The translations under genes and the position numbers were made by a program. The notes under the pieces were generated by a model, which was not told the origin of the DNA, did no database searches, and saw nothing but the letters and a program-made list of their open reading frames with translations. This document shows positions 1 to 64,000 of a stretch of DNA of 64,000 nt, piece by piece (within the stretch, counting starts at the first letter, position 1; each line of letters opens with the position of its first letter). The stretch comes from Tremella fuciformis (taxonomy: Eukaryota > Basidiomycota > Tremellomycetes > Tremellales > Tremellaceae), in the NCBI GenBank assembly GCA_032768795.1, contig CP136492.1:1364001-1428000 (forward strand). Reading direction: 5' to 3'.

Positions 1-60
1 AAGCGCTTGTTAGACAGCAGAGAGAAGCGATACGATACGATATGAGATGAAGAGTTGCAG

Positions 61-1707
61 CTACAACATGCGCCCTTGCGCTGTGCTTTCTGGTTCTCCA
101 AGACTACTCAGTGCCTCGTCCCTCCACGGCTTCCCCGCAGCCCAAAGTGCTTCCTCGCGTTGGAGCCGGTCGAGTGTCGTGTCACCCTGATACTCCTGGA
201 TAGCCAGACGGAGCCAGTCCTCCATGGTCTCTGGTTGCTGTGACCCCATACTGTCGGGCTGTCCAGCAAATGCTCGACTCATGGCGTTGATCGAGACGAT
301 ATCCTGGCAGTCGTGCTCGAGCAGATCTGAAAGGCGCTGATACTTTCTGCTGTCGTGTCTGACATGGTGGGAAAGGTCGGGGCGGCCCAAGTCGTCATAG
401 ACAGCCGCGTACTCCTCTTCCCAGAAGGACAGATCGTTGTCACCCGCCCAGAAGTACCGCGGTGAGTGCCAGAAGGCCGGGGGCTGAAAGACCTCGCTTC
501 GGGCGGAAATGCGAGCCCTGTCAAGTCAGTTTGGGCTACAGTACGTGCTCGTACTCGAGTCGACTCACCACTCCCAGTCGATGACGCCAGTCAGCTTGTA
601 CCCGTCCGACCACAGCAACTCGTCGCCCTTTTGCTCCCCGTGCTTCACCATGAAAGGGCCGTTTTTCATCTCGTCGCACTTTGCGACAAGCGTCCGAGCC
701 TGACTATAGACCAGAAATGCCTGTACGGCGCGATCTGGGGGATAGCACATCCCTCGGGCTATCAAATCGATGGTGGCGTCGATCATCGCCAGATATCGCT
801 CTTGAGAATTGTTGAACGGCCCAATGAAGTAAGGAGGGGACTCGAGCGGGGGCTGTCTGGTGACCTCTGGCCCCACTGCGATCGAGCCATTCGCGGTCTT
901 GTGCAAGCTTCCTACTTTGTCGAACTGTACTTTCTCGAGTTCGAGATACCAGGCAGCCAGGGATTCATTGATGAGGCGGCGAGCTGGAGCGTCGTTTTGA
1001 TCGTCGCCTGGCTCGTCTCCCGTGCAGAGATAACTCAGCGAATGATCAGGGGCCCCGGGCAGCTTCTCTTGCACAAGGAAGGGTCTTGCGCCTGGGCATT
1101 GAGTTACTGCGGTTGAGCTGTTGTGCAACATGAAGACCCACCTCGGCATTCACCTGCAGCTGGTCTCGCCTGCGGTACGCACACTCCACCAGCTACGAGG
1201 GCTTCCAACGTAGCCGCCTCGCTGTCCACGTTGATCCACATGGCCGGGCCTGGCGGAGCGTACCATTTGTCCCTTCGCACTCTGGCCAACCAGAGGCTCC
1301 CATCGGAAAATGCGATCTCGATATGGGTATTCGATATGCCTCCTAGGGAGAGCCCTCTGGCATCTTTCTCCAGAGGACATAAAGTGAAGTCTTGGCCTGG
1401 CCGTAACGCATTGAACGCCCCACGTATGCACTCTTCATCTTCTGTCTTCAAGAGGTGGTCATTCTGAAGTGATCAGTAGTGCTGACGCCGAATTGGGCTG
1501 ACCGCTTACCGCTTGGAAGGTCCGAATCATGTACTGATCCTGATTCCACCGCTCGTTTTCGTGGGGACAGCGGTGAGCTTTCGGATGGCCCCAATGCCAC
1601 CGACAGTATCGCTGCCGGCAGGCCCCGCAGATTCCACCGCGCAGTGTCAGATTGCGCAGACCAGGAACGGCACAATCCCGCACCGAGCACTTGTAGGGGA
1701 CGGTCAT
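61..1707 (-). CDS. AN1-like zinc finger fused to APH-like kinase fold (copy 1, intact)
   Basis: Four exons (1707-1510, 1445-1154, 1091-569, 517-61) give 489 residues with every phase consistent and ATG start. Residues 7-47 form an AN1-like zinc finger: C7, C12, C27, C30, C35, H38, H45, C47. The rest resembles aminoglycoside phosphotransferase/choline-kinase folds: the catalytic-loop region reads HGEQKGDELL (H314) and the Mg-binding region IDWEW (about 334-338). The usual HGD-x4-N is changed to HGE with Glu at the Asn position, so catalysis is uncertain. A conserved C-terminal helical region follows (RKYQRL, QQP). Three related loci lie at 33-42 kb and share the intron just after the finger. 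Substrate and role are unknown; the fold call is from motifs only. Confidence 0.75.
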
Positions 1708-2479
1708 ACTGGGATATCGAACAGGCGGATGTCAAAGGACAGTCAGAAGCAATCAGCAAACCGAGTTCACGTGCAAACATCTCATCGCCGATGCCTCGTG
1801 TATATACGTGCTTATTGTGTGGCGAAACACCGTCGGTCCTTTGAAAGAAATTCGCCGGAAGCCTCATCGCCACACGACGCACGGAAACTGGGGCACAGAT
1901 CGCGTTCGAGCCGTGATGCTTTTCTGGTCCATACTGGGCGGAGAATAGGCTTTTTCCTTTTCTCAGGTGGTCAGTAGAGAGTCTAACGCCCGTTGTAGGC
2001 TGCACGGGTCAGCAGCTTGTCCAAGGCCGGCTCAAAAAGACGTCACAAAAATCCACAGCACCCAGGATTCCCACCTGGTCCCCCACGGTGGTACTGACTG
2101 GGCGATACATGATTTGGCTTCCCAGAGCGGACGGGATGGGGCATTTTTCATGTTCTATGGCCGTGGATGAAAGTGGTCTTGTTGAACAGCCTCAACTAGC
2201 ACAAAGACCGATCAGCTGATAGCAGATACCTAAGGGGATTGCTCCAAGACATGGCCGCCTTAGGTGCGGGAGATTGATAGTGACGATCCTTCAGCCTGAA
2301 TCCCGGCAATATGCCTCGGGTCAAGCCAACTACCTTGAGACTATGCTGTCTCCAGTCTGGTCACTCAGGCTCTCGTGTCATCGATTAAGGGTAGTGAAGT
2401 TCCGTGCGCAGGAGGTTCATTGGTATCACGGAGTGACCATCAGCAGCCTGCGACCTGTGCGGGGATGCATATGTATGAA
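1708..2479. other. Intergenic, nothing recognised
   Basis: Between two genes, one ending and one starting on the minus strand. It should hold the promoter of the AN1-APH gene at its left end and the 3' UTR of the charged membrane protein at its right. I see no RNA gene, repeat or credible reading frame. Confidence 0.5.
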
Positions 2480-3486
2480 TCATGACGGGGATCCCGTGCT
2501 CAAGCTCTCTTTCTCCTCAAATGACAATCCGCTACTCCCTTCGCCTCGGCGCTCTTTGGCGGCTCTCTCCGCCTCCCTTTTCTTCTGCTCCTTCATTCTC
2601 TTGTACTCCTCCATATATTTTTCGCGTTGTTCAGGCGTCATATCCTGAGGACGGAGCCTGGGTGGCTTCTCGCTTCCGTCGTCTCTTCGAGACCGGTTAT
2701 CATCCCTGGCCGCACGACTGGAAGGACGATTAGCCTGGGGATCCTCAGGACCTGATCTTTCTGGTCGTCTTGGAGACTCGGCTCCGCTTCGTGGACCTCT
2801 TGCCTTCCGTAATTGCTCCAGCATCTCGGGTGTCATGTCGGCCTTCGACAGCTCACGACTTTGACCAGACTCTGATTCAGTCTGAGCGTCTCTGGCAGCC
2901 CGGGCGCGTTTTATTCGCTCGATCATCTCGGGTGTCATGTCGGATTTGGACAACTCTCGACTGTGTCCGGTTTCGGATCCGCCTTTTTGAGCTACCTTGG
3001 CGGCTTGGGCCCGCTTCATCTTCTCCAGAACGTCTGGTGGGATGTCCTTGTACTCTGGACGCGCTGAATTCCCGTCCGACGATTTTGCACCTCGCTCAAC
3101 GGTGGCAACCTTCGCATCTTCAGCTCGACTACCGCCTCGGGCGGCTTCCTTCTCCGCCCTAGCCTTCTTCATGCGCTCAATCATCTCAGGCGTCATTTCG
3201 GACTTGGAGCGTTCTTTCGCTTTCTCGGTCCCTTCATCCTTCTCGGGCACCGTAGCGGACCGACCGGCTTCTCTGGTGGCCCGTTCACGGTCTCGGGGTT
3301 TGGAAGCTTGTGTTTGGCTTGCAGCTGTTCGTGCACTCGGCGCAAGCGCCTCATCCTGACGCTGCTTATCCTTAATGAACTGCCAAGCAAAAAAGCCCAG
3401 CAATAATAATCCCATATCAGGAGCCACTGAGTCGTCAGACCCCAAGAGCCCGATCCAAGCGGAGACCTACAATGGTAGAGGAGCAT
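2480..3486 (-). CDS. Single-pass membrane protein with repeated MTPEM modules, unknown function
   Basis: Two exons (3486-3471 and 3426-2480) encode 320 residues. The 44-base intron has GTAGGT, a CTGAC branch site and CAG; using it supplies an ATG (start MLLYHLAPDMG), which the unspliced frame lacks. Residues about 10-27 are one hydrophobic segment near the N terminus, then a charged, low-complexity tail. The tail carries five spaced copies of a helical module like DMTPEMIERIKRAR (about residues 83, 134, 168, 202 and 272; the second degenerate as DIPPDVLEKMKRAQ, the last as DMTPEQREKY). I do not recognise the family. It lies 49 bases downstream of a larger protein of similar composition on the same strand, which also has one MTEEQI-type module. 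Confidence 0.7.
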
Positions 3487-3535
3487 GCACAAGACACCTT
3501 GAGCTACGAAGGTAGCTTTTTGCCTTGTACGTCAG

Positions 3536-5935
3536 CTAAGTTTCAATCTTTTGCGAGACAGCTGACAGTTGCGGGTCCACGACCGGTGATATGGACTTCG
3601 GCGTCGAGGCGCTGGAAGAGGAAGCGGGACGGTCGGCAGCTTCAGCTTGCGCTCGAGCTCTGGCCTTTTCTTTTGCGACTGCCTCCTCTTTAGCCTTGGC
3701 CTCTTGCTTGGCTTTCATGAGCTTTTCCATTTCTTTCTGCTTGTCCCTTTCTTGGTCCTTCCCCTTGCCCTTGTCGCCAGAAGACGACCCTGACGGTGGC
3801 TTATCGCCTCGTTCTTTCCGCTCTCGAGCACGCTCACTCTCCGACTTTTTCTTGTCGTCAGATCCGACTGTTGCGTCCTTCGACTTGAGGTCTTTGGCAT
3901 TTCTGGAACCCTTTTCTGGATCCGGTTTCCTCGTCTCCTTTGGCTTCTCGTCCTTCTTTTCCTCCTTGTCGGTACTCGCATCGGAGGCTTCGTCATCCTT
4001 CTCGGGCTCCTTCGCTGGTTTCTGCACCATCAAGTGCCTCGCATCACGAGGGATGTTGTTCCACCACATCGTGCCCCGCGGCTCGCCGGGTGGCGGATGT
4101 AGACCATGAGGAAATGGCACCAATGCGGGTCTCCAACCGCGCATAGTGAGGAAGTGGTTGTGGTGCTCGGTGGGCTTGTTTCGCTTCTTCTTGCCTTTCT
4201 TGCTTTGTCCAGGCTTCTTCAGGATCGACTTGAGAGGACGATAGTCGCCCGCCATGAGCGGGTCGTCCTCGGCGCCCACTGCTCCCCCAGGATCCGCGGA
4301 ATCGGCAGAGTCGTCTGATGAAGTGCGAGAGAGGGAAGGACGCGAGGAATGGCTCTCCCCGCTGTCATCTTTGGATGACTTCGAGCCGGCGGGGCTGGAG
4401 GCTCCTGAAGACGAAGACGGGCGTTCGCCCGCCGCCCGACCTTTTCCTTTGTCGCCAGAGTCTCGTTCGCCCGCTTGCAATTCACTTCGAGCGCCCCAGG
4501 ATTGTTCACGAACACGAGCTTCCCTTGCGCGCTCAGATTGAGTCTTGCCTTCCGCGTCGCCCGACTGGCGACTGCTCTCTGGTTGCCCCGAGCGGTTTCT
4601 GCTGCTCTTTGCACCTTCTGGCACTTCTCTTGCCTTCTCCCTGGACTTGTCCCTGCTTTCCTCCTTCCCATCCTCGCTGCTCGGTGGCTTGCTGGAGCTC
4701 GATGACTTTGCCTCCTTCGCAGCCATTTCTGCAGCTTTTCGCCTGGCTCTCTCCTTGACGATCTGTTCCTCGGTCATCTCCCGAGGGTCGGGCTGCTTTG
4801 CTCTGGATTCGTCGCGTCCTACGTCCTTCTCCCGCCTCGACCTACCTTCCCCTCCTGGTCTAGCGTCGACGGGTCTCTCTCGCTTGTTGTCCGGAGCCTG
4901 TTCACTTGAGGTGTTATATTGTTCTCGAGTGGGCCTGGCATCAGAGGCTTTGGGGTTACTTCTGGTTTGCTCTCGCCGGGGATCCTTATCGGAATGTCGA
5001 GGATTTTCGACATCCCTCGACTCGCTCGATTTGGCAAATACGTCACCTTGAGATCGACCTGGACGGTCCATGCTATGATTCTGGCGGCCAGAAGGGGCAT
5101 CAGGGGTCGCCCTTGGGTCTGAAGAGGCTCGCAACACTTGCTCTAGAGGGAGATTGCGCGAGCCAGAAGCTTCCGTAGCCGTGGTAGACGTGGACATCGC
5201 GCTGGGGTCTTGCATGAATGTCTGGTAAGCGCGACGACACCTCGCTTTGAATGTCAGAGGTATCAGCATCCATGCGATCGCACCCATCATTCCTATCATA
5301 GCAAGTGACATGATGTCGACCGACCCAGTGTTGAAGCTAGACATATCCTGCAGCGCACCAAGCACAGCACGCCAGTCTCTAGCGGCAAAGGCGAGGGCGA
5401 GATTGACAAAGGCTTGACCACCACCTTCTACCATCATGGGATTAGTCTGACTTGACGACGGCTCTGGACCGGCAGCGCCCGAGAAATCATTCGGGGAGGT
5501 CGAGTTGCCTTGCTCATTCGTTGCTGCAGGGGATGGGCGTATCTGGATTGACGGTGGGATTGGCGCGACATTAGGGGAGGAAGGCGAATACTGCAATGCA
5601 AGTCCGATGATGACCGCAGCTGCAACGGCTTGCTCGAGAGGGCCAAATATCCTGCTGCTCAGCGTCCTCTTCCGCCATGTAGAAGCTAGCTCACTGATCT
5701 TGCCCGCCCATCGCCCATGCCACGACAGACTCGGCGCCACGGTGATATTGCTGCTTGATGACGCGCGCTTGATCCACGAAGGGAACGTATCTCCCCAGTG
5801 ATACCCCAGGTAGCTTTGGAAGCGGTGGCATTAGTGCTGAGAGGTTCATCTTTGGTACTTGAGACAGGAGATGATTGACGAGAAGTTCAGGTTTGACAAG
5901 GCCGCTGCGATCATACGTCCTCTTTTGCAAGGCAT
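3536..5935 (-). CDS. Large charged disordered membrane protein, unknown function
   Basis: Two exons (5935-5859 and 5813-3536) give 784 residues. The long frame has no ATG near its 5' end; splicing a 45-base intron (GTACCA, branch CACTAAT, acceptor AAAG) joins it to an ATG exon starting MPCKRGRMIAA and keeps a credible sequence (LGYHWGDTFPSWIKRASS). Two hydrophobic segments are visible, about residues 85-101 and 190-213. The rest is Ser/Lys/Glu/Arg-rich and probably disordered, with one short ordered-looking patch (GWRPALVPFPHGLHPP). I do not recognise a family. It is followed after 49 bases by a smaller membrane-anchored charged protein; a shared role or shared transcript is possible but not shown. 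Confidence 0.7.
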
Positions 5936-6310
5936 CGGTGGGTGAAAGGACGAGACGCGACAAAGGTGAGTAGCAACCGGAAGGCGACAGCGTCCCCGCG
6001 TGAGCATGGCGAGGAAGTTTCAGCACTGGATACAGGATCCTCTAACTACGCTGAACAGCAGAGACAGACAAGTCAAGCGCGAGCGTTACAGCCCACAGTT
6101 GTCGGAATCTGCCCGAAGCGGTAATTCCCATTGATCAGCCAGCCCCGCTCGGACCAAGTTCGTCATCCAACCGAGATCGACACATTTCCTTCCTTCGTCA
6201 TTTCAACTCCTCTGACTTTCAAGAAGGCTCTTTGACAGAGACCTCTCATCTCACTCATCTTATCGAGTATCGCTGGCGACGCTAATATTCACACATATCG
6301 AACTTCCATC
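5936..6310. promoter_or_regulatory. Divergent intergenic promoter region
   Basis: 375 bases separating the ATG of the charged membrane protein (minus) from the ATG of POLD4 (plus). The stretch before POLD4 is pyrimidine-rich (TTTCCTTCCTTCG, CTCATCTCACTCATC), as in many fungal 5' leaders. No TATA box or known operator was identified. Confidence 0.4.
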
Positions 6311-7104
6311 ATGCCTCCTAGAAGATCGGGCAAGTCCAAGCGGGCCGCGGGGATGTCGCAGGTGAGTCACATCCGCTTGTGATCGAGAGGGACGAAGTAT
6401 CTCTGACTTCAGCCTACACTCAGCTTCCAATCTCAGCATCCTAATTTCAAACCGAAGAAGCCTTCGCTCCTACGGCACTCGGTGTCGGCCACGTCGATCA
6501 GCGCCTCCGAGCCCGATGCGGCGGCCAGCGAAAACGATGCGAGTGGAGAAGTGGAAGTGGCCATTGTGGAGGCGGCCCCTGCGCTAGTCGTACCCGAAGA
6601 CAAGGCGAAGGTCTCTGCTGTGTCGGCTCTCAAAGGAGAGGTCAAGGGCCAAGTGGGGAAGAAGGAGCGCCGCAAGCTGGATGTGAAGAGCAAAGAATGG
6701 GACGGACTGATGAAGGCTGCCAAGGCCGAGATGGGGGGGATGAAGCCGAGTGAGTCTGCCTTGCACTTTGGCCTCGATGGCCATGCTGACTGGCAGTACA
6801 TGCGGAGCAGGACAACAACATCCATCGTTTGTCAAGACCTTGTACAGTAGCTCGGTGACTGACACTGTAGATATCCTTCGTGTGTTTGACATGACTTCCA
6901 AATACGGTCCGAGCGTTGGCATGACCCGATTACAACGGTGGGAGCGGGCGCAGAAGTGGGGTCTGAATCCGCCAGAAGAGGTGTGTACCGTTCGGACGTC
7001 TGTACGGAGTGCGGCTGACGCGGCAGATCCGCCTGATCCTCACTACCGCCGAAGGGGAAGACGACCCATCTTATCGGGAAAACGTCCTCCATACATGGCT
7101 ATAG
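6311..7104 (+). CDS. POLD4: DNA polymerase delta subunit 4
   Basis: Five exons (6311-6361, 6437-6749, 6797-6826, 6871-6980, 7027-7104) give 193 residues; all phases agree. The C-terminal third carries the POLD4/Cdm1 signature: ILRVFDMTSKYGPSVG followed by MTRLQRWERAQKWGLNPP, matching the family pattern LRxFDxxxxYGPxxGxTRLxRWxRAxxxGLxPP. In the family this part contacts the catalytic subunit and Cdc1/POLD2 of the replicative polymerase delta. The N-terminal half is low-complexity and acidic except for a basic start (MPPRRSGKSKRA). The exon of only 30 bases is supported by the join IHAEQDNNIHHILRVFD. Convergent with the MFS gene, 202 bases away. Confidence 0.9.
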
Positions 7105-7306
7105 ATCACCGAACCCGGCCGTCCTTGCATTCAAGTTGTATCCGCCTCATCATATAGTATCGACAGCGAGCTCTTCAGGGACGCTCCAGCTTCGCTTATG
7201 CGTATGCATCTATGTTTGTGCTTTCCTGATCAATCGATGTTGTACGATCTCGCTGGAACTTACTGCTATCCCGCTATAGCTTCTTTGCTTTCTCAAACTG
7301 AGCAGC

Positions 7307-9353
7307 CTACACCTCTTCCTCAATCTCCTCCTCCTCGTCGATGATGTCGTCGTCTCGCAGAGGCAAAGCGACCTTGTTCCTGGTGTAGAACCACACCTTC
7401 CCACCAAGAGTACCGCAAGCAATCAGACCAAACACGAGCAGGGTGACGTTGACCGGGGTATACGATCCGTGCAGCGGACCCTTGGTCAAGATGTCTGAAT
7501 CATGAGGCTAGACCTCTCAACAGGGACGGCACTAACCGAGAGGCGTAAGAATGAGACCAAACAGGCCGGACATGGTCATGGCAAGGCCGTAGACCGTGCC
7601 GAATGTCCTGAAGCCAAACACCTTGGCCGCGTAGTCGCTGGTCATCAGTCATCGGGCCTGGTATCTGTATATGGAGACGTACGAGATAGCGGTATAGAAC
7701 AGAGGTCGGAATATTACAAGCATTCCGATGCCGATCAGTTGCGGCACGATGGCGCTCGTCAGCGTGAGGATGCCGAAGAGGAACCCGATGACAGCCATGA
7801 CGAGAACAACGTCGAGAGTCGGGCGGGAGTCGAGGAGGTACCCGATGGCTGGAATGCCTTGTCATGAGCGGAAGACTGGTGCTGCTCCTGAGATATACAT
7901 ACTTGCCAGCCCCGCAAGAGGAAGCAAGAAGATGAAGGCTGCGGATCAGCCAATTGAGAACGGGCGGTCATCCTCCACTGACCGTCTGTTAGGTTGTCGG
8001 CAATGCGCACTTCGCCCGTAAAATAGATGAGCTGGGTGTTGACGGTCGTAAGGTACCAGTTGATGCGTGTCATGTGGACGAGGATCATGAATTCCATCGC
8101 CCTGCCCCGTAAGTAGGGCCGGGCCAGTGCCAAACAAGACTGACCACCACCATCCGCTTCGAAGTTGTTGCCCAAGGCTGTGTCCAAACATGACACCCAC
8201 AATACCATCGCCTGACTTGTCGAGGACCTCCTTCACCTCTTCGTCATCTGCGTCGTCCCTTACATCGTAGCTGATACGAGAAAATGCAGATGACATGTGA
8301 CGCTCGTTCTGGACGGGCCGCACGGACGGCCTAGTGGTCGCTGTCGCAACAGGGGGAGGGCGGACATAGATTGCCGGCGGGCCGAAAGCGATCTGCTGGA
8401 CGATGAACCTGTGGTGAGCCTGAGATGCCAATCGTATCGCATGCACCCACAGAGCAGGCAGGATGGCATACGCCAGGAAGAATGTTTTGCTGTGTGATCA
8501 GCACACATGCCTCTATTGCTCGATCAAGGAGACATACATGGTTGGCTTATGACCAAGGCCGAAGTAGGCGACTTTATAGAAACAGAGTGGGAGAGACGAG
8601 GCGTCAAAAGCGCCGGTGATGGCTCCCAAGACTAAGCCGGACCGTGTAGGGAAAGCATTGGACACTGCGCTATCAGCTGTGCTGCTTCCGCGGAACAGAC
8701 GAGACTCGCAATGGAACTGCGCCAAGAACAGGCATGGCGATCCGATGGCCATCAAGATGTAGCCCCTGCAAAATCAGCTCCACACAGACGCCGCTCCTGC
8801 CACACGAGCATACATCAGGTAGGTGTCCACATCTTCTTGTCAGCATTGCGCATGCAGGTAACAGAGTAATGAGCACGCACAAGTGCTCACGATGCCCAGC
8901 GAAAAGGTGATGCATCCAGCCCCAAAGACCAGGCCGCCGAAGACGCAAGCCGTCCTCGGCCCAGCCCTGTCCAGGAAGTAGCCCAGCGGCAACGCTGCGA
9001 CCTGTCTGGTTAACTTGGAGCTTATGCGATCGCCGGCATGACTCGCATTGTTCACGCTGCTCGCGACGATAAAGATTGAGTTGAGCCGTGTGTCTTGCGC
9101 TTTGCATCTGTCACCATCAGGGCACAGATGCGAGTATACGCCAGAGTCGAGCAAGATGGGTTTGAGTGCCGCGAAACCTGTAATAAGTGTGAGCCTGTGC
9201 ATCTGGAGACCGGCTTACCGAATACCACACCGGCGATGGTCAGACTGCGCGATCAATCATACTTGTCCCACGTCTCAGGAGGACTCACCAGAAGAGCACG
9301 CTTGCTGCGACCTGCAAGGTCCTTTTGGTCACTGAAACCTCGTCTGCCAGCAT
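7307..9353 (-). CDS. Major facilitator superfamily transporter, LAT3/Fmp42-like
   Basis: Twelve exons with consistent phases: 9353-9289, 9244-9219, 9177-8881, 8832-8814, 8765-8701, 8664-8538, 8489-8145, 8101-7983, 7938-7903, 7857-7683, 7637-7537, 7494-7307; 520 residues. An optional in-frame 54-base intron near 9054-9001 would remove 18. MFS hallmarks include LGYFLDRAGPRTA in the loop between helices 2 and 3, MGYILMAIGSPCLF, ITGAFDASS and GYLLDSRPTLDVV. A long cytoplasmic loop lies between the two halves (residues about 235-300) and the C terminus is very acidic (DDDIIDEEEEIEEE). The pattern fits the SLC43/LAT3 and yeast Fmp42 branch; substrate not predictable, amino acids being a guess from that family. 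Confidence 0.85.
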
Positions 9354-9779
9354 CGTGTGGACATGCAAAAGACCGAGTTTACGACATGTACCCCGTAAAG
9401 TATCCACCCAAGTGCAGTTCTGCTTCTCCGTCTTATCTGTGTGCGAGTTATCTCTCTCGCGCGCAATCCCACAGCCAATGGCGTCATGACGATCAAAATC
9501 TACCACGTGGAAAGCGGTGATCGCCGATCAAGCCTACGTACCCTCCTTTGAACAATGTCGGAGCCCTCCGCAGACCGGGGAACTCGGGGCGAGGGGCAAT
9601 AAGAAAATTCAGGGACGAGAAGCGCAATGAGTTGTTAACCCGATCCTAATACCCCTTAGTCACAAGACTGACAAAATCCTATTCCCCTCTTTCCTTCTTC
9701 ATCGCTCGCATCCTCTGGCTGATTCATCCCACTTTCGTCTCTTGTCTCGCTCCCTCAGAGGCGCTGTACAGCAAGAGAA
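9354..9779. promoter_or_regulatory. Divergent intergenic promoter region
   Basis: 426 bases between the divergent MFS transporter and the Zn2Cys6 factor. The half next to the transcription factor is CT-rich (CCCCTCTTTCCTTC). Divergent pairing of a regulator with a transporter can reflect co-regulation, but nothing in the sequence proves it here. Confidence 0.4.
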
Positions 9780-12700
9780 ATGGACCCGGCGCTGCTGCAA
9801 CCGTCGCTGCATAGTGGCAGCAGCTCATCGTCCAACATGGAAGAGGACGTCAAACCGGTCATCGCTCCTCCGTCCGCCGGTGCTACCTCCGCATCGGTAT
9901 CGGCGCCGAATCCCGGTCCTGCTGTCACCTCAGCAACCAATGCTACAACAACCAATGGCTCTGATGCCCAGGGACAGGCAAGGCAGACGAGCGATTCTCC
10001 GCAATCGGACGATGAGGGGGACATCCTTGATATCCATGACGGGGCGAATGGCGATGCCAAACGACCTCGACTGCGATTAGCGCACGCGTGTGACCGATGC
10101 CGGAAGCGCAAAATCCGATGCGACACTCAGCAGCCCTGTGGCCCTTGTCAAGCGACCAAGAATGAGTGCACCTTTCACACGCCATCGAGGCGGGTGGTCA
10201 AGCCGAAACAATCCGTCGATGGGGCAAGACCGTCTTCCACATCGGGTTTCAAGCGGCCGCATTCTCCGACTGGAGGCAATCTGGGTCTGGGAAGCGTGAA
10301 CGTGGAAGCTCGTCTCGCTGCCCTCGAAGCAATGCTCCGCGATGTGCCTCCGAATGTCCACAACGCGTTTCTGTCTTCACTCGATGCTCGATTGGGCAGT
10401 GGTACCGGTGTCGGTCTGAAAGAGGGCAAGGGAGAAGGAGTCGGGGTGGCACTCGAAGCACTGATGGGCGGGAGCAGTGCTCTTGGTCTGCGCGATTTTG
10501 GATCGTTCGGTGGTGCCAGCAGTACTCTTGCACCGGATTGGAGCGGGCTGGGAAGCTTAGGCAGCTGGAAAGGTTTGGACAGGAGGGATGACGTCGGCGA
10601 TATTACCCGGCGCATGGAAGGGACCAGCTTCTTCTACGAGGATGAGATTGGGCAGGCCAAATGGCAAGGTCAGTATCTTTCGGACCATGACTCGTCTGTG
10701 CTGACAGATAGGCGCCACCTCAGGTTTCCCCTTGTTGGATCTGTTGACCGCAGTCAATGCCACGAATGATACCGAGGCAGAAGCGGAGGCCAAGACGACT
10801 TCTCCTTACTTCTCGGATCTCAATCCAGCCGAATCCCCGCTCGAGTCCCCAGTGATCTCCACGAATCGTAGAGCATCATCACAGACGAGGGCTGGGCTGG
10901 GAGATCGCAAAGCGTCGACCCAATCGAACCGCAGGGCCAGCATGACGGTACCCAACTCCCCCACTCGGGCCAAGCAACGGTTTTTCCCCGATCGAACCCC
11001 GCGCCCACACCAGACCCTCAATCCTGAAGCGTCTTGGAAGGTCATCACGGGCGTAATCCCACCGGACGTCATGGACACGCTGGTCAGATGCTACCTCTCA
11101 ACGTCACATCTATTGTGGCCTTTCTTGCACGTACCGACTTTCTTGCGAGACTACGCCAACCCCCAGCAATGGGGAGAGCCCGGCTTCGCTTGCTTCATCG
11201 TTGCTGTTTGCACCTTGTCCAGTCGACATGTCGATGACCCAAGGGTGCGGGCGGTACCCTCAGATCCGAGTACCGCTGGAAAAGCGTACTTCGAGCTGTT
11301 CAAGCGATTGCGAGATTTGCCAAGTGCGGACAGACCGACACTTTACTCTATCCAAGCTGCCTTTTTGGCCGCCATCTATGCCTTTGGTTTGGGCAACCTG
11401 AGCAAGGCATTCGCGCTGCAAGCGGAGAGCGTTACTTTATGTCTGGATGGCGGCTTACATCGGAGTGTTGATGGTTACGATCATTTCGATGCGGTGGAGA
11501 GGGAAACCCGCAAGGTGAGCACATTCATTTCCTGTGACACTGCCCCTGTCTAATCGTTCAGCGCACTTTCTGGGCCATTTACTCGTGGGACAAGCAGTCA
11601 GCGGCTTTGTTTGGACGTCCACCGATCATTCACCTCCGCGATTGCGATGTCACAGAGCCTCTCATCGTTGACGACGAAAACCTCACGCCGGAAGGCATCA
11701 AAGACGAGGCACAAGCGAACGAGACCACATCGCGCATTTGTGCTTTCGTTGCCGCTATACGTCTGCACGTCATCCTGGAGGGAGTTCTGGACGCGGCTAC
11801 GCAACCGTCCACATTTCCCACATCGCCATTCCTGGCTCAGGCCGCATCAATCATTGCACGTCGCTCCGCGCCCCAGGATCTGCGGGAGGAAGAGGCTCTC
11901 TTGGGCGAATGGCAGCGAATTCTTCCCAGGTATTGGCAGTACGATACCGAAACAGCTGCTTCTAGGGATCCTATCCGAATCACGCAAGCCGAACGGTTGC
12001 ACTGTTTGGAACATCTGGTCAAAATGATCATTTACCGACATCGATTCTCTGGGTTCGTGGCGTCCCCGGCATCCACTGCAGAGGATCGGTCGCGACACAT
12101 GGACTTTTGTCGGAAGGCAATGCAATGCGCACTAACGATTATTGCGGATCACGTGCACATTGTGAGTCGCCTGACTGATTTGTTGTGCTCAGCTCACACA
12201 TACAGAGCCAGCGCGGTATGATGACGTATTGTCAGTCTCGAGAGGGAACTAAAGTCATAATGCTGACGAGCAGACGGCGTTCACGTCATTCATCAGCTCG
12301 CCCAAGCTGGCAGAACGTTGGTAGCCGTTGTGCTGAATTGCCGCAATGCCGACTTTCGTCCGCTGATCGCGCCGTCAATCGATGGTCTGCGCTCCTGCGT
12401 TGGCTTGCTCAGGCGTTTCAGTGGCAGATACCTGTGTGGGCTCCGGTCAGCAGACATCATCGACGAGTTCTGCAGAAGTGAGTCTTTTTCTCGTCACTCG
12501 CAATGTGTACCTGACCTTGCTCCAGTCTGCAATATCCCTGTTGATTCGCCACGAGTACCAGACGGTACCGGTCGACCATCGCCTGCTTGGCTCCGACCGG
12601 TCCGTCGTCGACCGTCGCCTTCACCCACGGCTCGGACAGTATCTCCCTCGGATCCGATGTTTGGATCGGGTGCGGGCGTTTCTACCGGACAGGATATCAT

Positions 12701-13301
12701 GTCCGCCCAACCCGAGCTGCTCCAGCAGACGACTGTTCCAACGGACCTGGAAGCAATGTTCAACACATCCGACTACTTCGACCTCTCTACACTCGACACG
12801 CCGGTCGCATCCTCCTCGACTCAGCTCCCAATGACAACCACACCTGGTCGTTCGGGCACGTCAGGATTGTCAGGGTTCAACTCAGGCATGACGCCGATGA
12901 GTGGGAATACGCATGGCATCAATGGTCTCACAAACGGTATGAACGGTACCCTGGGACTGAACGGATTCGGCGGCTTGACAGGCCTGGACGGGTTGGGCGG
13001 GCTGGGCGAGGCCAGTGCACCGTTCGACCGACTTGAGACTTTGACACCCGATCAACCGCTCGGCATGGACTACATCCAAGGGGACGGCAGCTTCGACATG
13101 GGATTGGACATGGCAAACGGCCAGTCTGGTAATGGTGCTTTGGGTGACCCTCCCCACAGCAATGGTTTCTCCACCCAGAATGGGGCGGCGCAACCACAAG
13201 GCTTGTCAGCGGCAACGATCCTCAGCCTGTTGGAAGAGGGCAGTTTCGACTATGCGAGCATGTTCACGGATCAAGCGCCACTACCGATGGAGGAAGTGTA
13301 A
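9780..13301 (+). CDS. Zn2Cys6 (Gal4-type) fungal transcription factor with fungal_trans domain
   Basis: Six exons (9780-10668, 10724-11514, 11562-12161, 12206-12230, 12274-12477, 12526-13301) give 1094 residues; phases all fit, including a 25-base exon. The DNA-binding cluster is complete: C104, C107, C114, C120, C123, C130 ([12 protein letters not shown]...). The middle carries a fungal-specific transcription factor region ([46 protein letters not shown]). The tail is Gly/Asn/Leu-rich and acidic ([10 protein letters not shown]), typical of activation regions. Architecture resembles xylanolytic activator-type regulators, but target genes cannot be named. Divergent to an MFS transporter. Confidence 0.88.
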
Positions 13302-14058
13302 ATGCCAGTGAGCACAGGAGTAGTAGATCTTTTGACGTTTTTGGCACGAGTATCTTGGCTACGTTACCTTTGTACGATTATGCACTGCAGCTACAATAGC
13401 GAGAGCGGAATAAAGTGTAGAGACTAGTGGCTGGCGCCACCAGATCGCTCCGAGGTTTTTCCCCTGACGCCGAAACATTCTGGACCCTGGACGATCACTA
13501 TTTTTCTCGTCTTTGGGCGGGATCATCAACCATGACGCAACGCTCATGCCGGGTGGAGCGAGAGGAGTGACTATCCCGCTTTGACTGGCATGTGCCTCTG
13601 TTCACGAGCGCTGTGCAGCTCGTCGTGAAGGAGCGCATAGGGGGGTTTTGCTCCCGATTGCACCGCAGCACAAGGGACGGGGCTACTATAGCTGCAGGTC
13701 GCGTCTGAGCGGTGGTAGAGAGGGACCTTCCGGACGGACTGGCAACAAATTGCGTAACAGCCACTGTTCTGGAAATTCTGGAAAGAGCATAGTGAGAAGC
13801 GCAGAGCCACCTGACTAGTTTTAGGAATTAGGTGCCGTGATGATATCATCTGGGCAATCCCTCGGGAGATGCACGGTGTACAGTGACGCTGTGGGAGAGC
13901 CGCCCCGCCCAGTGATGCTGGAATGAAAGGGCGAGGTACGAGCAGAGCAAGTGGGCACGGGGGCAGCAATATAAACCGTGTGCCGCTGCACACGCCCCGC
14001 CTCGTATACTTGTCCTCTCCACCAGTCAACGAATTGTGCACTTGACACATACACGAAC
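13302..14058. promoter_or_regulatory. Intergenic with TATA-like element upstream of the small Ser-rich gene
   Basis: 757 bases without a credible gene. About 85 bases before the downstream ATG stands AATATAAACC (near 13969), followed by GTGCCGCTGCACAC, a short imperfect palindrome. Open frames on the minus strand here have no splice-consistent or family support. Confidence 0.45.
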
Positions 14059-14646
14059 ATGACCAACATCACTGCCTCACCTACGCCGCTGACAGGCGCC
14101 AACTTGAAGAAGCAGGATGGGATGAACGGTGAGTCTGCTTCCGCGCATGGTGGACCACTGTCCGCACGCGCGGCAACGGGCGAACATGTTTAGCACAAGA
14201 GTCGTGAAGACGAGCTGATTGCAGGCCATTCGAACCTCGACAGGAAGAAGCGGCAGTACTCGACGAGCATCTACGAGTATACAAAGTCGATGTGGGAGGA
14301 CGTGCGCTCGGACATTGAGTGAGTGGGCGTCGTCAACCCACCCGGCAGTACCTCCTTACGCTTCTTTCCTCCTCTTTGACGAAGCAGACCACTTGCGTCA
14401 CCCTGGCTGCGAATGCAGTGGCTGACCGACAGACGCCGCGCTTCGCAGTCGACATACTCCCTCGACTCGAGCAGCACGTCCGGCACCTCGTCCTCCGACC
14501 TCGCGTCTCTGCAGCGCACCGCCAGCCTCGCACGGCAGGTTGATGCGGGCTCTCGGAACAACAGCACCAATACCAGCACAGCCCAGCGGTCGGACAGCAC
14601 GGGCGAGGTCGCCGGCACCGTCGGCGCCGTCCCCGCCATCCACTAG
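14059..14646 (+). CDS. Small Ser/Thr-rich protein, unknown function
   Basis: Three exons (14059-14128, 14225-14318, 14433-14646) encode 125 residues; both introns have GTGAGT donors and the second has a CTGAC branch site. N-terminal half: MTNITASPTPLTGANLKK, then DRKKRQYSTSIYEYTKSMW, a basic-aromatic amphipathic stretch; C-terminal half is Ser/Thr/Ala-rich and probably disordered (QSTYSLDSSSTSGTSSSDL). No signal peptide or membrane segment. The TATA-like upstream element is unusual in this window and may mean inducible expression. Family not recognised. Confidence 0.6.
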
Positions 14647-15132
14647 ACCCTTCCCGCACTCGCTCCACACAACACATATCACTTGCGCGTGTGGCGCCAG
14701 ACTGCGCCAATGTATTCTAGCATACCGCCTCCATGTTCGGGCGAAGACCTATGTAGCGATAGTTGATCCGTTCTCGTTACCATGTACAACACATCAGACC
14801 TATGCATCGTCCTAGACGCCAGCTCCACTGGCATATGTCGCACACGCCTATCAACCGCCGAGCTCAGCCGGCTGCCTAGGTGCCTATATTTTCCGGCGGC
14901 AAACGCGCCAGCAGCCTAGTCGGCCGATCCCATGATGGTCCCATCAACCATCACTCACAGCGTCTTTCTTCCTTTCATTGCTACTTGTGACCTTGCCACC
15001 CGATAGGATCGTCATTCCAAGGTGCTCAAAAGTGTACTGGATGTCGCCCGACGCCTTTGGGCGCCGGACGAAGCCCTGAACAATCTGCCCGAAGGGGCTA
15101 CTCAGCACGGTCTCGGTTCGACCACTGCAGCG
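14647..15132. promoter_or_regulatory. Intergenic, promoter of the demethylase-folate synthase gene
   Basis: 486 bases. Contains GCCTATATTTTCC near 14880 and CT-rich tracts near 14965 before the gene. Part of the right end (15022-15132) is open in the gene's frame but lacks an ATG, so it is taken as 5' leader. No RNA gene or repeat seen. Confidence 0.4.
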
Positions 15133-18100
15133 ATGGACGAGCTTGTTGTACCCCCAGAAACGCGCAGTGTCGCAGGAGGATCCTCGTCTGGCTCGCCATC
15201 GTCAGCAAGCGGGCCTCGTACTCCTCCGACCCCTCAGCCGCATCCTGCTTCCCCGACAACTCGTTTGAAGCGGAAAGCAGAGGACGTTGTCCCACTCGTC
15301 GACTCTGACGAGCATGAGACCGCTTCTCCTGCCCAGGAGGCGACTGTCGTCCCGCCGCCCAAGCCGAGATACCTTCAGCCTGCAGAATTGTCAGCTCTTG
15401 CCACACTCGATTGGAGATGCAAGCTGACCATCAGCTATCCCTTGAACAACGGGTCAACGATCACCAGTCGTGCGGCCGGCCCATGGGCCCGACCCGCGGA
15501 GGAGGAGCTGTCCCCGGAGGACGACCCAGATGCACACCGCGGGATACCGATCTTTCGGCCTAGCATGGAGGAGTTCAAGGTCAGCTCTCCTCCTCCAGGG
15601 ATGTAAAGCTGACATTTAGGACTTTGAGGGCTATGTCGAGCGAACGACTCCGTGGGGCGCTCGATCCGGCATCATCAAGATCATCCCTCCTCCTGAGTGG
15701 ACCGCCTCTCTTCCCCGCATCCCAAACCAGGCGCTTAATAACATATCTATATCTTCCCCAATACAGCAAACGATCCAAGGCTCTGGCGGCCTGTTTCGTG
15801 TCGTCAACGTCGAACGAAACAAGAACCGCCCGTTGACCGTCAAGGAGTGGTATGAGAAGTGCCAGTCGGAGAAGTTCGCTGGACCGGGACCGAAAGATAC
15901 GGACAGGAGCAGGGACAGGGATTTGGAAGCTTCCAAGAAGGCGAGAGCTGCGCAGCTTGAGGAGAGAAGGCGGAAACGAGAAGAACGGAGAAATGAAGCC
16001 GCCCGGAGGAGAGCTAAGAAAGAGGCAAAAGATGTTAAGATTGAAGAGGAGGGAACCTTTCCAGAGGCAGGCCCCTCGTCCTTCAGGACTTCACCTGAGC
16101 CCCAGGGCGTCGCAGACGAACACTTCGCGGACGGCGAGGACGACCTGCAGGTTCTGAAAGAGGAGAACATCCTCCCGGCATCGCAGCAGACGGAGGGGGA
16201 ATCCGGACCGTCTCACTCGAGGAGACCGCCGACGGCGGCCATGATGGAGCAACGACGGCAAACGGAGGCGCCATGGTACGAGACCTTTGATCCGTGGTCA
16301 GGATGGTTGCCAAGGGATACCTCGCCGTCCGACTACACCCCGGAAGCTTGTCATGAGATGGACAAGAAGTTCTGGAGGAAGATTGCAAGTGAAGGAGAAT
16401 CTAGCTGGTACGGCGCAGACTTGCAAGGTGAGCACACAACGTCATGTACGGGCAAGCGAGAGTATGCCCTTACTGGCAGGATCTCTCTTTCAAAACCAAG
16501 ATACGCCTTGGAATGTCTCGAACCTGCCAAACCTCCTCAACCGATGTCGCTTGACCAAAAAGCTGCCTGGTGTCAATACGCCTTACTTGTATTTCGGGAT
16601 GTGGGGTGCGACATTCGCCTACCATGTTGAGGATATGGACTTGTTCTCCATCAACTACATTCACTTTGGAGCGCCAAAGTTTTGGTATGCGATTCCCCAG
16701 GCGCAAGCGGAGAAGTTTGAAAGGACTATCGCACGTCAGTGTCAGCGGTGGACTGGACATTGTTGAGCTAAAATACTAGAATACTTCCCCTTGGAAGCCA
16801 AGTCTTGCGATCAATTTCTACGACATAAAGCTTTTACGATCTCACCCACTCGTCTGGCAGAACATCAGATACGCGTCAACATGCTTGTCCAGCATCAGAA
16901 CGAGTTTGTTATCACATTTCCCCGCGGGTATCACGCGGGATTCAACATGGGGTTCAATTGCGCCGAAAGTATCAACTTTGCTCTCGACAGTTGGATTGAG
17001 CTCGGCAGAAGGGCAAAGGTTTGCGATTGTGTGTCTCACAGGTATGTCCTCAGGAAACCTATTCTGCCACGTACCTAATGGGCTAGCGTGCGGATCAATG
17101 TCGACGAGATGTTAGCGGCTGAGGACGAGCTGGTCGAGGCGATTACGGAGGAAAGGCGCACCAAAAAGCGGAAGAGCAGGGCCGGAGAGGGTCGTTCAAT
17201 GGCGGCCAAACGCGAACCTCGAGACATCTCTGCAGACGGAGATGTTGCCATGGCCAATGCTCTTGAGAACGGAGGAACGCCCGAACGCCCAGGATTCCCC
17301 ATCAACGGCATGGACAAGCCGAAGAAGGTCACGCCAATCAGCAAGACAACCCGCAAATTGACAATCAAGGTCGAGCCGGTCTCTTACCCCTGCCTATTCT
17401 GCCCATCTGTTGAGGCTGAAGGCTTGACTGTAGTCGACGGAGCAGGCGAGGCTGTTCAGGCCCGTTCGAAGTCCCGCCAGCCAGGTCTCTTTGCTCATCA
17501 TTCCTGCGCAGTGGCAATACCTGAGGTGGGTTTGGATGACAAGGAGATCAATGGCGTCAAGGTCCCTGTGGTTGTGAATGTGGACGCCATCCCATCTGAT
17601 CGGTGGAACCTGGTCAGTCTTTTCGACAAGCACCCGGTGGCTGAGTTGACGTCAGAAATGCGTTATCTGCAAGGACAAGAAGCTTGCTGCTACCGGTGCC
17701 AAGATACAGTGCACTAAAGGCAAATGCCCCCGAGCGTTCCATGTCTCGTGCGCGCGCAACAGCGACGAGGTCAAACTGGAGGTTTTCCAAGTCCAGGATT
17801 GGCAGCCCTTGGCTATTCCGGAAGATGCGCCAGAGGGAACTCAGCCAGAGGTCATTCAGGTCGAATCGATTCGCGTCAACTGCCTCTGTCCTACACACAA
17901 CCCGGATATCATAAGCATCAAACGGCGCAAAGCAGAAGAGGCGCTCAAGGCAAATGTCCTGGCACTTTTGCCTGGGTCGAGGATCAAGCTCAAGGCATTT
18001 GGAAGCTGGTACGAAGCCACGCTTCTGGGCATCGACGAAGGCAATAAATCTGTCGAGGTTGTGGGTGTGAGCGGTCTGAAGACCATTGAGCCTTGGTCGC

Positions 18101-20217
18101 GGATCGAGTTCAGAGATCGAGAACCTGTCAAATTGTTGGAGAACGAGTACGCGAGGGTTCACACCCATACACGACGACCGACTGGTCCAACACCCGAGAA
18201 CACGATGCCGGGCCGGGCACCATTGCAAACGAGCGTTGAGCACCCATCGGCAGTGCAACAAGCTGCTCCGGCACATCGCACTCACCCTCCGCCTTTTGAC
18301 ACAAATGGGCACCGTCCGACCCCGCCATATCCACGATATCAGCCGCAACATATGATCGCGCCGCCGGCTTGGGCACCTGCGTCTAGTGGTAGTCATCCAA
18401 ACTACGTGTATCCGTCATATCCGCCTCCGCCCCCGGAATGGCAACATCGAGGCAACGTCCAATACATCCTCAACCATCAGTCACAGCCGCCAATCGATAC
18501 AAGGGTCCTGATATGTGATGCTCCGCCTCAGCTTCAACCGCATCGATCGATGCCAGGGCCAAGTCGCTATGCAAACCAGTATCCCAGCCCCTCGATCATG
18601 CACCCAATGCCAGCAGGCGTTGCCAGGCACAATCTCGTCGCTCAAGGTCAAGTGACGGCCTCTCCCGGGCACCCCGCAGCTTATACCTCATACGTGCCTT
18701 CCGGAGCGCAAGGGGATCACCGTCAAACGATCATGTCTGCTGGGCCGGGACCTTTGCCACCGCCCCCAGCACCGCCAGCGGCCGCCGGCAAGGGCCAGAT
18801 CAGCCTTGGACTTCAGAGGATGCAGGCAATTATGCGATTCCTACCTGACCTCGCGGTACCAGTCATACATCTGGCTGGCACCAACGGGAAGGGCTCTGTG
18901 TCTGCTATGCTTGAATCCGCCCTTTTGCGCTCCGGATTACGAGTGGGCCGATACAATTCGCCGCATCTGATCACGCCACGAGATGCCATACGGGTAAACG
19001 GCCGACCTCCGGCTGAGGAACATTACGCGATGGCTCTGCGCTACGTTTCAGGGCAATGTCGGCTCATCCTCGCGGAGCCCACTCCATTCGAGCTCGCAAC
19101 CGCGACGGCTCTACACCTGCTCAACACGGTCAGCCCGTCCCTCCAGGTGTTGATCGTTGAGTGTGGTATGGGCGGCGCACAAGATGCGACAAACATCATT
19201 CCGTCGCACCTGAAGATTGCCTGCGGCTTAACGTCGGTCGGGATGGACCACATGTCCTTCCTGGGTTCGACCATTGAAGCCATTGCGACCGAAAAGTCGC
19301 AGATCAGTGTCGAGGGCTGCCTCTTCTTCATAGCGCCGCAATCTCACGAGAATGCCGCCACTACCGCGCAGCGCGTCGCTCTCTCTCGGAAGGCGAGAGT
19401 TTTGCGTACCAACCCAGCCATCGTAACGGCTTTCACGGCGAATGGGAACCGATTGGCACTCACGAAATGCCCCGGGCTGCCTTCTTCCTCTTCGAAGTCT
19501 GATGTCCTGGCCCATGAGATTACAACGGAACTTCCGCTTCCTGGCGACCATCAACTTGGCAATCTGGCTTTGGCTGTGTCAATCCTGCACGCGATACGAT
19601 CAGACGTGCGTGCGACGTTCATTCAGCCGGATCTTGCCAATATCACCACCAACTCGATATGTGCTGGCGTGGCGTCGACCGTCTGGGAAGGGAGGTGTTC
19701 TTGCTTACGCATCCCCACGGCAAGCGCAGGTGGGCAAGGAATGTCAATACTGGTTGATGGAGCGCATAATGCCGACTCGGCCAAAGCCCTGCGGCAGTAC
19801 ATCGATTCGCTTCCGGCTCGACAGCAAGGGGACGTGTCGCCTGTCACCTTCATCCTAGGACTGTCGGCCTCGAAAGACAAGACGCCCGAGAGCGTTCTGC
19901 AACCCCTGCTGCGAGCTGGGGACCATGTCATTGCAACAACCTTCTCCCCGGTCGAAGGCATGCTTTGGGTCTCGCCCATTGACCCGGATACCGTCGTACA
20001 ATCGGCTCAGGCCATCGTAGGGGTCAAGGGAAATGTGCTTGCGGCGACAGATGTGGCGGATGCTTTGCGACGAGCAAATGCCGGCAGTCGATTGACAGTG
20101 GTCTGCGGCAGCCTTTATCTTGTGGCTGATCTCTACCGCCTGTTCCCTCCAGACAGTCTGAGGCCAAACGAGTTTATACCGAGGAGAGACGCAACGGCAC
20201 AGTTATGCCCGAGGTAG
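15133..20217 (+). CDS. JmjN-JmjC-ePHD histone demethylase fused in frame to dihydrofolate synthase
   Basis: Six exons (15133-15579, 15620-16427, 16480-16734, 16780-17041, 17087-17612, 17656-20217) give 1619 residues. JmjN about 136-175 (IPIFRPSMEEFKDFEGYV). JmjC: Fe ligands H467 and E469 in AYHVEDMD and H555 in GYHAGFN, 2-oxoglutarate lysine K485 in FGAPKFWY, so catalysis looks intact; KDM4/Rph1-type enzymes demethylate H3K9/K36. An extended PHD follows (YPCLFC..., then KCVICKDKKLAATGAKIQC joined by a 43-base intron) and a Tudor-like stretch (GSRIKLKAFGSWYEATL). A Pro/Tyr/His-rich linker leads without stop or splice signal into the folate enzyme (from about residue 1145). An in-frame ATG at 18733 could start that half separately. 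Demethylase confidence is high; co-translation of both halves is the open point. Confidence 0.85.
18790..20217 (+). other. Dihydrofolate synthase / folylpolyglutamate synthase domain of the fusion
   Basis: About 475 residues, full length compared with yeast Fol3. It opens with ISLGLQRMQAIMRFL, the position where stand-alone enzymes normally have their start Met, then P-loop AGTNGKGSVSAML, omega-loop NSPHLITPRDAIRV, ECGMGGAQDATN, VGMDHMSFLG, EKSQI, LPGDHQLGN, WEGR, VDGAHNADSAKAL and a SPVEGMLWV segment like the GMPW of Fol3. These enzymes ligate glutamate to dihydropteroate or folate using ATP. The family Arg in GGRxDATN is replaced by Ala-Gln. Nearest functional fit is the Fol3 (dihydrofolate synthase) branch rather than Met7. 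Confidence 0.85.
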
Positions 20218-20519
20218 TGGTTCCCCTGTTGTTTTGATATGTCTTGTATCGTCATAGATTTACATTCTTCCAAGCGTCATGTATGTAACGAGGCATTTGG
20301 GTTGCCCCACTTTTCCCCACTCAACGTTGCGTCATGGCTCGTTCGAGGTCCGGCATCGCCACCACTCTGGCGTGTGATCAGCATTGATGCCAGCATGGAG
20401 CAAGCAATGTTGGACGGTCTTCAGTGACATTGCATACCATAGACATCGCATCGACAAACGGCAGGCTACACCAGAAGTCAACATCAAGTCGACCATCTGG
20501 CGATTGAGCCGCTCGAACT
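20218..20519. other. Intergenic
   Basis: 302 bases between two plus-strand genes: 3' UTR of the fusion gene and promoter of the next. Nothing specific recognised. Confidence 0.4.
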
Positions 20520-21474
20520 ATGCCCTCGTGCAGAGTGACTAACCTCACCCCGCACCCACTCAACATCTGCCTGAAGCAGGTCACAGCGCTGCACTTTGAG
20601 AATGCGGTGCAAGGTGGCCAGACTATCAAGCTCCGGGTGAGTGTCCACTTCTTCGCCCATGTCAAGTATGCTAGAGGGCTCTGGGCTGACGCCAGCCGGG
20701 CAAGGTATGGTTCACTCTCGAGGCGCTCGTGGACGACGGGACCAAAAAGACACGGTACTCTGTCCTCAAGTCGGCGGCGACCATAGCCCTTTTGAGCATA
20801 GCAGTGGGCGCGGCGGCAGCTACGGCCGGAGCGGCGCTGCTACCTGAAGCTGTGGCATTGGAGACGGTGAGCAATACATGGCTACACACTTAGAGTAGTG
20901 CGCTGAGGGCAGGTGGCGGCGGCATCGGTGGCGGGCGGATACCTGGCCAAAGGACTGACAGCGACGAAGGGCGCGCTGATCTCACACTCCGGGACCATCG
21001 CCAAGCTGTGTACGCTCCAGACTACTTGACTGGCAAGTCGCCGCTGACGCCACAGCGTCGGTCGCGCTGCCCAAAGCCATCGACCGCCTCTCGGCGGAGA
21101 TAGGAGGCCTCACCGCCCTGCAGCGCGAGGTGCTCAGCATCGTCGCGTCCCCAACGCTGTCTTCGGACGTGCGGCACAGGGCCTCTGGCCTCTTGCGCCA
21201 GCTGCACCAGGCCTACTCGTCCGACAAAGCCAAGCATGGCGCCGATCCCAGCGCGCAGCTCGTGCCGCTCGACGAGGGGCAGGCGGCCAAGCTGGAGAAG
21301 GAGGTGGAGATGGGCGAGGTGGACGACCGGGTGGAGAGCCGCGCGATACGCACGGGAGAGGTCTTGCGCGTGCATGGGATCTACATGAAGAAGCGGCGCG
21401 AGTTTGAGGTGCGCGTCGGAGAGGGCGGGCGGCTGGAGCTGTGGGACAAGCTTGACAAGAGGCAGGTGACATGA
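20520..21474 (+). CDS. Fungal protein of unknown function with Ala-rich hydrophobic core
   Basis: Four exons (20520-20636, 20705-20866, 20913-21009, 21056-21474) encode 264 residues, phases consistent. The N terminus (VTNLTPHPLNICLKQVTALH, then NAVQGGQTIKL and VWFTLEALVDDG) reads like a small beta-rich domain. Residues about 60-110 are Ala/Gly-rich hydrophobic (TIALLSIAVGAAAATAGAALL) and could insert in a membrane. The C-terminal half is helical and charged, ending in RREFEVRVGEGGRLELWDK. I have a vague memory of similar orphan proteins in basidiomycetes but cannot assign a family or role. Confidence 0.7.
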
Positions 21475-21693
21475 GGGCCAGACAACGCTTGTCTGCTGCA
21501 AGAGATGAGGAGGAGGTCATTTGCACATGTCGTCCTGTTGTAGATACATACATGCATGTTGTCAGCACAGGCCGATGCGACCGGCCTGGCATCGGGCGAG
21601 ATACGCCCAACTCGAGCGACCAGCGCAGTCCCGATTAGATTGACTCATCGATTCTACATCTACTTTTGATCGTCAGCCAACCCTTGCAGCGCG

Positions 21694-24278
21694 ATGTGGG
21701 GCCGTGCGAGCGTCAGCAGAGCGCTGAGCCGCCGCAAGCATGGTTTGCGCGGTGTGACCACCCTCGCCGCAGCCCGGCAAGCCTGGGTCCGCCCCTCCGT
21801 ATGCTAGCGATAACGACGAGCTGAGAGACAGGGCGGCCGCCTGGTGCTCTCGGACGAAGTCGAGCATGCGCTCGCACACCGGCTCCCCATCATCGCGCTG
21901 GAGAGCACGATCATCTCGCACGGCATGCCACAGCCGACCAACCTCGACACGGCCCTCTCCGTGGAGAACATCATCCGCTCGGCTGGCGTGACCCCCGCGA
22001 CGATAGCGCTGCTCGACGGCCACGTGCACGTCGGCCTCTCTCGAGCGCAGCTAGAGCGTCTGGCTGACCTCACTGTGCAGGGGACCGTCAAGGTGTCCCG
22101 CCGGGACTTGGCGCCCGTCCTCGCGCAACGCCTGACGGGCGGCACGACCGTCGCGGGCACCATGGTCGTCGCGCACAGCGTGGGCATCGGCATGTTCGTC
22201 ACGGGCGGGATTGGCGGCGTGCACCGCGGCGCGGAGCAGAGCCTCGATGTGTCAGCGGACCTGACCGAGCTGGGACGCACGCCTGTCGCCGTCGTGTGCG
22301 CGGGCGCGAAGAGCATACTCGACATTCCCAAGACGCTCGAGTACCTCGAGACGCAAGGCGTGTGCGTGGCGACGTATGCGCCTACGCCTGACTTTCCGGC
22401 GTTCTACTCGCCCAAATCGGGCTTGAAGAGCCCGTGGCATGTACAGGATGCGCCGACGGCCGCGGCACTCATACGTGAGCAGCAAGCTTCCCGGCCAGAC
22501 TTTGAAGCTCACGACCGAAGATACATCTCAGACACTGCCAACGCCCTTGAGTACGCTGCTGGCTGTGCCTATACCTGAGCAGCATGCCGAGGCTGGCTTG
22601 AAAGTTCAAGAGGCAGTGGAGCAGGCTGTGAGGGAATCGATCGAGACGGGCATCGATAAGAGAGGCAAGGAGGTCACGCCTTGGCTTCTCGCACGCGTTG
22701 GACAGTTGACCAGGGGCACCGCTCTCGACCTCAGTGAGCGCTCCCTGTCGAAGCTTTCAATCGGCTCATCTACTGACTCATCCCAGATGTCAAGCTCATC
22801 GAGAACAACGCGAGAGTCGGGGCAGCTATCGCGCTCGAACTACAGCAGCTCCGCGAGCAGAGCACAGAAAATGCATCGAGTGCTCTTTATCGTTCGGCGA
22901 AGCCGGAAGACCTGACACCTATTTCGTCCACTAAACCTGACGATCCGACAACTTCCCCTGGATCCCCGGAGTCTGACTCTGCAAGATCTTTGCCAGCGCC
23001 CTCGGTCCTCGTATTCGGTTCGGCCGCCATCGACATCACTTCGACCTCCCCGACGCCACTTGACCCGCGCACAACTACCCCTGGAGAGATCTTCATATCT
23101 CCCGGCGGAGTAGGTCGCAACATCGCCGAGGCCGCACAGAGGTTGCTCCCGCCAGATGCGGTCCGGCTGGTCAGTGCATTTGGCACAACGCAGGAAAGGA
23201 ACGGGGTCGAGGACCCCGAGGTGCCGGACCCACTTGGTATTCTTTTACAGGCTGAGATGGCCATCTCGGGTTTGCGACTCGATGGGCTGTTCGGTCATCC
23301 TGGCGGACGCACGGCGGCCTGCTCGTTGACACTGGACAAGTCGGACTTGGTTGCGGGCGTGGCAGATATGGGCATCGTCGATGCCCTTACGCCGGACAAG
23401 GTGAGTGGGCTGTCAAGCATGACAGGAAGACGTGCTGTACTGACACGAAGATCACCCTTGCGATTGAGTCGGTCGAGCCGCCGCCCAAGATGGTGGCTTT
23501 CGACTTGAATCTGGCAGCATCGTCTGTCCAAGCGGTCCTTGCCACCTGCCAATCTCGAGGTATTGCCAGTACGTCCCTTCCTCTCAGGGAGTTGTAACAC
23601 TCTGACCATATAGCATTCTGCGACCCTACCTCGACGCCCAAGATCCCGCGGCTCAGTACCGCTCTCAAATCCCTCTTGCCTGCCCAGCCTACCGACCCCC
23701 GCCCACTCACCCACCTCTCGCCCAACATACTAGAGCTCGGGACACTGCAAGAGGCGCTCGTCGAATCGGCCGGCGACGTCGCATGGGAATACATCAACTC
23801 CCTCAACCTGGGGAACGAGTTCCGCCAGGCCGTTGCGCGACTCGCGTCAACCTCCATGGAGCCCGTTGGCCACGCGACCTATTCTCAGTGGACAACGCTG
23901 GGGTGGTTGACGCAGCTTGGCGTGGTACAGCAGGCAGTGTCGCTCTTGCCGTTCGTCGACAACTTGTGGATAAAAGCGGGCCCACTAGGCCTCGTACATG
24001 TCGGCATCGTGCCTCTGTTAAATGGCGCTGCGAGGGCAAGTGGACTGGCATATGCTCTCAGTGGCGCGCATGAGGGGAGGCAGCTGGTCGTCAGGCGCTA
24101 TGCTCCTCCGGTGATCACCGAGGACGAGATTGTCACTACGACCGGGGCGGGCGATACGCTTGTGGGCGGACTCATCGCTGGTTTGGTGGGAGATGAGGGT
24201 GTAAGCCCCGAGGTATGGGTCAAGGCTGCGATGGATGGAGTGGGCAGGACGATGCGGTCCAGGCGCGCGGTGGCATGA
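21694..24278 (+). CDS. Bifunctional pseudouridine-5'-phosphate glycosidase / pseudouridine kinase
   Basis: Six exons (21694-21798, 21832-22474, 22521-22733, 22787-23400, 23451-23568, 23614-24278) encode 785 residues. Residues about 40-330 are the glycosidase (IndA/PsuG type): ALESTIISHGMPQP, GTVKVSRRDL, TGGIGGVHRGAE, VVCAGAKSILDIPKTLEYL. Residues about 440-785 are a PfkB kinase: VFGSAAIDITS at the start and TTGAGDTLVGGLIAG with the catalytic Asp near the end. Together they phosphorylate pseudouridine and split the C-C glycosidic bond, feeding uracil and ribose-5-phosphate back. The first exon is Arg/Ser-rich (MWGRASVSRALSRRKHG), like a mitochondrial presequence. The first intron is only 33 bases. 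The fused order is known for fungi. Confidence 0.9.
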
Positions 24279-24469
24279 GGAAGAAGTCTGAGAGCAGACA
24301 TACACAAAAGCAAAGCATAACTAGACATCACGACGAATCGTTGCATCTGTCCTGTTGTACCATCATCTGCCATATACAGGAGCGGGGCTATTTGGTCAAA
24401 TGAGGGTATGTCACATCGGGCCTGATCCTGCTCGAACACACTGAGCGCTGCTGGAGCATATACGGCATC

Positions 24470-25875
24470 TCACTCCTCCGCATCACTCTCCTCGATCTGA
24501 GTGTCAGTCAGTGCTTTGTCTGACTCAGCATTAGACCCACGTCGCTCTCGTTGGCCTTCTTGACCCTGCTGGCGCCAAAGCCGCCAGCGTTGCCCAGGTC
24601 CGGCGAGCGGCCGGACACACTGACTCTGCGAGCCGGGTTGGGCGGGAAGAGCGTCTGTCCGACGCTCAACTCCTTCTTGGCAGGCTGGAAGCCTGTCTTA
24701 CCGAGGGCAGTGCTGTGTCATCAGTAGACTAACGAGGTGCCGAGCATGACGCGGCTCACTTAGCCCAGAAGAAGAGGTACTGCAGGATGCTCGGGTCAGT
24801 CGTGCCAAACGGCTCGATCGGGCTGACCCAGCCGTGCTCGAGGCCCTCGTCAAAGGTCCCAAAAACCCAGCGCTGCCAGTCGGTCAAGACCCAGTAACGG
24901 CACTTGAGGCGCTTGGCTGCACCCCACGTGCGGGACCAGTACCACGAAGCTTTGGAGCGGGTCTCGTAGTGGTACGAGCCCTGCCTGTCAGCTACCGAAT
25001 GGAAGGGAAACCTCAGCTGACCGAGACGACGTATTCAGACCAGTCCGCCGAGGTGAAGGCGCTCGAGTTGATCGTCCGGACGATGACTTTGACCTCGTCC
25101 GAGCCGTCTTGAGTCAAGAGGAACTCGCCAGAGCCTGGCAGTCAGCATCCCACAAACAGCCAAAAAAGATGAAGTACTGACCCATAGGCGACTTGCTAAA
25201 CTTCCACTGCCATGCTTTGGTGTTGTCCTTGGGTGCGGTCGACCTAGTCTCGGGCTCCTCTCCGCCATCCTGAGGTCAGTTCCTCCTTTGACATTCCCAC
25301 TGTCCTCGTTCAGACTGTGAGTGACACTCACACTCTCGTAGCCGGCCTTGTCGAGCGCCTGAGCCGTGAGCTGGCTCTGAGTCTCCGGGTCAACTTCGAG
25401 GGCGGTGAGCATCGACGCAACTGCGGCCAAAGGGAGTGTCGACAGGCCTTCTCATCAGTCCCACTGACAAGATCCTAAACTTCGCATGACTGTGGACTGA
25501 AAGAGAGGCTGACATTTCTGCAAGTCGGCAGGGGATCGAATGGTCTGTGGGACGGTAGAGATGGCCTGCAGAAACTTGGGATATTTGTGCGCCGGGTGGG
25601 GCGCCACTGGCTCTTTAGGCAGAGACTCGATGTCTGTCCCATCAGCTCCTTTATTCTTTTCCAATAGCCATTATCGCATGTGAGCTAGAGTAAAATAGAC
25701 GCTTACACTTCTTCGCTGCCGTGTCAAAGTCATCCATGACCTGCACAGTCTTGAGCGTTCCCTCGGGCCACTGAGCACGGGGACCAGTACCGCCCGTGCC
25801 GGGTGGATACTGTTCTCGCAGACTCGGCAACGGGGTCTCGAGGTACTTTTTGATCTCGATGGGAGGTTGAGGCAT
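24470..25875 (-). CDS. Conserved-looking protein of unknown function (WYWS/CRYWVLTDWQRWVFG motif)
   Basis: Eight exons (25875-25707, 25633-25514, 25447-25332, 25269-25182, 25134-25022, 24980-24760, 24712-24541, 24496-24470) give 341 residues with all phases agreeing. The N-terminal third is Pro-rich (IEIKKYLETPLPSLREQYPP), the middle holds helices (LAAVASMLTALEVDPETQSQL) and a beta-rich part (AWQWKFSKSP, GEFLLTQDGSDEVKV). The most distinctive stretch is the aromatic CRYWVLTDWQRWVFGTFDE with SPIEPFGTTDPSILQYLFFW. The last nine codons are acidic. No signal peptide. I cannot name a family; the aromatic motif recalls fungal orphan proteins. Confidence 0.75.
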
Positions 25876-26244
25876 GGTGTCTCTCTGTCTTCACGGGATG
25901 GGATCTGATAGTATGAGAGGTGTGATGAGGCAAACGACAAAGTAGATGGGATGATGGAGTGGAATGCTCGGTGTGTCGGTGTGAGTGGTCGTCCCGGTCC
26001 AAGGGCTTAACCGGGGCAAAGAGAACACGTGTGGCCCCAGATCCCGAGTAATTCCGAGCTACGTACCCCCCGTCGATCAACTTTGTGGGGGAACACGGGA
26101 ATCATGCATCGGAAGCCAAATGTCAAGTGTGGAAGGAAAGGGAAGAGCAGCACAGATGCAATGTTGCAGATACTAGCGATATCGGGGGAACAAGGTTCAT
26201 ATCTCCGTGTTCGTGAAAAGTCCTTGGATCATAGCAGCTCATTC
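25876..26244. other. Intergenic between two minus-strand genes
   Basis: 369 bases: promoter of the unknown WYWS protein at the left and 3' UTR of the secreted protein at the right. No further feature seen. Confidence 0.4.
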
Positions 26245-27667
26245 TCAAAGAAGAGCAGCACCAATGGCGGCCAGTCCGGCCACGAGTAACCCGTACTCCG
26301 CCTTGCCGACGACAGCACCAGGTGCGGCTGCACCCGATTTGGAGCTTGCACTGCTGGAGGCCGATGCGGATGCCGATGCGCTACCGCTGGCCTTGCCGCT
26401 GCCGGAAGCCGATGCGGTGGCGCTCGAGCCGGAAGCCGTGCTTGAGCCCGACGCAGAAGTCGTGGAGTTGGACGACGACCCGCTCAGGCCGGACAGCGAG
26501 TAGCTCATCTTCGTCCAGGTCGCGCTGGATTGCACTGTGTAGTCGGACCCAATGAAGTCGGTCATGTAGTAGATGTCACCCGCAGAGTCAATCTGCACGA
26601 GAGCAGAGCTGGATGCTGCATATGCGGCTTGCTGGTCTTGCGAAGTCGGGGCAGGAAGTGTCTGTGTCGAGTTGATGAGAGTCGTGGAGAAGGGCACATC
26701 GGCGGTCGATGAGTAGTCTCCAGCATTGGTCCAGTGTGTAACAACGTAGGTGTTCGAGAAGTCGTTCGGGAAGAATACCATCTGATACTGGGTGTTGTCC
26801 CCGTTTGGCACGTTGATGGCCTGGCCGGCGGTGTCAGGGAATGAGGTACCGCTGAATGTCTGCACGTCGGGCTGGAAGTAGTTATAGTGAATGACAAAGA
26901 GGTCGGCCGAGCCAGCAGCGGTAGATGGAACGCCGAAGAACGCTGAGGTCAGCTGGATCATTCCGTGTTCAGTTTGGCAGGCTCACCGATGTGGTTGCTG
27001 GCCTCGGACAAGGTCGGTGTGTATCCGTCTGTCGAAAAGCTGGGTGTAGCCGCCACGGACCAGGCCAACGAATCACTCGAGGCGGCGCTGGTCACAGAGC
27101 TGAGATCCAGCTGGTACAAGCTCGCGCCTGAGCCCGATGGCAAGGTGAAGATAACGACTGTGTCGTGGTCAAGCACACTTCCGGATCGGCCTCCAAGGTT
27201 AGAAGGCTGCCCAGAGGTTGCTTGCTTGGACCACGAGTCCCCGGCAAAGTTGTAAACGTAGACGGCCTGAAGTTAGCAAAAGCGTCGAATTCTCCATCGA
27301 CCAGCGCTCACAGAGAGATCCGACGCGTCAGAGCCAATCACGTACATAATGTTGCTATACTGGTTGAGCAAACATTGGGTGCTGTTGCCGGTCCATGGTC
27401 TACGGTGTCAACAGGGCTGGTCTGAAGAGATCTCGCAGCTCTCACGGGCGGCCCGAGGTGCTCAACGTTTTGGCAGAAGGCTCTATTTCTTTAGCCAAAC
27501 GCGATCAAGAGGTACTATGACTCACGCGACCATGTAGTGTTTGCGCCGAGGTTGACATCTTCGCTGCCACCAAAGGCGTAAAGGTTGCCAGAAGTGTCAA
27601 ACTGCACGCAAGGGACGGCCCGAGCGGCAAGAGCGGAAAGAAGGGAAAATGCGATGGCAGCGAGCAT
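26245..27667 (-). CDS. Secreted, probably GPI-anchored Ser-rich cell-surface protein
   Basis: Five exons (27667-27526, 27482-27446, 27399-27312, 27266-26987, 26942-26245) give 414 residues. Signal peptide at the start (MLAAIAFSLLSALAARAVPC). The body has kelch-like fragments (QFDTSGNLYAFGG, IMYVIGSDASDLS, AVYVYNFAGDSWSKQ). From about residue 335 a Ser/Ala/Gly spacer (SASASASSSASSK) leads to a hydrophobic end, GLLVAGLAAIGAALL, with no charged tail, as expected for a GPI signal. I expect an extracellular wall or membrane protein; function unknown. Similar orphan proteins occur in Cryptococcus as far as I recall. Confidence 0.8.
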
Positions 27668-28076
27668 CGTGGTCGGACGTCGAATTTACAAGGCGACAGA
27701 GATTATGGGATGTGGTTGGACTATGGAGGAGAGGTAAACAAAGGAGCGGGACGACGATGAGCAAGAGGATAATAACAGGAAGAGCAGAGCAGGATCGACG
27801 GAAATAGACGCGACCTGTCACCAAGAAGAGCAGTCACAGGAAATAGAGGAGCCCCGCTTCAGGAACAGGTCTGAAACGCACCTTTCACAGCCCACCAGCA
27901 TAATGCCGATAAGTGCAGAGGAAAGACCGGATGTGGCACTCGTGGGACGCGGCGTGGGGACCTCGCCGTCGCCATCTTGAAGTCACTCTGATAGACAGAC
28001 ACATTCGCCCAAAGCCTCAGCTCTCCAAGTAAATCTACGCCGTCTCGATCGAACAACCGAGCAGGAACCCGCCAAA
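27668..28076. promoter_or_regulatory. Divergent promoter region
   Basis: 409 bases between the secreted protein (minus) and NTF2 (plus). No TATA box or known site picked out. Confidence 0.4.
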
Positions 28077-28879
28077 ATGTCGACGGAAATGGACAACATC
28101 GCAAAGCAATTCACAGGTGCGTGCGAAAATTCTGGTTCTTCCGTGCTTCTATTGCCTCACGACTCCTGCGTCACTTGGTCGGCCGGTGGCAACTCAGTCC
28201 ACGGCGAGCTGTGACAATCGAGGCTTCTGGCGATCGCAATGGTCTGGATTGACTGAACGGCCGGTCAAGCTGACCTCAAAGACTTCTACTACCAGACTTT
28301 CGATTCGAATCGGGCCGCCCTCTCCAACCTCTACGTGGGTCGCTCTCATTCAAACACGAGGGAGGCGTCCCACCTGACATACAGCGGGATGGCTCAATGT
28401 TGACATGGGAATCCACTCAGATTCTCGGCGTCAGCGCGATCATGGAGAAGCTCTCCGTAGGTTTCTGCAGCATTTCCGTTACCAGCCGCCGGACCAGTTC
28501 ACCCTGCAATCCATTCAGGCGCGGGACTCTCAGGCAGCCGAGGTGGAAAGCAGCAAGATTGCGACTGATCAATAGGGCTTGCCATTCTCCACAGTTCAAC
28601 ATCAGATCACAACGCTTGACGCCCAACCCGCTTCCTCCACCACCGCCAGCTTGCTCGTTCTTGTGACCGGCAAGCTCGTCATTGACGGCGACAATGTCCT
28701 TCAATATTCTCAAATGTTCCATGTCAGCACAAAGTTGTTCCAGTGATAGTTCATGCTGATCGTGAGCTCGTTCCGGAGGGCGGATCATACTTTGTCCAGA
28801 ACGATGTGTTCCGACTGTGAGCTCCCATGGGTTCAATAGAAGGCTGCGTCTGAAGCTGATCGTTAGTGTCTACGGTTAA
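28077..28879 (+). CDS. NTF2: Nuclear transport factor 2
   Basis: Six exons (28077-28116, 28282-28334, 28385-28456, 28576-28722, 28767-28816, 28867-28879) give 124 residues, one short of yeast Ntf2. Family blocks are all present: AKQFTDFYYQTFDSNRAALS, the segment ILGVSAIMEKLS, LPFSTVQHQITTLDAQP, LVLVTGKLVIDGD and the C-terminal GGSYFVQNDVFRLVYG. The last exon of 13 bases is needed to make the conserved FRLVYG end; without it the frame stops two residues after FR. Ntf2 carries Ran-GDP into the nucleus through FG nucleoporins. Convergent to FAP7 with a 106-base gap. Confidence 0.95.
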
Positions 28880-28985
28880 TCTTCATCTTGCACCTATCCC
28901 TCACGACAACCATCCGGTCCTTTTGTGACCATACATGCATACAAATAATGATGTACATTGGACCAAACTTGCAATGTAGACGAAA

Positions 28986-29754
28986 TCATTCGTCGTGCTT
29001 CCCCTCTAAACGATCCTGCCGCCATGCTTCAACCCATTCGCCTATCCGCCGCACGTTCTCTTCTACCTCACCCTCCGTCTTCCCGTCGCTCTGCAGCTGG
29101 ACGATGATCTCCTCAGCATAGCTTTCACGTGTCTCAGAGAGACAAGTCTCCATGATCTCAGCGGTGATGTTTTCTGTGATCTTGTTTTCGGGGTAATTCC
29201 TGCATCTTCAGCTCTTGGATTCGAAGGAGCTCGCTTCTCTCACCTCTCTGTCAGACGTTGGTGCAGGACGCCGTTGTCGCACGTAAGGACGACTGCAAGG
29301 TCTATCCATCGCTCGGGAAACAGACTTGGGTCATGGTGGTCTATTATGAAGCCTGATTGTCAGGATCTGGTCAAGCCATATTAAAACGTCGCGATCCAGT
29401 CGTATCGCTGCAGGACGAGACAAAGGGACCTGGTGGAAAGCACATACCCGTCTCAGCTGGCCCGCTTTCCGGATTGACCTTCTCCTCCAGCCAATCTAAG
29501 AGCCTGTCCTCGTCTACGATCCAGCTCTTCCACTCGTCGTTCCATCCCTCGTGGAACCCGTGCTCTTTGACGATATCGCCAACGTTCAAATGGACCAAAG
29601 GCGACGCCGAGTCTTGCGAGTTGAGCGCCAAGAGGGTTGCGTGAAGGGTTTTGCCCGTCCCTGGTGTGCCTGAAGTCAGCAAGATCCATCAGAGTTCGTC
29701 CGAGTCACCTGTTATGAGAATGATGGGGTGTTGGCGTGGGTGGTGGGTCGTCAT
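28986..29754 (-). CDS. FAP7: Adenylate kinase 6 / Fap7-type ribosome assembly ATPase
   Basis: Four exons (29754-29709, 29669-29448, 29352-29244, 29199-28986) give 196 residues, as in yeast Fap7 (197). P-loop ITGTPGTGKT spans the first splice junction (K22). Further family blocks: HLNVGDIVKEHGFHEGWND, IVDEDRLLDWLEE, IIDHHDPSLFPERW, ERNYPENKITENITAEIME and ESYAEEIIVQLQSD. Fap7/AK6 is a nuclear adenylate kinase-like ATPase that works with Rps14 in 18S rRNA 3' maturation. It is divergent from IRC3 across 175 bases. Confidence 0.95.
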
Positions 29755-29929
29755 CTTGCTTCGCGAGTTGTTGCAGACCCAGTCGCAACGAATGTGGTTG
29801 AGGACTGGGCAACTTTTCGAATGGTTTCCGACGGAAACAAAGTGGAGGTGTTTCATGTCACGTGGGTCAGTCCGATGTGTTTGAGGACTGACGATTGTCC
29901 AGAGGATGAAGTGATGTTGGGCAGATGAC
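29755..29929. promoter_or_regulatory. Short shared divergent promoter, FAP7/IRC3
   Basis: Only 175 bases separate the two ATG codons, so both promoters must overlap. No TATA element seen. Confidence 0.45.
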
Positions 29930-32309
29930 ATGGCATTGAGGCTGCTGGCACGGCGGACGTTCGTCAGTAGAGTCACAGTGCTATGTGCGTCTGAAGCCTT
30001 GAGCCAAGTGCGGCGGGTATTCCTCCCGAAGCTCGACTCACGACCGTATCTTCGACTCGCCTCATCGGCAGCGGCGGTACAGCAAAGTCCGTTAAGCCAA
30101 CTGGAGGACAACGACAATACTGAGCACGATGCCGAGAACGTAGAATCTCCCCTGCAAGATCTTGTACCTGCCAATGGTCCTCATACGCAGCCCATCACCC
30201 TGAGGCCTTACCAGCAAAGCGCCATCCAGGCATGCCTGACAGCTCTCGACTCTGGCCTGACCAGACTCGGAGTATCGTCGCCAACCGGCAGCGGCAAGAC
30301 GACCATGTTCATGAACCTGATCCCTCTCGTTCCGCCTCCCGAATCCGAGTCCGAGCCATGGAAGGAGGCAGACGAGAAAGGGCGTGTTTTGATCGTGGTT
30401 AGCAGTGTCGAGCTGGCCAGTCAGGCTGAGAATGCCGCCAAGCGCATTCTGGGGACCGGGTGGATCGTCGAGGTGGAGCAGTCGAAGCGGTATGCTTCGG
30501 GTAAAGCGAATGTGTGAGCTCTTCTGTCCGTGTGATGCAATGCGGGGCTAACAAGCAGGACCGTCGCGACATATCAGACGCTCTTGAACATCGAGCGGCT
30601 CAAGAAGTTCGACCCTACTCGATACAAGATGATCATCGTGGACGAGGCGCATCATGCTGCTGCACATTCATACTTACGCCTCTTGCACTACTTCAACGAC
30701 GGAGTCAAGCTCCCTTCTACCGTCGCGCCGATCAGCAAGTGAGCCAGACTCGTCTCCCGCTTGAGGCGCCATTACTGGATTCTCGGGCTGACACCAGGGC
30801 TCGACATGGTGTGCGCGTCCCCATCATCGGCTTCTCCGCCACCTTCTCGCGCCCCGATCAGCTTGCCCTATCTGCCGTGTTCGAGAAGATCGTCTTTCAC
30901 CAGGACATCTCCTCTATGCTCCAGGAGGGCTGGCTTTCCCCGGCCAAGTCCACCTCAGTACATGCGGACCTGCACCTCGACCAAGTGGAGCTCAACTCGT
31001 TCGGGGATTACAAGACTGCTTCTCTTGCTTCCAGCGTCAACACACCCGAGGTTAACAAGCTCGTAGTTGGTACATACCTCCACCGATGTGCGGAAAGACG
31101 ATCCACTCTGGTCTTTTGCGTCGACCTTGATCATGTCGCCAGTCTCGTTCAGGCATTCAGAAACGCAGGGGTCGATGCACGAAGCGTCAGTAGTCTATCG
31201 CATGCGAAGACCCGGAAAGATACTGTCGACGGCTTTGGTCGTGGAGATTTCCCTGTCCTGGTGAATTGCGAGGTCCTGACAGAGGGCACCGACATTCCTG
31301 AGGTATGTCATCAACTCGTACAGATAGGTAGCCGGGAATTGACAGGTTGTAGATTGACTGCATTCTACTCGCCCGCCCGACCAAGAGCCGGAATCTTATC
31401 GCTCAAATGGTCGGCCGGGGCCTTCGACTCTCCCCTGCTACGGGCAAGACCGACTGCCACATCGTCGATGTAGTCGACAACATGTCGTCCGGAATGTTGG
31501 TCTCGCCAACGTTATGGGGTTTATCGCATGATGACATGCAATCGCATAAAAGGTCTGAGACTCAAGAATCGGCGGTCGGTACCGATCAACCTTCCACTGC
31601 CGCCGCTTCTCAGGGCAAGATGGACAAAGTGACGTTCATTGACCAGGATGATCCATTCCGCATCGCTTCACCTTCCCGGCCAGTACTGGCCAAGATGTCG
31701 AAGAATGCGTGGGTGGCGTGCGGGAAAGACCGATACGTGCTGGAGATGCTCGGTATGCCTGAGTATCCTTCGGATCCATGTACTTCACTGATTCGGCCAG
31801 GCAATGGCTTCATAACGGTCGACTGGCACAGATCTGAGGATCCACCATGGTCCGTTACATTCCGTCAGCGCCTGCCGAAGATTCTGGGCGCGAAGGCCCC
31901 CTTCGCCCGACCTCGAACCATTGCACATGCCGAGGAGCTGGAAAGAGCGCTACTCACCGCCGACGCGTTCGCCGAAAGACGGCTCGGACGTGAGCTCGCT
32001 TCCAAGATCTCGAGATATGCCTCATGGCGCACGCGACCTGCTAGTCGGAAGCAGCTTGACATGCTGCTCAAGATGAAAGGTATCTCTGCAGAAGAGGGCT
32101 CGGAGATCCGGGTGTTAGGGCGGACGATGAAAGCGTCTGAACTCAATGCTGGTCAAGTGGCTGCCTTGTTGTGCGCTGCCCAGCACGGTGGCGTGGCCAG
32201 CAAGAAGAAGGCCGATCAGACCGCAGCGAGTGCCCAGAAGAAGCACCAGACGAAGATGCGGAAAGCTCGGGAACTAGCGGAGAGGAACTTGCCTCTTCCG
32301 ACTGAGTAA
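29930..32309 (+). CDS. IRC3: IRC3-like mitochondrial DEAD/DEAH-box DNA helicase (copy A, intact)
   Basis: Four exons (29930-30513, 30559-30738, 30798-31302, 31353-32309) encode 741 residues. N terminus is basic and Ser/Ala-rich (MALRLLARRTFVSRV...), a likely mitochondrial presequence. SF2 motifs in order: LRPYQQSAI (Q motif), SPTGSGKT (K123), IIVDEAHH (D223), GFSATFSRP, STLVFCVD, LVNCEVLTEGTDIPE and QMVGRGLRL. Irc3 in yeast is a branch-migration helicase that maintains mitochondrial DNA. A second, frameshifted copy lies 5 kb away in the opposite orientation, and both copies neighbour AN1-APH genes. Confidence 0.9.
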
Positions 32310-33195
32310 CTCTTCCTGCTAAGCTGTGCCCTCGACCACGTTCGCCTCTCCGAGCCAGCAGTCTGCCGCCAACATGTGTGCGTGCGCATACGGTCGATTC
32401 GAGGACTGCAAGATTCCGGTACCCTCCGCACCCCAAAAGGCAAGCCCTGTTTTTCTTGCACCTCGATGCGAACGCGCCCTTGCGGCGAGGGAAACAGGTT
32501 CAACCTCGAAGGATGGATAAATGCGCGACAGGGATGCCGGCTCGCTTGTCATTTCCCCCTGACTTCCCACAGCGAGTATTGCATTCGGATCTGAAAGTCT
32601 TGCCATGGGTCGATCCGAAGCCGAGCGGCAGGACGTGGAGAAACAAGTCAAGGCAGTCATTAAAGATTGTCAGAGATGTACCGACTCACTGAGGAGATCG
32701 TCAATTCGACAATTGCCACAGGACCTGGCTTGACGTGAGTTGAGTGGTCATGAATCGTGCGGGCTCTGCTGACGCGAAGCATGCAAATACGACGAACACT
32801 ACCTGATCGGTCCAACTTCATCCCGCACTGTTCGGTCTTTGTCCGCGTCGGTCAGCCTGATGGACAAGGCACGACTGTAGGCTTCGCCTGCAACAGGCAT
32901 CGGACTCCCGGGTCATCGTTGTGCCCCCTGCGTAAGCTTTGCGCTGAGATTCAGCCCGACCATTTCTGAGCGACAGATGAGCATTTGATGGCCGCGCACA
33001 ACCTCCTCCAAGCCCCCAAAGTGGGAATCTTCTTAGCCAGATGACAGTCTTTGTCGTACTTTGACTACAGCTCTTTGAGTGTACGTGCAGCAATGCTTGA
33101 GCAACTCCGACAAAGCAGAACCTGACAAGGGCTTCAGAGAAGACCCTACCAGGACGACTATCGTGTATCCCTTGTCCTTCTCATGACGAATGCCT
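32310..33195. other. Gene-poor interval with uninterpreted open stretches
   Basis: About 890 bases after IRC3. A short plus-strand frame near 32606 (MGRSEAERQDVEKQVKAV) reads like a charged helix and could be a remnant, but it has no splice-consistent partners. No RNA gene, LTR or repeat recognised. Confidence 0.35.
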
Positions 33196-33200
33196 GACGG

Positions 33201-34075
33201 TCATCCTCTCCTTGAGCCCAGAGTGCCTTCATCTGCTGCAGTCTCTGCAGGTGTACATCTGTCGCGAACGTCTGTGCGGCTTCCGCTTCCTATTGCTCTA
33301 TTGTCAGCGGTTGTGGCAAGCTCAACGTACCAGTCGGTGAGGGAGTCCAATACAGTGTTCATAAGGACCGCCTCTTCTGGAAGCGGTGGCCAGAATGAAG
33401 ACGCGATAGCTTGTACTCCCATCTTCCTCGGCCATCCGCCCAATCAATCCTCGAAGAAGAAGGGGGGGGTGTCCGGGCAATCCCATTTCTATCGATGAGT
33501 CAAAATGGGAGAGGAGCCGCAATACTCTCCCAGTGCACTTCGAACTGGATACACCCTTGGGATCAAGAGGCATTTTCCCTGGAGCGCAATCAAGGTGGCG
33601 ATCTCGCTTTCGAGGTTCAGCTTCATGAAGTGTCGTTTCGGTAGGTAGTCGAGGTCGATGCGTACCCGGGCGGTCCACTGCACACCATCATCGAAATTGA
33701 CCGGGAGATGGAGGTTGGACGCCCATCCGCCCCATGATATGTGATCAACACCACACGTACAGCCTGGACGGAGACCCTCAGCCCTCGCGGACAGACGCCA
33801 GATCAAGCTTCTCTCGGGTCCTTCTGATCTGCCGCTTGAGCCAGTCAGGCCAACGCGCGAGCTCGTGAGCTCACATCTTCTCCAAGGTGTTGCCGCATCA
33901 TGCTCGTAAACTCTCCTGCGTCCATGAACGGGCACCAGTGAGTCGTGGGATCTTCCCTGTGCCAGTGACAAGATGTCTGGCGGCAAGCGGCCCATGCGAT
34001 TCCTCTCAGAAGCAAAATGGTCCAGACGGGAGGTGGGTTTGAGCACCCGGGTGCCGAGCACTGAGCTTGTGACAT
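33201..34075 (-). pseudogene. AN1-APH copy 2, decayed
   Basis: The first exon is well preserved: start MSQAQCSAPGCSN, then CHWHREDPTTHWC, the AN1-like finger, followed by a GTGAGC donor at the family intron site. After the intron the frame that matches the family (LRPGCTCGVDH, then VNFDDGVQWTARVR and LNLESEIATLIAL) is not the phase the donor supplies, so the join is broken. Matching sequence then fades; a further family fragment in another frame is VLDSLTDWYVELATT near 33300-33360. The HGE and DWEW motifs are not found. It lies head to head with the intact copy 3, 202 bases between the ATGs. Confidence 0.7.
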
Positions 34076-34277
34076 ATCGACAGTTATCGATGGGTATACA
34101 ATCACAATATGACTCAACGGTGGCAGCACCGTTGCCGCCGGATCGCACAGTGAGACAACGTGCCCAAAGGGACCCCGGTGTATTGTACTATGCTTCTGGT
34201 GTGTCTCGCTTACCAGGCGCATGTCCTGGCTTTGGCGTCTCTTCTGTCTTGCCAGTCTGCTGTCTCGCGCGATCACC

Positions 34278-36008
34278 ATGTCCGAACAAGTGGCTCAGAC
34301 CTGTGCCCACGAGCCTTGCTTGCGACCAGCTCGTATTACCCCTTTGCACTTCATGTTCGGCGTTGTGTGCTCCACTTGCAAGAAGACGTTCTGCGACGAG
34401 CACCATCACGATCCTATCGTCCATTGGTGCCCGTTCTCCGACGAGGGATACTGGCACTCACGGGACATGGAGAATTACTACGCCGAGGTGAGCATGATTC
34501 CCTTCCAGCAGATGAATCCAATTGTGTCGCAGCAAGAGGTCATGCGCTCTCAGCTCGATATACCGACCCTGATCGGTCAAGCCCAGACCCTGCGGCCCGG
34601 ACGTATCTGCACCGGACCAGCGGACGAAAAGGAGCGAAAAAGCGCATTTACATCGACAGGCGGATCGAACGCTCACGTTCTGTTGACCTTTGACGATGGT
34701 GTCAAATGGGTCGCAAGAATGCGCGTACAGCGCCGATACACTGCTCCTCCGCTCCCACGAGCTATCAACTTGCGGAGTGAGGTAGCCACCCTGCAAGCCC
34801 TGTCAGCAGGTGGCGTCCCCGTACCCAATGCCTGGGAGGCCCCGGCTCCATTGAAGGGTTTGTCACCACAGAAATGGATATCATCGCTGACCCTTGAAGA
34901 TCTCCCTCATGTCTCGCATTGCTTCGAAGAGTATATCCCAGGGGAGGATCGTCGAGGCAATATGAAATACGAGATGGTTGACCCCTTTCGTCGAGACCAT
35001 CTGATGAGGCGCCATGGGGAACTGTCGATCAATCAATTCACGCAGAGCCTTCTGAGATTGGCTTTACAGCTTGAGAAAGTCTCATTCCCCACTGCTGGAA
35101 GCCTCCACTTCGATGACGAGGCTAAGGTATGCGTCGGTCCCCTGATCACCTGTCAAAGCACTGGCGATCGCCGTCAACCGTATCTCGGCCCCTTCTCCAA
35201 CGCGCAAGAAATGTATCTGTCAACCTTGGACTACGCAATCTCGTCCATTGTGGAAGGACGTAGCGCTTGGTCACCCGACACGGCGTTTCTTGCCTACTTG
35301 GCGTATCGCATGGCCCGCAAATTGGTCGAAGAATGCGAGGAAATGACGCGGGGACCGTTCTATGTTTGTCACGGAGAGCCAAAAGGGGACCATTTGATGT
35401 TTGATGGAGAATTTCGGCTCACTGGGGTCGTCGATTGGGAATGGTCAGTCATGTACCCAGTGCCAGGCGACGACTGAAGGGACAGGTCCTACGTCAGCAC
35501 CAAGGCGGAGGCTTTTCAGCCGCCAATCTTTATACGCGATAAACAGTTCCGGCTGTTGGGAACAAATGCGGCATCCACATGGGAACGGCACTTGGCAGCG
35601 ACATACACGCTGGCGAACAGGAAGGATCTTTCGGACATAGTACTATGGCACTGCCGCAAGTATCAGCGCCTTGGCGACCTTCTGACCCTTGACATTCTCG
35701 AACTGCAATGCCTCAACGCCACCACCAGGGCTTTCCGAGGTATGACCGATGATATGGCGACCCAGCAGCCCCGTACGATCGGGGCCTGGATGTTGGAGAC
35801 AGCACGCATGCTTGGACAAGATCGCCCCTTAAGACAGCTCTGGGAACGTAGAGAGCAATGGATGGTAGGGCAGCCGGATCGCGACAAGTATATCGCAGCT
35901 AGGCGTCAAGCGATCGACGAAGCTGATGGCCGGAAGCGCCTCAGGCTGTATGGTAATGACAGGACAGGTCGCGCATTGAGGAATAGGCTGATGATGCGGA
36001 TATGGTGA
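34278..36008 (+). CDS. AN1-like zinc finger fused to APH-like kinase fold (copy 3, intact)
   Basis: Exons 34278-34487, 34533-34857, 34900-35443 and 35486-36008 give 533 residues. The first two introns (45 and 42 bases) are in frame and are accepted because other copies have introns at the same places; unspliced there, the product is 547 residues. The finger holds CAHEPC, CSTC, FCDEH and HWC. Kinase-fold motifs: VLLTFDDGVKWVARMRV, INLRSEVATLQALSAGG, FEEYIPG, VCHGEPKGDHLMF and TGVVDWEW. The conserved tail (FQPPIF, CRKYQRLGDLL, TQQPRTIGAW) continues after the last intron. As in copies 1 and 4, HGD is HGE. Substrate unknown. Confidence 0.75.
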
Positions 36009-36177
36009 CAGTGTGATGAGAGAAGATAGGAGAGCGGGAGCATGGTCATGTTGGACATGATGATGCATCTCTCTAGCCATGTACATATCATGTTCGCCAT
36101 TCGCAGTTCTGCTTGACACAAGACAGCTGGGGAGGGATAAGTGGCTCTATGGCTGATCTGTGACCGTAAGAGGCACG

Positions 36178-36743
36178 CTATGGTCCTCCACAGTATGTTT
36201 GTCTGACGTTTAGCATTCCTGCATGATGTCCAAAAGCGTGTGACTCGCGGAAGGAGCAGAAGCGTGAGCCGGTCGCCACGGCGCTGGGGCAGGGCTCCAC
36301 TACACCAGATCCCAACCAGGTTGAAACCCAAGCCTGGCATTCGGTAACGGTCGCCGTGGTAGATTCCTTCACTTTGATGCTTCCTTGTGAGCTGCGAACA
36401 GATGTGGAGCAGAAGCTCACCTGAGAGACCCGTCGTCCATCAGCACACAAGACTCTGTCCACAATCTCCAACTCCTTTCTCCGTCTGCCTGACAAGTTCC
36501 ACAACCTTGCATGAATGCTCTCACTTGTTGTTCAACCTGTGAAGTCAGCTGCGGCCCACAAAGAGACGAGAGGAAAGCTCAGCTCACGAGCGCATCTTCA
36601 CTTTGTTGGCCAGTCTGGGCCTGGTCGGCGGTGGGCTCGAAGACGATATCTCCGTGCTGGAGGGGCGGACCCTGGTTGACCCTCGAAAGGAACGACGCCT
36701 CGGACAGGGGAACGCTGGTGCTGACTTGAGCGTGGCCGTTCAT
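36178..36743 (-). CDS. Putative small Cys-containing protein, 3' end unsure
   Basis: Exons 36743-36588 and 36536-36421 join in phase (branch CTGAC, acceptor CACAG) and give MNGHAQVSTSVPLSEASFL...VEQQVRAFMQGCGTCQADG...CVLMDDGSL. A GTGAGC donor follows at 36420. Two acceptors are possible and lead to different C termini: one ends at 36178 (Cys/Thr-rich), the other (from 36383, GIYHGDRYRMPGLGFNLVG) runs toward the 3' end of the neighbouring AN1-APH gene. Neither has a family match I know. Confidence 0.4.
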
Positions 36744-37032
36744 AGTTCGATGTTGGGGACTCCGTTGGTGGCGAGTGGAGAAGAGATGTGGGTTGAGACG
36801 GGAAGTGTGCACACTCGCTGGTGTCTTATAGTCTTCTCGAGGTGGAGGCAGCACCCTGCCTCATGTCGTCGGCATCGCTACCGTGAGACTCTGGGACGCC
36901 GTCAGTCCGTGCTTCTTCGTCGTCGCGAGCCGGTCCGGTAGACGCTGAAGAAGCATCGCCGGCCCGTAACCCGAGGCTTGGCGCTTCCTAAAGGCGGGCG
37001 CCATTGGCAGTCAGACCGAGGCGGTCAACACC

Positions 37033-37055
37033 ACTCCGAGGAACGTGCCAGTGGC
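37033..37055 (+). repeat. Direct repeat copy 1 (23 bp core)
   Basis: Core ACTCCGAGGAACGTGCCAGT plus GGC, identical to the copy 76 bases downstream; flanking bases are also similar. Confidence 0.8.
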
Positions 37056-37108
37056 CGATTTGCGACTCTTATAGCCGGGTGTAGTTGGCAGCCACACCGA
37101 GGCCGTTC

Positions 37109-37131
37109 ACTCCGAGGAACGTGCCAGTGGC
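37109..37131 (+). repeat. Direct repeat copy 2 (23 bp core)
   Basis: Identical to the core at 37033-37055. Lies about 2.5 kb past the putative ATG of the second IRC3 copy, in its downstream region. Confidence 0.8.
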
Positions 37132-37243
37132 AAGTGCCACATCCAAACCGCCACAAGCAGTGCCTGGCGCACGGACCTATTTGGCCATCCACAAATCTGA
37201 CTCTGACATGGAGAGCGGTGATGCATCAATGTGAGATTGTATT

Positions 37244-39640
37244 TTATACAAGGAAAGCAGGCAAGAAGTCACGAATTTTCTTGTAGAACGGCTTCTCGGT
37301 TGAAGCAACGGATGCCATTGGCTCAAGGTCTCGCTCGGCATCAGGCGTTTGGTCGGCTTCCGCGTTGTTGCTGGCTTCTTTCGGCGCGTGGCGGAATTTG
37401 ATATCCCGCTGACCATGCTTGAAGGCACACAACAGGCTATGGACCTCTCCTGCTGTGAGGTCCGCGAGCTCCACTGCCCGATCTCCTACTTCGAGGATGT
37501 CTGCTTGTTGCTCGTCGTTTTGGAGCAGACGCTGTCCCCCAAGACTTCGGAGAAATTGTACTTGCTTCTCGCTCGCCGGCTTTGATCGCCGTTGAGCATA
37601 TCGCGAACGCTGTGGATTCAACTGGGGACACGCATGATCCGCCATAAATTTGTCCGCTAAGCCGATTGTGTCATCAAGACCGTCTCCGACGCCCATCAGC
37701 CGAGACGATGATCGATTAGGATGGCTTTGGTGGAATGCGCTGTCAGTTGTCCAGAAGGTGTGAGGATGATACGTAGCGGTCCATCGCTGTTTATCTTCCT
37801 GAAGGCGTTCGACGACTATACACCCTTGGCCTGAGAGTGAGCTCGGAGCCACGGCGGCAGAGTTTGACTCACGGAAGAGTTCGAAGGCATAATAGTCCTC
37901 CTTGCAAGCGACCCAGGCATTCTTGGACAGTGTAGGGAGAGCCGCAACGATCTTTGATCGGATCCCGAACTGATCGGATTCATCGATCATCCGGAAGAGC
38001 GCCGAAGATGGCCATCGGAGTCAGGCCTTGGGAGAGATTGTCGACGACGTCGATCATGTGACAGTCGGTCTTGCCTGTATGGGGACAGTGGCGGAGGCAC
38101 GACCAAGCATTTGAGTCATACTGGCGCTCTTAGTGAGACGCGCCAAGATGATGCAGTCGATCTGGTCCTCAGTCTGCCCGCCATTATTACGTTGGTGCAG
38201 AAACTCACCTCCGGAATGTCCGTCCCTTCGACGAAGAGCTCGCAGTTGACCAGCACCGGGAATTCGCCCTTTTTGAAGGCATGAAGAGTCTCTGCTCGGA
38301 CCTTTGGGGACGTAGTCCCATCGACCCAGCGCGCATCGAGCTCGGCTCGTTGGAAAGTGCGAGCGAGCTCCTCCATATGTTGACGGTTGACGCAGAAGAC
38401 TAGGGTGCTCCGTCGATTTTGGCATTTGTCCAAATAAGTCTTCACGACAAGCTGATTCACTTCGGGGGTGTTCACTTTGTCTGCCAGCCAGGACGTCCGA
38501 AAGTCGCCGATGGCAGTCTGAGTCGGCACGGCGTCAAGTATCAGGTCTGCGTAGACTGAGGTAGACTGCGCCGGAGCCAGCCATCCTTCACGGATCATTG
38601 TCGGCATGGGGACGTGAAAGACGATCTCCTCGAAAACCCGAGCAAGTTCTCCGTCTGGTCTGGAGAATGTGGCCGAGAAGCCAGTAATCGGTACTTTGCG
38701 CCCCCAGTCCTGGTGTCTGCCCGTCAGCATGCGATCCAGGGGAGCCCGTTCTGCCAGCGGCCTGGCTGGTCGGGAGCAAGGCAAGGCGGTCGACTGAGCG
38801 CAGACTGCTAGGTCGAGCAAAGGCAGACGACTCACGAGTTGATAGGCAGCACTTCTGACGGCAAAACAACTTGAGAATTGAAGTAATTGAGGAGCCGTAG
38901 GTATGAGACGGAGCCGGCGTGATGGGCCTCGTCCACAATGACGAGCTTGAACTTCGCTGGATCGAACTTAGCCAGACGCTCGGGTTTAATGATACTCTGC
39001 CACATTGCGATGGTACTTTTGTGAGCCCGAACTCGCGTCTCGAAGGTACGCAGAGAGCTCACATATTTGCCTTGCCGGACGCCACTCGTCGCCCCTGTTC
39101 CACCTCGATTGACCATCCTTCTCCTAAAATGTTTCTTGCGGCCACTTCAGCTTGAGTAACGAGCTCCTCCCTGCCGACGAGGATAAGAGTGCGTCCCTTG
39201 TCTTCGGACTCGCGGCCAAGCTCGGGCTCGAACGATGTTGGCAGAATTCGTGGGGTGAGGCTCATAAATATCGTGGTCTTGCCACTACCCGTTGGAGCTG
39301 AGACACCCATCCTCGTCAGACCAGAGCTCAAGCCGGCGAGACACGCGTCGATAGCGTCTTGTTGGAAAGGTCGTAGCACCAGCGGTTCGCTTGTGCCTGC
39401 CAGAGTGGACTGGGTCGTGGGCAGAGGTGAGACAGGGAAGCCGATTGATGTAGAGTGCAAAGATCTTTTGACGTCGCCGTTTGTGAGCTGCTTATCGAGA
39501 AGTTTTGAGCCGTGGCTGCCAGGGAGTCCGGTGATGCCTGTAGTGGGTGGGATAGTCCGTCCACGCAAAGGTGCTGGTGCGACATGGTGCCACTCCAGAT
39601 GCCGAGATCGCAGCGCTGCTCTAAGCAGACGGGCGCTCAT
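37244..39640 (-). pseudogene. IRC3-like helicase copy B, frameshifted
   Basis: Starts MSARLLRAALRSRHLEW and matches copy A throughout, with introns at the same sites. Q motif (LRPFQQDAI), Walker A (SAPTGSGKT), VIVDEAHHAG, GFSATFSRPDG and LVNCELFVEGTDIPE are intact. In motif VI the sequence QMLGR is followed by a one-base deletion relative to copy A (near 38099), which leads to a stop about 16 codons later. The family frame resumes (CHMIDVVDNLSQG), then stops again and a further shift near 37990 is needed to reach ESDQFGIRSKIV and the C-terminal domain. The linker present in copy A is missing. Two independent frame lesions suggest a pseudogene; assembly errors are the alternative. Confidence 0.75.
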
Positions 39641-40306
39641 TTTCTTTGCCAGAGGACTGACGTCGTCGAGCGGACCGCGCGTCTATTTAAGCAATTAGAC
39701 AAGCAGCACGGACCACATTTTCGCAATCAAGTTTTTCTCAATCCGTTGCCCGGGACATCCTGCTGGAGCGGTCTCGCTTCAATCACCGGGGAGGTCCCGT
39801 ATTGCTAGGCCCGTGTCATCCGATAATTGATATGGGTGAAACCGTATTCTGTGTTCCAAGCACTTTGTGCAAAGTTGTTTCACGACAATCTTGGGGTATG
39901 CTAGCGTATCTCTGTGGCAGGCGCGCTATGTGAAAGCCCCAGCTTTGGACCTGTCTCAGAACCATTGATATACTCGGTGAGCATGACCGGAGCTTTTACT
40001 CGCTTACATGGGTGGACTACATCCATATCAACGCTTGGAGGACGATGAAGTGCGTATCCTGGAGGACACCGCCATTACTGCTCGGCGAACACTCTCAAGA
40101 GGGATGATATCGGTGAGCCAGCGCTAATCGATGTGAGTACCGATACTTGAGCGGTCTGGTCACCGAATGCTGCGCCACATGCCATACGACGATGTCGAAA
40201 GGACCCCTTGTGTGCTCTTGTCTTGCACGTCCCGTGTACCATGAACTCTTAGCTCCACATCCCTTCTTCTGCAATCACAAATCGGTACGAATATTCACGG
40301 ACCGCG
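39641..40306. other. Intergenic, nothing recognised
   Basis: 666 bases between the start of helicase copy B (minus) and the lost start of AN1-APH copy 4 (plus). No repeat or RNA gene noticed. Confidence 0.4.
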
Positions 40307-41967
40307 ATATCACAAGCTCAGTGCCCAGTGGCCGATTGCAGCTGCTTGGTGCGCCGAACGAGTCCAATGTGGTCGACTGGGAACACCTGCACGCACTGTG
40401 GCCGAAGCTTCTGCAGCATGCACCACGAGGACCCACGAACGCACTGGTGCCGCTTCATGGATGCCATCGAGTCGATGCACAAGCACATGTCTTTCAAGCA
40501 GCAGGAGGTAGGAGTCCATTTGCGCACGGGGTTGTGCAAGTATCGTTGACAATAGAAACGACGTGCCAAGGAACAGGTTGATCCTGACGAGTATCGCCGC
40601 ATCGCATGTCTCCTCCGACCTGGACATCTCTGTGACCTTGACGAGGGACACAATGCGTGGACCGCGAGGATGGGAGGGTCAAACGTTCACATTCCTCTCG
40701 TCTTCGATGATGGGGTCAAGTCGCTTGCTCGGATCAGGAAGGTCCACTGCTACACTCCGCCAGCGGCGTTTTCGTGGATCAACGCCGATAGCGAAGCCAC
40801 GACTCTGCACGCGCTGAGCACTGCTGGCTTGAGAGTACCTGATGCATGGCGGTATCCGGGAGATACAACCTGTGAGTGTGCGCGAAATGACCTTGCTCAT
40901 GTACAGGCCGCTCTCAACTCCCTTGCCTCTTTGAGACTCGTCTTGAAGGGAAAGCCACATATCATACAGTGGGAGCATTGCAGATCTGACAATTCCGACC
41001 AGTTCGCCGATATTCGTAAGAAGGTCATGGACTCGCTGGTCGACTGGCATATCGACCTCGAGGAACTATCATTTGACCGAGTTGGCAGTCTGACTAGCGA
41101 CGGCGATGCGTCTAGCATAGGACCAGAAATGACTCGACAACCGCTAGGAGAGACTGGACCCTTCTTTCCTACCTCGTTCCTCAACATGAAGGGACGCAAC
41201 TTGGCGATCATCGATCATTTCCTCCAGTTGGCAGCCGAGGGCGAGACCTACAACCCGAGAGAGGCTGTGCATGCGTACCTCGTCTTCAAAGACGTGCGTG
41301 AATGGGTGGAAAATTGCCGCGAGATGAGGAAGGGTCCGTGGTTGGTCATGCATGGAGAGCCGAAAGGGGATCACTTCCTGTTTGACACGGACTGGAACGT
41401 TACAGGCGCGATCGACTGGGAATGGTCTGTATTGAGCTTCAGGAACAAGATCGAGATCTCACCTGCAGGGCTCGCACCTCTTCCAAGAACGAAGTCTTCC
41501 ACGCCCCGCTCTTCTATCGCTCGACCGATTTCCAGGAGAAGGGGCTGGATGATCCTTCACGCTGCGAGCGGGACTATGCGGCTACTTTTGCCAGCAGGGG
41601 TCGGAGGGACCTGGAAGAGATAGTCCTAAGGACATGCCGCAAATATTAGCGACTGGACCAGCTTTTCCGATGCGGCCCCGGCAACCTCCCTATTCACAAC
41701 TTGAATGCTCTGCAGCGGTCTTTCGCCAATCTCCCGGATTCTTTTGCCGAGCAGCAGCCGCGAAGCGTGCAGGAGTGGGTCGGAGCAGCGCTCACGAAGC
41801 TGAGAGGTGATCCTGTCCTAGATGAGCTGTTGAGGGCAGCAGCAGCGTGGGATTTTGGGGAGACTACGAGGAAAGAGTATGCCCTGAACAAGCAGCGGAC
41901 CGAAGCTCCCGCCCGCATAGGACAAATGAAGGAAAGATCAGCCGCAATCAAGGAGGTGATATTTTGA
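40307..41967 (+). pseudogene. AN1-APH copy 4, recently inactivated
   Basis: The family runs almost end to end: finger (ADCSCLVRRTSP, CTHCGRSFCSMHHEDPRTHWC), the post-finger intron, LVFDDGVKSLARIR, INADSEATTLHAL, VMDSLVDWHIDLEELSFD, VMHGEPKGDHFLFD, TGAIDWEW and the tail (NEVFHAPLFY, EQQPRSVQEWVG). Three defects: the codon that is ATG in copy 2 (GATATGTCACAAG) is lost through a two-base deletion (GATATCACAAG at 40306); CAG of the conserved RKYQRL is TAG at 41647; and the frame is not continuous near 40980, although a missed intron could explain that one. No other ATG in frame precedes the finger. Confidence 0.75.
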
Positions 41968-42214
41968 AGGAGAAGGCAGGCGGAAATCAGCTCGAACGGA
42001 TGAAATATCGTTGTCATTCAAGGCCAGATCGGTAGACTGCGGCTCGCATGAGTACCAAAACCGATCGACTTCCATCTACCCCTCGCGGAACGAAGAAGTG
42101 TTCCGGCAGCATGTCACCAGGGAACGAGTCTGGTCTTAGCTCTAAGAGTCGTCGCTCTAGATCGTAGGCGGGCCCATGACCGGCTGTGACCACCCGAAAG
42201 GCTGCATGCCCATC

Positions 42215-42888
42215 TCATTTGACACTGAGAGCTCGGCGTAAGTACAGCGAGGCTTGCGTCCGCAACCCCACCCAAATCTCTCGCCACCATGCCAGAACCC
42301 ATCTTGTCTGTCTATCTTGATTGGTGATCTGCCAGTCTGCGTAAAACTGGGTCAGACAGTCGTCTCTCCTCTTTATGTCGGTATCGGATGGAGGGTTCGA
42401 AGCGGCCGGGAGCTGTGACAGGCGACGCTGCAGCTGTGCCTCGAACTCCATGTTGTTTTGGGCCTGCCTCATGAGTATATTCCACACAGGGACATGAACA
42501 TACCCAGAACGTGTGATTCATCATGTCCACCCTCTCCCTCCTTAGTCTCCACTCCAGCTCTCGCGACTCCAATTTGGCGTCCGCGTCCGAAGGGAACTCC
42601 TCGGCCGAGTAAGGGGAGTTTGTGGAGCTTCTCCATGACGGTCGAGAGGCGTATATGATTGGGCGGATGTTCGAGATACGATCAGGTCTGCCTGCGTTAG
42701 CTCGTGGCTCTCAGCCGTGCCGATCGATAGGCTCACGGAGCGACGAGGTCTACACCGGTCCGAGGAGTATCGTCTTGCTTCCTTTGGCGCGCAAAGACAG
42801 GCGTGCTCGTTGCCAGGCATCTCGAATAGGCAAAAGCGGGAGCTGACAGCCTCAAGTGGGCCCTTGATGAACTGGCGATAGCATTCAT
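42215..42888 (-). CDS. COA8: Mitochondrial cytochrome c oxidase assembly factor COA8 (APOPT1) homologue
   Basis: Three exons (42888-42737, 42687-42504, 42463-42215) give 194 residues. The N terminus (MNAIASSSRAHLRLSAPAFA) is a typical mitochondrial presequence. Family marks: PDRISNIRPIIY, corresponding to the PDKxSNLRPV of APOPT1; a charged helical middle (LESRELEWRLRRERVDMMNHTFW); and a C-terminal block ENNMEFEAQ-like followed by DIKRRDDCLTQFYADWQ and REIWVGLRTQAS, matching the FY-x2-W and R-x-WY pattern of the family. COA8 protects complex IV assembly under oxidative stress. It is divergent from BUD22 across 147 bases. Confidence 0.82.
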
Positions 42889-43035
42889 GGTGCTGGAAAG
42901 GCCAAGTGCGGACGAAAAGTAGACCTTTTGGCTGGCCATAGCCGTCTCTCGGCAAGTGGCGGACATCGGTCGAACTCCGCATAACCGGTCCAGAAAAGTT
43001 AGTAGTGACGAACACCTCTGCAGCATCTTTGCATC

Positions 43036-44900
43036 ATGAGCAGCAACATGGACGTGCATAATCTCGAGGTGGGTACTGCACAGGTCGGGAAGAAGAGGAA
43101 GAGGACTGGGAAGGAGAGGGCGGAACGCAAAGCCGCAGCTATCCTGGTGCGTGCAGCCTTACCACCTTTACACAGTGAGCTGATGATCAGGCCCGTGAAC
43201 AGGCAGAAGCGGCTTTGGAGAGCGGGGAAGTAGTCGAGGAGGCGGGGAAGACTGTCACTGGCACGAGCGACAACGTTCTCCAAGAAAGGCCTGTGGTCGA
43301 GTTGGAACTGCTTGCGAAGCGAGTTGTGAGCTATTCGCATCTCATCGCTACTCTGCTGATTCTCTGCAGCCGACCGCTCTGAAGCACTTGCACCCCACAT
43401 TCAAGCAGGCCCGGAGTTTCGAAGTTCGACGACTGGTCAAGAAGGTCAAGTTCCTGCGGTCTGTCGCTCATCGGCCCGCGGAAGCGTGCACTGAGATCTA
43501 GTACAAAGCCGAACACGGCAGAGGAGGTCAAAGACCTGGAAGCCCAGCTGGCCTTGCTCACGGTAAGCCTTCCAAGCATATTAGCGGTCTGTCTAACCAG
43601 CAGCACTTTGCTCTTGACCCGGTCATCAAGTCTCACCTGCTGCTCAAGCTCCGCAAACATCCTCGAACGAAGCAAGTCGAGCTGCCTTCACATGTGCTCC
43701 AAGCTCTGACCGTCGCCCCGTCAGCCTCATCGTCCACATCTGCAGCTTTGCTCGTCAAAGTCGAGAATCGTCTCTGTAGCTCCAAGATCGTGGCAGACGC
43801 CGTCAAGGCGACCGTAGCTTGGGTCACGGGTGAAGAGGGCGCGCGTCTACCTTCAAAGACGGGCCCGGCGCCACGAGTAGGTGAAGTCTCTAAGCAGCGA
43901 CAGGAGACTTCTGGGCCATCGAAGTCTGGCAAGACGGGTGTCGACCACGTGCGAGACGAGGATGAGGATGAAGATGACGATGGAGCGGACAGCGAGTCTG
44001 CGGTTGAGGGCGACGGACTCAACGGGTCGAGGATGCAGGTCTTAGACAGCGACGAGGAGCTCGAGGGGCAGGACGACGAGGACGACGAGGCAGCCGATGC
44101 GGCGGGCTGGGAGTCTGGCTCCGTGGCAGATGAGCTAGGGGAGGAGGGACTCGCATCAGGAAGCGACGAAGAGAGCGACGATGGCGATTTCGACACCATC
44201 TCCCTTCCACCAGCACGCAAAGCCCAACGTCAAAAGGAGTCTTCTCCTGCACCAAAGAAGAAACCAAAATCGGCTGCTACTACCGCCGTCACCTCGTCCA
44301 TGTTCCTCCCGTCACTCTCGACCGGCTTCACGCTAGGTGACAGCGACTCCGATCCAGATCTGGATGACGACATAGACGGGGCAGGCGTGATTGGGAACAA
44401 GAAGGCCGTGAGGAAGAACAGGCGCGGTCAGCGGGCGAGACAGGCGTGAGTACAAGTTGTCCAATAAAGAGTGCTTCGCAAGGCTGACGAATAGCATCTG
44501 GGAGAAGAAGTACGGGAGGGGCGCCAAGCACGTCGTCAAGGCTCGAGAAGAGGAGCGGAAAGTACTGCAGGCCAAAGCGGAGAGACAGGCAAAGAGGGCC
44601 GAACGTCTGGGAGTGGATCCAGCTGCGCTGCGTGGCCGAGGAAGAGGACGAGGGCGTGGAGGACTCTCGTTCGGGACCCGAGGTGGCTCGCAGCATTTCG
44701 GGCCGCAGGCTCAGGCGGACGGAGGGGTCAATGCCAACTCCATCCCAGTCACCGAGCGCCGACCAATGGCTGCTGCACCTGTCCCGACAGCCGCCCAGAC
44801 CGGCCAGAAGGCGCTTCACCCCTCATGGGAGGCTGCCAAGCTGCGGAAGCAAAAGGAGATCAGCTCTGCACCGAAGGCCACCAAGATCGTGTTCGACTAG
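43036..44900 (+). CDS. BUD22: BUD22-family ribosome biogenesis factor
   Basis: Six exons (43036-43146, 43191-43325, 43370-43458, 43502-43562, 43604-44445, 44495-44900) give 547 residues; exon 5 may start at 43601 instead. N-terminal helical region: LHPTFKQARSFEVRRLVKK. The middle is strongly acidic (EDEDEDDDGADSES; DDEDDEAADAA). The C terminus carries the BUD22 signature RKNRRGQRARQAIWEKKYG and LHPSWEAAKLRKQK...KIVFD. Yeast Bud22 belongs to the small-subunit processome for 18S rRNA processing. A GRGRGRGRGG patch near the end could be an RNA-binding RGG-like tail. Confidence 0.9.
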
Positions 44901-44970
44901 GTACAGCAACGGTAAAGGTATCGCCTGACAGCCATGCATGTGTGACATATGGGATTGCTCAATTTCACAA

Positions 44971-46833
44971 TTACAGCAAATTTGAGGGGTAGTGGTACTC
45001 TGTCGGGTTGATAAAGTTCTCCTTGATCGACCTGGGCGATGTGAAGCGGTAGAAGATGTTGGCCGAACCCGACTTGTCGTTGGTCCCGCTTCCACGAGCA
45101 CCGCCGAAGGGCTGTTGACCGACGACGGCACCTGTGCACTTGTCGTTGATGTAGAAGTTGCCAGCGGCGTTGCGCAACTTGCTAGATGCGACCTGAAGCG
45201 AGTGGCGGTCGTTGGAGAAGATCGAGCCGGTAAGGGCGTAGTCGGTGGTCTCGTCGATGAGCTCGCATGTCTTCTCAAAGTCGGCATCCTCGTAGACGTA
45301 GACGGTCATGACGGGTCCGAAGATCTCCTTTGTCATGGTGAGCGATCTGGGGTCCTTGGTGACGATGACTGTTGGCTTGATGAAGTATCCCTTCGAGTCA
45401 TCCCCCTCGCCCCCAGCGACCACCTCGCCCCCCTGTGCCACGGCCTCCTTGATGATGCCAGTGATACGCTCGTATGATGCCTTGTTGATGACGGGTCCTG
45501 TGAAGTGCTCGAACGAGGTACAAGGGCCGATAGTGATCTTGTTCGTCTCCGCCACCAAGGTCTCCCGGAATCCGCCCTCCCACAGAGATTCAGGTACGTA
45601 GCATCGGGCGAGAGCAGAGCACTTCTGCCCAGAATACTCGAAGGCAGCACGGATGGCCTGTACGACACCGGACTGGATGTCGGCACTGGGGTGGTAGAGG
45701 TGGAAGTTCTTCCCGCCTGCGCAACTCAGTTGATGTTACAAATTGGCCCAAGTGTACTGACCAGTTTCTCCGACCAGTCGAGGGTATCCGCGGTACTTGT
45801 CTAAGTTGGACCCAACCTTCTTCCACAGGTCCTTGAACACGATCGTGCTACCCGTGAAGTGTAGCCCCCCAAACTGATGGTGGTCCAAGCACTGCTGCAC
45901 GATCTCGGGTGGCGAACCTGGGACGAACTGGATGACACTGGGCGGGAGACCGGCCTCGAGAAGGATTTTGTGGATGAGGTAGTTGGAGTAGGTCGCCATG
46001 GGTGAAGGCTTCCAGATGCAGACGTTGCCGACCAGTGCGGGTGCCGCGACAAGGTTGGCGCCAATGGCGGTCTGCTTATCAGCTCCCTCACCGGGCAGTC
46101 AAGCGGGGAGGCTGACAAAGTTGAAAGGGGTCACAGCGAGCACAAAGCCCTCCAGCGGTCTCCACTCCGTGCGGCTTTCCATTAGCTTTCGAGACTGTCG
46201 TGAAGCAGGAGGGCAGGACTCACTTCCACACGCCCGCCGAGTTCTTCGGCGGCTGCTGGGCATACAGCTCCTCGACATACTTGACACCGAACCGCAAAAA
46301 GTCGCACGCCTCAGCTGCGGCGTCGATCTCCGCCTGCCAGCAGTTCTTGCCCTGGCCGAGCATAGTTGCGGCCATGACTTCGTAGCGGTACTTGCCAGCG
46401 AGGAGGTCGGCGGCTTTGAGGAAAATAGCCGCCCTGTCCGGCCACGGCAGGTCTTCCCACGCCTGTTTGGCGGCCAGCGAGCTCTCGATAGCCTTGGCGA
46501 CTGTCTCGGGAGTGGCGGCATGGTAGGTGCAGAGGTTGGTGGCGTGGTCGTGGGGCATGGGCTGCGACTGTATGTCGCCTGATTTGACCTGGGCTCATCA
46601 GCACCCGATACGATGAGTGGAGAGAGGACGAACGGGCTTGCCGTCGATCACGCATGGGATCTCGAACGGCAGCTCGCTCTGCATCTTTGCGAGAGCAGCC
46701 TCGACGCCCTTCCTGTCTGCCGAGCCGGGCGCGTAGCTCCGCTACGACTGTCAGCGCCATCACATAGCGATGAATGACGGACCATGGGCTCATTGTCGAT
46801 GGCCGGGACTTTGTAGTGGGCAAGAGTCGCCAT
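44971..46833 (-). CDS. PUT2: Delta-1-pyrroline-5-carboxylate dehydrogenase, mitochondrial
   Basis: Six exons (46833-46783, 46741-46634, 46588-46224, 46174-46117, 46071-45762, 45716-44971) give 545 residues. Aldehyde dehydrogenase fold with P5CDH-specific blocks: NEPMRSYAPGSADRKG, ACDFLRFGVKYVEEL, VTPFNFTAIGANLVAAPAL, WKPS, FTGS, LVGETGGKNFHLYHPSAD (catalytic Glu) and FEYSGQKCSALAR (catalytic Cys). C-terminal PFGGARGSGTNDKSG and FTSPRSIKEN are diagnostic. The enzyme oxidises glutamate semialdehyde/P5C to glutamate with NAD in proline catabolism. A cleavable presequence is not obvious at the N terminus. Convergent to BUD22 with a 70-base gap. Confidence 0.95.
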
Positions 46834-47144
46834 TTTGGGAGCTGTGTCACGATGAAGCAGTCCTAGGTGATGTGGATGTGCTTCTTTGTCGCGGACAAAG
46901 CTGATGAGGAAGAGTGATCAAGCTGAACACAAGGGAAATGGTGGAAGAGCGCGTAGAAGAGTTGGAATGAGTTCGGTTAGGTCCGGCCGGAAAGTTGACT
47001 CGGAGTCGGTAATGCCCGGCGTTCAAAAACCCTGGCCAGAGCCCAGCGAACAGCGTATCAGAACACCGGTAGACATGTATGCATCAGGTGTAACAGTGCA
47101 ACAGCAGAGGCAAGACGGCACAGGGACTGATAAGCCGAGTCTCA
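46834..47144. other. Intergenic, PUT2 promoter and RIM13 3' region
   Basis: 311 bases between two minus-strand genes. No specific site recognised. Confidence 0.4.
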
Positions 47145-50045
47145 CTACTGCAGCTCGGCGCTGAACGAACCATCTGCCCAGAAATCCAGTCGCCACTCCG
47201 CCAATAGACCGGCTTGATACCCCGACGGTATCGCCAAATAGACTCCGGCTTCCAGTTTCGTCTTTTCAATCGCGACGCCGGACAGATTGTCCGCGTACGG
47301 TCCTGTGGTAGCCATCTGCTCACCGAGGGAAGAACCTGTACTGCGTTTGAACAGCGTGAGGTTGACAGGAATCGATGCTGGGGTTGGCAGGTGTAAGCGC
47401 GCCCTGGCATATAAGCGCTCTCTAAGCGCTTATTTGGTGCAGTCTTACTCACATGAGCGAGGTCGATTGCGGGATGATGAGCTCGACCTGAGGATTGAGG
47501 TGATAAGTGCCTGCACTAGGTCGCCCACCGGCGGTCTCGGATGTCCTGAGAAGTCAGCCTATGCATCTGCTTGTCCTCTCTCGCAAACGCACCATCTCCC
47601 TGGAATGGATCTTAAAAACATTCCCGCTCCTTCCAGAGGAATCGCCTGAAGCACGACGGGCAGAGTTGATTCGACGACCAGATCATATGGGCCTTTCATA
47701 TCTGCCTCGAATGCAGAAACGACGAGAGTGTAGACGCCAGCTTGGGCGTCAGCATATGCAAGAAGCATACAGTCTTTGACTCACGCCGGACATCTGTCAC
47801 CTCGCAGTATGCCATTCCATGGGAATATGGCCCGCTACTGGCCAGTACATCTTGCTGGCCCAGCCTGCGGAAGTAAGTGGCGTCCTACGGGATACTGACT
47901 ACCTACTCAAAGACACGTTTTCCGTTCCCCCAGACGAGCGCGACTTGCCAAGGGATAGCTTTTTCTCCCGTGAGGGATAACCGCAAGCTCGCTTTTGCAG
48001 AATTTGCGGTGCTTCCCTCGATTCGCAGAGCGAACTGCGGGTTGTACATGAAGGAAGGGAGACCAGAGTGACCGCCGGCGTTGCGCGATGTGAGGCTACC
48101 GGCCACTGTGAGGTTGTGAGGAAGGAATCGAGCGACGCGATCAAGGCTGATGCTAGACCCTTTGGAGGCGAATGCTTGCAAAGTGAAAGAGGTCTTATGG
48201 ATACCTCTGTCCCGGGCAGGAGAAACGGTCAGTCTCCCGCGAGAACGTTGCGGGCGAGCTTTATAAAGCACATGTAGGCTGTTGCTGTATGAGACCTTTC
48301 TGTTTAGCTCCGGTATGCGGAGAGCTAGCAGAGGAGCCTACTGAGCCACAAGTGTCGCCGGCCGACTGTCCGTGATGACGCTGTAGCGGTGCGCTATCTT
48401 CGTAGACATGGAGAGCTATATCATCCAGCGGTCTGTCCTTGCTGCTCACATGCTGAGACAAGAGGATCCATACGTCGGTTCCTTCTGGGATATCATACGT
48501 CAACTCGTAGCGCAATACGCCTGTGTTGTCAGGACAACGCGAAAACAGGGAGTCAGATCCGACCTTTCGAGCTCGTGTTGGCGGGCTCTACCGCATCTGG
48601 TGATGGCCAATACCAGTGTCTGATAGCAGTGACCGGTCTGAGTGTTGGATCCCAGTTCAGGTCTAGCTCATCAAAAGATATGCAGAGGTCGTCCCATGAC
48701 ATCCGAACGATTCCTGATGGCGAATTTGATATCGTAAGTCGATCTAACTTGGCGATAGGGTCTGGTTCTGAGACTGCAGATCCAAAGCCAGGATCATAGA
48801 CATCTAGCAGACGCTCTCCACCTTCGATCAAGAAGTCCAATAATCAGTCGACGCTCTGCAGGAGGTGTCGAGAACCTACTAAGCACGCTATATGCGTGAA
48901 GGGCGACCAAGCTCGACCCAGGTACACTGCCCGTTCCAAGAGTGACGAGAACCTGCCCTTTCCGCCAAGCCTCGTAGATTCTCTCCCACTCTTTCTCTCT
49001 CTGGAAACTCGTACGAAGGTCCAAGCGCTCCGGTATCCAACCCGTGAGAGCATAAACATCCAATGAGGGATTGCTTCCTAGGATATCGTACCCGCCCAAG
49101 GCTTTCAGCAGGCCCTTGACGGTGAGCGGAACAGCTGGACTGGCATGCTTCTCGCCCTGGTCGTCCAGTGAGTGCAGTGTCGCGTGTACAGGGGATTGAT
49201 CTGAAGCGTGGACTGGCAGAAGGGCGTCGATTATCAGCTATGACGTGAGCTCGGCAAGAGCGGGTTGCGAGAGTCATACTGAACGCCAACAGCCATTCAT
49301 GAGCAGCTTCAGAACATGTTTCCCATTCGCTGAATGTCGGGGTTGGCCCGAAGCGGTTTGCGGGTACAGCCCGTCCGTGCCGAGCTGTAACATGGGCTAG
49401 AGCCCCCTTAGCAAGTACACCACGACTCACCGAGCTGGCCCAACGCCGATTGTGGTCCAAGCATACCGTCAGGCCAGCAGCGACAGAGCAGTCAGCTCCG
49501 ACACCCTGCCTGACGACCACGGCTTCTTCCGTTGCGGCTCTTGCCCAGGCTGCTGTTGACGATTCGGCCCACTTGGCCGTTTCTTCCTGGTCGGCGGGCA
49601 AGCTGGGTTGGTTCAAATCCCTGAACAAGCCTCCCTTGTCCAGCTCGAACTCCCAGTCTGCGGGTTCTCTCCATACGTCCAGCTGCACTCCGTTGATTCT
49701 GCCTCCATCCCGAATGATGGCCGCTTCTTGCCCTTCGTCCCCAATGCTCGGTTTGCCCACCTGACCTCCCAGCTCCTCGACACGCCTCTTGACCTTCTCG
49801 GCACGCTCAAGCACGAGTCGCCATTTCTTCTTGACGGCAGAGATCTCAGTCGGTGGGACGAGATTTGATGCAACAAGGTGAGAATACGCTTCGGCAGCTG
49901 CGATGTACAAGGGGAACGCTTTGTTGAGGGTCGGGAGAGGCGAGGCGAGAGGAGCGAGCTTCGTGAGGGATGATTCGGCAAGCACGGCCTTTTGCGCCGC
50001 GGCTTGAGCTATGCTGAGACCTTGCTCATATGTTTGGAATGACAT
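47145..50045 (-). CDS. RIM13: Calpain-like cysteine protease RIM13/PalB
   Basis: Exon 1 is 50045-49431 (205 residues); further introns follow down to the TAG at 47145. Residues 1-90 form an MIT-like helical domain (QGLSIAQAAAQKAV, LYIAAAEAYSHL). Catalytic Cys186 lies in GVGADCSVAAGLTVC; exon 2 continues LYPQTASGQPRHSANGKHV, then LIIDALLPV. KGLLKALGGYDILGSNPS and LTGWIPERLDL are family marks; the His is in SLVALHAYSVL. The usual Asn (NPW) position reads DVYDPGF. C2-like beta domains fill the C terminus (YDIPEGTDVWILLSQHV, GAGMFLRSIPGRW). PalB/Rim13 cleaves the PacC/Rim101 factor in alkaline pH signalling. Only exon 1 boundaries are firm. Confidence 0.88.
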
Positions 50046-50132
50046 GCGCGCAGAGTGGGCCTTGTCGGGCCCCTCTGGCGAAGCAAAGCAGAGAGGTGTT
50101 GAGCAGACGAGCAACTATCCGGCTAAATGCGT

Positions 50133-50196
50133 GCACATCCCGATCTCCGTCTCTCGTGTAGGATGTGGCGGAGAAGATCTGCATAGGGCCCGCCTG
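50133..50196 (+). repeat. 64-bp perfect direct repeat, copy 1
   Basis: Begins GCACATCCCGATCTCC and ends AGGGCCCGCCTG; identical to 50379-50442. Similarity resumes shortly after both copies with GAGCGTAGCG. Confidence 0.9.
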
Positions 50197-50378
50197 GGGC
50201 GGGAACGAGCGTAGCGGCGCCTATGAAGATCTACAAGCACAAGAAGCTGTGGGGAGGGCCGGCCGGCGAGCGCTGTGCAGCAGCGATCCTACACGGGACG
50301 ATAGATGTCAGGATGAGAGGTCATCCTCGAGCGTCCTGTGCCCTAAGACCCCTATCCTCCCGTCACGTGATCCATCAA

Positions 50379-50442
50379 GCACATCCCGATCTCCGTCTCT
50401 CGTGTAGGATGTGGCGGAGAAGATCTGCATAGGGCCCGCCTG
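50379..50442 (+). repeat. 64-bp perfect direct repeat, copy 2
   Basis: Identical to 50133-50196. It lies just past the 3' end of the tyrosine recombinase and may belong to the end of that element. Confidence 0.9.
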
Positions 50443-50716
50443 CCCCAAGAGCGTAGCGCGGCAGCACGGCCGCAGGTCGGGGTTGTCGCAGGAGAAGGAA
50501 GGGCCCAAGGCGGAGCTCAGAGAGATGGTCGCCAGACCTGGCCCGGCTGAGGGACACCGTCGGCAGGCAGCGAGGATGCCGATTGGGGAGAGCTGAGTAG
50601 CTTCCTCCCCGCGGAGGCGTGCTGGGGTGGCCCTGCGTCCACATACAGCCTGAAGCAGTCGGAGTTCCATCTGCCAAGAGTCTTGATCTCGGTTGCCGAC
50701 ATTCCGATGGACGCAG

Positions 50717-51381
50717 TGTTACGAACCTGCAACTCGGCTCGTAACACAAGCCATCCAGCCGCAGACAAAAGGGCACAAGACAACCAGTCCCTTCAGCCGA
50801 CAAGAGAACAATAGCCTCATCCAAGACACGCCAACCTGTACACACCGCTCCAGGGCCTTATACCTTCGGATGAGATCAAATACAATAAGCAGGCCTGGCA
50901 TAATCCGAGTTCCACTCAGGGGACGCCCCGCAAACCTGCTCGGCTGAGGTACAAGCAAACTCTCCTTGCTCATGGCCTATTGTTTGCATACGAGGAGCTT
51001 ATTGTCCCCTCAGGGACTAAGACGGTGCAAGGAGAGAGGACAATAGAAAGGGAGGCAAGGAGCACGGTTACATGATTACTCAGCACGCGTCAAGATGGGT
51101 GGCAAATCCCTTACGGCGTTCATAGCTCAAATACTATATAAAGCGGCCACTCTGGCTGCAGAGATCTCTTCCCCAGAGATCGATTCTTGTAGTTACTTCT
51201 CATAGCTTTCTTGCACTCGAGTCTGCTTCCTTGCGCACCCAGCCTCGAGCGCCCATCGACTTCGAACTTCAACCTTCTACCTTCAATCGTCCGGTACGTC
51301 CCAGACTGTATTTCCTCCTACCTCCGTGTGCGTATTACTCGTCCGCCTACCTTGGCTAGCTACCAAGGCCAGGTCGTAACA
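50717..51381 (+). mobile_element. Solo LTR 1 (665 bp) with 5-bp TSD CGCAG
   Basis: Ends TGTTACGA...TCGTAACA (8-bp inverted termini). Flanked by CGCAG at 50712-50716 and 51382-51386. Contains a strong TATA box (TATATAAAG at about 51135), giving plus orientation. Inserted in the recombinase gene. Confidence 0.93.
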
Positions 51382-51499
51382 CGCAGCCCAGGTGGCGGCA
51401 CCCCGGCGGAAGGAGTGGCCGGAGTAGCGCGCCGCCGCATACCCTGTCGCATTCAGCGCTAGGCGGAGTGACCTTGTGAGCAGGGATCGCGGGAAGCCG

Positions 51500-51934
51500 T
51501 GTCACGACGGCCACGCCCTCGACGACCTACGCACGTGACCGACACCTCTCACGTGCCCGACACGTGACCTACCTCGGGCTGGAGAACCTCGACGAGGGAG
51601 TAGACGTTGGATGAACGCGCGACGACGGGAAGCAGGCGCAGAGTCATATAGGATGCCCCGGGCGCCCGTCGTAGTTCTTCAGCACTCTCTGATTGAGTCT
51701 CATGGATCATCATTGACGATCTCACTCTCTCCGTGGCACGCAGCGTGGCTGAGTCGCACTCACGCTGTATCCTCGACGACCTTGTTACCTCGACGACCTT
51801 GTAACCTCGACGAGGATCCAACCTCGACGAGGATCCTACCTCGACAACCTCGTTTCTACCCCTTTATCCTTTATCCTTGACTCTGATATTGTGCGAGAGG
51901 GCCTCTGCCAACGGGAGAGCGCAGCATCGTGACA
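51500..51934. mobile_element. Solo LTR 2 (435 bp) with 5-bp TSD AGCCG
   Basis: Ends TGTCACGA...TCGTGACA (8-bp inverted termini), flanked by AGCCG at 51495-51499 and 51935-51939. Carries tandem CCTCGACGAGGATCC-type units near 51790-51840. Termini match the gypsy-type LTRs further right. Inserted in the same recombinase gene. Confidence 0.93.
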
Positions 51935-52247
51935 AGCCGCCAGGCGCTGCGAAGAGCGGGTCCAGTGGTCCGCACGACCGGCAAGCAAGGTAAGCCCTGA
52001 GCGCGCGGACAGGGCAGACGTCCGGAGGCCCAGTCGGCACGACTACCGTGACACCCTGTCGGAAGGGGTCGGTCTTGGATGCCGGGATGGTTAAGGTGGC
52101 GACATCGCCGATGCGGGTCGGCAGGTGGAGGCTTGCGCGCGTGAGGTCGAAGCGGCTGTCGAAGGACGCGTAGGTGACCTCGCCCATGCGCATAAAGCAA
52201 GCAAAGAGGAGCGTGAAGGCCGCCACGATCGCGAGGTGGCCTATTCG

Positions 52248-52563
52248 ACGGAAATAGGTAGTACGCTCACATGAGCTTGACTCAGCCTCGAGTAGCCTCG
52301 TCGAGGCACACACATCCTCGACGAGGTTGTGCCTCGACGAGGTTCATCCTCGACGAGGCAGGGGAAGCTGCCACAACGATAACTCCGCATATAACGCCGA
52401 CACCCTCGACGACCTTGTAGAATGCCGCCGCCTGTTGCCCTCCTCATCACTCATAGCAAGTGCTGAGCGGGCAACAGGTAAGTCCGAATGCATCACTCAT
52501 AGCAAGTGCTGAGCGGGCAACAGGTGACCGGAATCCCATTGCCTCAGAGCTAAGATTCCGTCG
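52248..52563 (+). repeat. copia-1 5' LTR
   Basis: Starts ACGGAAATAGG and ends GATTCCGTCG, giving imperfect inverted termini. Contains three or more CCTCGACGAGG-type palindromes, a CATATAAC element, and a 10-bp inverted repeat CCTGTTGCCC/GGGCAACAGG. Confidence 0.9.
52431..52524 (+). promoter_or_regulatory. LTR hairpin plus duplicated splice-donor-like tract
   Basis: CCTGTTGCCC (52431) can pair with GGGCAACAGG at 52469 or at 52515. The second arm is duplicated within a direct repeat ATCACTCATAGCAAGTGCTG...; the first copy runs into AGGTAAGT, a consensus donor, the second into AGGTGACC. Same layout in all three copia LTRs. Confidence 0.6.
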
Positions 52564-52660
52564 TGGTAACGTCTCCTTCGACAAGTCGCGGTAGATAGAA
52601 CGCGTCAACAAACTCGTCGACCTTGCCTACGCACCGCCAGCCTCAAAGTGGTCCTCCGTC

Positions 52661-55600
52661 ATGCCATCTGTGCAGACGGTGAAAGAGGAGCGCAAGCTCA
52701 ACGGGCGCGACAACTACGCCCAGTGGGTGCGCGAGATTCGAGTCGTCCTCGGATCCGCCGGTCTCGTACCCCACATCACCAAGGACGCGTCAGCGATTCG
52801 GGCACTCGTCGAGGCTCGATATCCAGTGTCAAGTCCGGCGACAGCAGCCGAGACATCAAAGAGAGCAGTTGCTCTATACAAGCATGAGAAGGAGCAGTCC
52901 ACCGCCCTCTCCACTCTCTACGGCAGTCTGACAGAGACTGTCCAAAACAAGCTTCCCTCGAACCTGATCGACTTCGAGAATCCTCAACCGAAGGGGCTCT
53001 ACGATCATCTGGTCACCACATATGGGGCCGACAACGGATCTCGCCTAGCCGAATTATGGTCATCGATATTTGGCGAGACCATCCCAGAGAATGAGGACCC
53101 CGAACCTCATCTCACAGCTATCCGGTCGCAACTGGCCGAAATCACCTCCTCCGCCATCACTTCCAAGCTCACCCTTGAGCAATTCGCCAACCAGATTGGC
53201 GCATACGCCGCCATCCGTCGCCTACCGTCCTCATACGGCCTCCTCGCATCGACCTTCTACTCAGGGACCTCGTCGAACAAGATCCACCTCGACGAGGTTA
53301 TCGATAGGGTCGCCGATGAACATCGCAGACGTCAACAAAAGGGCGAGAGCGTAAACGAGATGGGGATGCTCAGCAAATCTCTGCAGAAACCGGCAAGCAA
53401 GAGATGCATCCACCATCCGGATCAGGGGAGGCACTCCACAGATGAGTGCTGGAAAGTGATTGGAGTGCCGAAGCACATCCAGGAGCAAAGGTCGGCCAGG
53501 GAAGCAGCCAAGGGAAGGAAGCAGGGAGGACAAGCGAAGAAGGCAAGAGAGCAGATGGAGTCAGGGGATGACTCATCGAGTGAGAACAAGAGAGGCTCGT
53601 CGAGGGAGACAAAGGAGGAAGGCTATTATGCGACGGAGATTGCACTACACGCCAACGACAACCTCCCATCCACCTCCATCATCATCGACAGCGGTGCCAC
53701 CAGTCCATTCATCAAGGACAAGCACCTTCTCTCACATCTCACCAAACTCGACAAGGCCGTCAAGATCCAAATTGGAGACGGATCGATTGTCGAAGCTACA
53801 CACTCCGGCCGCCTCACCTTCAACAACGTATGGTACAACAACGCCCTCTACGTTCCATCATTCTCGCACAACCTCCTCTCAACACAGCGCCTTGGTCCGT
53901 ACACAGGGACACACTGGCGCTTCTCGAAGGACTCGGCAACATTGGTCGAGAAAGGGAAGGTCATCCTCCGGGGAAAGAAACTTGGCAACCTATGGGTTGT
54001 AGACGACACACCGGTACGCACCACCTCGCGCATTCACCGAGCACTTCAGGCAATAGAAAACACTGAAGCCGAAGACACTCGCCTCCTCACCTGGCACAAA
54101 CGTCTAGGTCACTCGAACATGAGGAAGGTGTGGGAGCTCGGGAAAGAGGGGAAGCTAGGCGCAAAGTGGACAGGGTCATTTCGGAGAGTCGAATGCATGG
54201 ATTGCCTGAAAGGGAAGGCAACGCGCTCGGCATCTCTACCTAACCCTCGTCGAGCCAGCAAGCCCCTCGTCGAGGTATCAGTCGATCTATGGGGACCAGC
54301 GACCGTCCAGTCGAGAGAAGGCTTCCAATACTTCCTCACCTGCTATGACGACCACAGCAAATACGTGCAGGCCATACCACTCAAGAAGAAGTCGGATGCA
54401 GCCGAAGCACTGCAAGACTATATCAAGTTGGCAGAGAATCAGCTTGATCGAACAGTCAAGACCATCCGCTCAGACCAAGGAGGCGAATTCACGAGCAAGG
54501 AATTCAGCCACTGGTGCAAAAGCAAGGGAATTGAGCACACCCTCACGCCGACCGACGCACACAACCAAAACAGTCGAGTCGAGCGCGTCCATCTCACCAT
54601 CCTCAATGACATCCGGACATGTCTTGCGGACTCAAACTTGCCAACCCAGTTCTGGGTAGATGCACTGCGATATGTAGTCTTCACTCGGAACAGGCTACCA
54701 GGCTCCCACGCAAAAATCCCGATAACGCTCTTCCGACCAGACCACGACATCGACCTGCAGTACCAGGGGATGCAGCCATTCGGCCATCACTGCATCTATC
54801 GAGTTGTGAACCCCGCATCGAAGCTCGACGAGCGGGGACAATGCGGTCGACTGCTGGGGTACACAGAAGGGAGCTGGGGCTACAAGGTGCTGACCCAATC
54901 CAACAGGGTCATCGCAAGCCGAGACGTCACATTCATCACGGGCAGGAAGACAACGCCCAGTTCAGATGAACCACGACAGATCCTGGAGCCGCCTCAACCT
55001 GGACCTCGACGACCATCGACGAGCCTCGACGAGGATGACAATACATCCATCGAGCTGAACGAGATAGTCGAGGCAGGGGAGGAACCAGAAGAAGAGGAAC
55101 AAGGGGAAGAGATGGACGACATACCTCCCCAAGCCGTACCCAGGCAAGGGAGAGGCTGGGCCAATGAGTACATTCGAGAGGATGCACCGAGCCCGGAACC
55201 GAATCCCGACGACGGACCAGAGGATCCCGATCGTCGACTAAACGAGCCCACAGCGGCCAATGCAGATGAGCCAAGACGGTCGGGGAGACTAGCAGGCCAA
55301 GAACCTAGTCATCACCCTCTGCACGACATCGACATGGACTATAACCGAGTAGCCATAGAGCACGCGTTATCAGCCCAGTCACTCAACAACCCCCAGTCTT
55401 ACGCCGAAGCTCGTCGAGCCGCAGACTGGGAGGATTGGAAATCGGCCATGGACGAGGAGATGGGAAAGATGGAGAAGTACGGAGTGTGGGAGATGGTCCC
55501 CAAGGAGAATCACCGTACTCTTACAGGCAAATGGGTATTCACTCGCAAGATCGACGGGGACACGGGCAAAGCGAGTCAGCACAAGGCCAGATTCGTCGTG

Positions 55601-56953
55601 AGAGGATTTCAACAGGTCTCAGGACGAGATTTCGACGAACTCTTTGCTTCGGTCACCCACAAGTCATCATTCCGCCTATTCCTCTCCATCGTCAACTACC
55701 TCGACTGGGAATGCGACCAAATAGACATCATTGGAGCATTCCTCAAGGCCAACATCGACAAGGACATCTTCATCGAGCCACCAGAAGGCAGCGACATTGC
55801 CGCCGGACACGTCCTGCACCTCCGGAAATCACTATACGGTCTCCGACAATCACCGCACTTGTTCAACAAGCGCCTCGACGAGTTCCTACGGGAGCTAGGC
55901 TTCAAACCGACCCTAGCGGATCCATGCATCTACTCGCTGCGACAAGGACACAAGCGGTGCATGATCTCAGTCCACGTTGACGACATGCTCATAGCTGGCA
56001 ACGATCGATCAACAATCGACGAGATCAAACGGAAGATCAACAAGGAACTCGAGTGCAAGGACCAAGGACCGATTTCTTACTTCCTCGGTATCAACATCTA
56101 CCGAGACAGGCCAAACAAGAAGATGTACCTGTCACAAGAGCACTACATCGAGGCAGTTCTTCAACGCTTCGGTGAACCCGGCAAAGCCTGCAAGACAATC
56201 TTGCCAGACGCAAAGCTCGTCGAGGCTACGCAAAAGGAGGTCGACGAGGCTCGAGATAAACCATTTCCAGCACTCGCCGGGTCAATCCTCTATATTGCCA
56301 CGATCACCCGACCCGACATCGCCTACGCAGCATCACTGCTCTGTCGCTTCATCAGCAAATGGTCTCTCACACACTGGAGGGCCGCAAAGCACCTGTTGAG
56401 GTACCTGCGAGGAACATCAGATCTCGCACTCACCTTTGACGCACATGCAGGGAGAAGAGCACTGCTAGGCTGGGCAGACGCAGACTGGGGTGGATGTCTC
56501 GACACACGTCGATCTACAACCGGCTACGTCTTCAATACATACGGGGGCATTGTGTCATGGAAAAGCAGGCGACAACCAACAGTCGCACTCTCGACGACAC
56601 AGGCCGAACTCCTAGCATCAACAGAAGCGGGCAAAGAGGCAATATGGCTCAGGCAACTATTGAGCGACCTCGACCTAGGTATAGATGGAGCAGTGCCCAT
56701 CTACAACGACAACAATGGAGCCATTCAACTGGCCAAACATCAACACGGGTTCAAACTGAACAAAGCATTCGACATGCGAGCCCAGTGGATACGAGAGCAT
56801 CAAGCTGGTGGACTACTTGAGCTCAAATACACACCAACGGACAGCAACCGAGCCGACATCCTGACCAAGAACCTTTCGGCCGAGAAGACGAGACAGCTTC
56901 GGCAGCTACTGGGCTTGGGAAGACAAGGAGAAGCAGAGCAGCAGAGTCAATAG
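52661..56953 (+). CDS. copia Gag-Pol polyprotein, intact
   Basis: One uninterrupted frame of 1430 residues. Gag: KLNGRDNYAQWVREIRVVL near the start, and a degenerate zinc-knuckle-like RCIHHPDQGRHSTDECWK. Protease: IIIDSGATSPFIKD. Integrase: zinc-binding LLTWHKRLGHSNMRK and CMDCLKGKA, then the DDE residues in VDLWGP, RSDQGGEF and SRVERVH. Reverse transcriptase: DIIGAFLKANIDKDIF and the catalytic VHVDDMLIAG. RNase H: STTQAELLASTEAGKEA and DILTKNLS. All parts required for transposition look present, with gag and pol in a single frame as in many fungal copia elements. Confidence 0.93.
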   Translation: MPSVQTVKEERKLNGRDNYAQWVREIRVVLGSAGLVPHITKDASAIRALVEARYPVSSPATAAETSKRAVALYKHEKEQSTALSTLYGSLTETVQNKLPSNLIDFENPQPKGLYDHLVTTYGADNGSRLAELWSSIFGETIPENEDPEPHLTAIRSQLAEITSSAITSKLTLEQFANQIGAYAAIRRLPSSYGLLASTFYSGTSSNKIHLDEVIDRVADEHRRRQQKGESVNEMGMLSKSLQKPASKRCIHHPDQGRHSTDECWKVIGVPKHIQEQRSAREAAKGRKQGGQAKKAREQMESGDDSSSENKRGSSRETKEEGYYATEIALHANDNLPSTSIIIDSGATSPFIKDKHLLSHLTKLDKAVKIQIGDGSIVEATHSGRLTFNNVWYNNALYVPSFSHNLLSTQRLGPYTGTHWRFSKDSATLVEKGKVILRGKKLGNLWVVDDTPVRTTSRIHRALQAIENTEAEDTRLLTWHKRLGHSNMRKVWELGKEGKLGAKWTGSFRRVECMDCLKGKATRSASLPNPRRASKPLVEVSVDLWGPATVQSREGFQYFLTCYDDHSKYVQAIPLKKKSDAAEALQDYIKLAENQLDRTVKTIRSDQGGEFTSKEFSHWCKSKGIEHTLTPTDAHNQNSRVERVHLTILNDIRTCLADSNLPTQFWVDALRYVVFTRNRLPGSHAKIPITLFRPDHDIDLQYQGMQPFGHHCIYRVVNPASKLDERGQCGRLLGYTEGSWGYKVLTQSNRVIASRDVTFITGRKTTPSSDEPRQILEPPQPGPRRPSTSLDEDDNTSIELNEIVEAGEEPEEEEQGEEMDDIPPQAVPRQGRGWANEYIREDAPSPEPNPDDGPEDPDRRLNEPTAANADEPRRSGRLAGQEPSHHPLHDIDMDYNRVAIEHALSAQSLNNPQSYAEARRAADWEDWKSAMDEEMGKMEKYGVWEMVPKENHRTLTGKWVFTRKIDGDTGKASQHKARFVVRGFQQVSGRDFDELFASVTHKSSFRLFLSIVNYLDWECDQIDIIGAFLKANIDKDIFIEPPEGSDIAAGHVLHLRKSLYGLRQSPHLFNKRLDEFLRELGFKPTLADPCIYSLRQGHKRCMISVHVDDMLIAGNDRSTIDEIKRKINKELECKDQGPISYFLGINIYRDRPNKKMYLSQEHYIEAVLQRFGEPGKACKTILPDAKLVEATQKEVDEARDKPFPALAGSILYIATITRPDIAYAASLLCRFISKWSLTHWRAAKHLLRYLRGTSDLALTFDAHAGRRALLGWADADWGGCLDTRRSTTGYVFNTYGGIVSWKSRRQPTVALSTTQAELLASTEAGKEAIWLRQLLSDLDLGIDGAVPIYNDNNGAIQLAKHQHGFKLNKAFDMRAQWIREHQAGGLLELKYTPTDSNRADILTKNLSAEKTRQLRQLLGLGRQGEAEQQSQ

Positions 56954-56974
56954 ACATGCTCGCGAGGGGAGGCA

Positions 56975-57290
56975 ACGGAAATAGGTAGTACGCTCACATG
57001 AGCTTGACTCAGCCTCGAGTAGCCTCGTTGAGGCACACACATCCTCGACGAGGTTGTGCCTCGACGAGGTTCATCCTCGACGAGGCAGGGGAAGCTGCCA
57101 CAACGATAACTCCGCATATAACGCCGACACCCTCGACGACCTTGTAGAATGCCGCCGCCTGTTGCCCTCCTCATCACTCATAGCAAGTGCTGAGCGGGCA
57201 ACAGGTAAGTCCGAATGTATCACTCATAGCAAGTGCTGAGCGGGCAACAGGTGACCGGAATCCCATTGCCTCAGAGCTAAGATTCCGTCG
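56975..57290 (+). repeat. copia-1 3' LTR
   Basis: Same length as the 5' LTR; differences seen are GTCGAGG versus GTTGAGG and GAATGCATC versus GAATGTATC. Its right end abuts the truncated gypsy gag. Confidence 0.9.
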
Positions 57291-58017
57291 TGGCCACCTC
57301 GTCCTGAAGCACGTCGGAGAGCCCTTCCTTGGCACGAGCCGTTGCTTGCTCGTCGAGCTCCCATGAGAGGACTGACGTGTACTCCCGAATCTTGGCGAAG
57401 TATTCGGCTGCCGATCCCGTCTGCCGCAGCGAGAAGTACTTGCGTCGAGCAGTCCCCTTCGCGTCGGGATCCCCAAAGTTCTCGCGCAGGTAGCGACGAA
57501 GCCCAGCGTAAGTCCGAATTTTCTCGTCGAGGTAGTCGCCAGCCTCGACATGCTCTCCGTTCTCGTTCAAATCGCTGTCTCGCCCTGTAGCCAAGGGCTG
57601 AATCGCGTCGAGCACGAATCCCCTGAGGAACGAGATCACATACATGACCTTGTGCGTGTCGCCAGAGAACTTCGACGGCTGCAGCTTGAAGACCGTCTCG
57701 CACTGCATGATGAACCGCTCCAAAGCGGCTGGGTCCTTGCCGTTAAACGTGTCAGGCGGGTTCGCCTTCGGCTCGGACGGGTTCCCAACGCCTGGCGAGC
57801 CCTGTCGTTGCTGCGCCTGCTGCTCGACGAGGGCCGCCTGAAGCTGCACGATCTGCGCGAGCAACTGCTGCACAGACGGCTGATCACCCAATGGTTGGGC
57901 CATGTTGGTCGCGGCGGCTCTCAGTCGAGTGTCCACCGGTAGTCGTAGGTTTGTGGGTAGAGCAATGTGCTGATGCTCAGGATCTGTCGACGTGGTTCGT
58001 CGAGTCGATGGTGCCAT
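57291..58017 (-). pseudogene. Ty3/gypsy gag, truncated (gypsy-A)
   Basis: Starts at ATG 58017 (MAPSTRRTTSTDPEH). Retrotransposon gag core: FNGKDPAALERFIMQCE, VISFLRGFVLDAIQPL, LRRYLRENFGDPDAKGTA and REYTSVLSWELDE. The frame is cut by the copia-1 LTR at 57290, before any zinc knuckle. Related but not identical to the plus-strand gag at 61.5 kb. Confidence 0.85.
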
Positions 58018-58055
58018 GAACTAGTCGTGTGAGAGGTAGTTGCACCGTGGTATAC

Positions 58056-58518
58056 TGTCACGGGGCCAGGCCGGTCGTCGACTGATAGGCCCTCTCACAC
58101 GTGCTGTCTGTCGATCTGTCTCTGTCCTCCACGAGAAGGTGTGTCCTACAGCCTCTCGTGCGTCGACAACACGGCTGCGCCGTTACTTTCTATCCATGGG
58201 ACTCAATACCACGGTGCTAAGGACGGTCTACGGGTGAGGACTTGTATATATATCACCCGTGCCCTCCTCTGCACCGCCTTGGGCTTTCTCCTTGAAACAC
58301 CATCGACGAGGCTCGAGCTCTAAAGTCGTCGAGGCTACTCGAGCGTCGTCGAGGCTACTCGAGGATCGACGATAGGCTCACGTGTTTGACAGGCGTGCTG
58401 GGCTGGAACGAGGCTCGTAGGCGTGCTTTGGTGATCATGGAGGCGTGGCCGACGTGACCGGGACGCGGCCTCGCGCGCCTCAGCTACCGTCGGCCGCGTG
58501 AGGGCTTCGCAGAGCACA
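58056..58518 (-). mobile_element. Partial gypsy-A 5' LTR, cut by copia-2
   Basis: Read on the plus strand it begins TGTCACGGGGCC just after GTATAC, 38 bases upstream of the gag ATG. The opposite terminus (CGTGACA) is not found before copia-2 starts at 58519, so copia-2 lies inside this LTR. Contains CGTCGAGGCTACTCGAG repeats near 58327-58365. Confidence 0.7.
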
Positions 58519-58833
58519 ACGGAAATAGGTGGTACGCTCACATGAGCTTGACTCATCCTCGAGTAGCCTCGTCGAGGCACACACATCCTCGACAAGGTTG
58601 TGCCTCGACGAGGTTCAACCTCGACGAGGCAGGGAAGCTGCCACCAACGATAACTCCGCATATAACGCCGACACCCTCGACGACCTTGTAGAATGCCGCC
58701 GCCTGTTGCCCTTCTCATCACTCATAGCAAGTGCTGAGCGGGCAACAGGTGAGTCTGAATGCATCACTCATAGCAAGTGCTGAGCGGGCAACAGGTGACC
58801 GGAATCCCATTGCCTCAGAGCTAAGATTCCATC
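58519..58833 (+). repeat. copia-2 5' LTR
   Basis: Matches copia-1 LTRs; visible differences include ATAGGTGG for ATAGGTAG, GACTCATCC for GACTCAGCC, GACAAGG for GACGAGG and a terminal ATTCCATCG. Confidence 0.9.
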
Positions 58834-58931
58834 GTGGTAACGTCTCCTTCGACAAGTCGCGGTAGATAGAACGCGTCAACAAACTCGTCGACCTTGCCTA
58901 CGCACCGCCAGCCTCAAAGTGGTCCTCCGTC

Positions 58932-60916
58932 ATGCCATCTGTGCAGACGGTGAAAGAAGAGCGCAAGCTCAATGGGCGCGACAACTACGCCCAGTGGGTG
59001 CGCGAGATTCGAGTCGTCCTCGGATCCGCCGGCCTTGTCCCCCACATCACCAAGGACGCGTCAGTGATCCGAGCACTTGTCGAGGCTCGATATCCAGTGT
59101 CAAGTCCGGCAACAGCAGCCGAGACATCGAAGAGAGCAGTTGCTCTATACGAGCATGAGAAGGAGCAGTCCACCGCCCTCTCCACTCTCTACGGCAGTCT
59201 GACAGAGACTGTCCAAAACAAGCTTCCCTCGGACCTGATCGACTTCGAGAATCCTCAACCGAAGGGGCTCTACGATCATCTGGTCGTCACATATGGGGCC
59301 GACAACGGATCTCGCCTAGCCGAATTATGGTCATCGATATTTGGCGAGACCATCCCAGAGAATGAGGACCCCGAACCCCATCTCACAGCTATCCGGTCGC
59401 AATTGGCCGAAATCACCTCCTCCGCCATCACTTCCAAGCTCACCCTTGAGCAATTTGCCAACCAGATTGGCGCATACGCCGCCATCCGTCGCCTACCGTC
59501 CTCATACGGCCTCCTCGCATCGACCTTCTACTCAGGGACCTCGTCGAACAAGATCCACCTCGACGAGGTTATCGATAGGGTCGCCGATGAACATCGCAGA
59601 CGTCAACAAAAGGGCGAGAGCGTAAACGAGATGGGGATGCTCAGCAAATCTCTGCAGAAACCGGCAAGCAAGAGATGCATCCACCATCCGGATCAGGGGA
59701 GGCACTCCACAGATGAGTGCTGGAAAGTGATTGGAGTGCCGAAGCACATCCAGGAGCAAAGGTCGGCCAAGGAAGCAGCAAAGGGAAGGAAGCAGGGAGG
59801 ACAAGCGAAGAAGGCAAGAGAGCAGATGGAGTCAGGAGATGACTCATCAAGTGAGAACAAGAGAGGCTCGTCGAGGGAGACAAAGGAGGAAGGCTACTAT
59901 GCGACGGAGATTGCACTACACGCCAACGACAACCTCCCATCCACCTCCATCATCATCGACAGCGGTGCCACCAGTCCATTCATCAAGGACAAGCACCTTC
60001 TCTCACATCTCACCAAACTCGACAAGGCCGTCAAGATCCAAATTGGAGACGGATCGATTGTCGAAGCTACACACTCCGGCCGCCTCACCTTCAACAACGT
60101 ATGGTACAACAACGCCCTCTACGTTCCATCATTCTCGCACAACCTCCTCTCAACACAGCGCCTCGGTCCGTACACGGGGACACACTGGCGCTTCTCGAAG
60201 GACTCGGCTACATTGGTAGAGAAAGGAAAGGTCATCCTCCGGGGCAAGAAACTTGGCAACCTATGGGTTGTAGACGACACACCGGTACGCACCACCTCGC
60301 GCATTCACCGAGCACTTCAGGCAATAGAAAACACTGAAGCCGAAGACACTCGCCTCCTCACCTGGCACAAACGTCTAGGTCACTCGAACATGAGGAAGGT
60401 GTGGGAGCTCGGGAAAGAGGGGAAGCTAGGCGCAAAGTGGACAGGGTCATTTCGGAGAGTCGGATGCATGGATTGCCTGAAAGGGAAGGCAACGCGCTCG
60501 GCATCTCTACCTAACCCTCGTCGAGCCAGCAAGCCCCTCGTCGAGGTATCAGTCGATCTATGGGGACCAGCGACCGTCCAGTCGAGAGAAGGCTTCCAAT
60601 ACTTCCTCACCTGCTATGACGACCACAGCAAATACGTGCAGGCCATACCACTCAAGAAGAAGTCGGATGCAGCCAAAGCACTGCAAGACTATATCAAGTT
60701 GGCAGAGAATCAGCTTGATCGAACAGTCAAGACCATCCGCTCAGACCAAGGAGGCGAATTCACGAGCAAGGAATTCAGCCACTGGTGTAAAAGCAAGGGA
60801 ATTGAGCACACCCTCACGCCGACCGACGCACACAACCAAAACAGTCGAGTCGAGCGCGTCCATCTTACCATCCTCAATGACATTCGGACATGTCTTGCGG
60901 ACTCGAACTTGCCAAC
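58932..60916 (+). pseudogene. copia-2 Gag-Pol, interrupted in integrase
   Basis: Same start (MPSVQTVKEERKLNGR) and same order of Gag, protease and integrase as copia-1. Interrupted after CLADSNLPT by insertion of the gypsy-B LTR. Only a handful of amino-acid changes against copia-1 are visible (for example VVTYGADN for VTTYGADN). Confidence 0.9.
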
Positions 60917-61429
60917 TGTCACGACGGACGTAGGGAGAGCACATGGAAGCCACGTGGGGAGACGGAGCTCGGACTCGTTGATTCAACGCATCACTCGCCG
61001 AGCTCACCGAGGGACGACGGATACTTAGGAAGACTGGGCGCGCGATACGTTCCGTAGTCTTCTCCCAATTGTTGTTCTCTGCAGACACGTAGACTGCCTG
61101 CTCCGTCCCGTCGCTTGGCTTGCCAGTGACACCGAGTCCCCCGCCGAGTTCCCCGTCTACCCCTCTCAACTCGCTCGCGCTCGTCGAGTTCACCTTCCTG
61201 CTCGCCGAGTTCAGCGAGTCCCTCGCCGCACCCCTCGCTCAACCCGTTCACCTCCTTGAGCTCAGCGAGTCCCTCGCCGAGCTCCTCGTTCACCTCCCCG
61301 AGCTCAGCGAGCCCCTCGCCGAGCTCCTCGCCCAACTCGCTCATACCTATCGACGTCAACGACCCCCACGCCGACCGTTCGGAGTACGTGCCCGCCGGGC
61401 CCTGGACAGAGAAGGCGGTCGTCGTGACA
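60917..61429 (+). repeat. gypsy-B 5' LTR with tandem CTCGCCGAG repeats
   Basis: Starts TGTCACGACGG and ends GTCGTCGTGACA (10-bp inverted termini). The section 61185-61345 is built of units with CTCAGCGAG, CTCGCCGAG and CCCCGAGCTCAGCGAG. Confidence 0.92.
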
Positions 61430-61538
61430 GTATTGGGAGAAGACTACTACCGTCGGACACGTACCCAACCCGCTGAGTCCTGTTTCTCCTCGTTCATCTC
61501 GTCGAGGTCCCTCTCTCCCTCTCTGAGACCTCCTCATC

Positions 61539-62804
61539 ATGTTTCCTTCTGCACCTGAATCCTCTCGTCTACCCAGGAGATCCCCCAGGCTCAATGAGCC
61601 CGAGGAGGAGCCTCCTGCATCACCCATTCCCCCTGCCGTGACCGTGACTAGGGAGGAAGACGGCGGGGCTACCCCGCCTGACACTCCCAGGGCGTCAGAG
61701 TCTCGGCGAGCTCGCCGAGGCTTGGGCCCAATGCCTACACCTCCCGCCAACATCAGTGATGCGGCGAGCATGGCGCTCTTCTTGAAAGAGCTCGAGCGGT
61801 GGAATATCCGCCGCGAAGCCTTTGAGGAAGCCCGCCTCGAGCTTCAGGAGGAAGAAGAGTTCCTCCGCCCGAGAGAGAGAGCTCCCTCGTTCAGCCCGGC
61901 GAGTTCAGCGAGCGGCGCGCCGAAGGAGCCGAAGGTCAAGGAGCCTGACACCTTCTCTGGGGAGAATCCCGCCAAGCTGAAAGGGTTCCTGTTGCAGTGC
62001 GAGCTGATGTTCAGTTTGCATGGGGGCAGGTACCAGTCGGAGGAGATCATGGTTTCGTTCATGATCTCGTACCTGCGGGGACCGGCTCTTCAGTCTGTCG
62101 AGCCGATGGTAGGTATGCGGCCGCGACCCGCCGAGCTCGCGACGGTGGACGCGTTCAAAAGGTACCTCAAGTCCGCCTTCGGCGACCCGGACGAACGGGG
62201 TACGGCAAAGCGACAACTTCGAGCGCTGCGGCAGACCAAGTCAGCTGCCGAGCACTTCGCTAAGGTCAGGGAGCTTGTTGCGGTTGCTGGTTTCACTGAT
62301 CAGGTCGCGATTGTGGACTGGGCCATCCATGGGCTCAAGTCTCATCTTAAGGACGAGATCGCTAAGCGCGGCGAGTTCTACTCGCTGACCGAGCTCGTCG
62401 AGTTTATTGTGCCTCTAGACAATCGCCTCCGTCATCGCGAGGAGGAGAGGAAGCTGGAGGAGGCTGCTGCGGCGAAGGCTGAAAAGCACAAGCCGGAGTA
62501 TGCCAAGGCTGAAGCGCCAGCGCGACGCCCATGGGCTGAGCGCTTGGGCGCGTCGCTCCCGCCTGCTCGCCCCAGCGAGCAGCGCGGCGAGTCCTCGGCG
62601 AGTTCGGGCCCTTCTGGGTCAGACTTGCTGAAGTCAACGCGCAACCCCGATGGGTCTCTGACGGAGGCCGAGAGGGAGCGCCGTTTGCACAGCGGGCTCT
62701 GCTTGCGGTGCGGGCAGGCCGGCCACCAGCTGGCTAACTGCCCCACCGCTAAGCCGAGGCCGCTGCCCCCGATTCCCGCCCAGGGACAGGCCCCAAAAGC
62801 CTGA
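61539..62804 (+). CDS. gypsy Gag with CCHC zinc knuckle
   Basis: 421 residues from ATG 61539 to TGA 62802. Gag core: FSGENPAKLKGFLLQCE, MISYLRGPALQSVEPM, KRYLKSAFGDPDERGTAKR and SLTELVEFIVPLDNRL. Zinc knuckle near the C terminus: CLRCGQAGHQLANC. A canonical -1 slippery heptamer lies one codon before the stop, so a fraction of ribosomes should continue into pol. Confidence 0.93.
   Translation: MFPSAPESSRLPRRSPRLNEPEEEPPASPIPPAVTVTREEDGGATPPDTPRASESRRARRGLGPMPTPPANISDAASMALFLKELERWNIRREAFEEARLELQEEEEFLRPRERAPSFSPASSASGAPKEPKVKEPDTFSGENPAKLKGFLLQCELMFSLHGGRYQSEEIMVSFMISYLRGPALQSVEPMVGMRPRPAELATVDAFKRYLKSAFGDPDERGTAKRQLRALRQTKSAAEHFAKVRELVAVAGFTDQVAIVDWAIHGLKSHLKDEIAKRGEFYSLTELVEFIVPLDNRLRHREEERKLEEAAAAKAEKHKPEYAKAEAPARRPWAERLGASLPPARPSEQRGESSASSGPSGSDLLKSTRNPDGSLTEAERERRLHSGLCLRCGQAGHQLANCPTAKPRPLPPIPAQGQAPKA
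62792..62798 (+). other. Programmed -1 ribosomal frameshift site (C CCA AAA)
   Basis: In the gag frame the codons are GCC CCA AAA GCC TGA, so the heptamer C-CCA-AAA fits X-XXY-YYZ exactly. Slipping one base back enters the open pol frame at once (AGC CTG AGG). Placement one codon before the gag stop is typical. Confidence 0.8.
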
Positions 62805-64000
62805 GGGATGGTGGACAACAGCTCGGCGAGCATCATCCCTTTCCGCATCGACTCGCCGCGACCGTAATCTCTGACTGTTCCCGTTCTCCTTCATCCCAGA
62901 TCGATGATACCCGTATACCCGTGACTCACACTGATTCCCCACAAGGTTGGGCAGCCTCTGAGAGGCTCCTAGACAACCCCACGCACGCTGTTGTCGCAGG
63001 TCGCATCAGCGGGCATCCCGCGAAGATCCTCCTGGATTCAGGAGCCTCCGCTAACTTCCTCGCCAAGTCGTTCGCCGAGCGACACCGCATTGCCCTCAAT
63101 GCGTACGACAAGCCCGTCGGACTCACCTTGTTTGACGGAGTAGAGTCGTCTGATGGCCCGCTGACTCACTTCTCTCGCGAGCGAGTCGAGGTGGGCCAGT
63201 ATGCTGGCACAGCAAGGTTCGAGCTCACGCGCTTGAATGGAGCTGATGCAGTGTTGGGCTACCCGTGGCTGCGAACTCGCCGAGTTGTAATCGACTTCGG
63301 CGAGGGAACTGTCACGGGAGCACCCTCGCAAGGTTGGGCAGAGCCCGTTCCCACTTCCAATGTCGCCGAGTCAATCCCTTCATCTCTCTCTCTCTCTCCG
63401 CCGCCGAGCTCCACCGTGTCCCCTGAACCCACCGAGTCCACCGTGTCCCCTGAAGTCGCCGAGTCTATCGAGTTCCCTACATCCGCTGCGTCCGCCGAGT
63501 CCCCTGTGCCCGTTGATCCTGAGCCCTGCTCTTCCCCTTGCCCCGCTGTCCCTACCGAGTCCGTTGATCCTGAGCTGCCCAACACCTTGCCTTCCCCCTG
63601 CTTGTCGACCAAGGATGATCGAGCAGGACGGTCGCCAAGCGCCGAGCCCTCGCTGAGGAAGCAGCAGCCGGGGAAGAGGCGAGTTAGAAAGAGGCGGATG
63701 GGAACAAAGAAACGCGCGTTCTCTCGCTCAAACTCCATCCCCGTGACTCTTCCCTGCCGCTGGCCATTCGTTGCGGTGGCTGAAGAGCTGAAACTGTGCG
63801 CGGTAGCCACAGACTCGCCGAGCTCGCTGAGGTTCGACCAGTTGGATGAGCTCAGCTCATGGCCCTCTTTCGAACCGCCCGCCGAACTCTCTGAGGCCGA
63901 GATTCAGCTGATTGCCGCCAGCGTTCCTGACCAGTACCTGGAGTTCCTCGACGTCTTCCACCCCAGGAAGGGCGTCGAGACTCTTGCACCGCACCGAGCT
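62799..64000 (+). CDS. gypsy Pol, 5' part (protease to start of reverse transcriptase), open to window end
   Basis: Frame -1 relative to gag, open from the slippery site to the last base, about 400 codons. Retropepsin: KILLDSGASANFLAK and ADAVLGYPWLRTRRVVIDF. A Ser/Pro/Glu linker (63340-63600) and a basic patch (RRVRKRRMGTKKRAF) follow. The last part, VPDQYLEFLDVFHPRKG, is the conserved lead-in to gypsy reverse transcriptase. The rest of pol and the 3' LTR must lie to the right. Confidence 0.9.

What the first reader, a model, noticed from the sequence alone, without database searches (positions are those of the whole stretch)
15133..20217. Histone demethylase and dihydrofolate synthase in one reading frame
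Seen: a JmjN-JmjC-ePHD demethylase with all Fe and 2-oxoglutarate residues and a full-length Fol3-type folate enzyme share one last exon (17656-20217) with no stop between them. The folate domain lacks its usual start Met, and a Pro-rich linker of a kind common in chromatin proteins leads into it. Known: JmjC demethylation releases formaldehyde at chromatin, tetrahydrofolate traps formaldehyde, and the demethylase LSD1 binds folate. Inference: a fused enzyme could build or retain polyglutamylated folate where formaldehyde is made, linking histone demethylation to one-carbon metabolism. I know of no described protein with this architecture.
Basis: partly seen in the sequence, partly recalled or inferred. 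Interest (0 to 1): 0.93.

Follow-up and report, generated by a model that had tools for sequence, protein, structure and literature searches.

The report
Histone demethylase fused to folate enzyme
In this yeast-like fungus one gene joins an enzyme that removes marks from histones to the only copy found of an enzyme needed to make folate, and the same joined gene is annotated across two orders of fungi, so the link looks old and real at the gene level, although what it is for has not been tested.

Summary
One six-exon gene (15133-20217, +) encodes 1,619 aa (177 kDa): a KDM4/Rph1-type JmjN-JmjC-ePHD demethylase, a small beta fold, a ~220-residue disordered Pro-rich linker and a complete FOL3-type dihydrofolate synthase (DHFS), with no stop between them. 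No other DHFS was found in the held 28.1 Mb genome; the only other FolC hit reads as folylpolyglutamate synthase. The architecture recurs in 30 of 58 long FOL3 homologues, from seven named Tremellales and Trichosporonales genera. Trees of both halves fit one fusion at the base of these orders. The C. neoformans/gattii group has separate models nested inside; I read that as later fission. An internal start at ATG 18733 is not conserved. Metabolic coupling (formaldehyde capture, nuclear folate) is untested. Unexpectedly, in Naganishia the same enzyme is annotated behind a histone deacetylase. Paper searches showed nothing on the demethylase fusion. No RNA or protein evidence was available.

The parts
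15133..15579 (+). exon 1, start ATG 15133; N-terminus and first part of JmjN
   Evidence: splice join; JmjN aa 139-172
15620..16427 (+). exon 2: rest of JmjN, charged stretch, approach to JmjC
16480..16734 (+). exon 3: JmjC core with H-V-E iron ligands and GAPKFWY
16780..17041 (+). exon 4: JmjC core with last His (GYHAGFN) and CDC zinc-site cysteines
17087..17612 (+). exon 5: first part of ePHD
17656..20217 (+). exon 6: end of ePHD, small beta fold, Pro-rich linker, complete DHFS, stop
17965..18102 (+). small beta fold after the ePHD (exon-6 residues about 105-150), confident in the model; 'Tudor-like' is my inference, not tested by a search of its own
18118..18771 (+). Pro-rich linker, predicted disordered (exon-6 residues 156-373)
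   Evidence: pLDDT under 50 in 156-256 and 260-373; frame open; 121 of 214 aligned linker residues identical in P0059
18733..18735 (+). nearest in-frame ATG before the DHFS domain, A at -3; not conserved
18790..20166 (+). folded dihydrofolate synthase (FOL3-type) domain

Best explanation
This is a genuine, old gene fusion. A KDM4/Rph1-type JmjC histone demethylase and the only dihydrofolate synthase found in the genome are encoded as one chain of 177 kDa, two independent enzymes held together by a flexible Pro-rich linker. It most likely arose once, in an ancestor of Tremellales and Trichosporonales, when the demethylase frame ran into its downstream neighbour FOL3, which lost its own start. 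The DHFS half still does its ordinary job (dihydropteroate + glutamate + ATP to dihydrofolate); the demethylase half still acts on histones. Because de novo folate synthesis needs DHFS and there seems to be one copy, a cell that makes folate must also make the demethylase, so the fusion was locked in by obligatory co-expression. Shown: the open frame, both domains with their active-site letters, no second DHFS found, conservation in relatives. Inferred: a single polypeptide in vivo, activity of both halves, the order of events, the locking-in. Not shown: any metabolic benefit of the link.
For: Continuous frame through one exon. Both halves intact by family, alignment and fold. No second DHFS found; FPGS-like, DHPS and DHFR sequences lie elsewhere. 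30 of 58 long FOL3 homologues carry JmjC by Pfam as well, in seven named genera; 34 of 171 fetched FOL3-type proteins have the ePHD end or the NEYA motif upstream in the same chain. In the FOL3 tree an 87-row clade (SH-aLRT 100) holds every named Tremellales/Trichosporonales row; 35 of its rows, the window included, show the demethylase part. In the JmjC tree the fused proteins fall in one 34-row clade (93), with Naganishia, Phaffia and Mrakia unfused outside. In the closest relative (P0059) the linker stays in frame, 121 of 214 aligned positions identical, and the domain is 362 of 453 identical.
Against: No transcript or protein data. Tremella mesenterica, the closest named relative, is annotated as two models (P0179, partial, and P0060); C. 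deuterogattii and C. depauperatus likewise; P0193, an unnamed 1,039-aa protein without a folate domain, also sits inside the fused JmjC clade. 52 of the 87 FOL3 rows show no demethylase part; apart from the named splits they are mostly short unnamed contig proteins whose upstream DNA I could not see. Many named fusions are automatic gene models; P0018, with an extra transcription factor, shows that such models can chain neighbours wrongly. Internal transcription starts are common in Cryptococcus (PMC11302930, passages).
Confidence: 0.72

Rival explanations
1. One locus, two products: the long mRNA gives the demethylase (or the fusion), and an internal transcription start in the linker gives a separate DHFS from ATG 18733 or a similar start.
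For: ATG 18733 lies 22 codons before the domain with A at -3. Stand-alone FOL3 models begin inside Pro-rich, linker-like sequence in T. mesenterica and C. deuterogattii. Close to 2,000 alternative starts inside coding sequences were reported in the two Cryptococcus species studied in PMC11302930 (passages).
Against: That Met is Leu in the closest relative, whose next in-frame Met is about 94 residues before the domain (counted by hand). In 4 of 28 fused sequences with a measurable linker the nearest Met is 113-190 residues away; in 5 of 28, the window included, it is within 30, so some species could use one.
Confidence: 0.3
2. The fused chain is a metabolic device: DHFS is brought to chromatin so that folate made there can take up demethylation formaldehyde or feed local one-carbon use.
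For: JmjC demethylases release formaldehyde (PMC8080763, passage); THF condenses with formaldehyde, LSD1 binds folate, and yeast Rph1, of the same demethylase family, is tied to SAM economy (PMC11375787, passages). The fusion is found across two orders. In Naganishia the DHFS is annotated behind another chromatin eraser, an HDAC.
Against: DHFS makes dihydrofolate, not THF, so DHFR must act in between. The C. neoformans/gattii group appears to live with the halves apart. Other FOL3 chains sit behind non-chromatin or unrecognised sequences. No localisation data.
Confidence: 0.15
3. The chain is made whole and then cut in the disordered linker, releasing cytosolic DHFS.
For: About 218 residues of predicted disorder between two compact folds; a short G-[VLA]-G-K stretch before the domain in many fused proteins (by eye).
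Against: No protease site was tested; the GVGK stretch may simply be part of the folded start of the domain.
Confidence: 0.2
4. Artefact: two neighbour genes whose separating stop or intron was missed, here and in relatives.
For: Compact fungal genomes give chained models (P0018); polycistronic transcription involves up to 8% of transcribed genes in some Agaricomycetes (PMC4503453, abstract).
Against: In this window the frame is open in raw DNA with no intron needed. The linker aligns in frame to a relative with indels of 1-3 residues. The architecture recurs in seven named genera.
Confidence: 0.08

Closest known systems
KDM4 / Rph1-type JmjN-JmjC-ePHD histone demethylases
   Same: JmjN, JmjC with Fe and 2OG letters, ePHD; S. 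cerevisiae Rph1 (3opt) is the best PDB hit, E 1.4e-89
   Different: Among the best 120 of 3,738 hits listed, the folate Pfam PF27239 appears only in proteins of the fused group; Phaffia, Mrakia, Naganishia and Agaricomycete homologues lack it
FOL3 / FolC dihydrofolate synthases
   Same: Whole fold, P-loop GTNGKGS, LGLxR start, DGAHN
   Different: No start of its own; carried at the end of a chromatin protein
Naganishia HDAC-FOL3 chains (P0034-P0036)
   Same: DHFS at the end of a histone-modifying enzyme
   Different: Partner is a histone deacetylase; a Naganishia KDM4-type protein is separate (P0237). Known from annotation only
Polycistronic transcripts of Agaricomycetes (PMC4503453, abstract read)
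   Same: Neighbouring genes joined on one RNA; a possible origin
   Different: Here there is one frame with no stop between the halves
Plant and protist DHFR-TS (PMC5464667, start of abstract seen in the listing)
   Same: A folate enzyme in a bifunctional chain
   Different: There both halves belong to folate and thymidylate metabolism; here one half is a chromatin enzyme

Membership tests
KDM4/Rph1 histone demethylase | JmjN plus JmjC plus ePHD in this order | tested here: met
   Pfam, each over its cut-off
KDM4/Rph1 histone demethylase | Fe ligands H-x-D/E...H and 2OG-binding Y/N/K | tested here: met
   Aligned with Rph1 3opt and KDM4B 7jm5; residue roles recalled
KDM4/Rph1 histone demethylase | Demethylates methylated H3 lysines | not testable with these tools
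   Needs an enzyme assay
FOL3 dihydrofolate synthase | FolC fold over full length | tested here: met
FOL3 dihydrofolate synthase | P-loop GTNGKGS, DATN, Lys of EKS, DGAHN | tested here: met
   Sequence alignment with FolC proteins; roles recalled
FOL3 dihydrofolate synthase | Dihydropteroate-site start motif LGLxR (absent from FPGS-only enzymes, recalled) | tested here: met
   ISLGLQRM aligned with E. coli IDLGLERV
FOL3 dihydrofolate synthase | DHFS activity | not testable with these tools
   Needs complementation of a yeast fol3 deletion or an assay
FPGS (MET7) | P-loop region GTKGKGS and no LGLxR start (recalled) | tested here: not met
   The fused domain has GTNGKGS and LGLxR; the C1 gene has GTKGKGS
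Dicistronic read-through pair | Stop codon between the two frames | tested here: not met
   Frame open from 17650 to the stop at 20215-20217
Single bifunctional polypeptide | Full-length chain present in the cell | not testable with these tools
   No RNA or proteomic data here

The most novel reading that the evidence does not exclude
In Tremellomycetes the committed folate ligase has been anchored to chromatin at least twice, through a KDM4-type demethylase in Tremellales/Trichosporonales and a histone deacetylase in Naganishia (Filobasidiales). Histone 'erasers' and nuclear one-carbon supply are then physically coupled, for example to take up demethylation formaldehyde or to report folate status to chromatin.
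Probability: 0.13. Interest if true: 0.92.

Novelty: new variant of a known kind. Interest (0 to 1): 0.72.

Why it matters
A chromatin eraser and an essential vitamin-pathway enzyme sharing one chain across two fungal orders is an architecture that my searches of the held paper library did not turn up. It makes an open question testable, whether folate chemistry is organised at chromatin, because nature has supplied fused species and, in the C. neoformans/gattii group, apparently split ones. It also means that DHFS, a fungal enzyme that humans lack (PMC6023522, passage), is encoded as part of a histone demethylase in these fungi, which matters for annotation and for reading knock-outs: removing the demethylase gene would also remove folate synthesis.

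Tried and rejected
Native C-terminal motif of unfused KDM4 proteins: I built a profile from 28 Agaricomycete tails, hoping to show that the motif had been replaced by DHFS. It hit 28 of 28 seeds but 0 of 61 other unfused, 0 of 32 fused and 0 of 4 split proteins, so it says nothing about the fusion; dropped.

Linker motifs (LRMDEMLNP; SRVVxCD): found in part of the 14 proteins looked at; not used.

Bacterial promoter/terminator scan of 18000-18900: nothing found, and not informative for a fungus.

Hidden stop or second DHFS: searched for, not found. These genome searches are six-frame and intron-blind, so a heavily split second copy, or one missing from the assembly, cannot be excluded.

Other known folds in the non-DHFS part of the exon-6 model: not listed, which says those parts were barely tested; no conclusion.

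Papers: ten searches. Seven bear on these enzymes or on such a fusion; one search returned none, and in the others no title or shown start of an abstract describes it. Only bears, loosely, on an HDAC-folate fusion. Subscription papers and preprints are not held.
Full report
What was checked. The window lies in a 28.1 Mb, 11-contig assembly. Its nearest named relative on both halves is Tremella mesenterica. The last exon, 17656-20217, holds the end of the ePHD finger, a small beta fold, a Pro-rich linker and a whole folate ligase in one open frame; no splicing is needed to join them.

The demethylase half. Pfam finds JmjN, JmjC and ePHD over their cut-offs. The closest solved structure by sequence is yeast Rph1 (3opt, E 1.4e-89), followed by human KDM4 proteins. 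The alignment keeps the H-V-E...H iron ligands, the Y, N and K letters of the 2-oxoglutarate site and the zinc-site cysteines and histidine (the roles of these letters are recalled). It is a KDM4/Rph1-type protein and looks active.

Is the fusion more than chance? A 660-nt linker stretch is open in 219 of 20,000 dinucleotide shuffles, which alone is modest. The strong evidence is comparative. A search with the folate half among long proteins gave 58 hits. Thirty of them also carry JmjC by Pfam, and two more (P0022, P0030) carry the ePHD end in the same chain. Named genera are Kwoniella, Cryptococcus, Naematelia and Kockovaella (Tremellales) and Vanrija, Cutaneotrichosporon and Cryptotrichosporon (Trichosporonales) (orders), plus an unnamed Tremellales species. 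The closest relative, an unnamed contig protein (P0059), keeps the linker in frame: 121 of 214 aligned linker residues are identical with ten gap columns, against 362 of 453 in the domain.

History. In the FOL3 tree (126 rows, quick search) every named Tremellales/Trichosporonales row falls into one clade of 87 rows (SH-aLRT 100), sister to a clade of 22 rows (100) that holds Naganishia. Of the 87 rows, 35 show the demethylase part in the same chain, the window included; the other 52 are the named split models and mostly short unnamed contig proteins whose upstream DNA I could not see. In the JmjC tree (53 rows, quick search) the fused proteins lie in one clade of 34 rows (93), with unfused Naganishia, Phaffia and Mrakia proteins outside. 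One fusion at the base of the two orders explains this. Some unfused models are nested inside: T. mesenterica, C. neoformans, C. deuterogattii, C. depauperatus and the unnamed P0193 (1,039 aa, ending in a Pro-rich tail).

The split cases. C. neoformans and C. deuterogattii have demethylase models of 1,279 and 1,269 residues with the Pro-rich tail and no folate domain; C. deuterogattii has a separate 529-residue DHFS model. A close relative of that DHFS, P0085, runs upstream of the start Met into 70 residues with 1% proline that do not look like the linker, which has 16-25% proline in the six fused proteins measured. T. mesenterica is annotated in two pieces on a contig of the same length, but its demethylase model is marked partial and its DHFS model starts in linker-like sequence; that may be a mis-split model. 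C. depauperatus and P0193 are undecided.

Does the folate half have its own start? The nearest in-frame ATG is 18733, 22 codons upstream, with A at -3. In P0059 this Met is Leu, and the next Met is about 94 residues before the domain (hand count). In 28 fused sequences with a measurable linker the nearest Met lies 1 to 190 residues before the domain: within 30 in 5 of 28, the window included, and beyond 110 in 4 of 28. So a nearby internal AUG is not a conserved feature, though some species could use one. Internal transcription starts are widespread in Cryptococcus (PMC11302930, passages), so a second, DHFS-only product is the main rival.

How it most likely works. Two complete enzymes are tethered by a flexible tail. 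The folate half supplies dihydrofolate as in any fungus; the demethylase half acts on histones. With one DHFS copy, loss of the fusion should stop folate synthesis unless a new start evolves, which is what seems to have happened in the C. neoformans/gattii group. This locking-in explains long retention without any benefit. A benefit is possible: JmjC enzymes release formaldehyde (PMC8080763, passage), tetrahydrofolate condenses with formaldehyde, LSD1 binds folate, and yeast Rph1 is linked to SAM economy (PMC11375787, passages). But DHFS makes dihydrofolate, not tetrahydrofolate or polyglutamates, and the split group suggests that the link can be dispensed with. I give a true metabolic coupling about 15%.

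A parallel. In Naganishia the same enzyme follows a histone deacetylase domain in three annotated proteins, P0034-P0036 (domain confirmed for P0036). Nine of nine rows of that clade share a K-[VI]-x-L-[KR]-F-[KR]-N-P tail before the folate domain (read by eye). Other sequences in the sister clade have it behind an AVL9-like protein (P0117, precomputed Pfam), a zinc-finger-like stretch (P0033, P0131, P0133; Pfam did not recognise it in P0033 and P0131) or a short hydrophobic stretch (P0118 and others). So FOL3 in this class tends to be carried behind other genes, and two of the several partners are histone erasers. That may be chance.

Known or new. The proteins sit in databases under automatic names such as '[histone H3]-trimethyl-L-lysine(9) demethylase'. 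Paper searches on the combination showed nothing. It is a new architecture made of known families.

Noticed in passing
P0034, P0035, P0036 (Naganishia) and P0129, P0132, P0134-P0136, P0139: Dihydrofolate synthase annotated behind a histone deacetylase domain in three proteins, with a shared tail motif before the folate domain in nine of nine rows of that clade; a second chromatin eraser as partner of the same enzyme.
   Followed up: partly
P0117, P0033, P0131, P0133, P0116, P0118, P0120-P0125, P0128: Further FOL3 chains in the sister clade start behind other sequences (AVL9-like, zinc-finger-like, hydrophobic stretch), so FOL3 without its own start may be common in Tremellomycetes.
   Followed up: partly
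P0085, P0068, P0070, P0180, P0181 (C. neoformans/gattii group): Apparent fission of the fused gene into a stand-alone DHFS and a demethylase that keeps the Pro-rich tail.
   Followed up: partly
P0044-P0047, P0037, P0038, P0042, P0054: Other annotated FOL3 chains: with tRNA-synthetase domains, a PF10307 domain, DNA topoisomerase I, squalene monooxygenase, a DUF218-type domain (PF02698); many may be chained gene models.
   Followed up: no
window 21800-23508: Adjacent gene on + looks like a pseudouridine glycosidase followed by a PfkB-type kinase in one gene (by eye from the frames; recalled as a known fungal arrangement).
   Followed up: no
G000:C8:992282-994159: A second JmjN/JmjC protein in the same genome; no FolC hit lies near it.
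   Followed up: no
one search list, rows 8r6s_Q and 8xzv_J: Mur-ligase-like folds are also listed in plastid RNA polymerase structures, another case of this fold inside a nucleic-acid machine.
   Followed up: no
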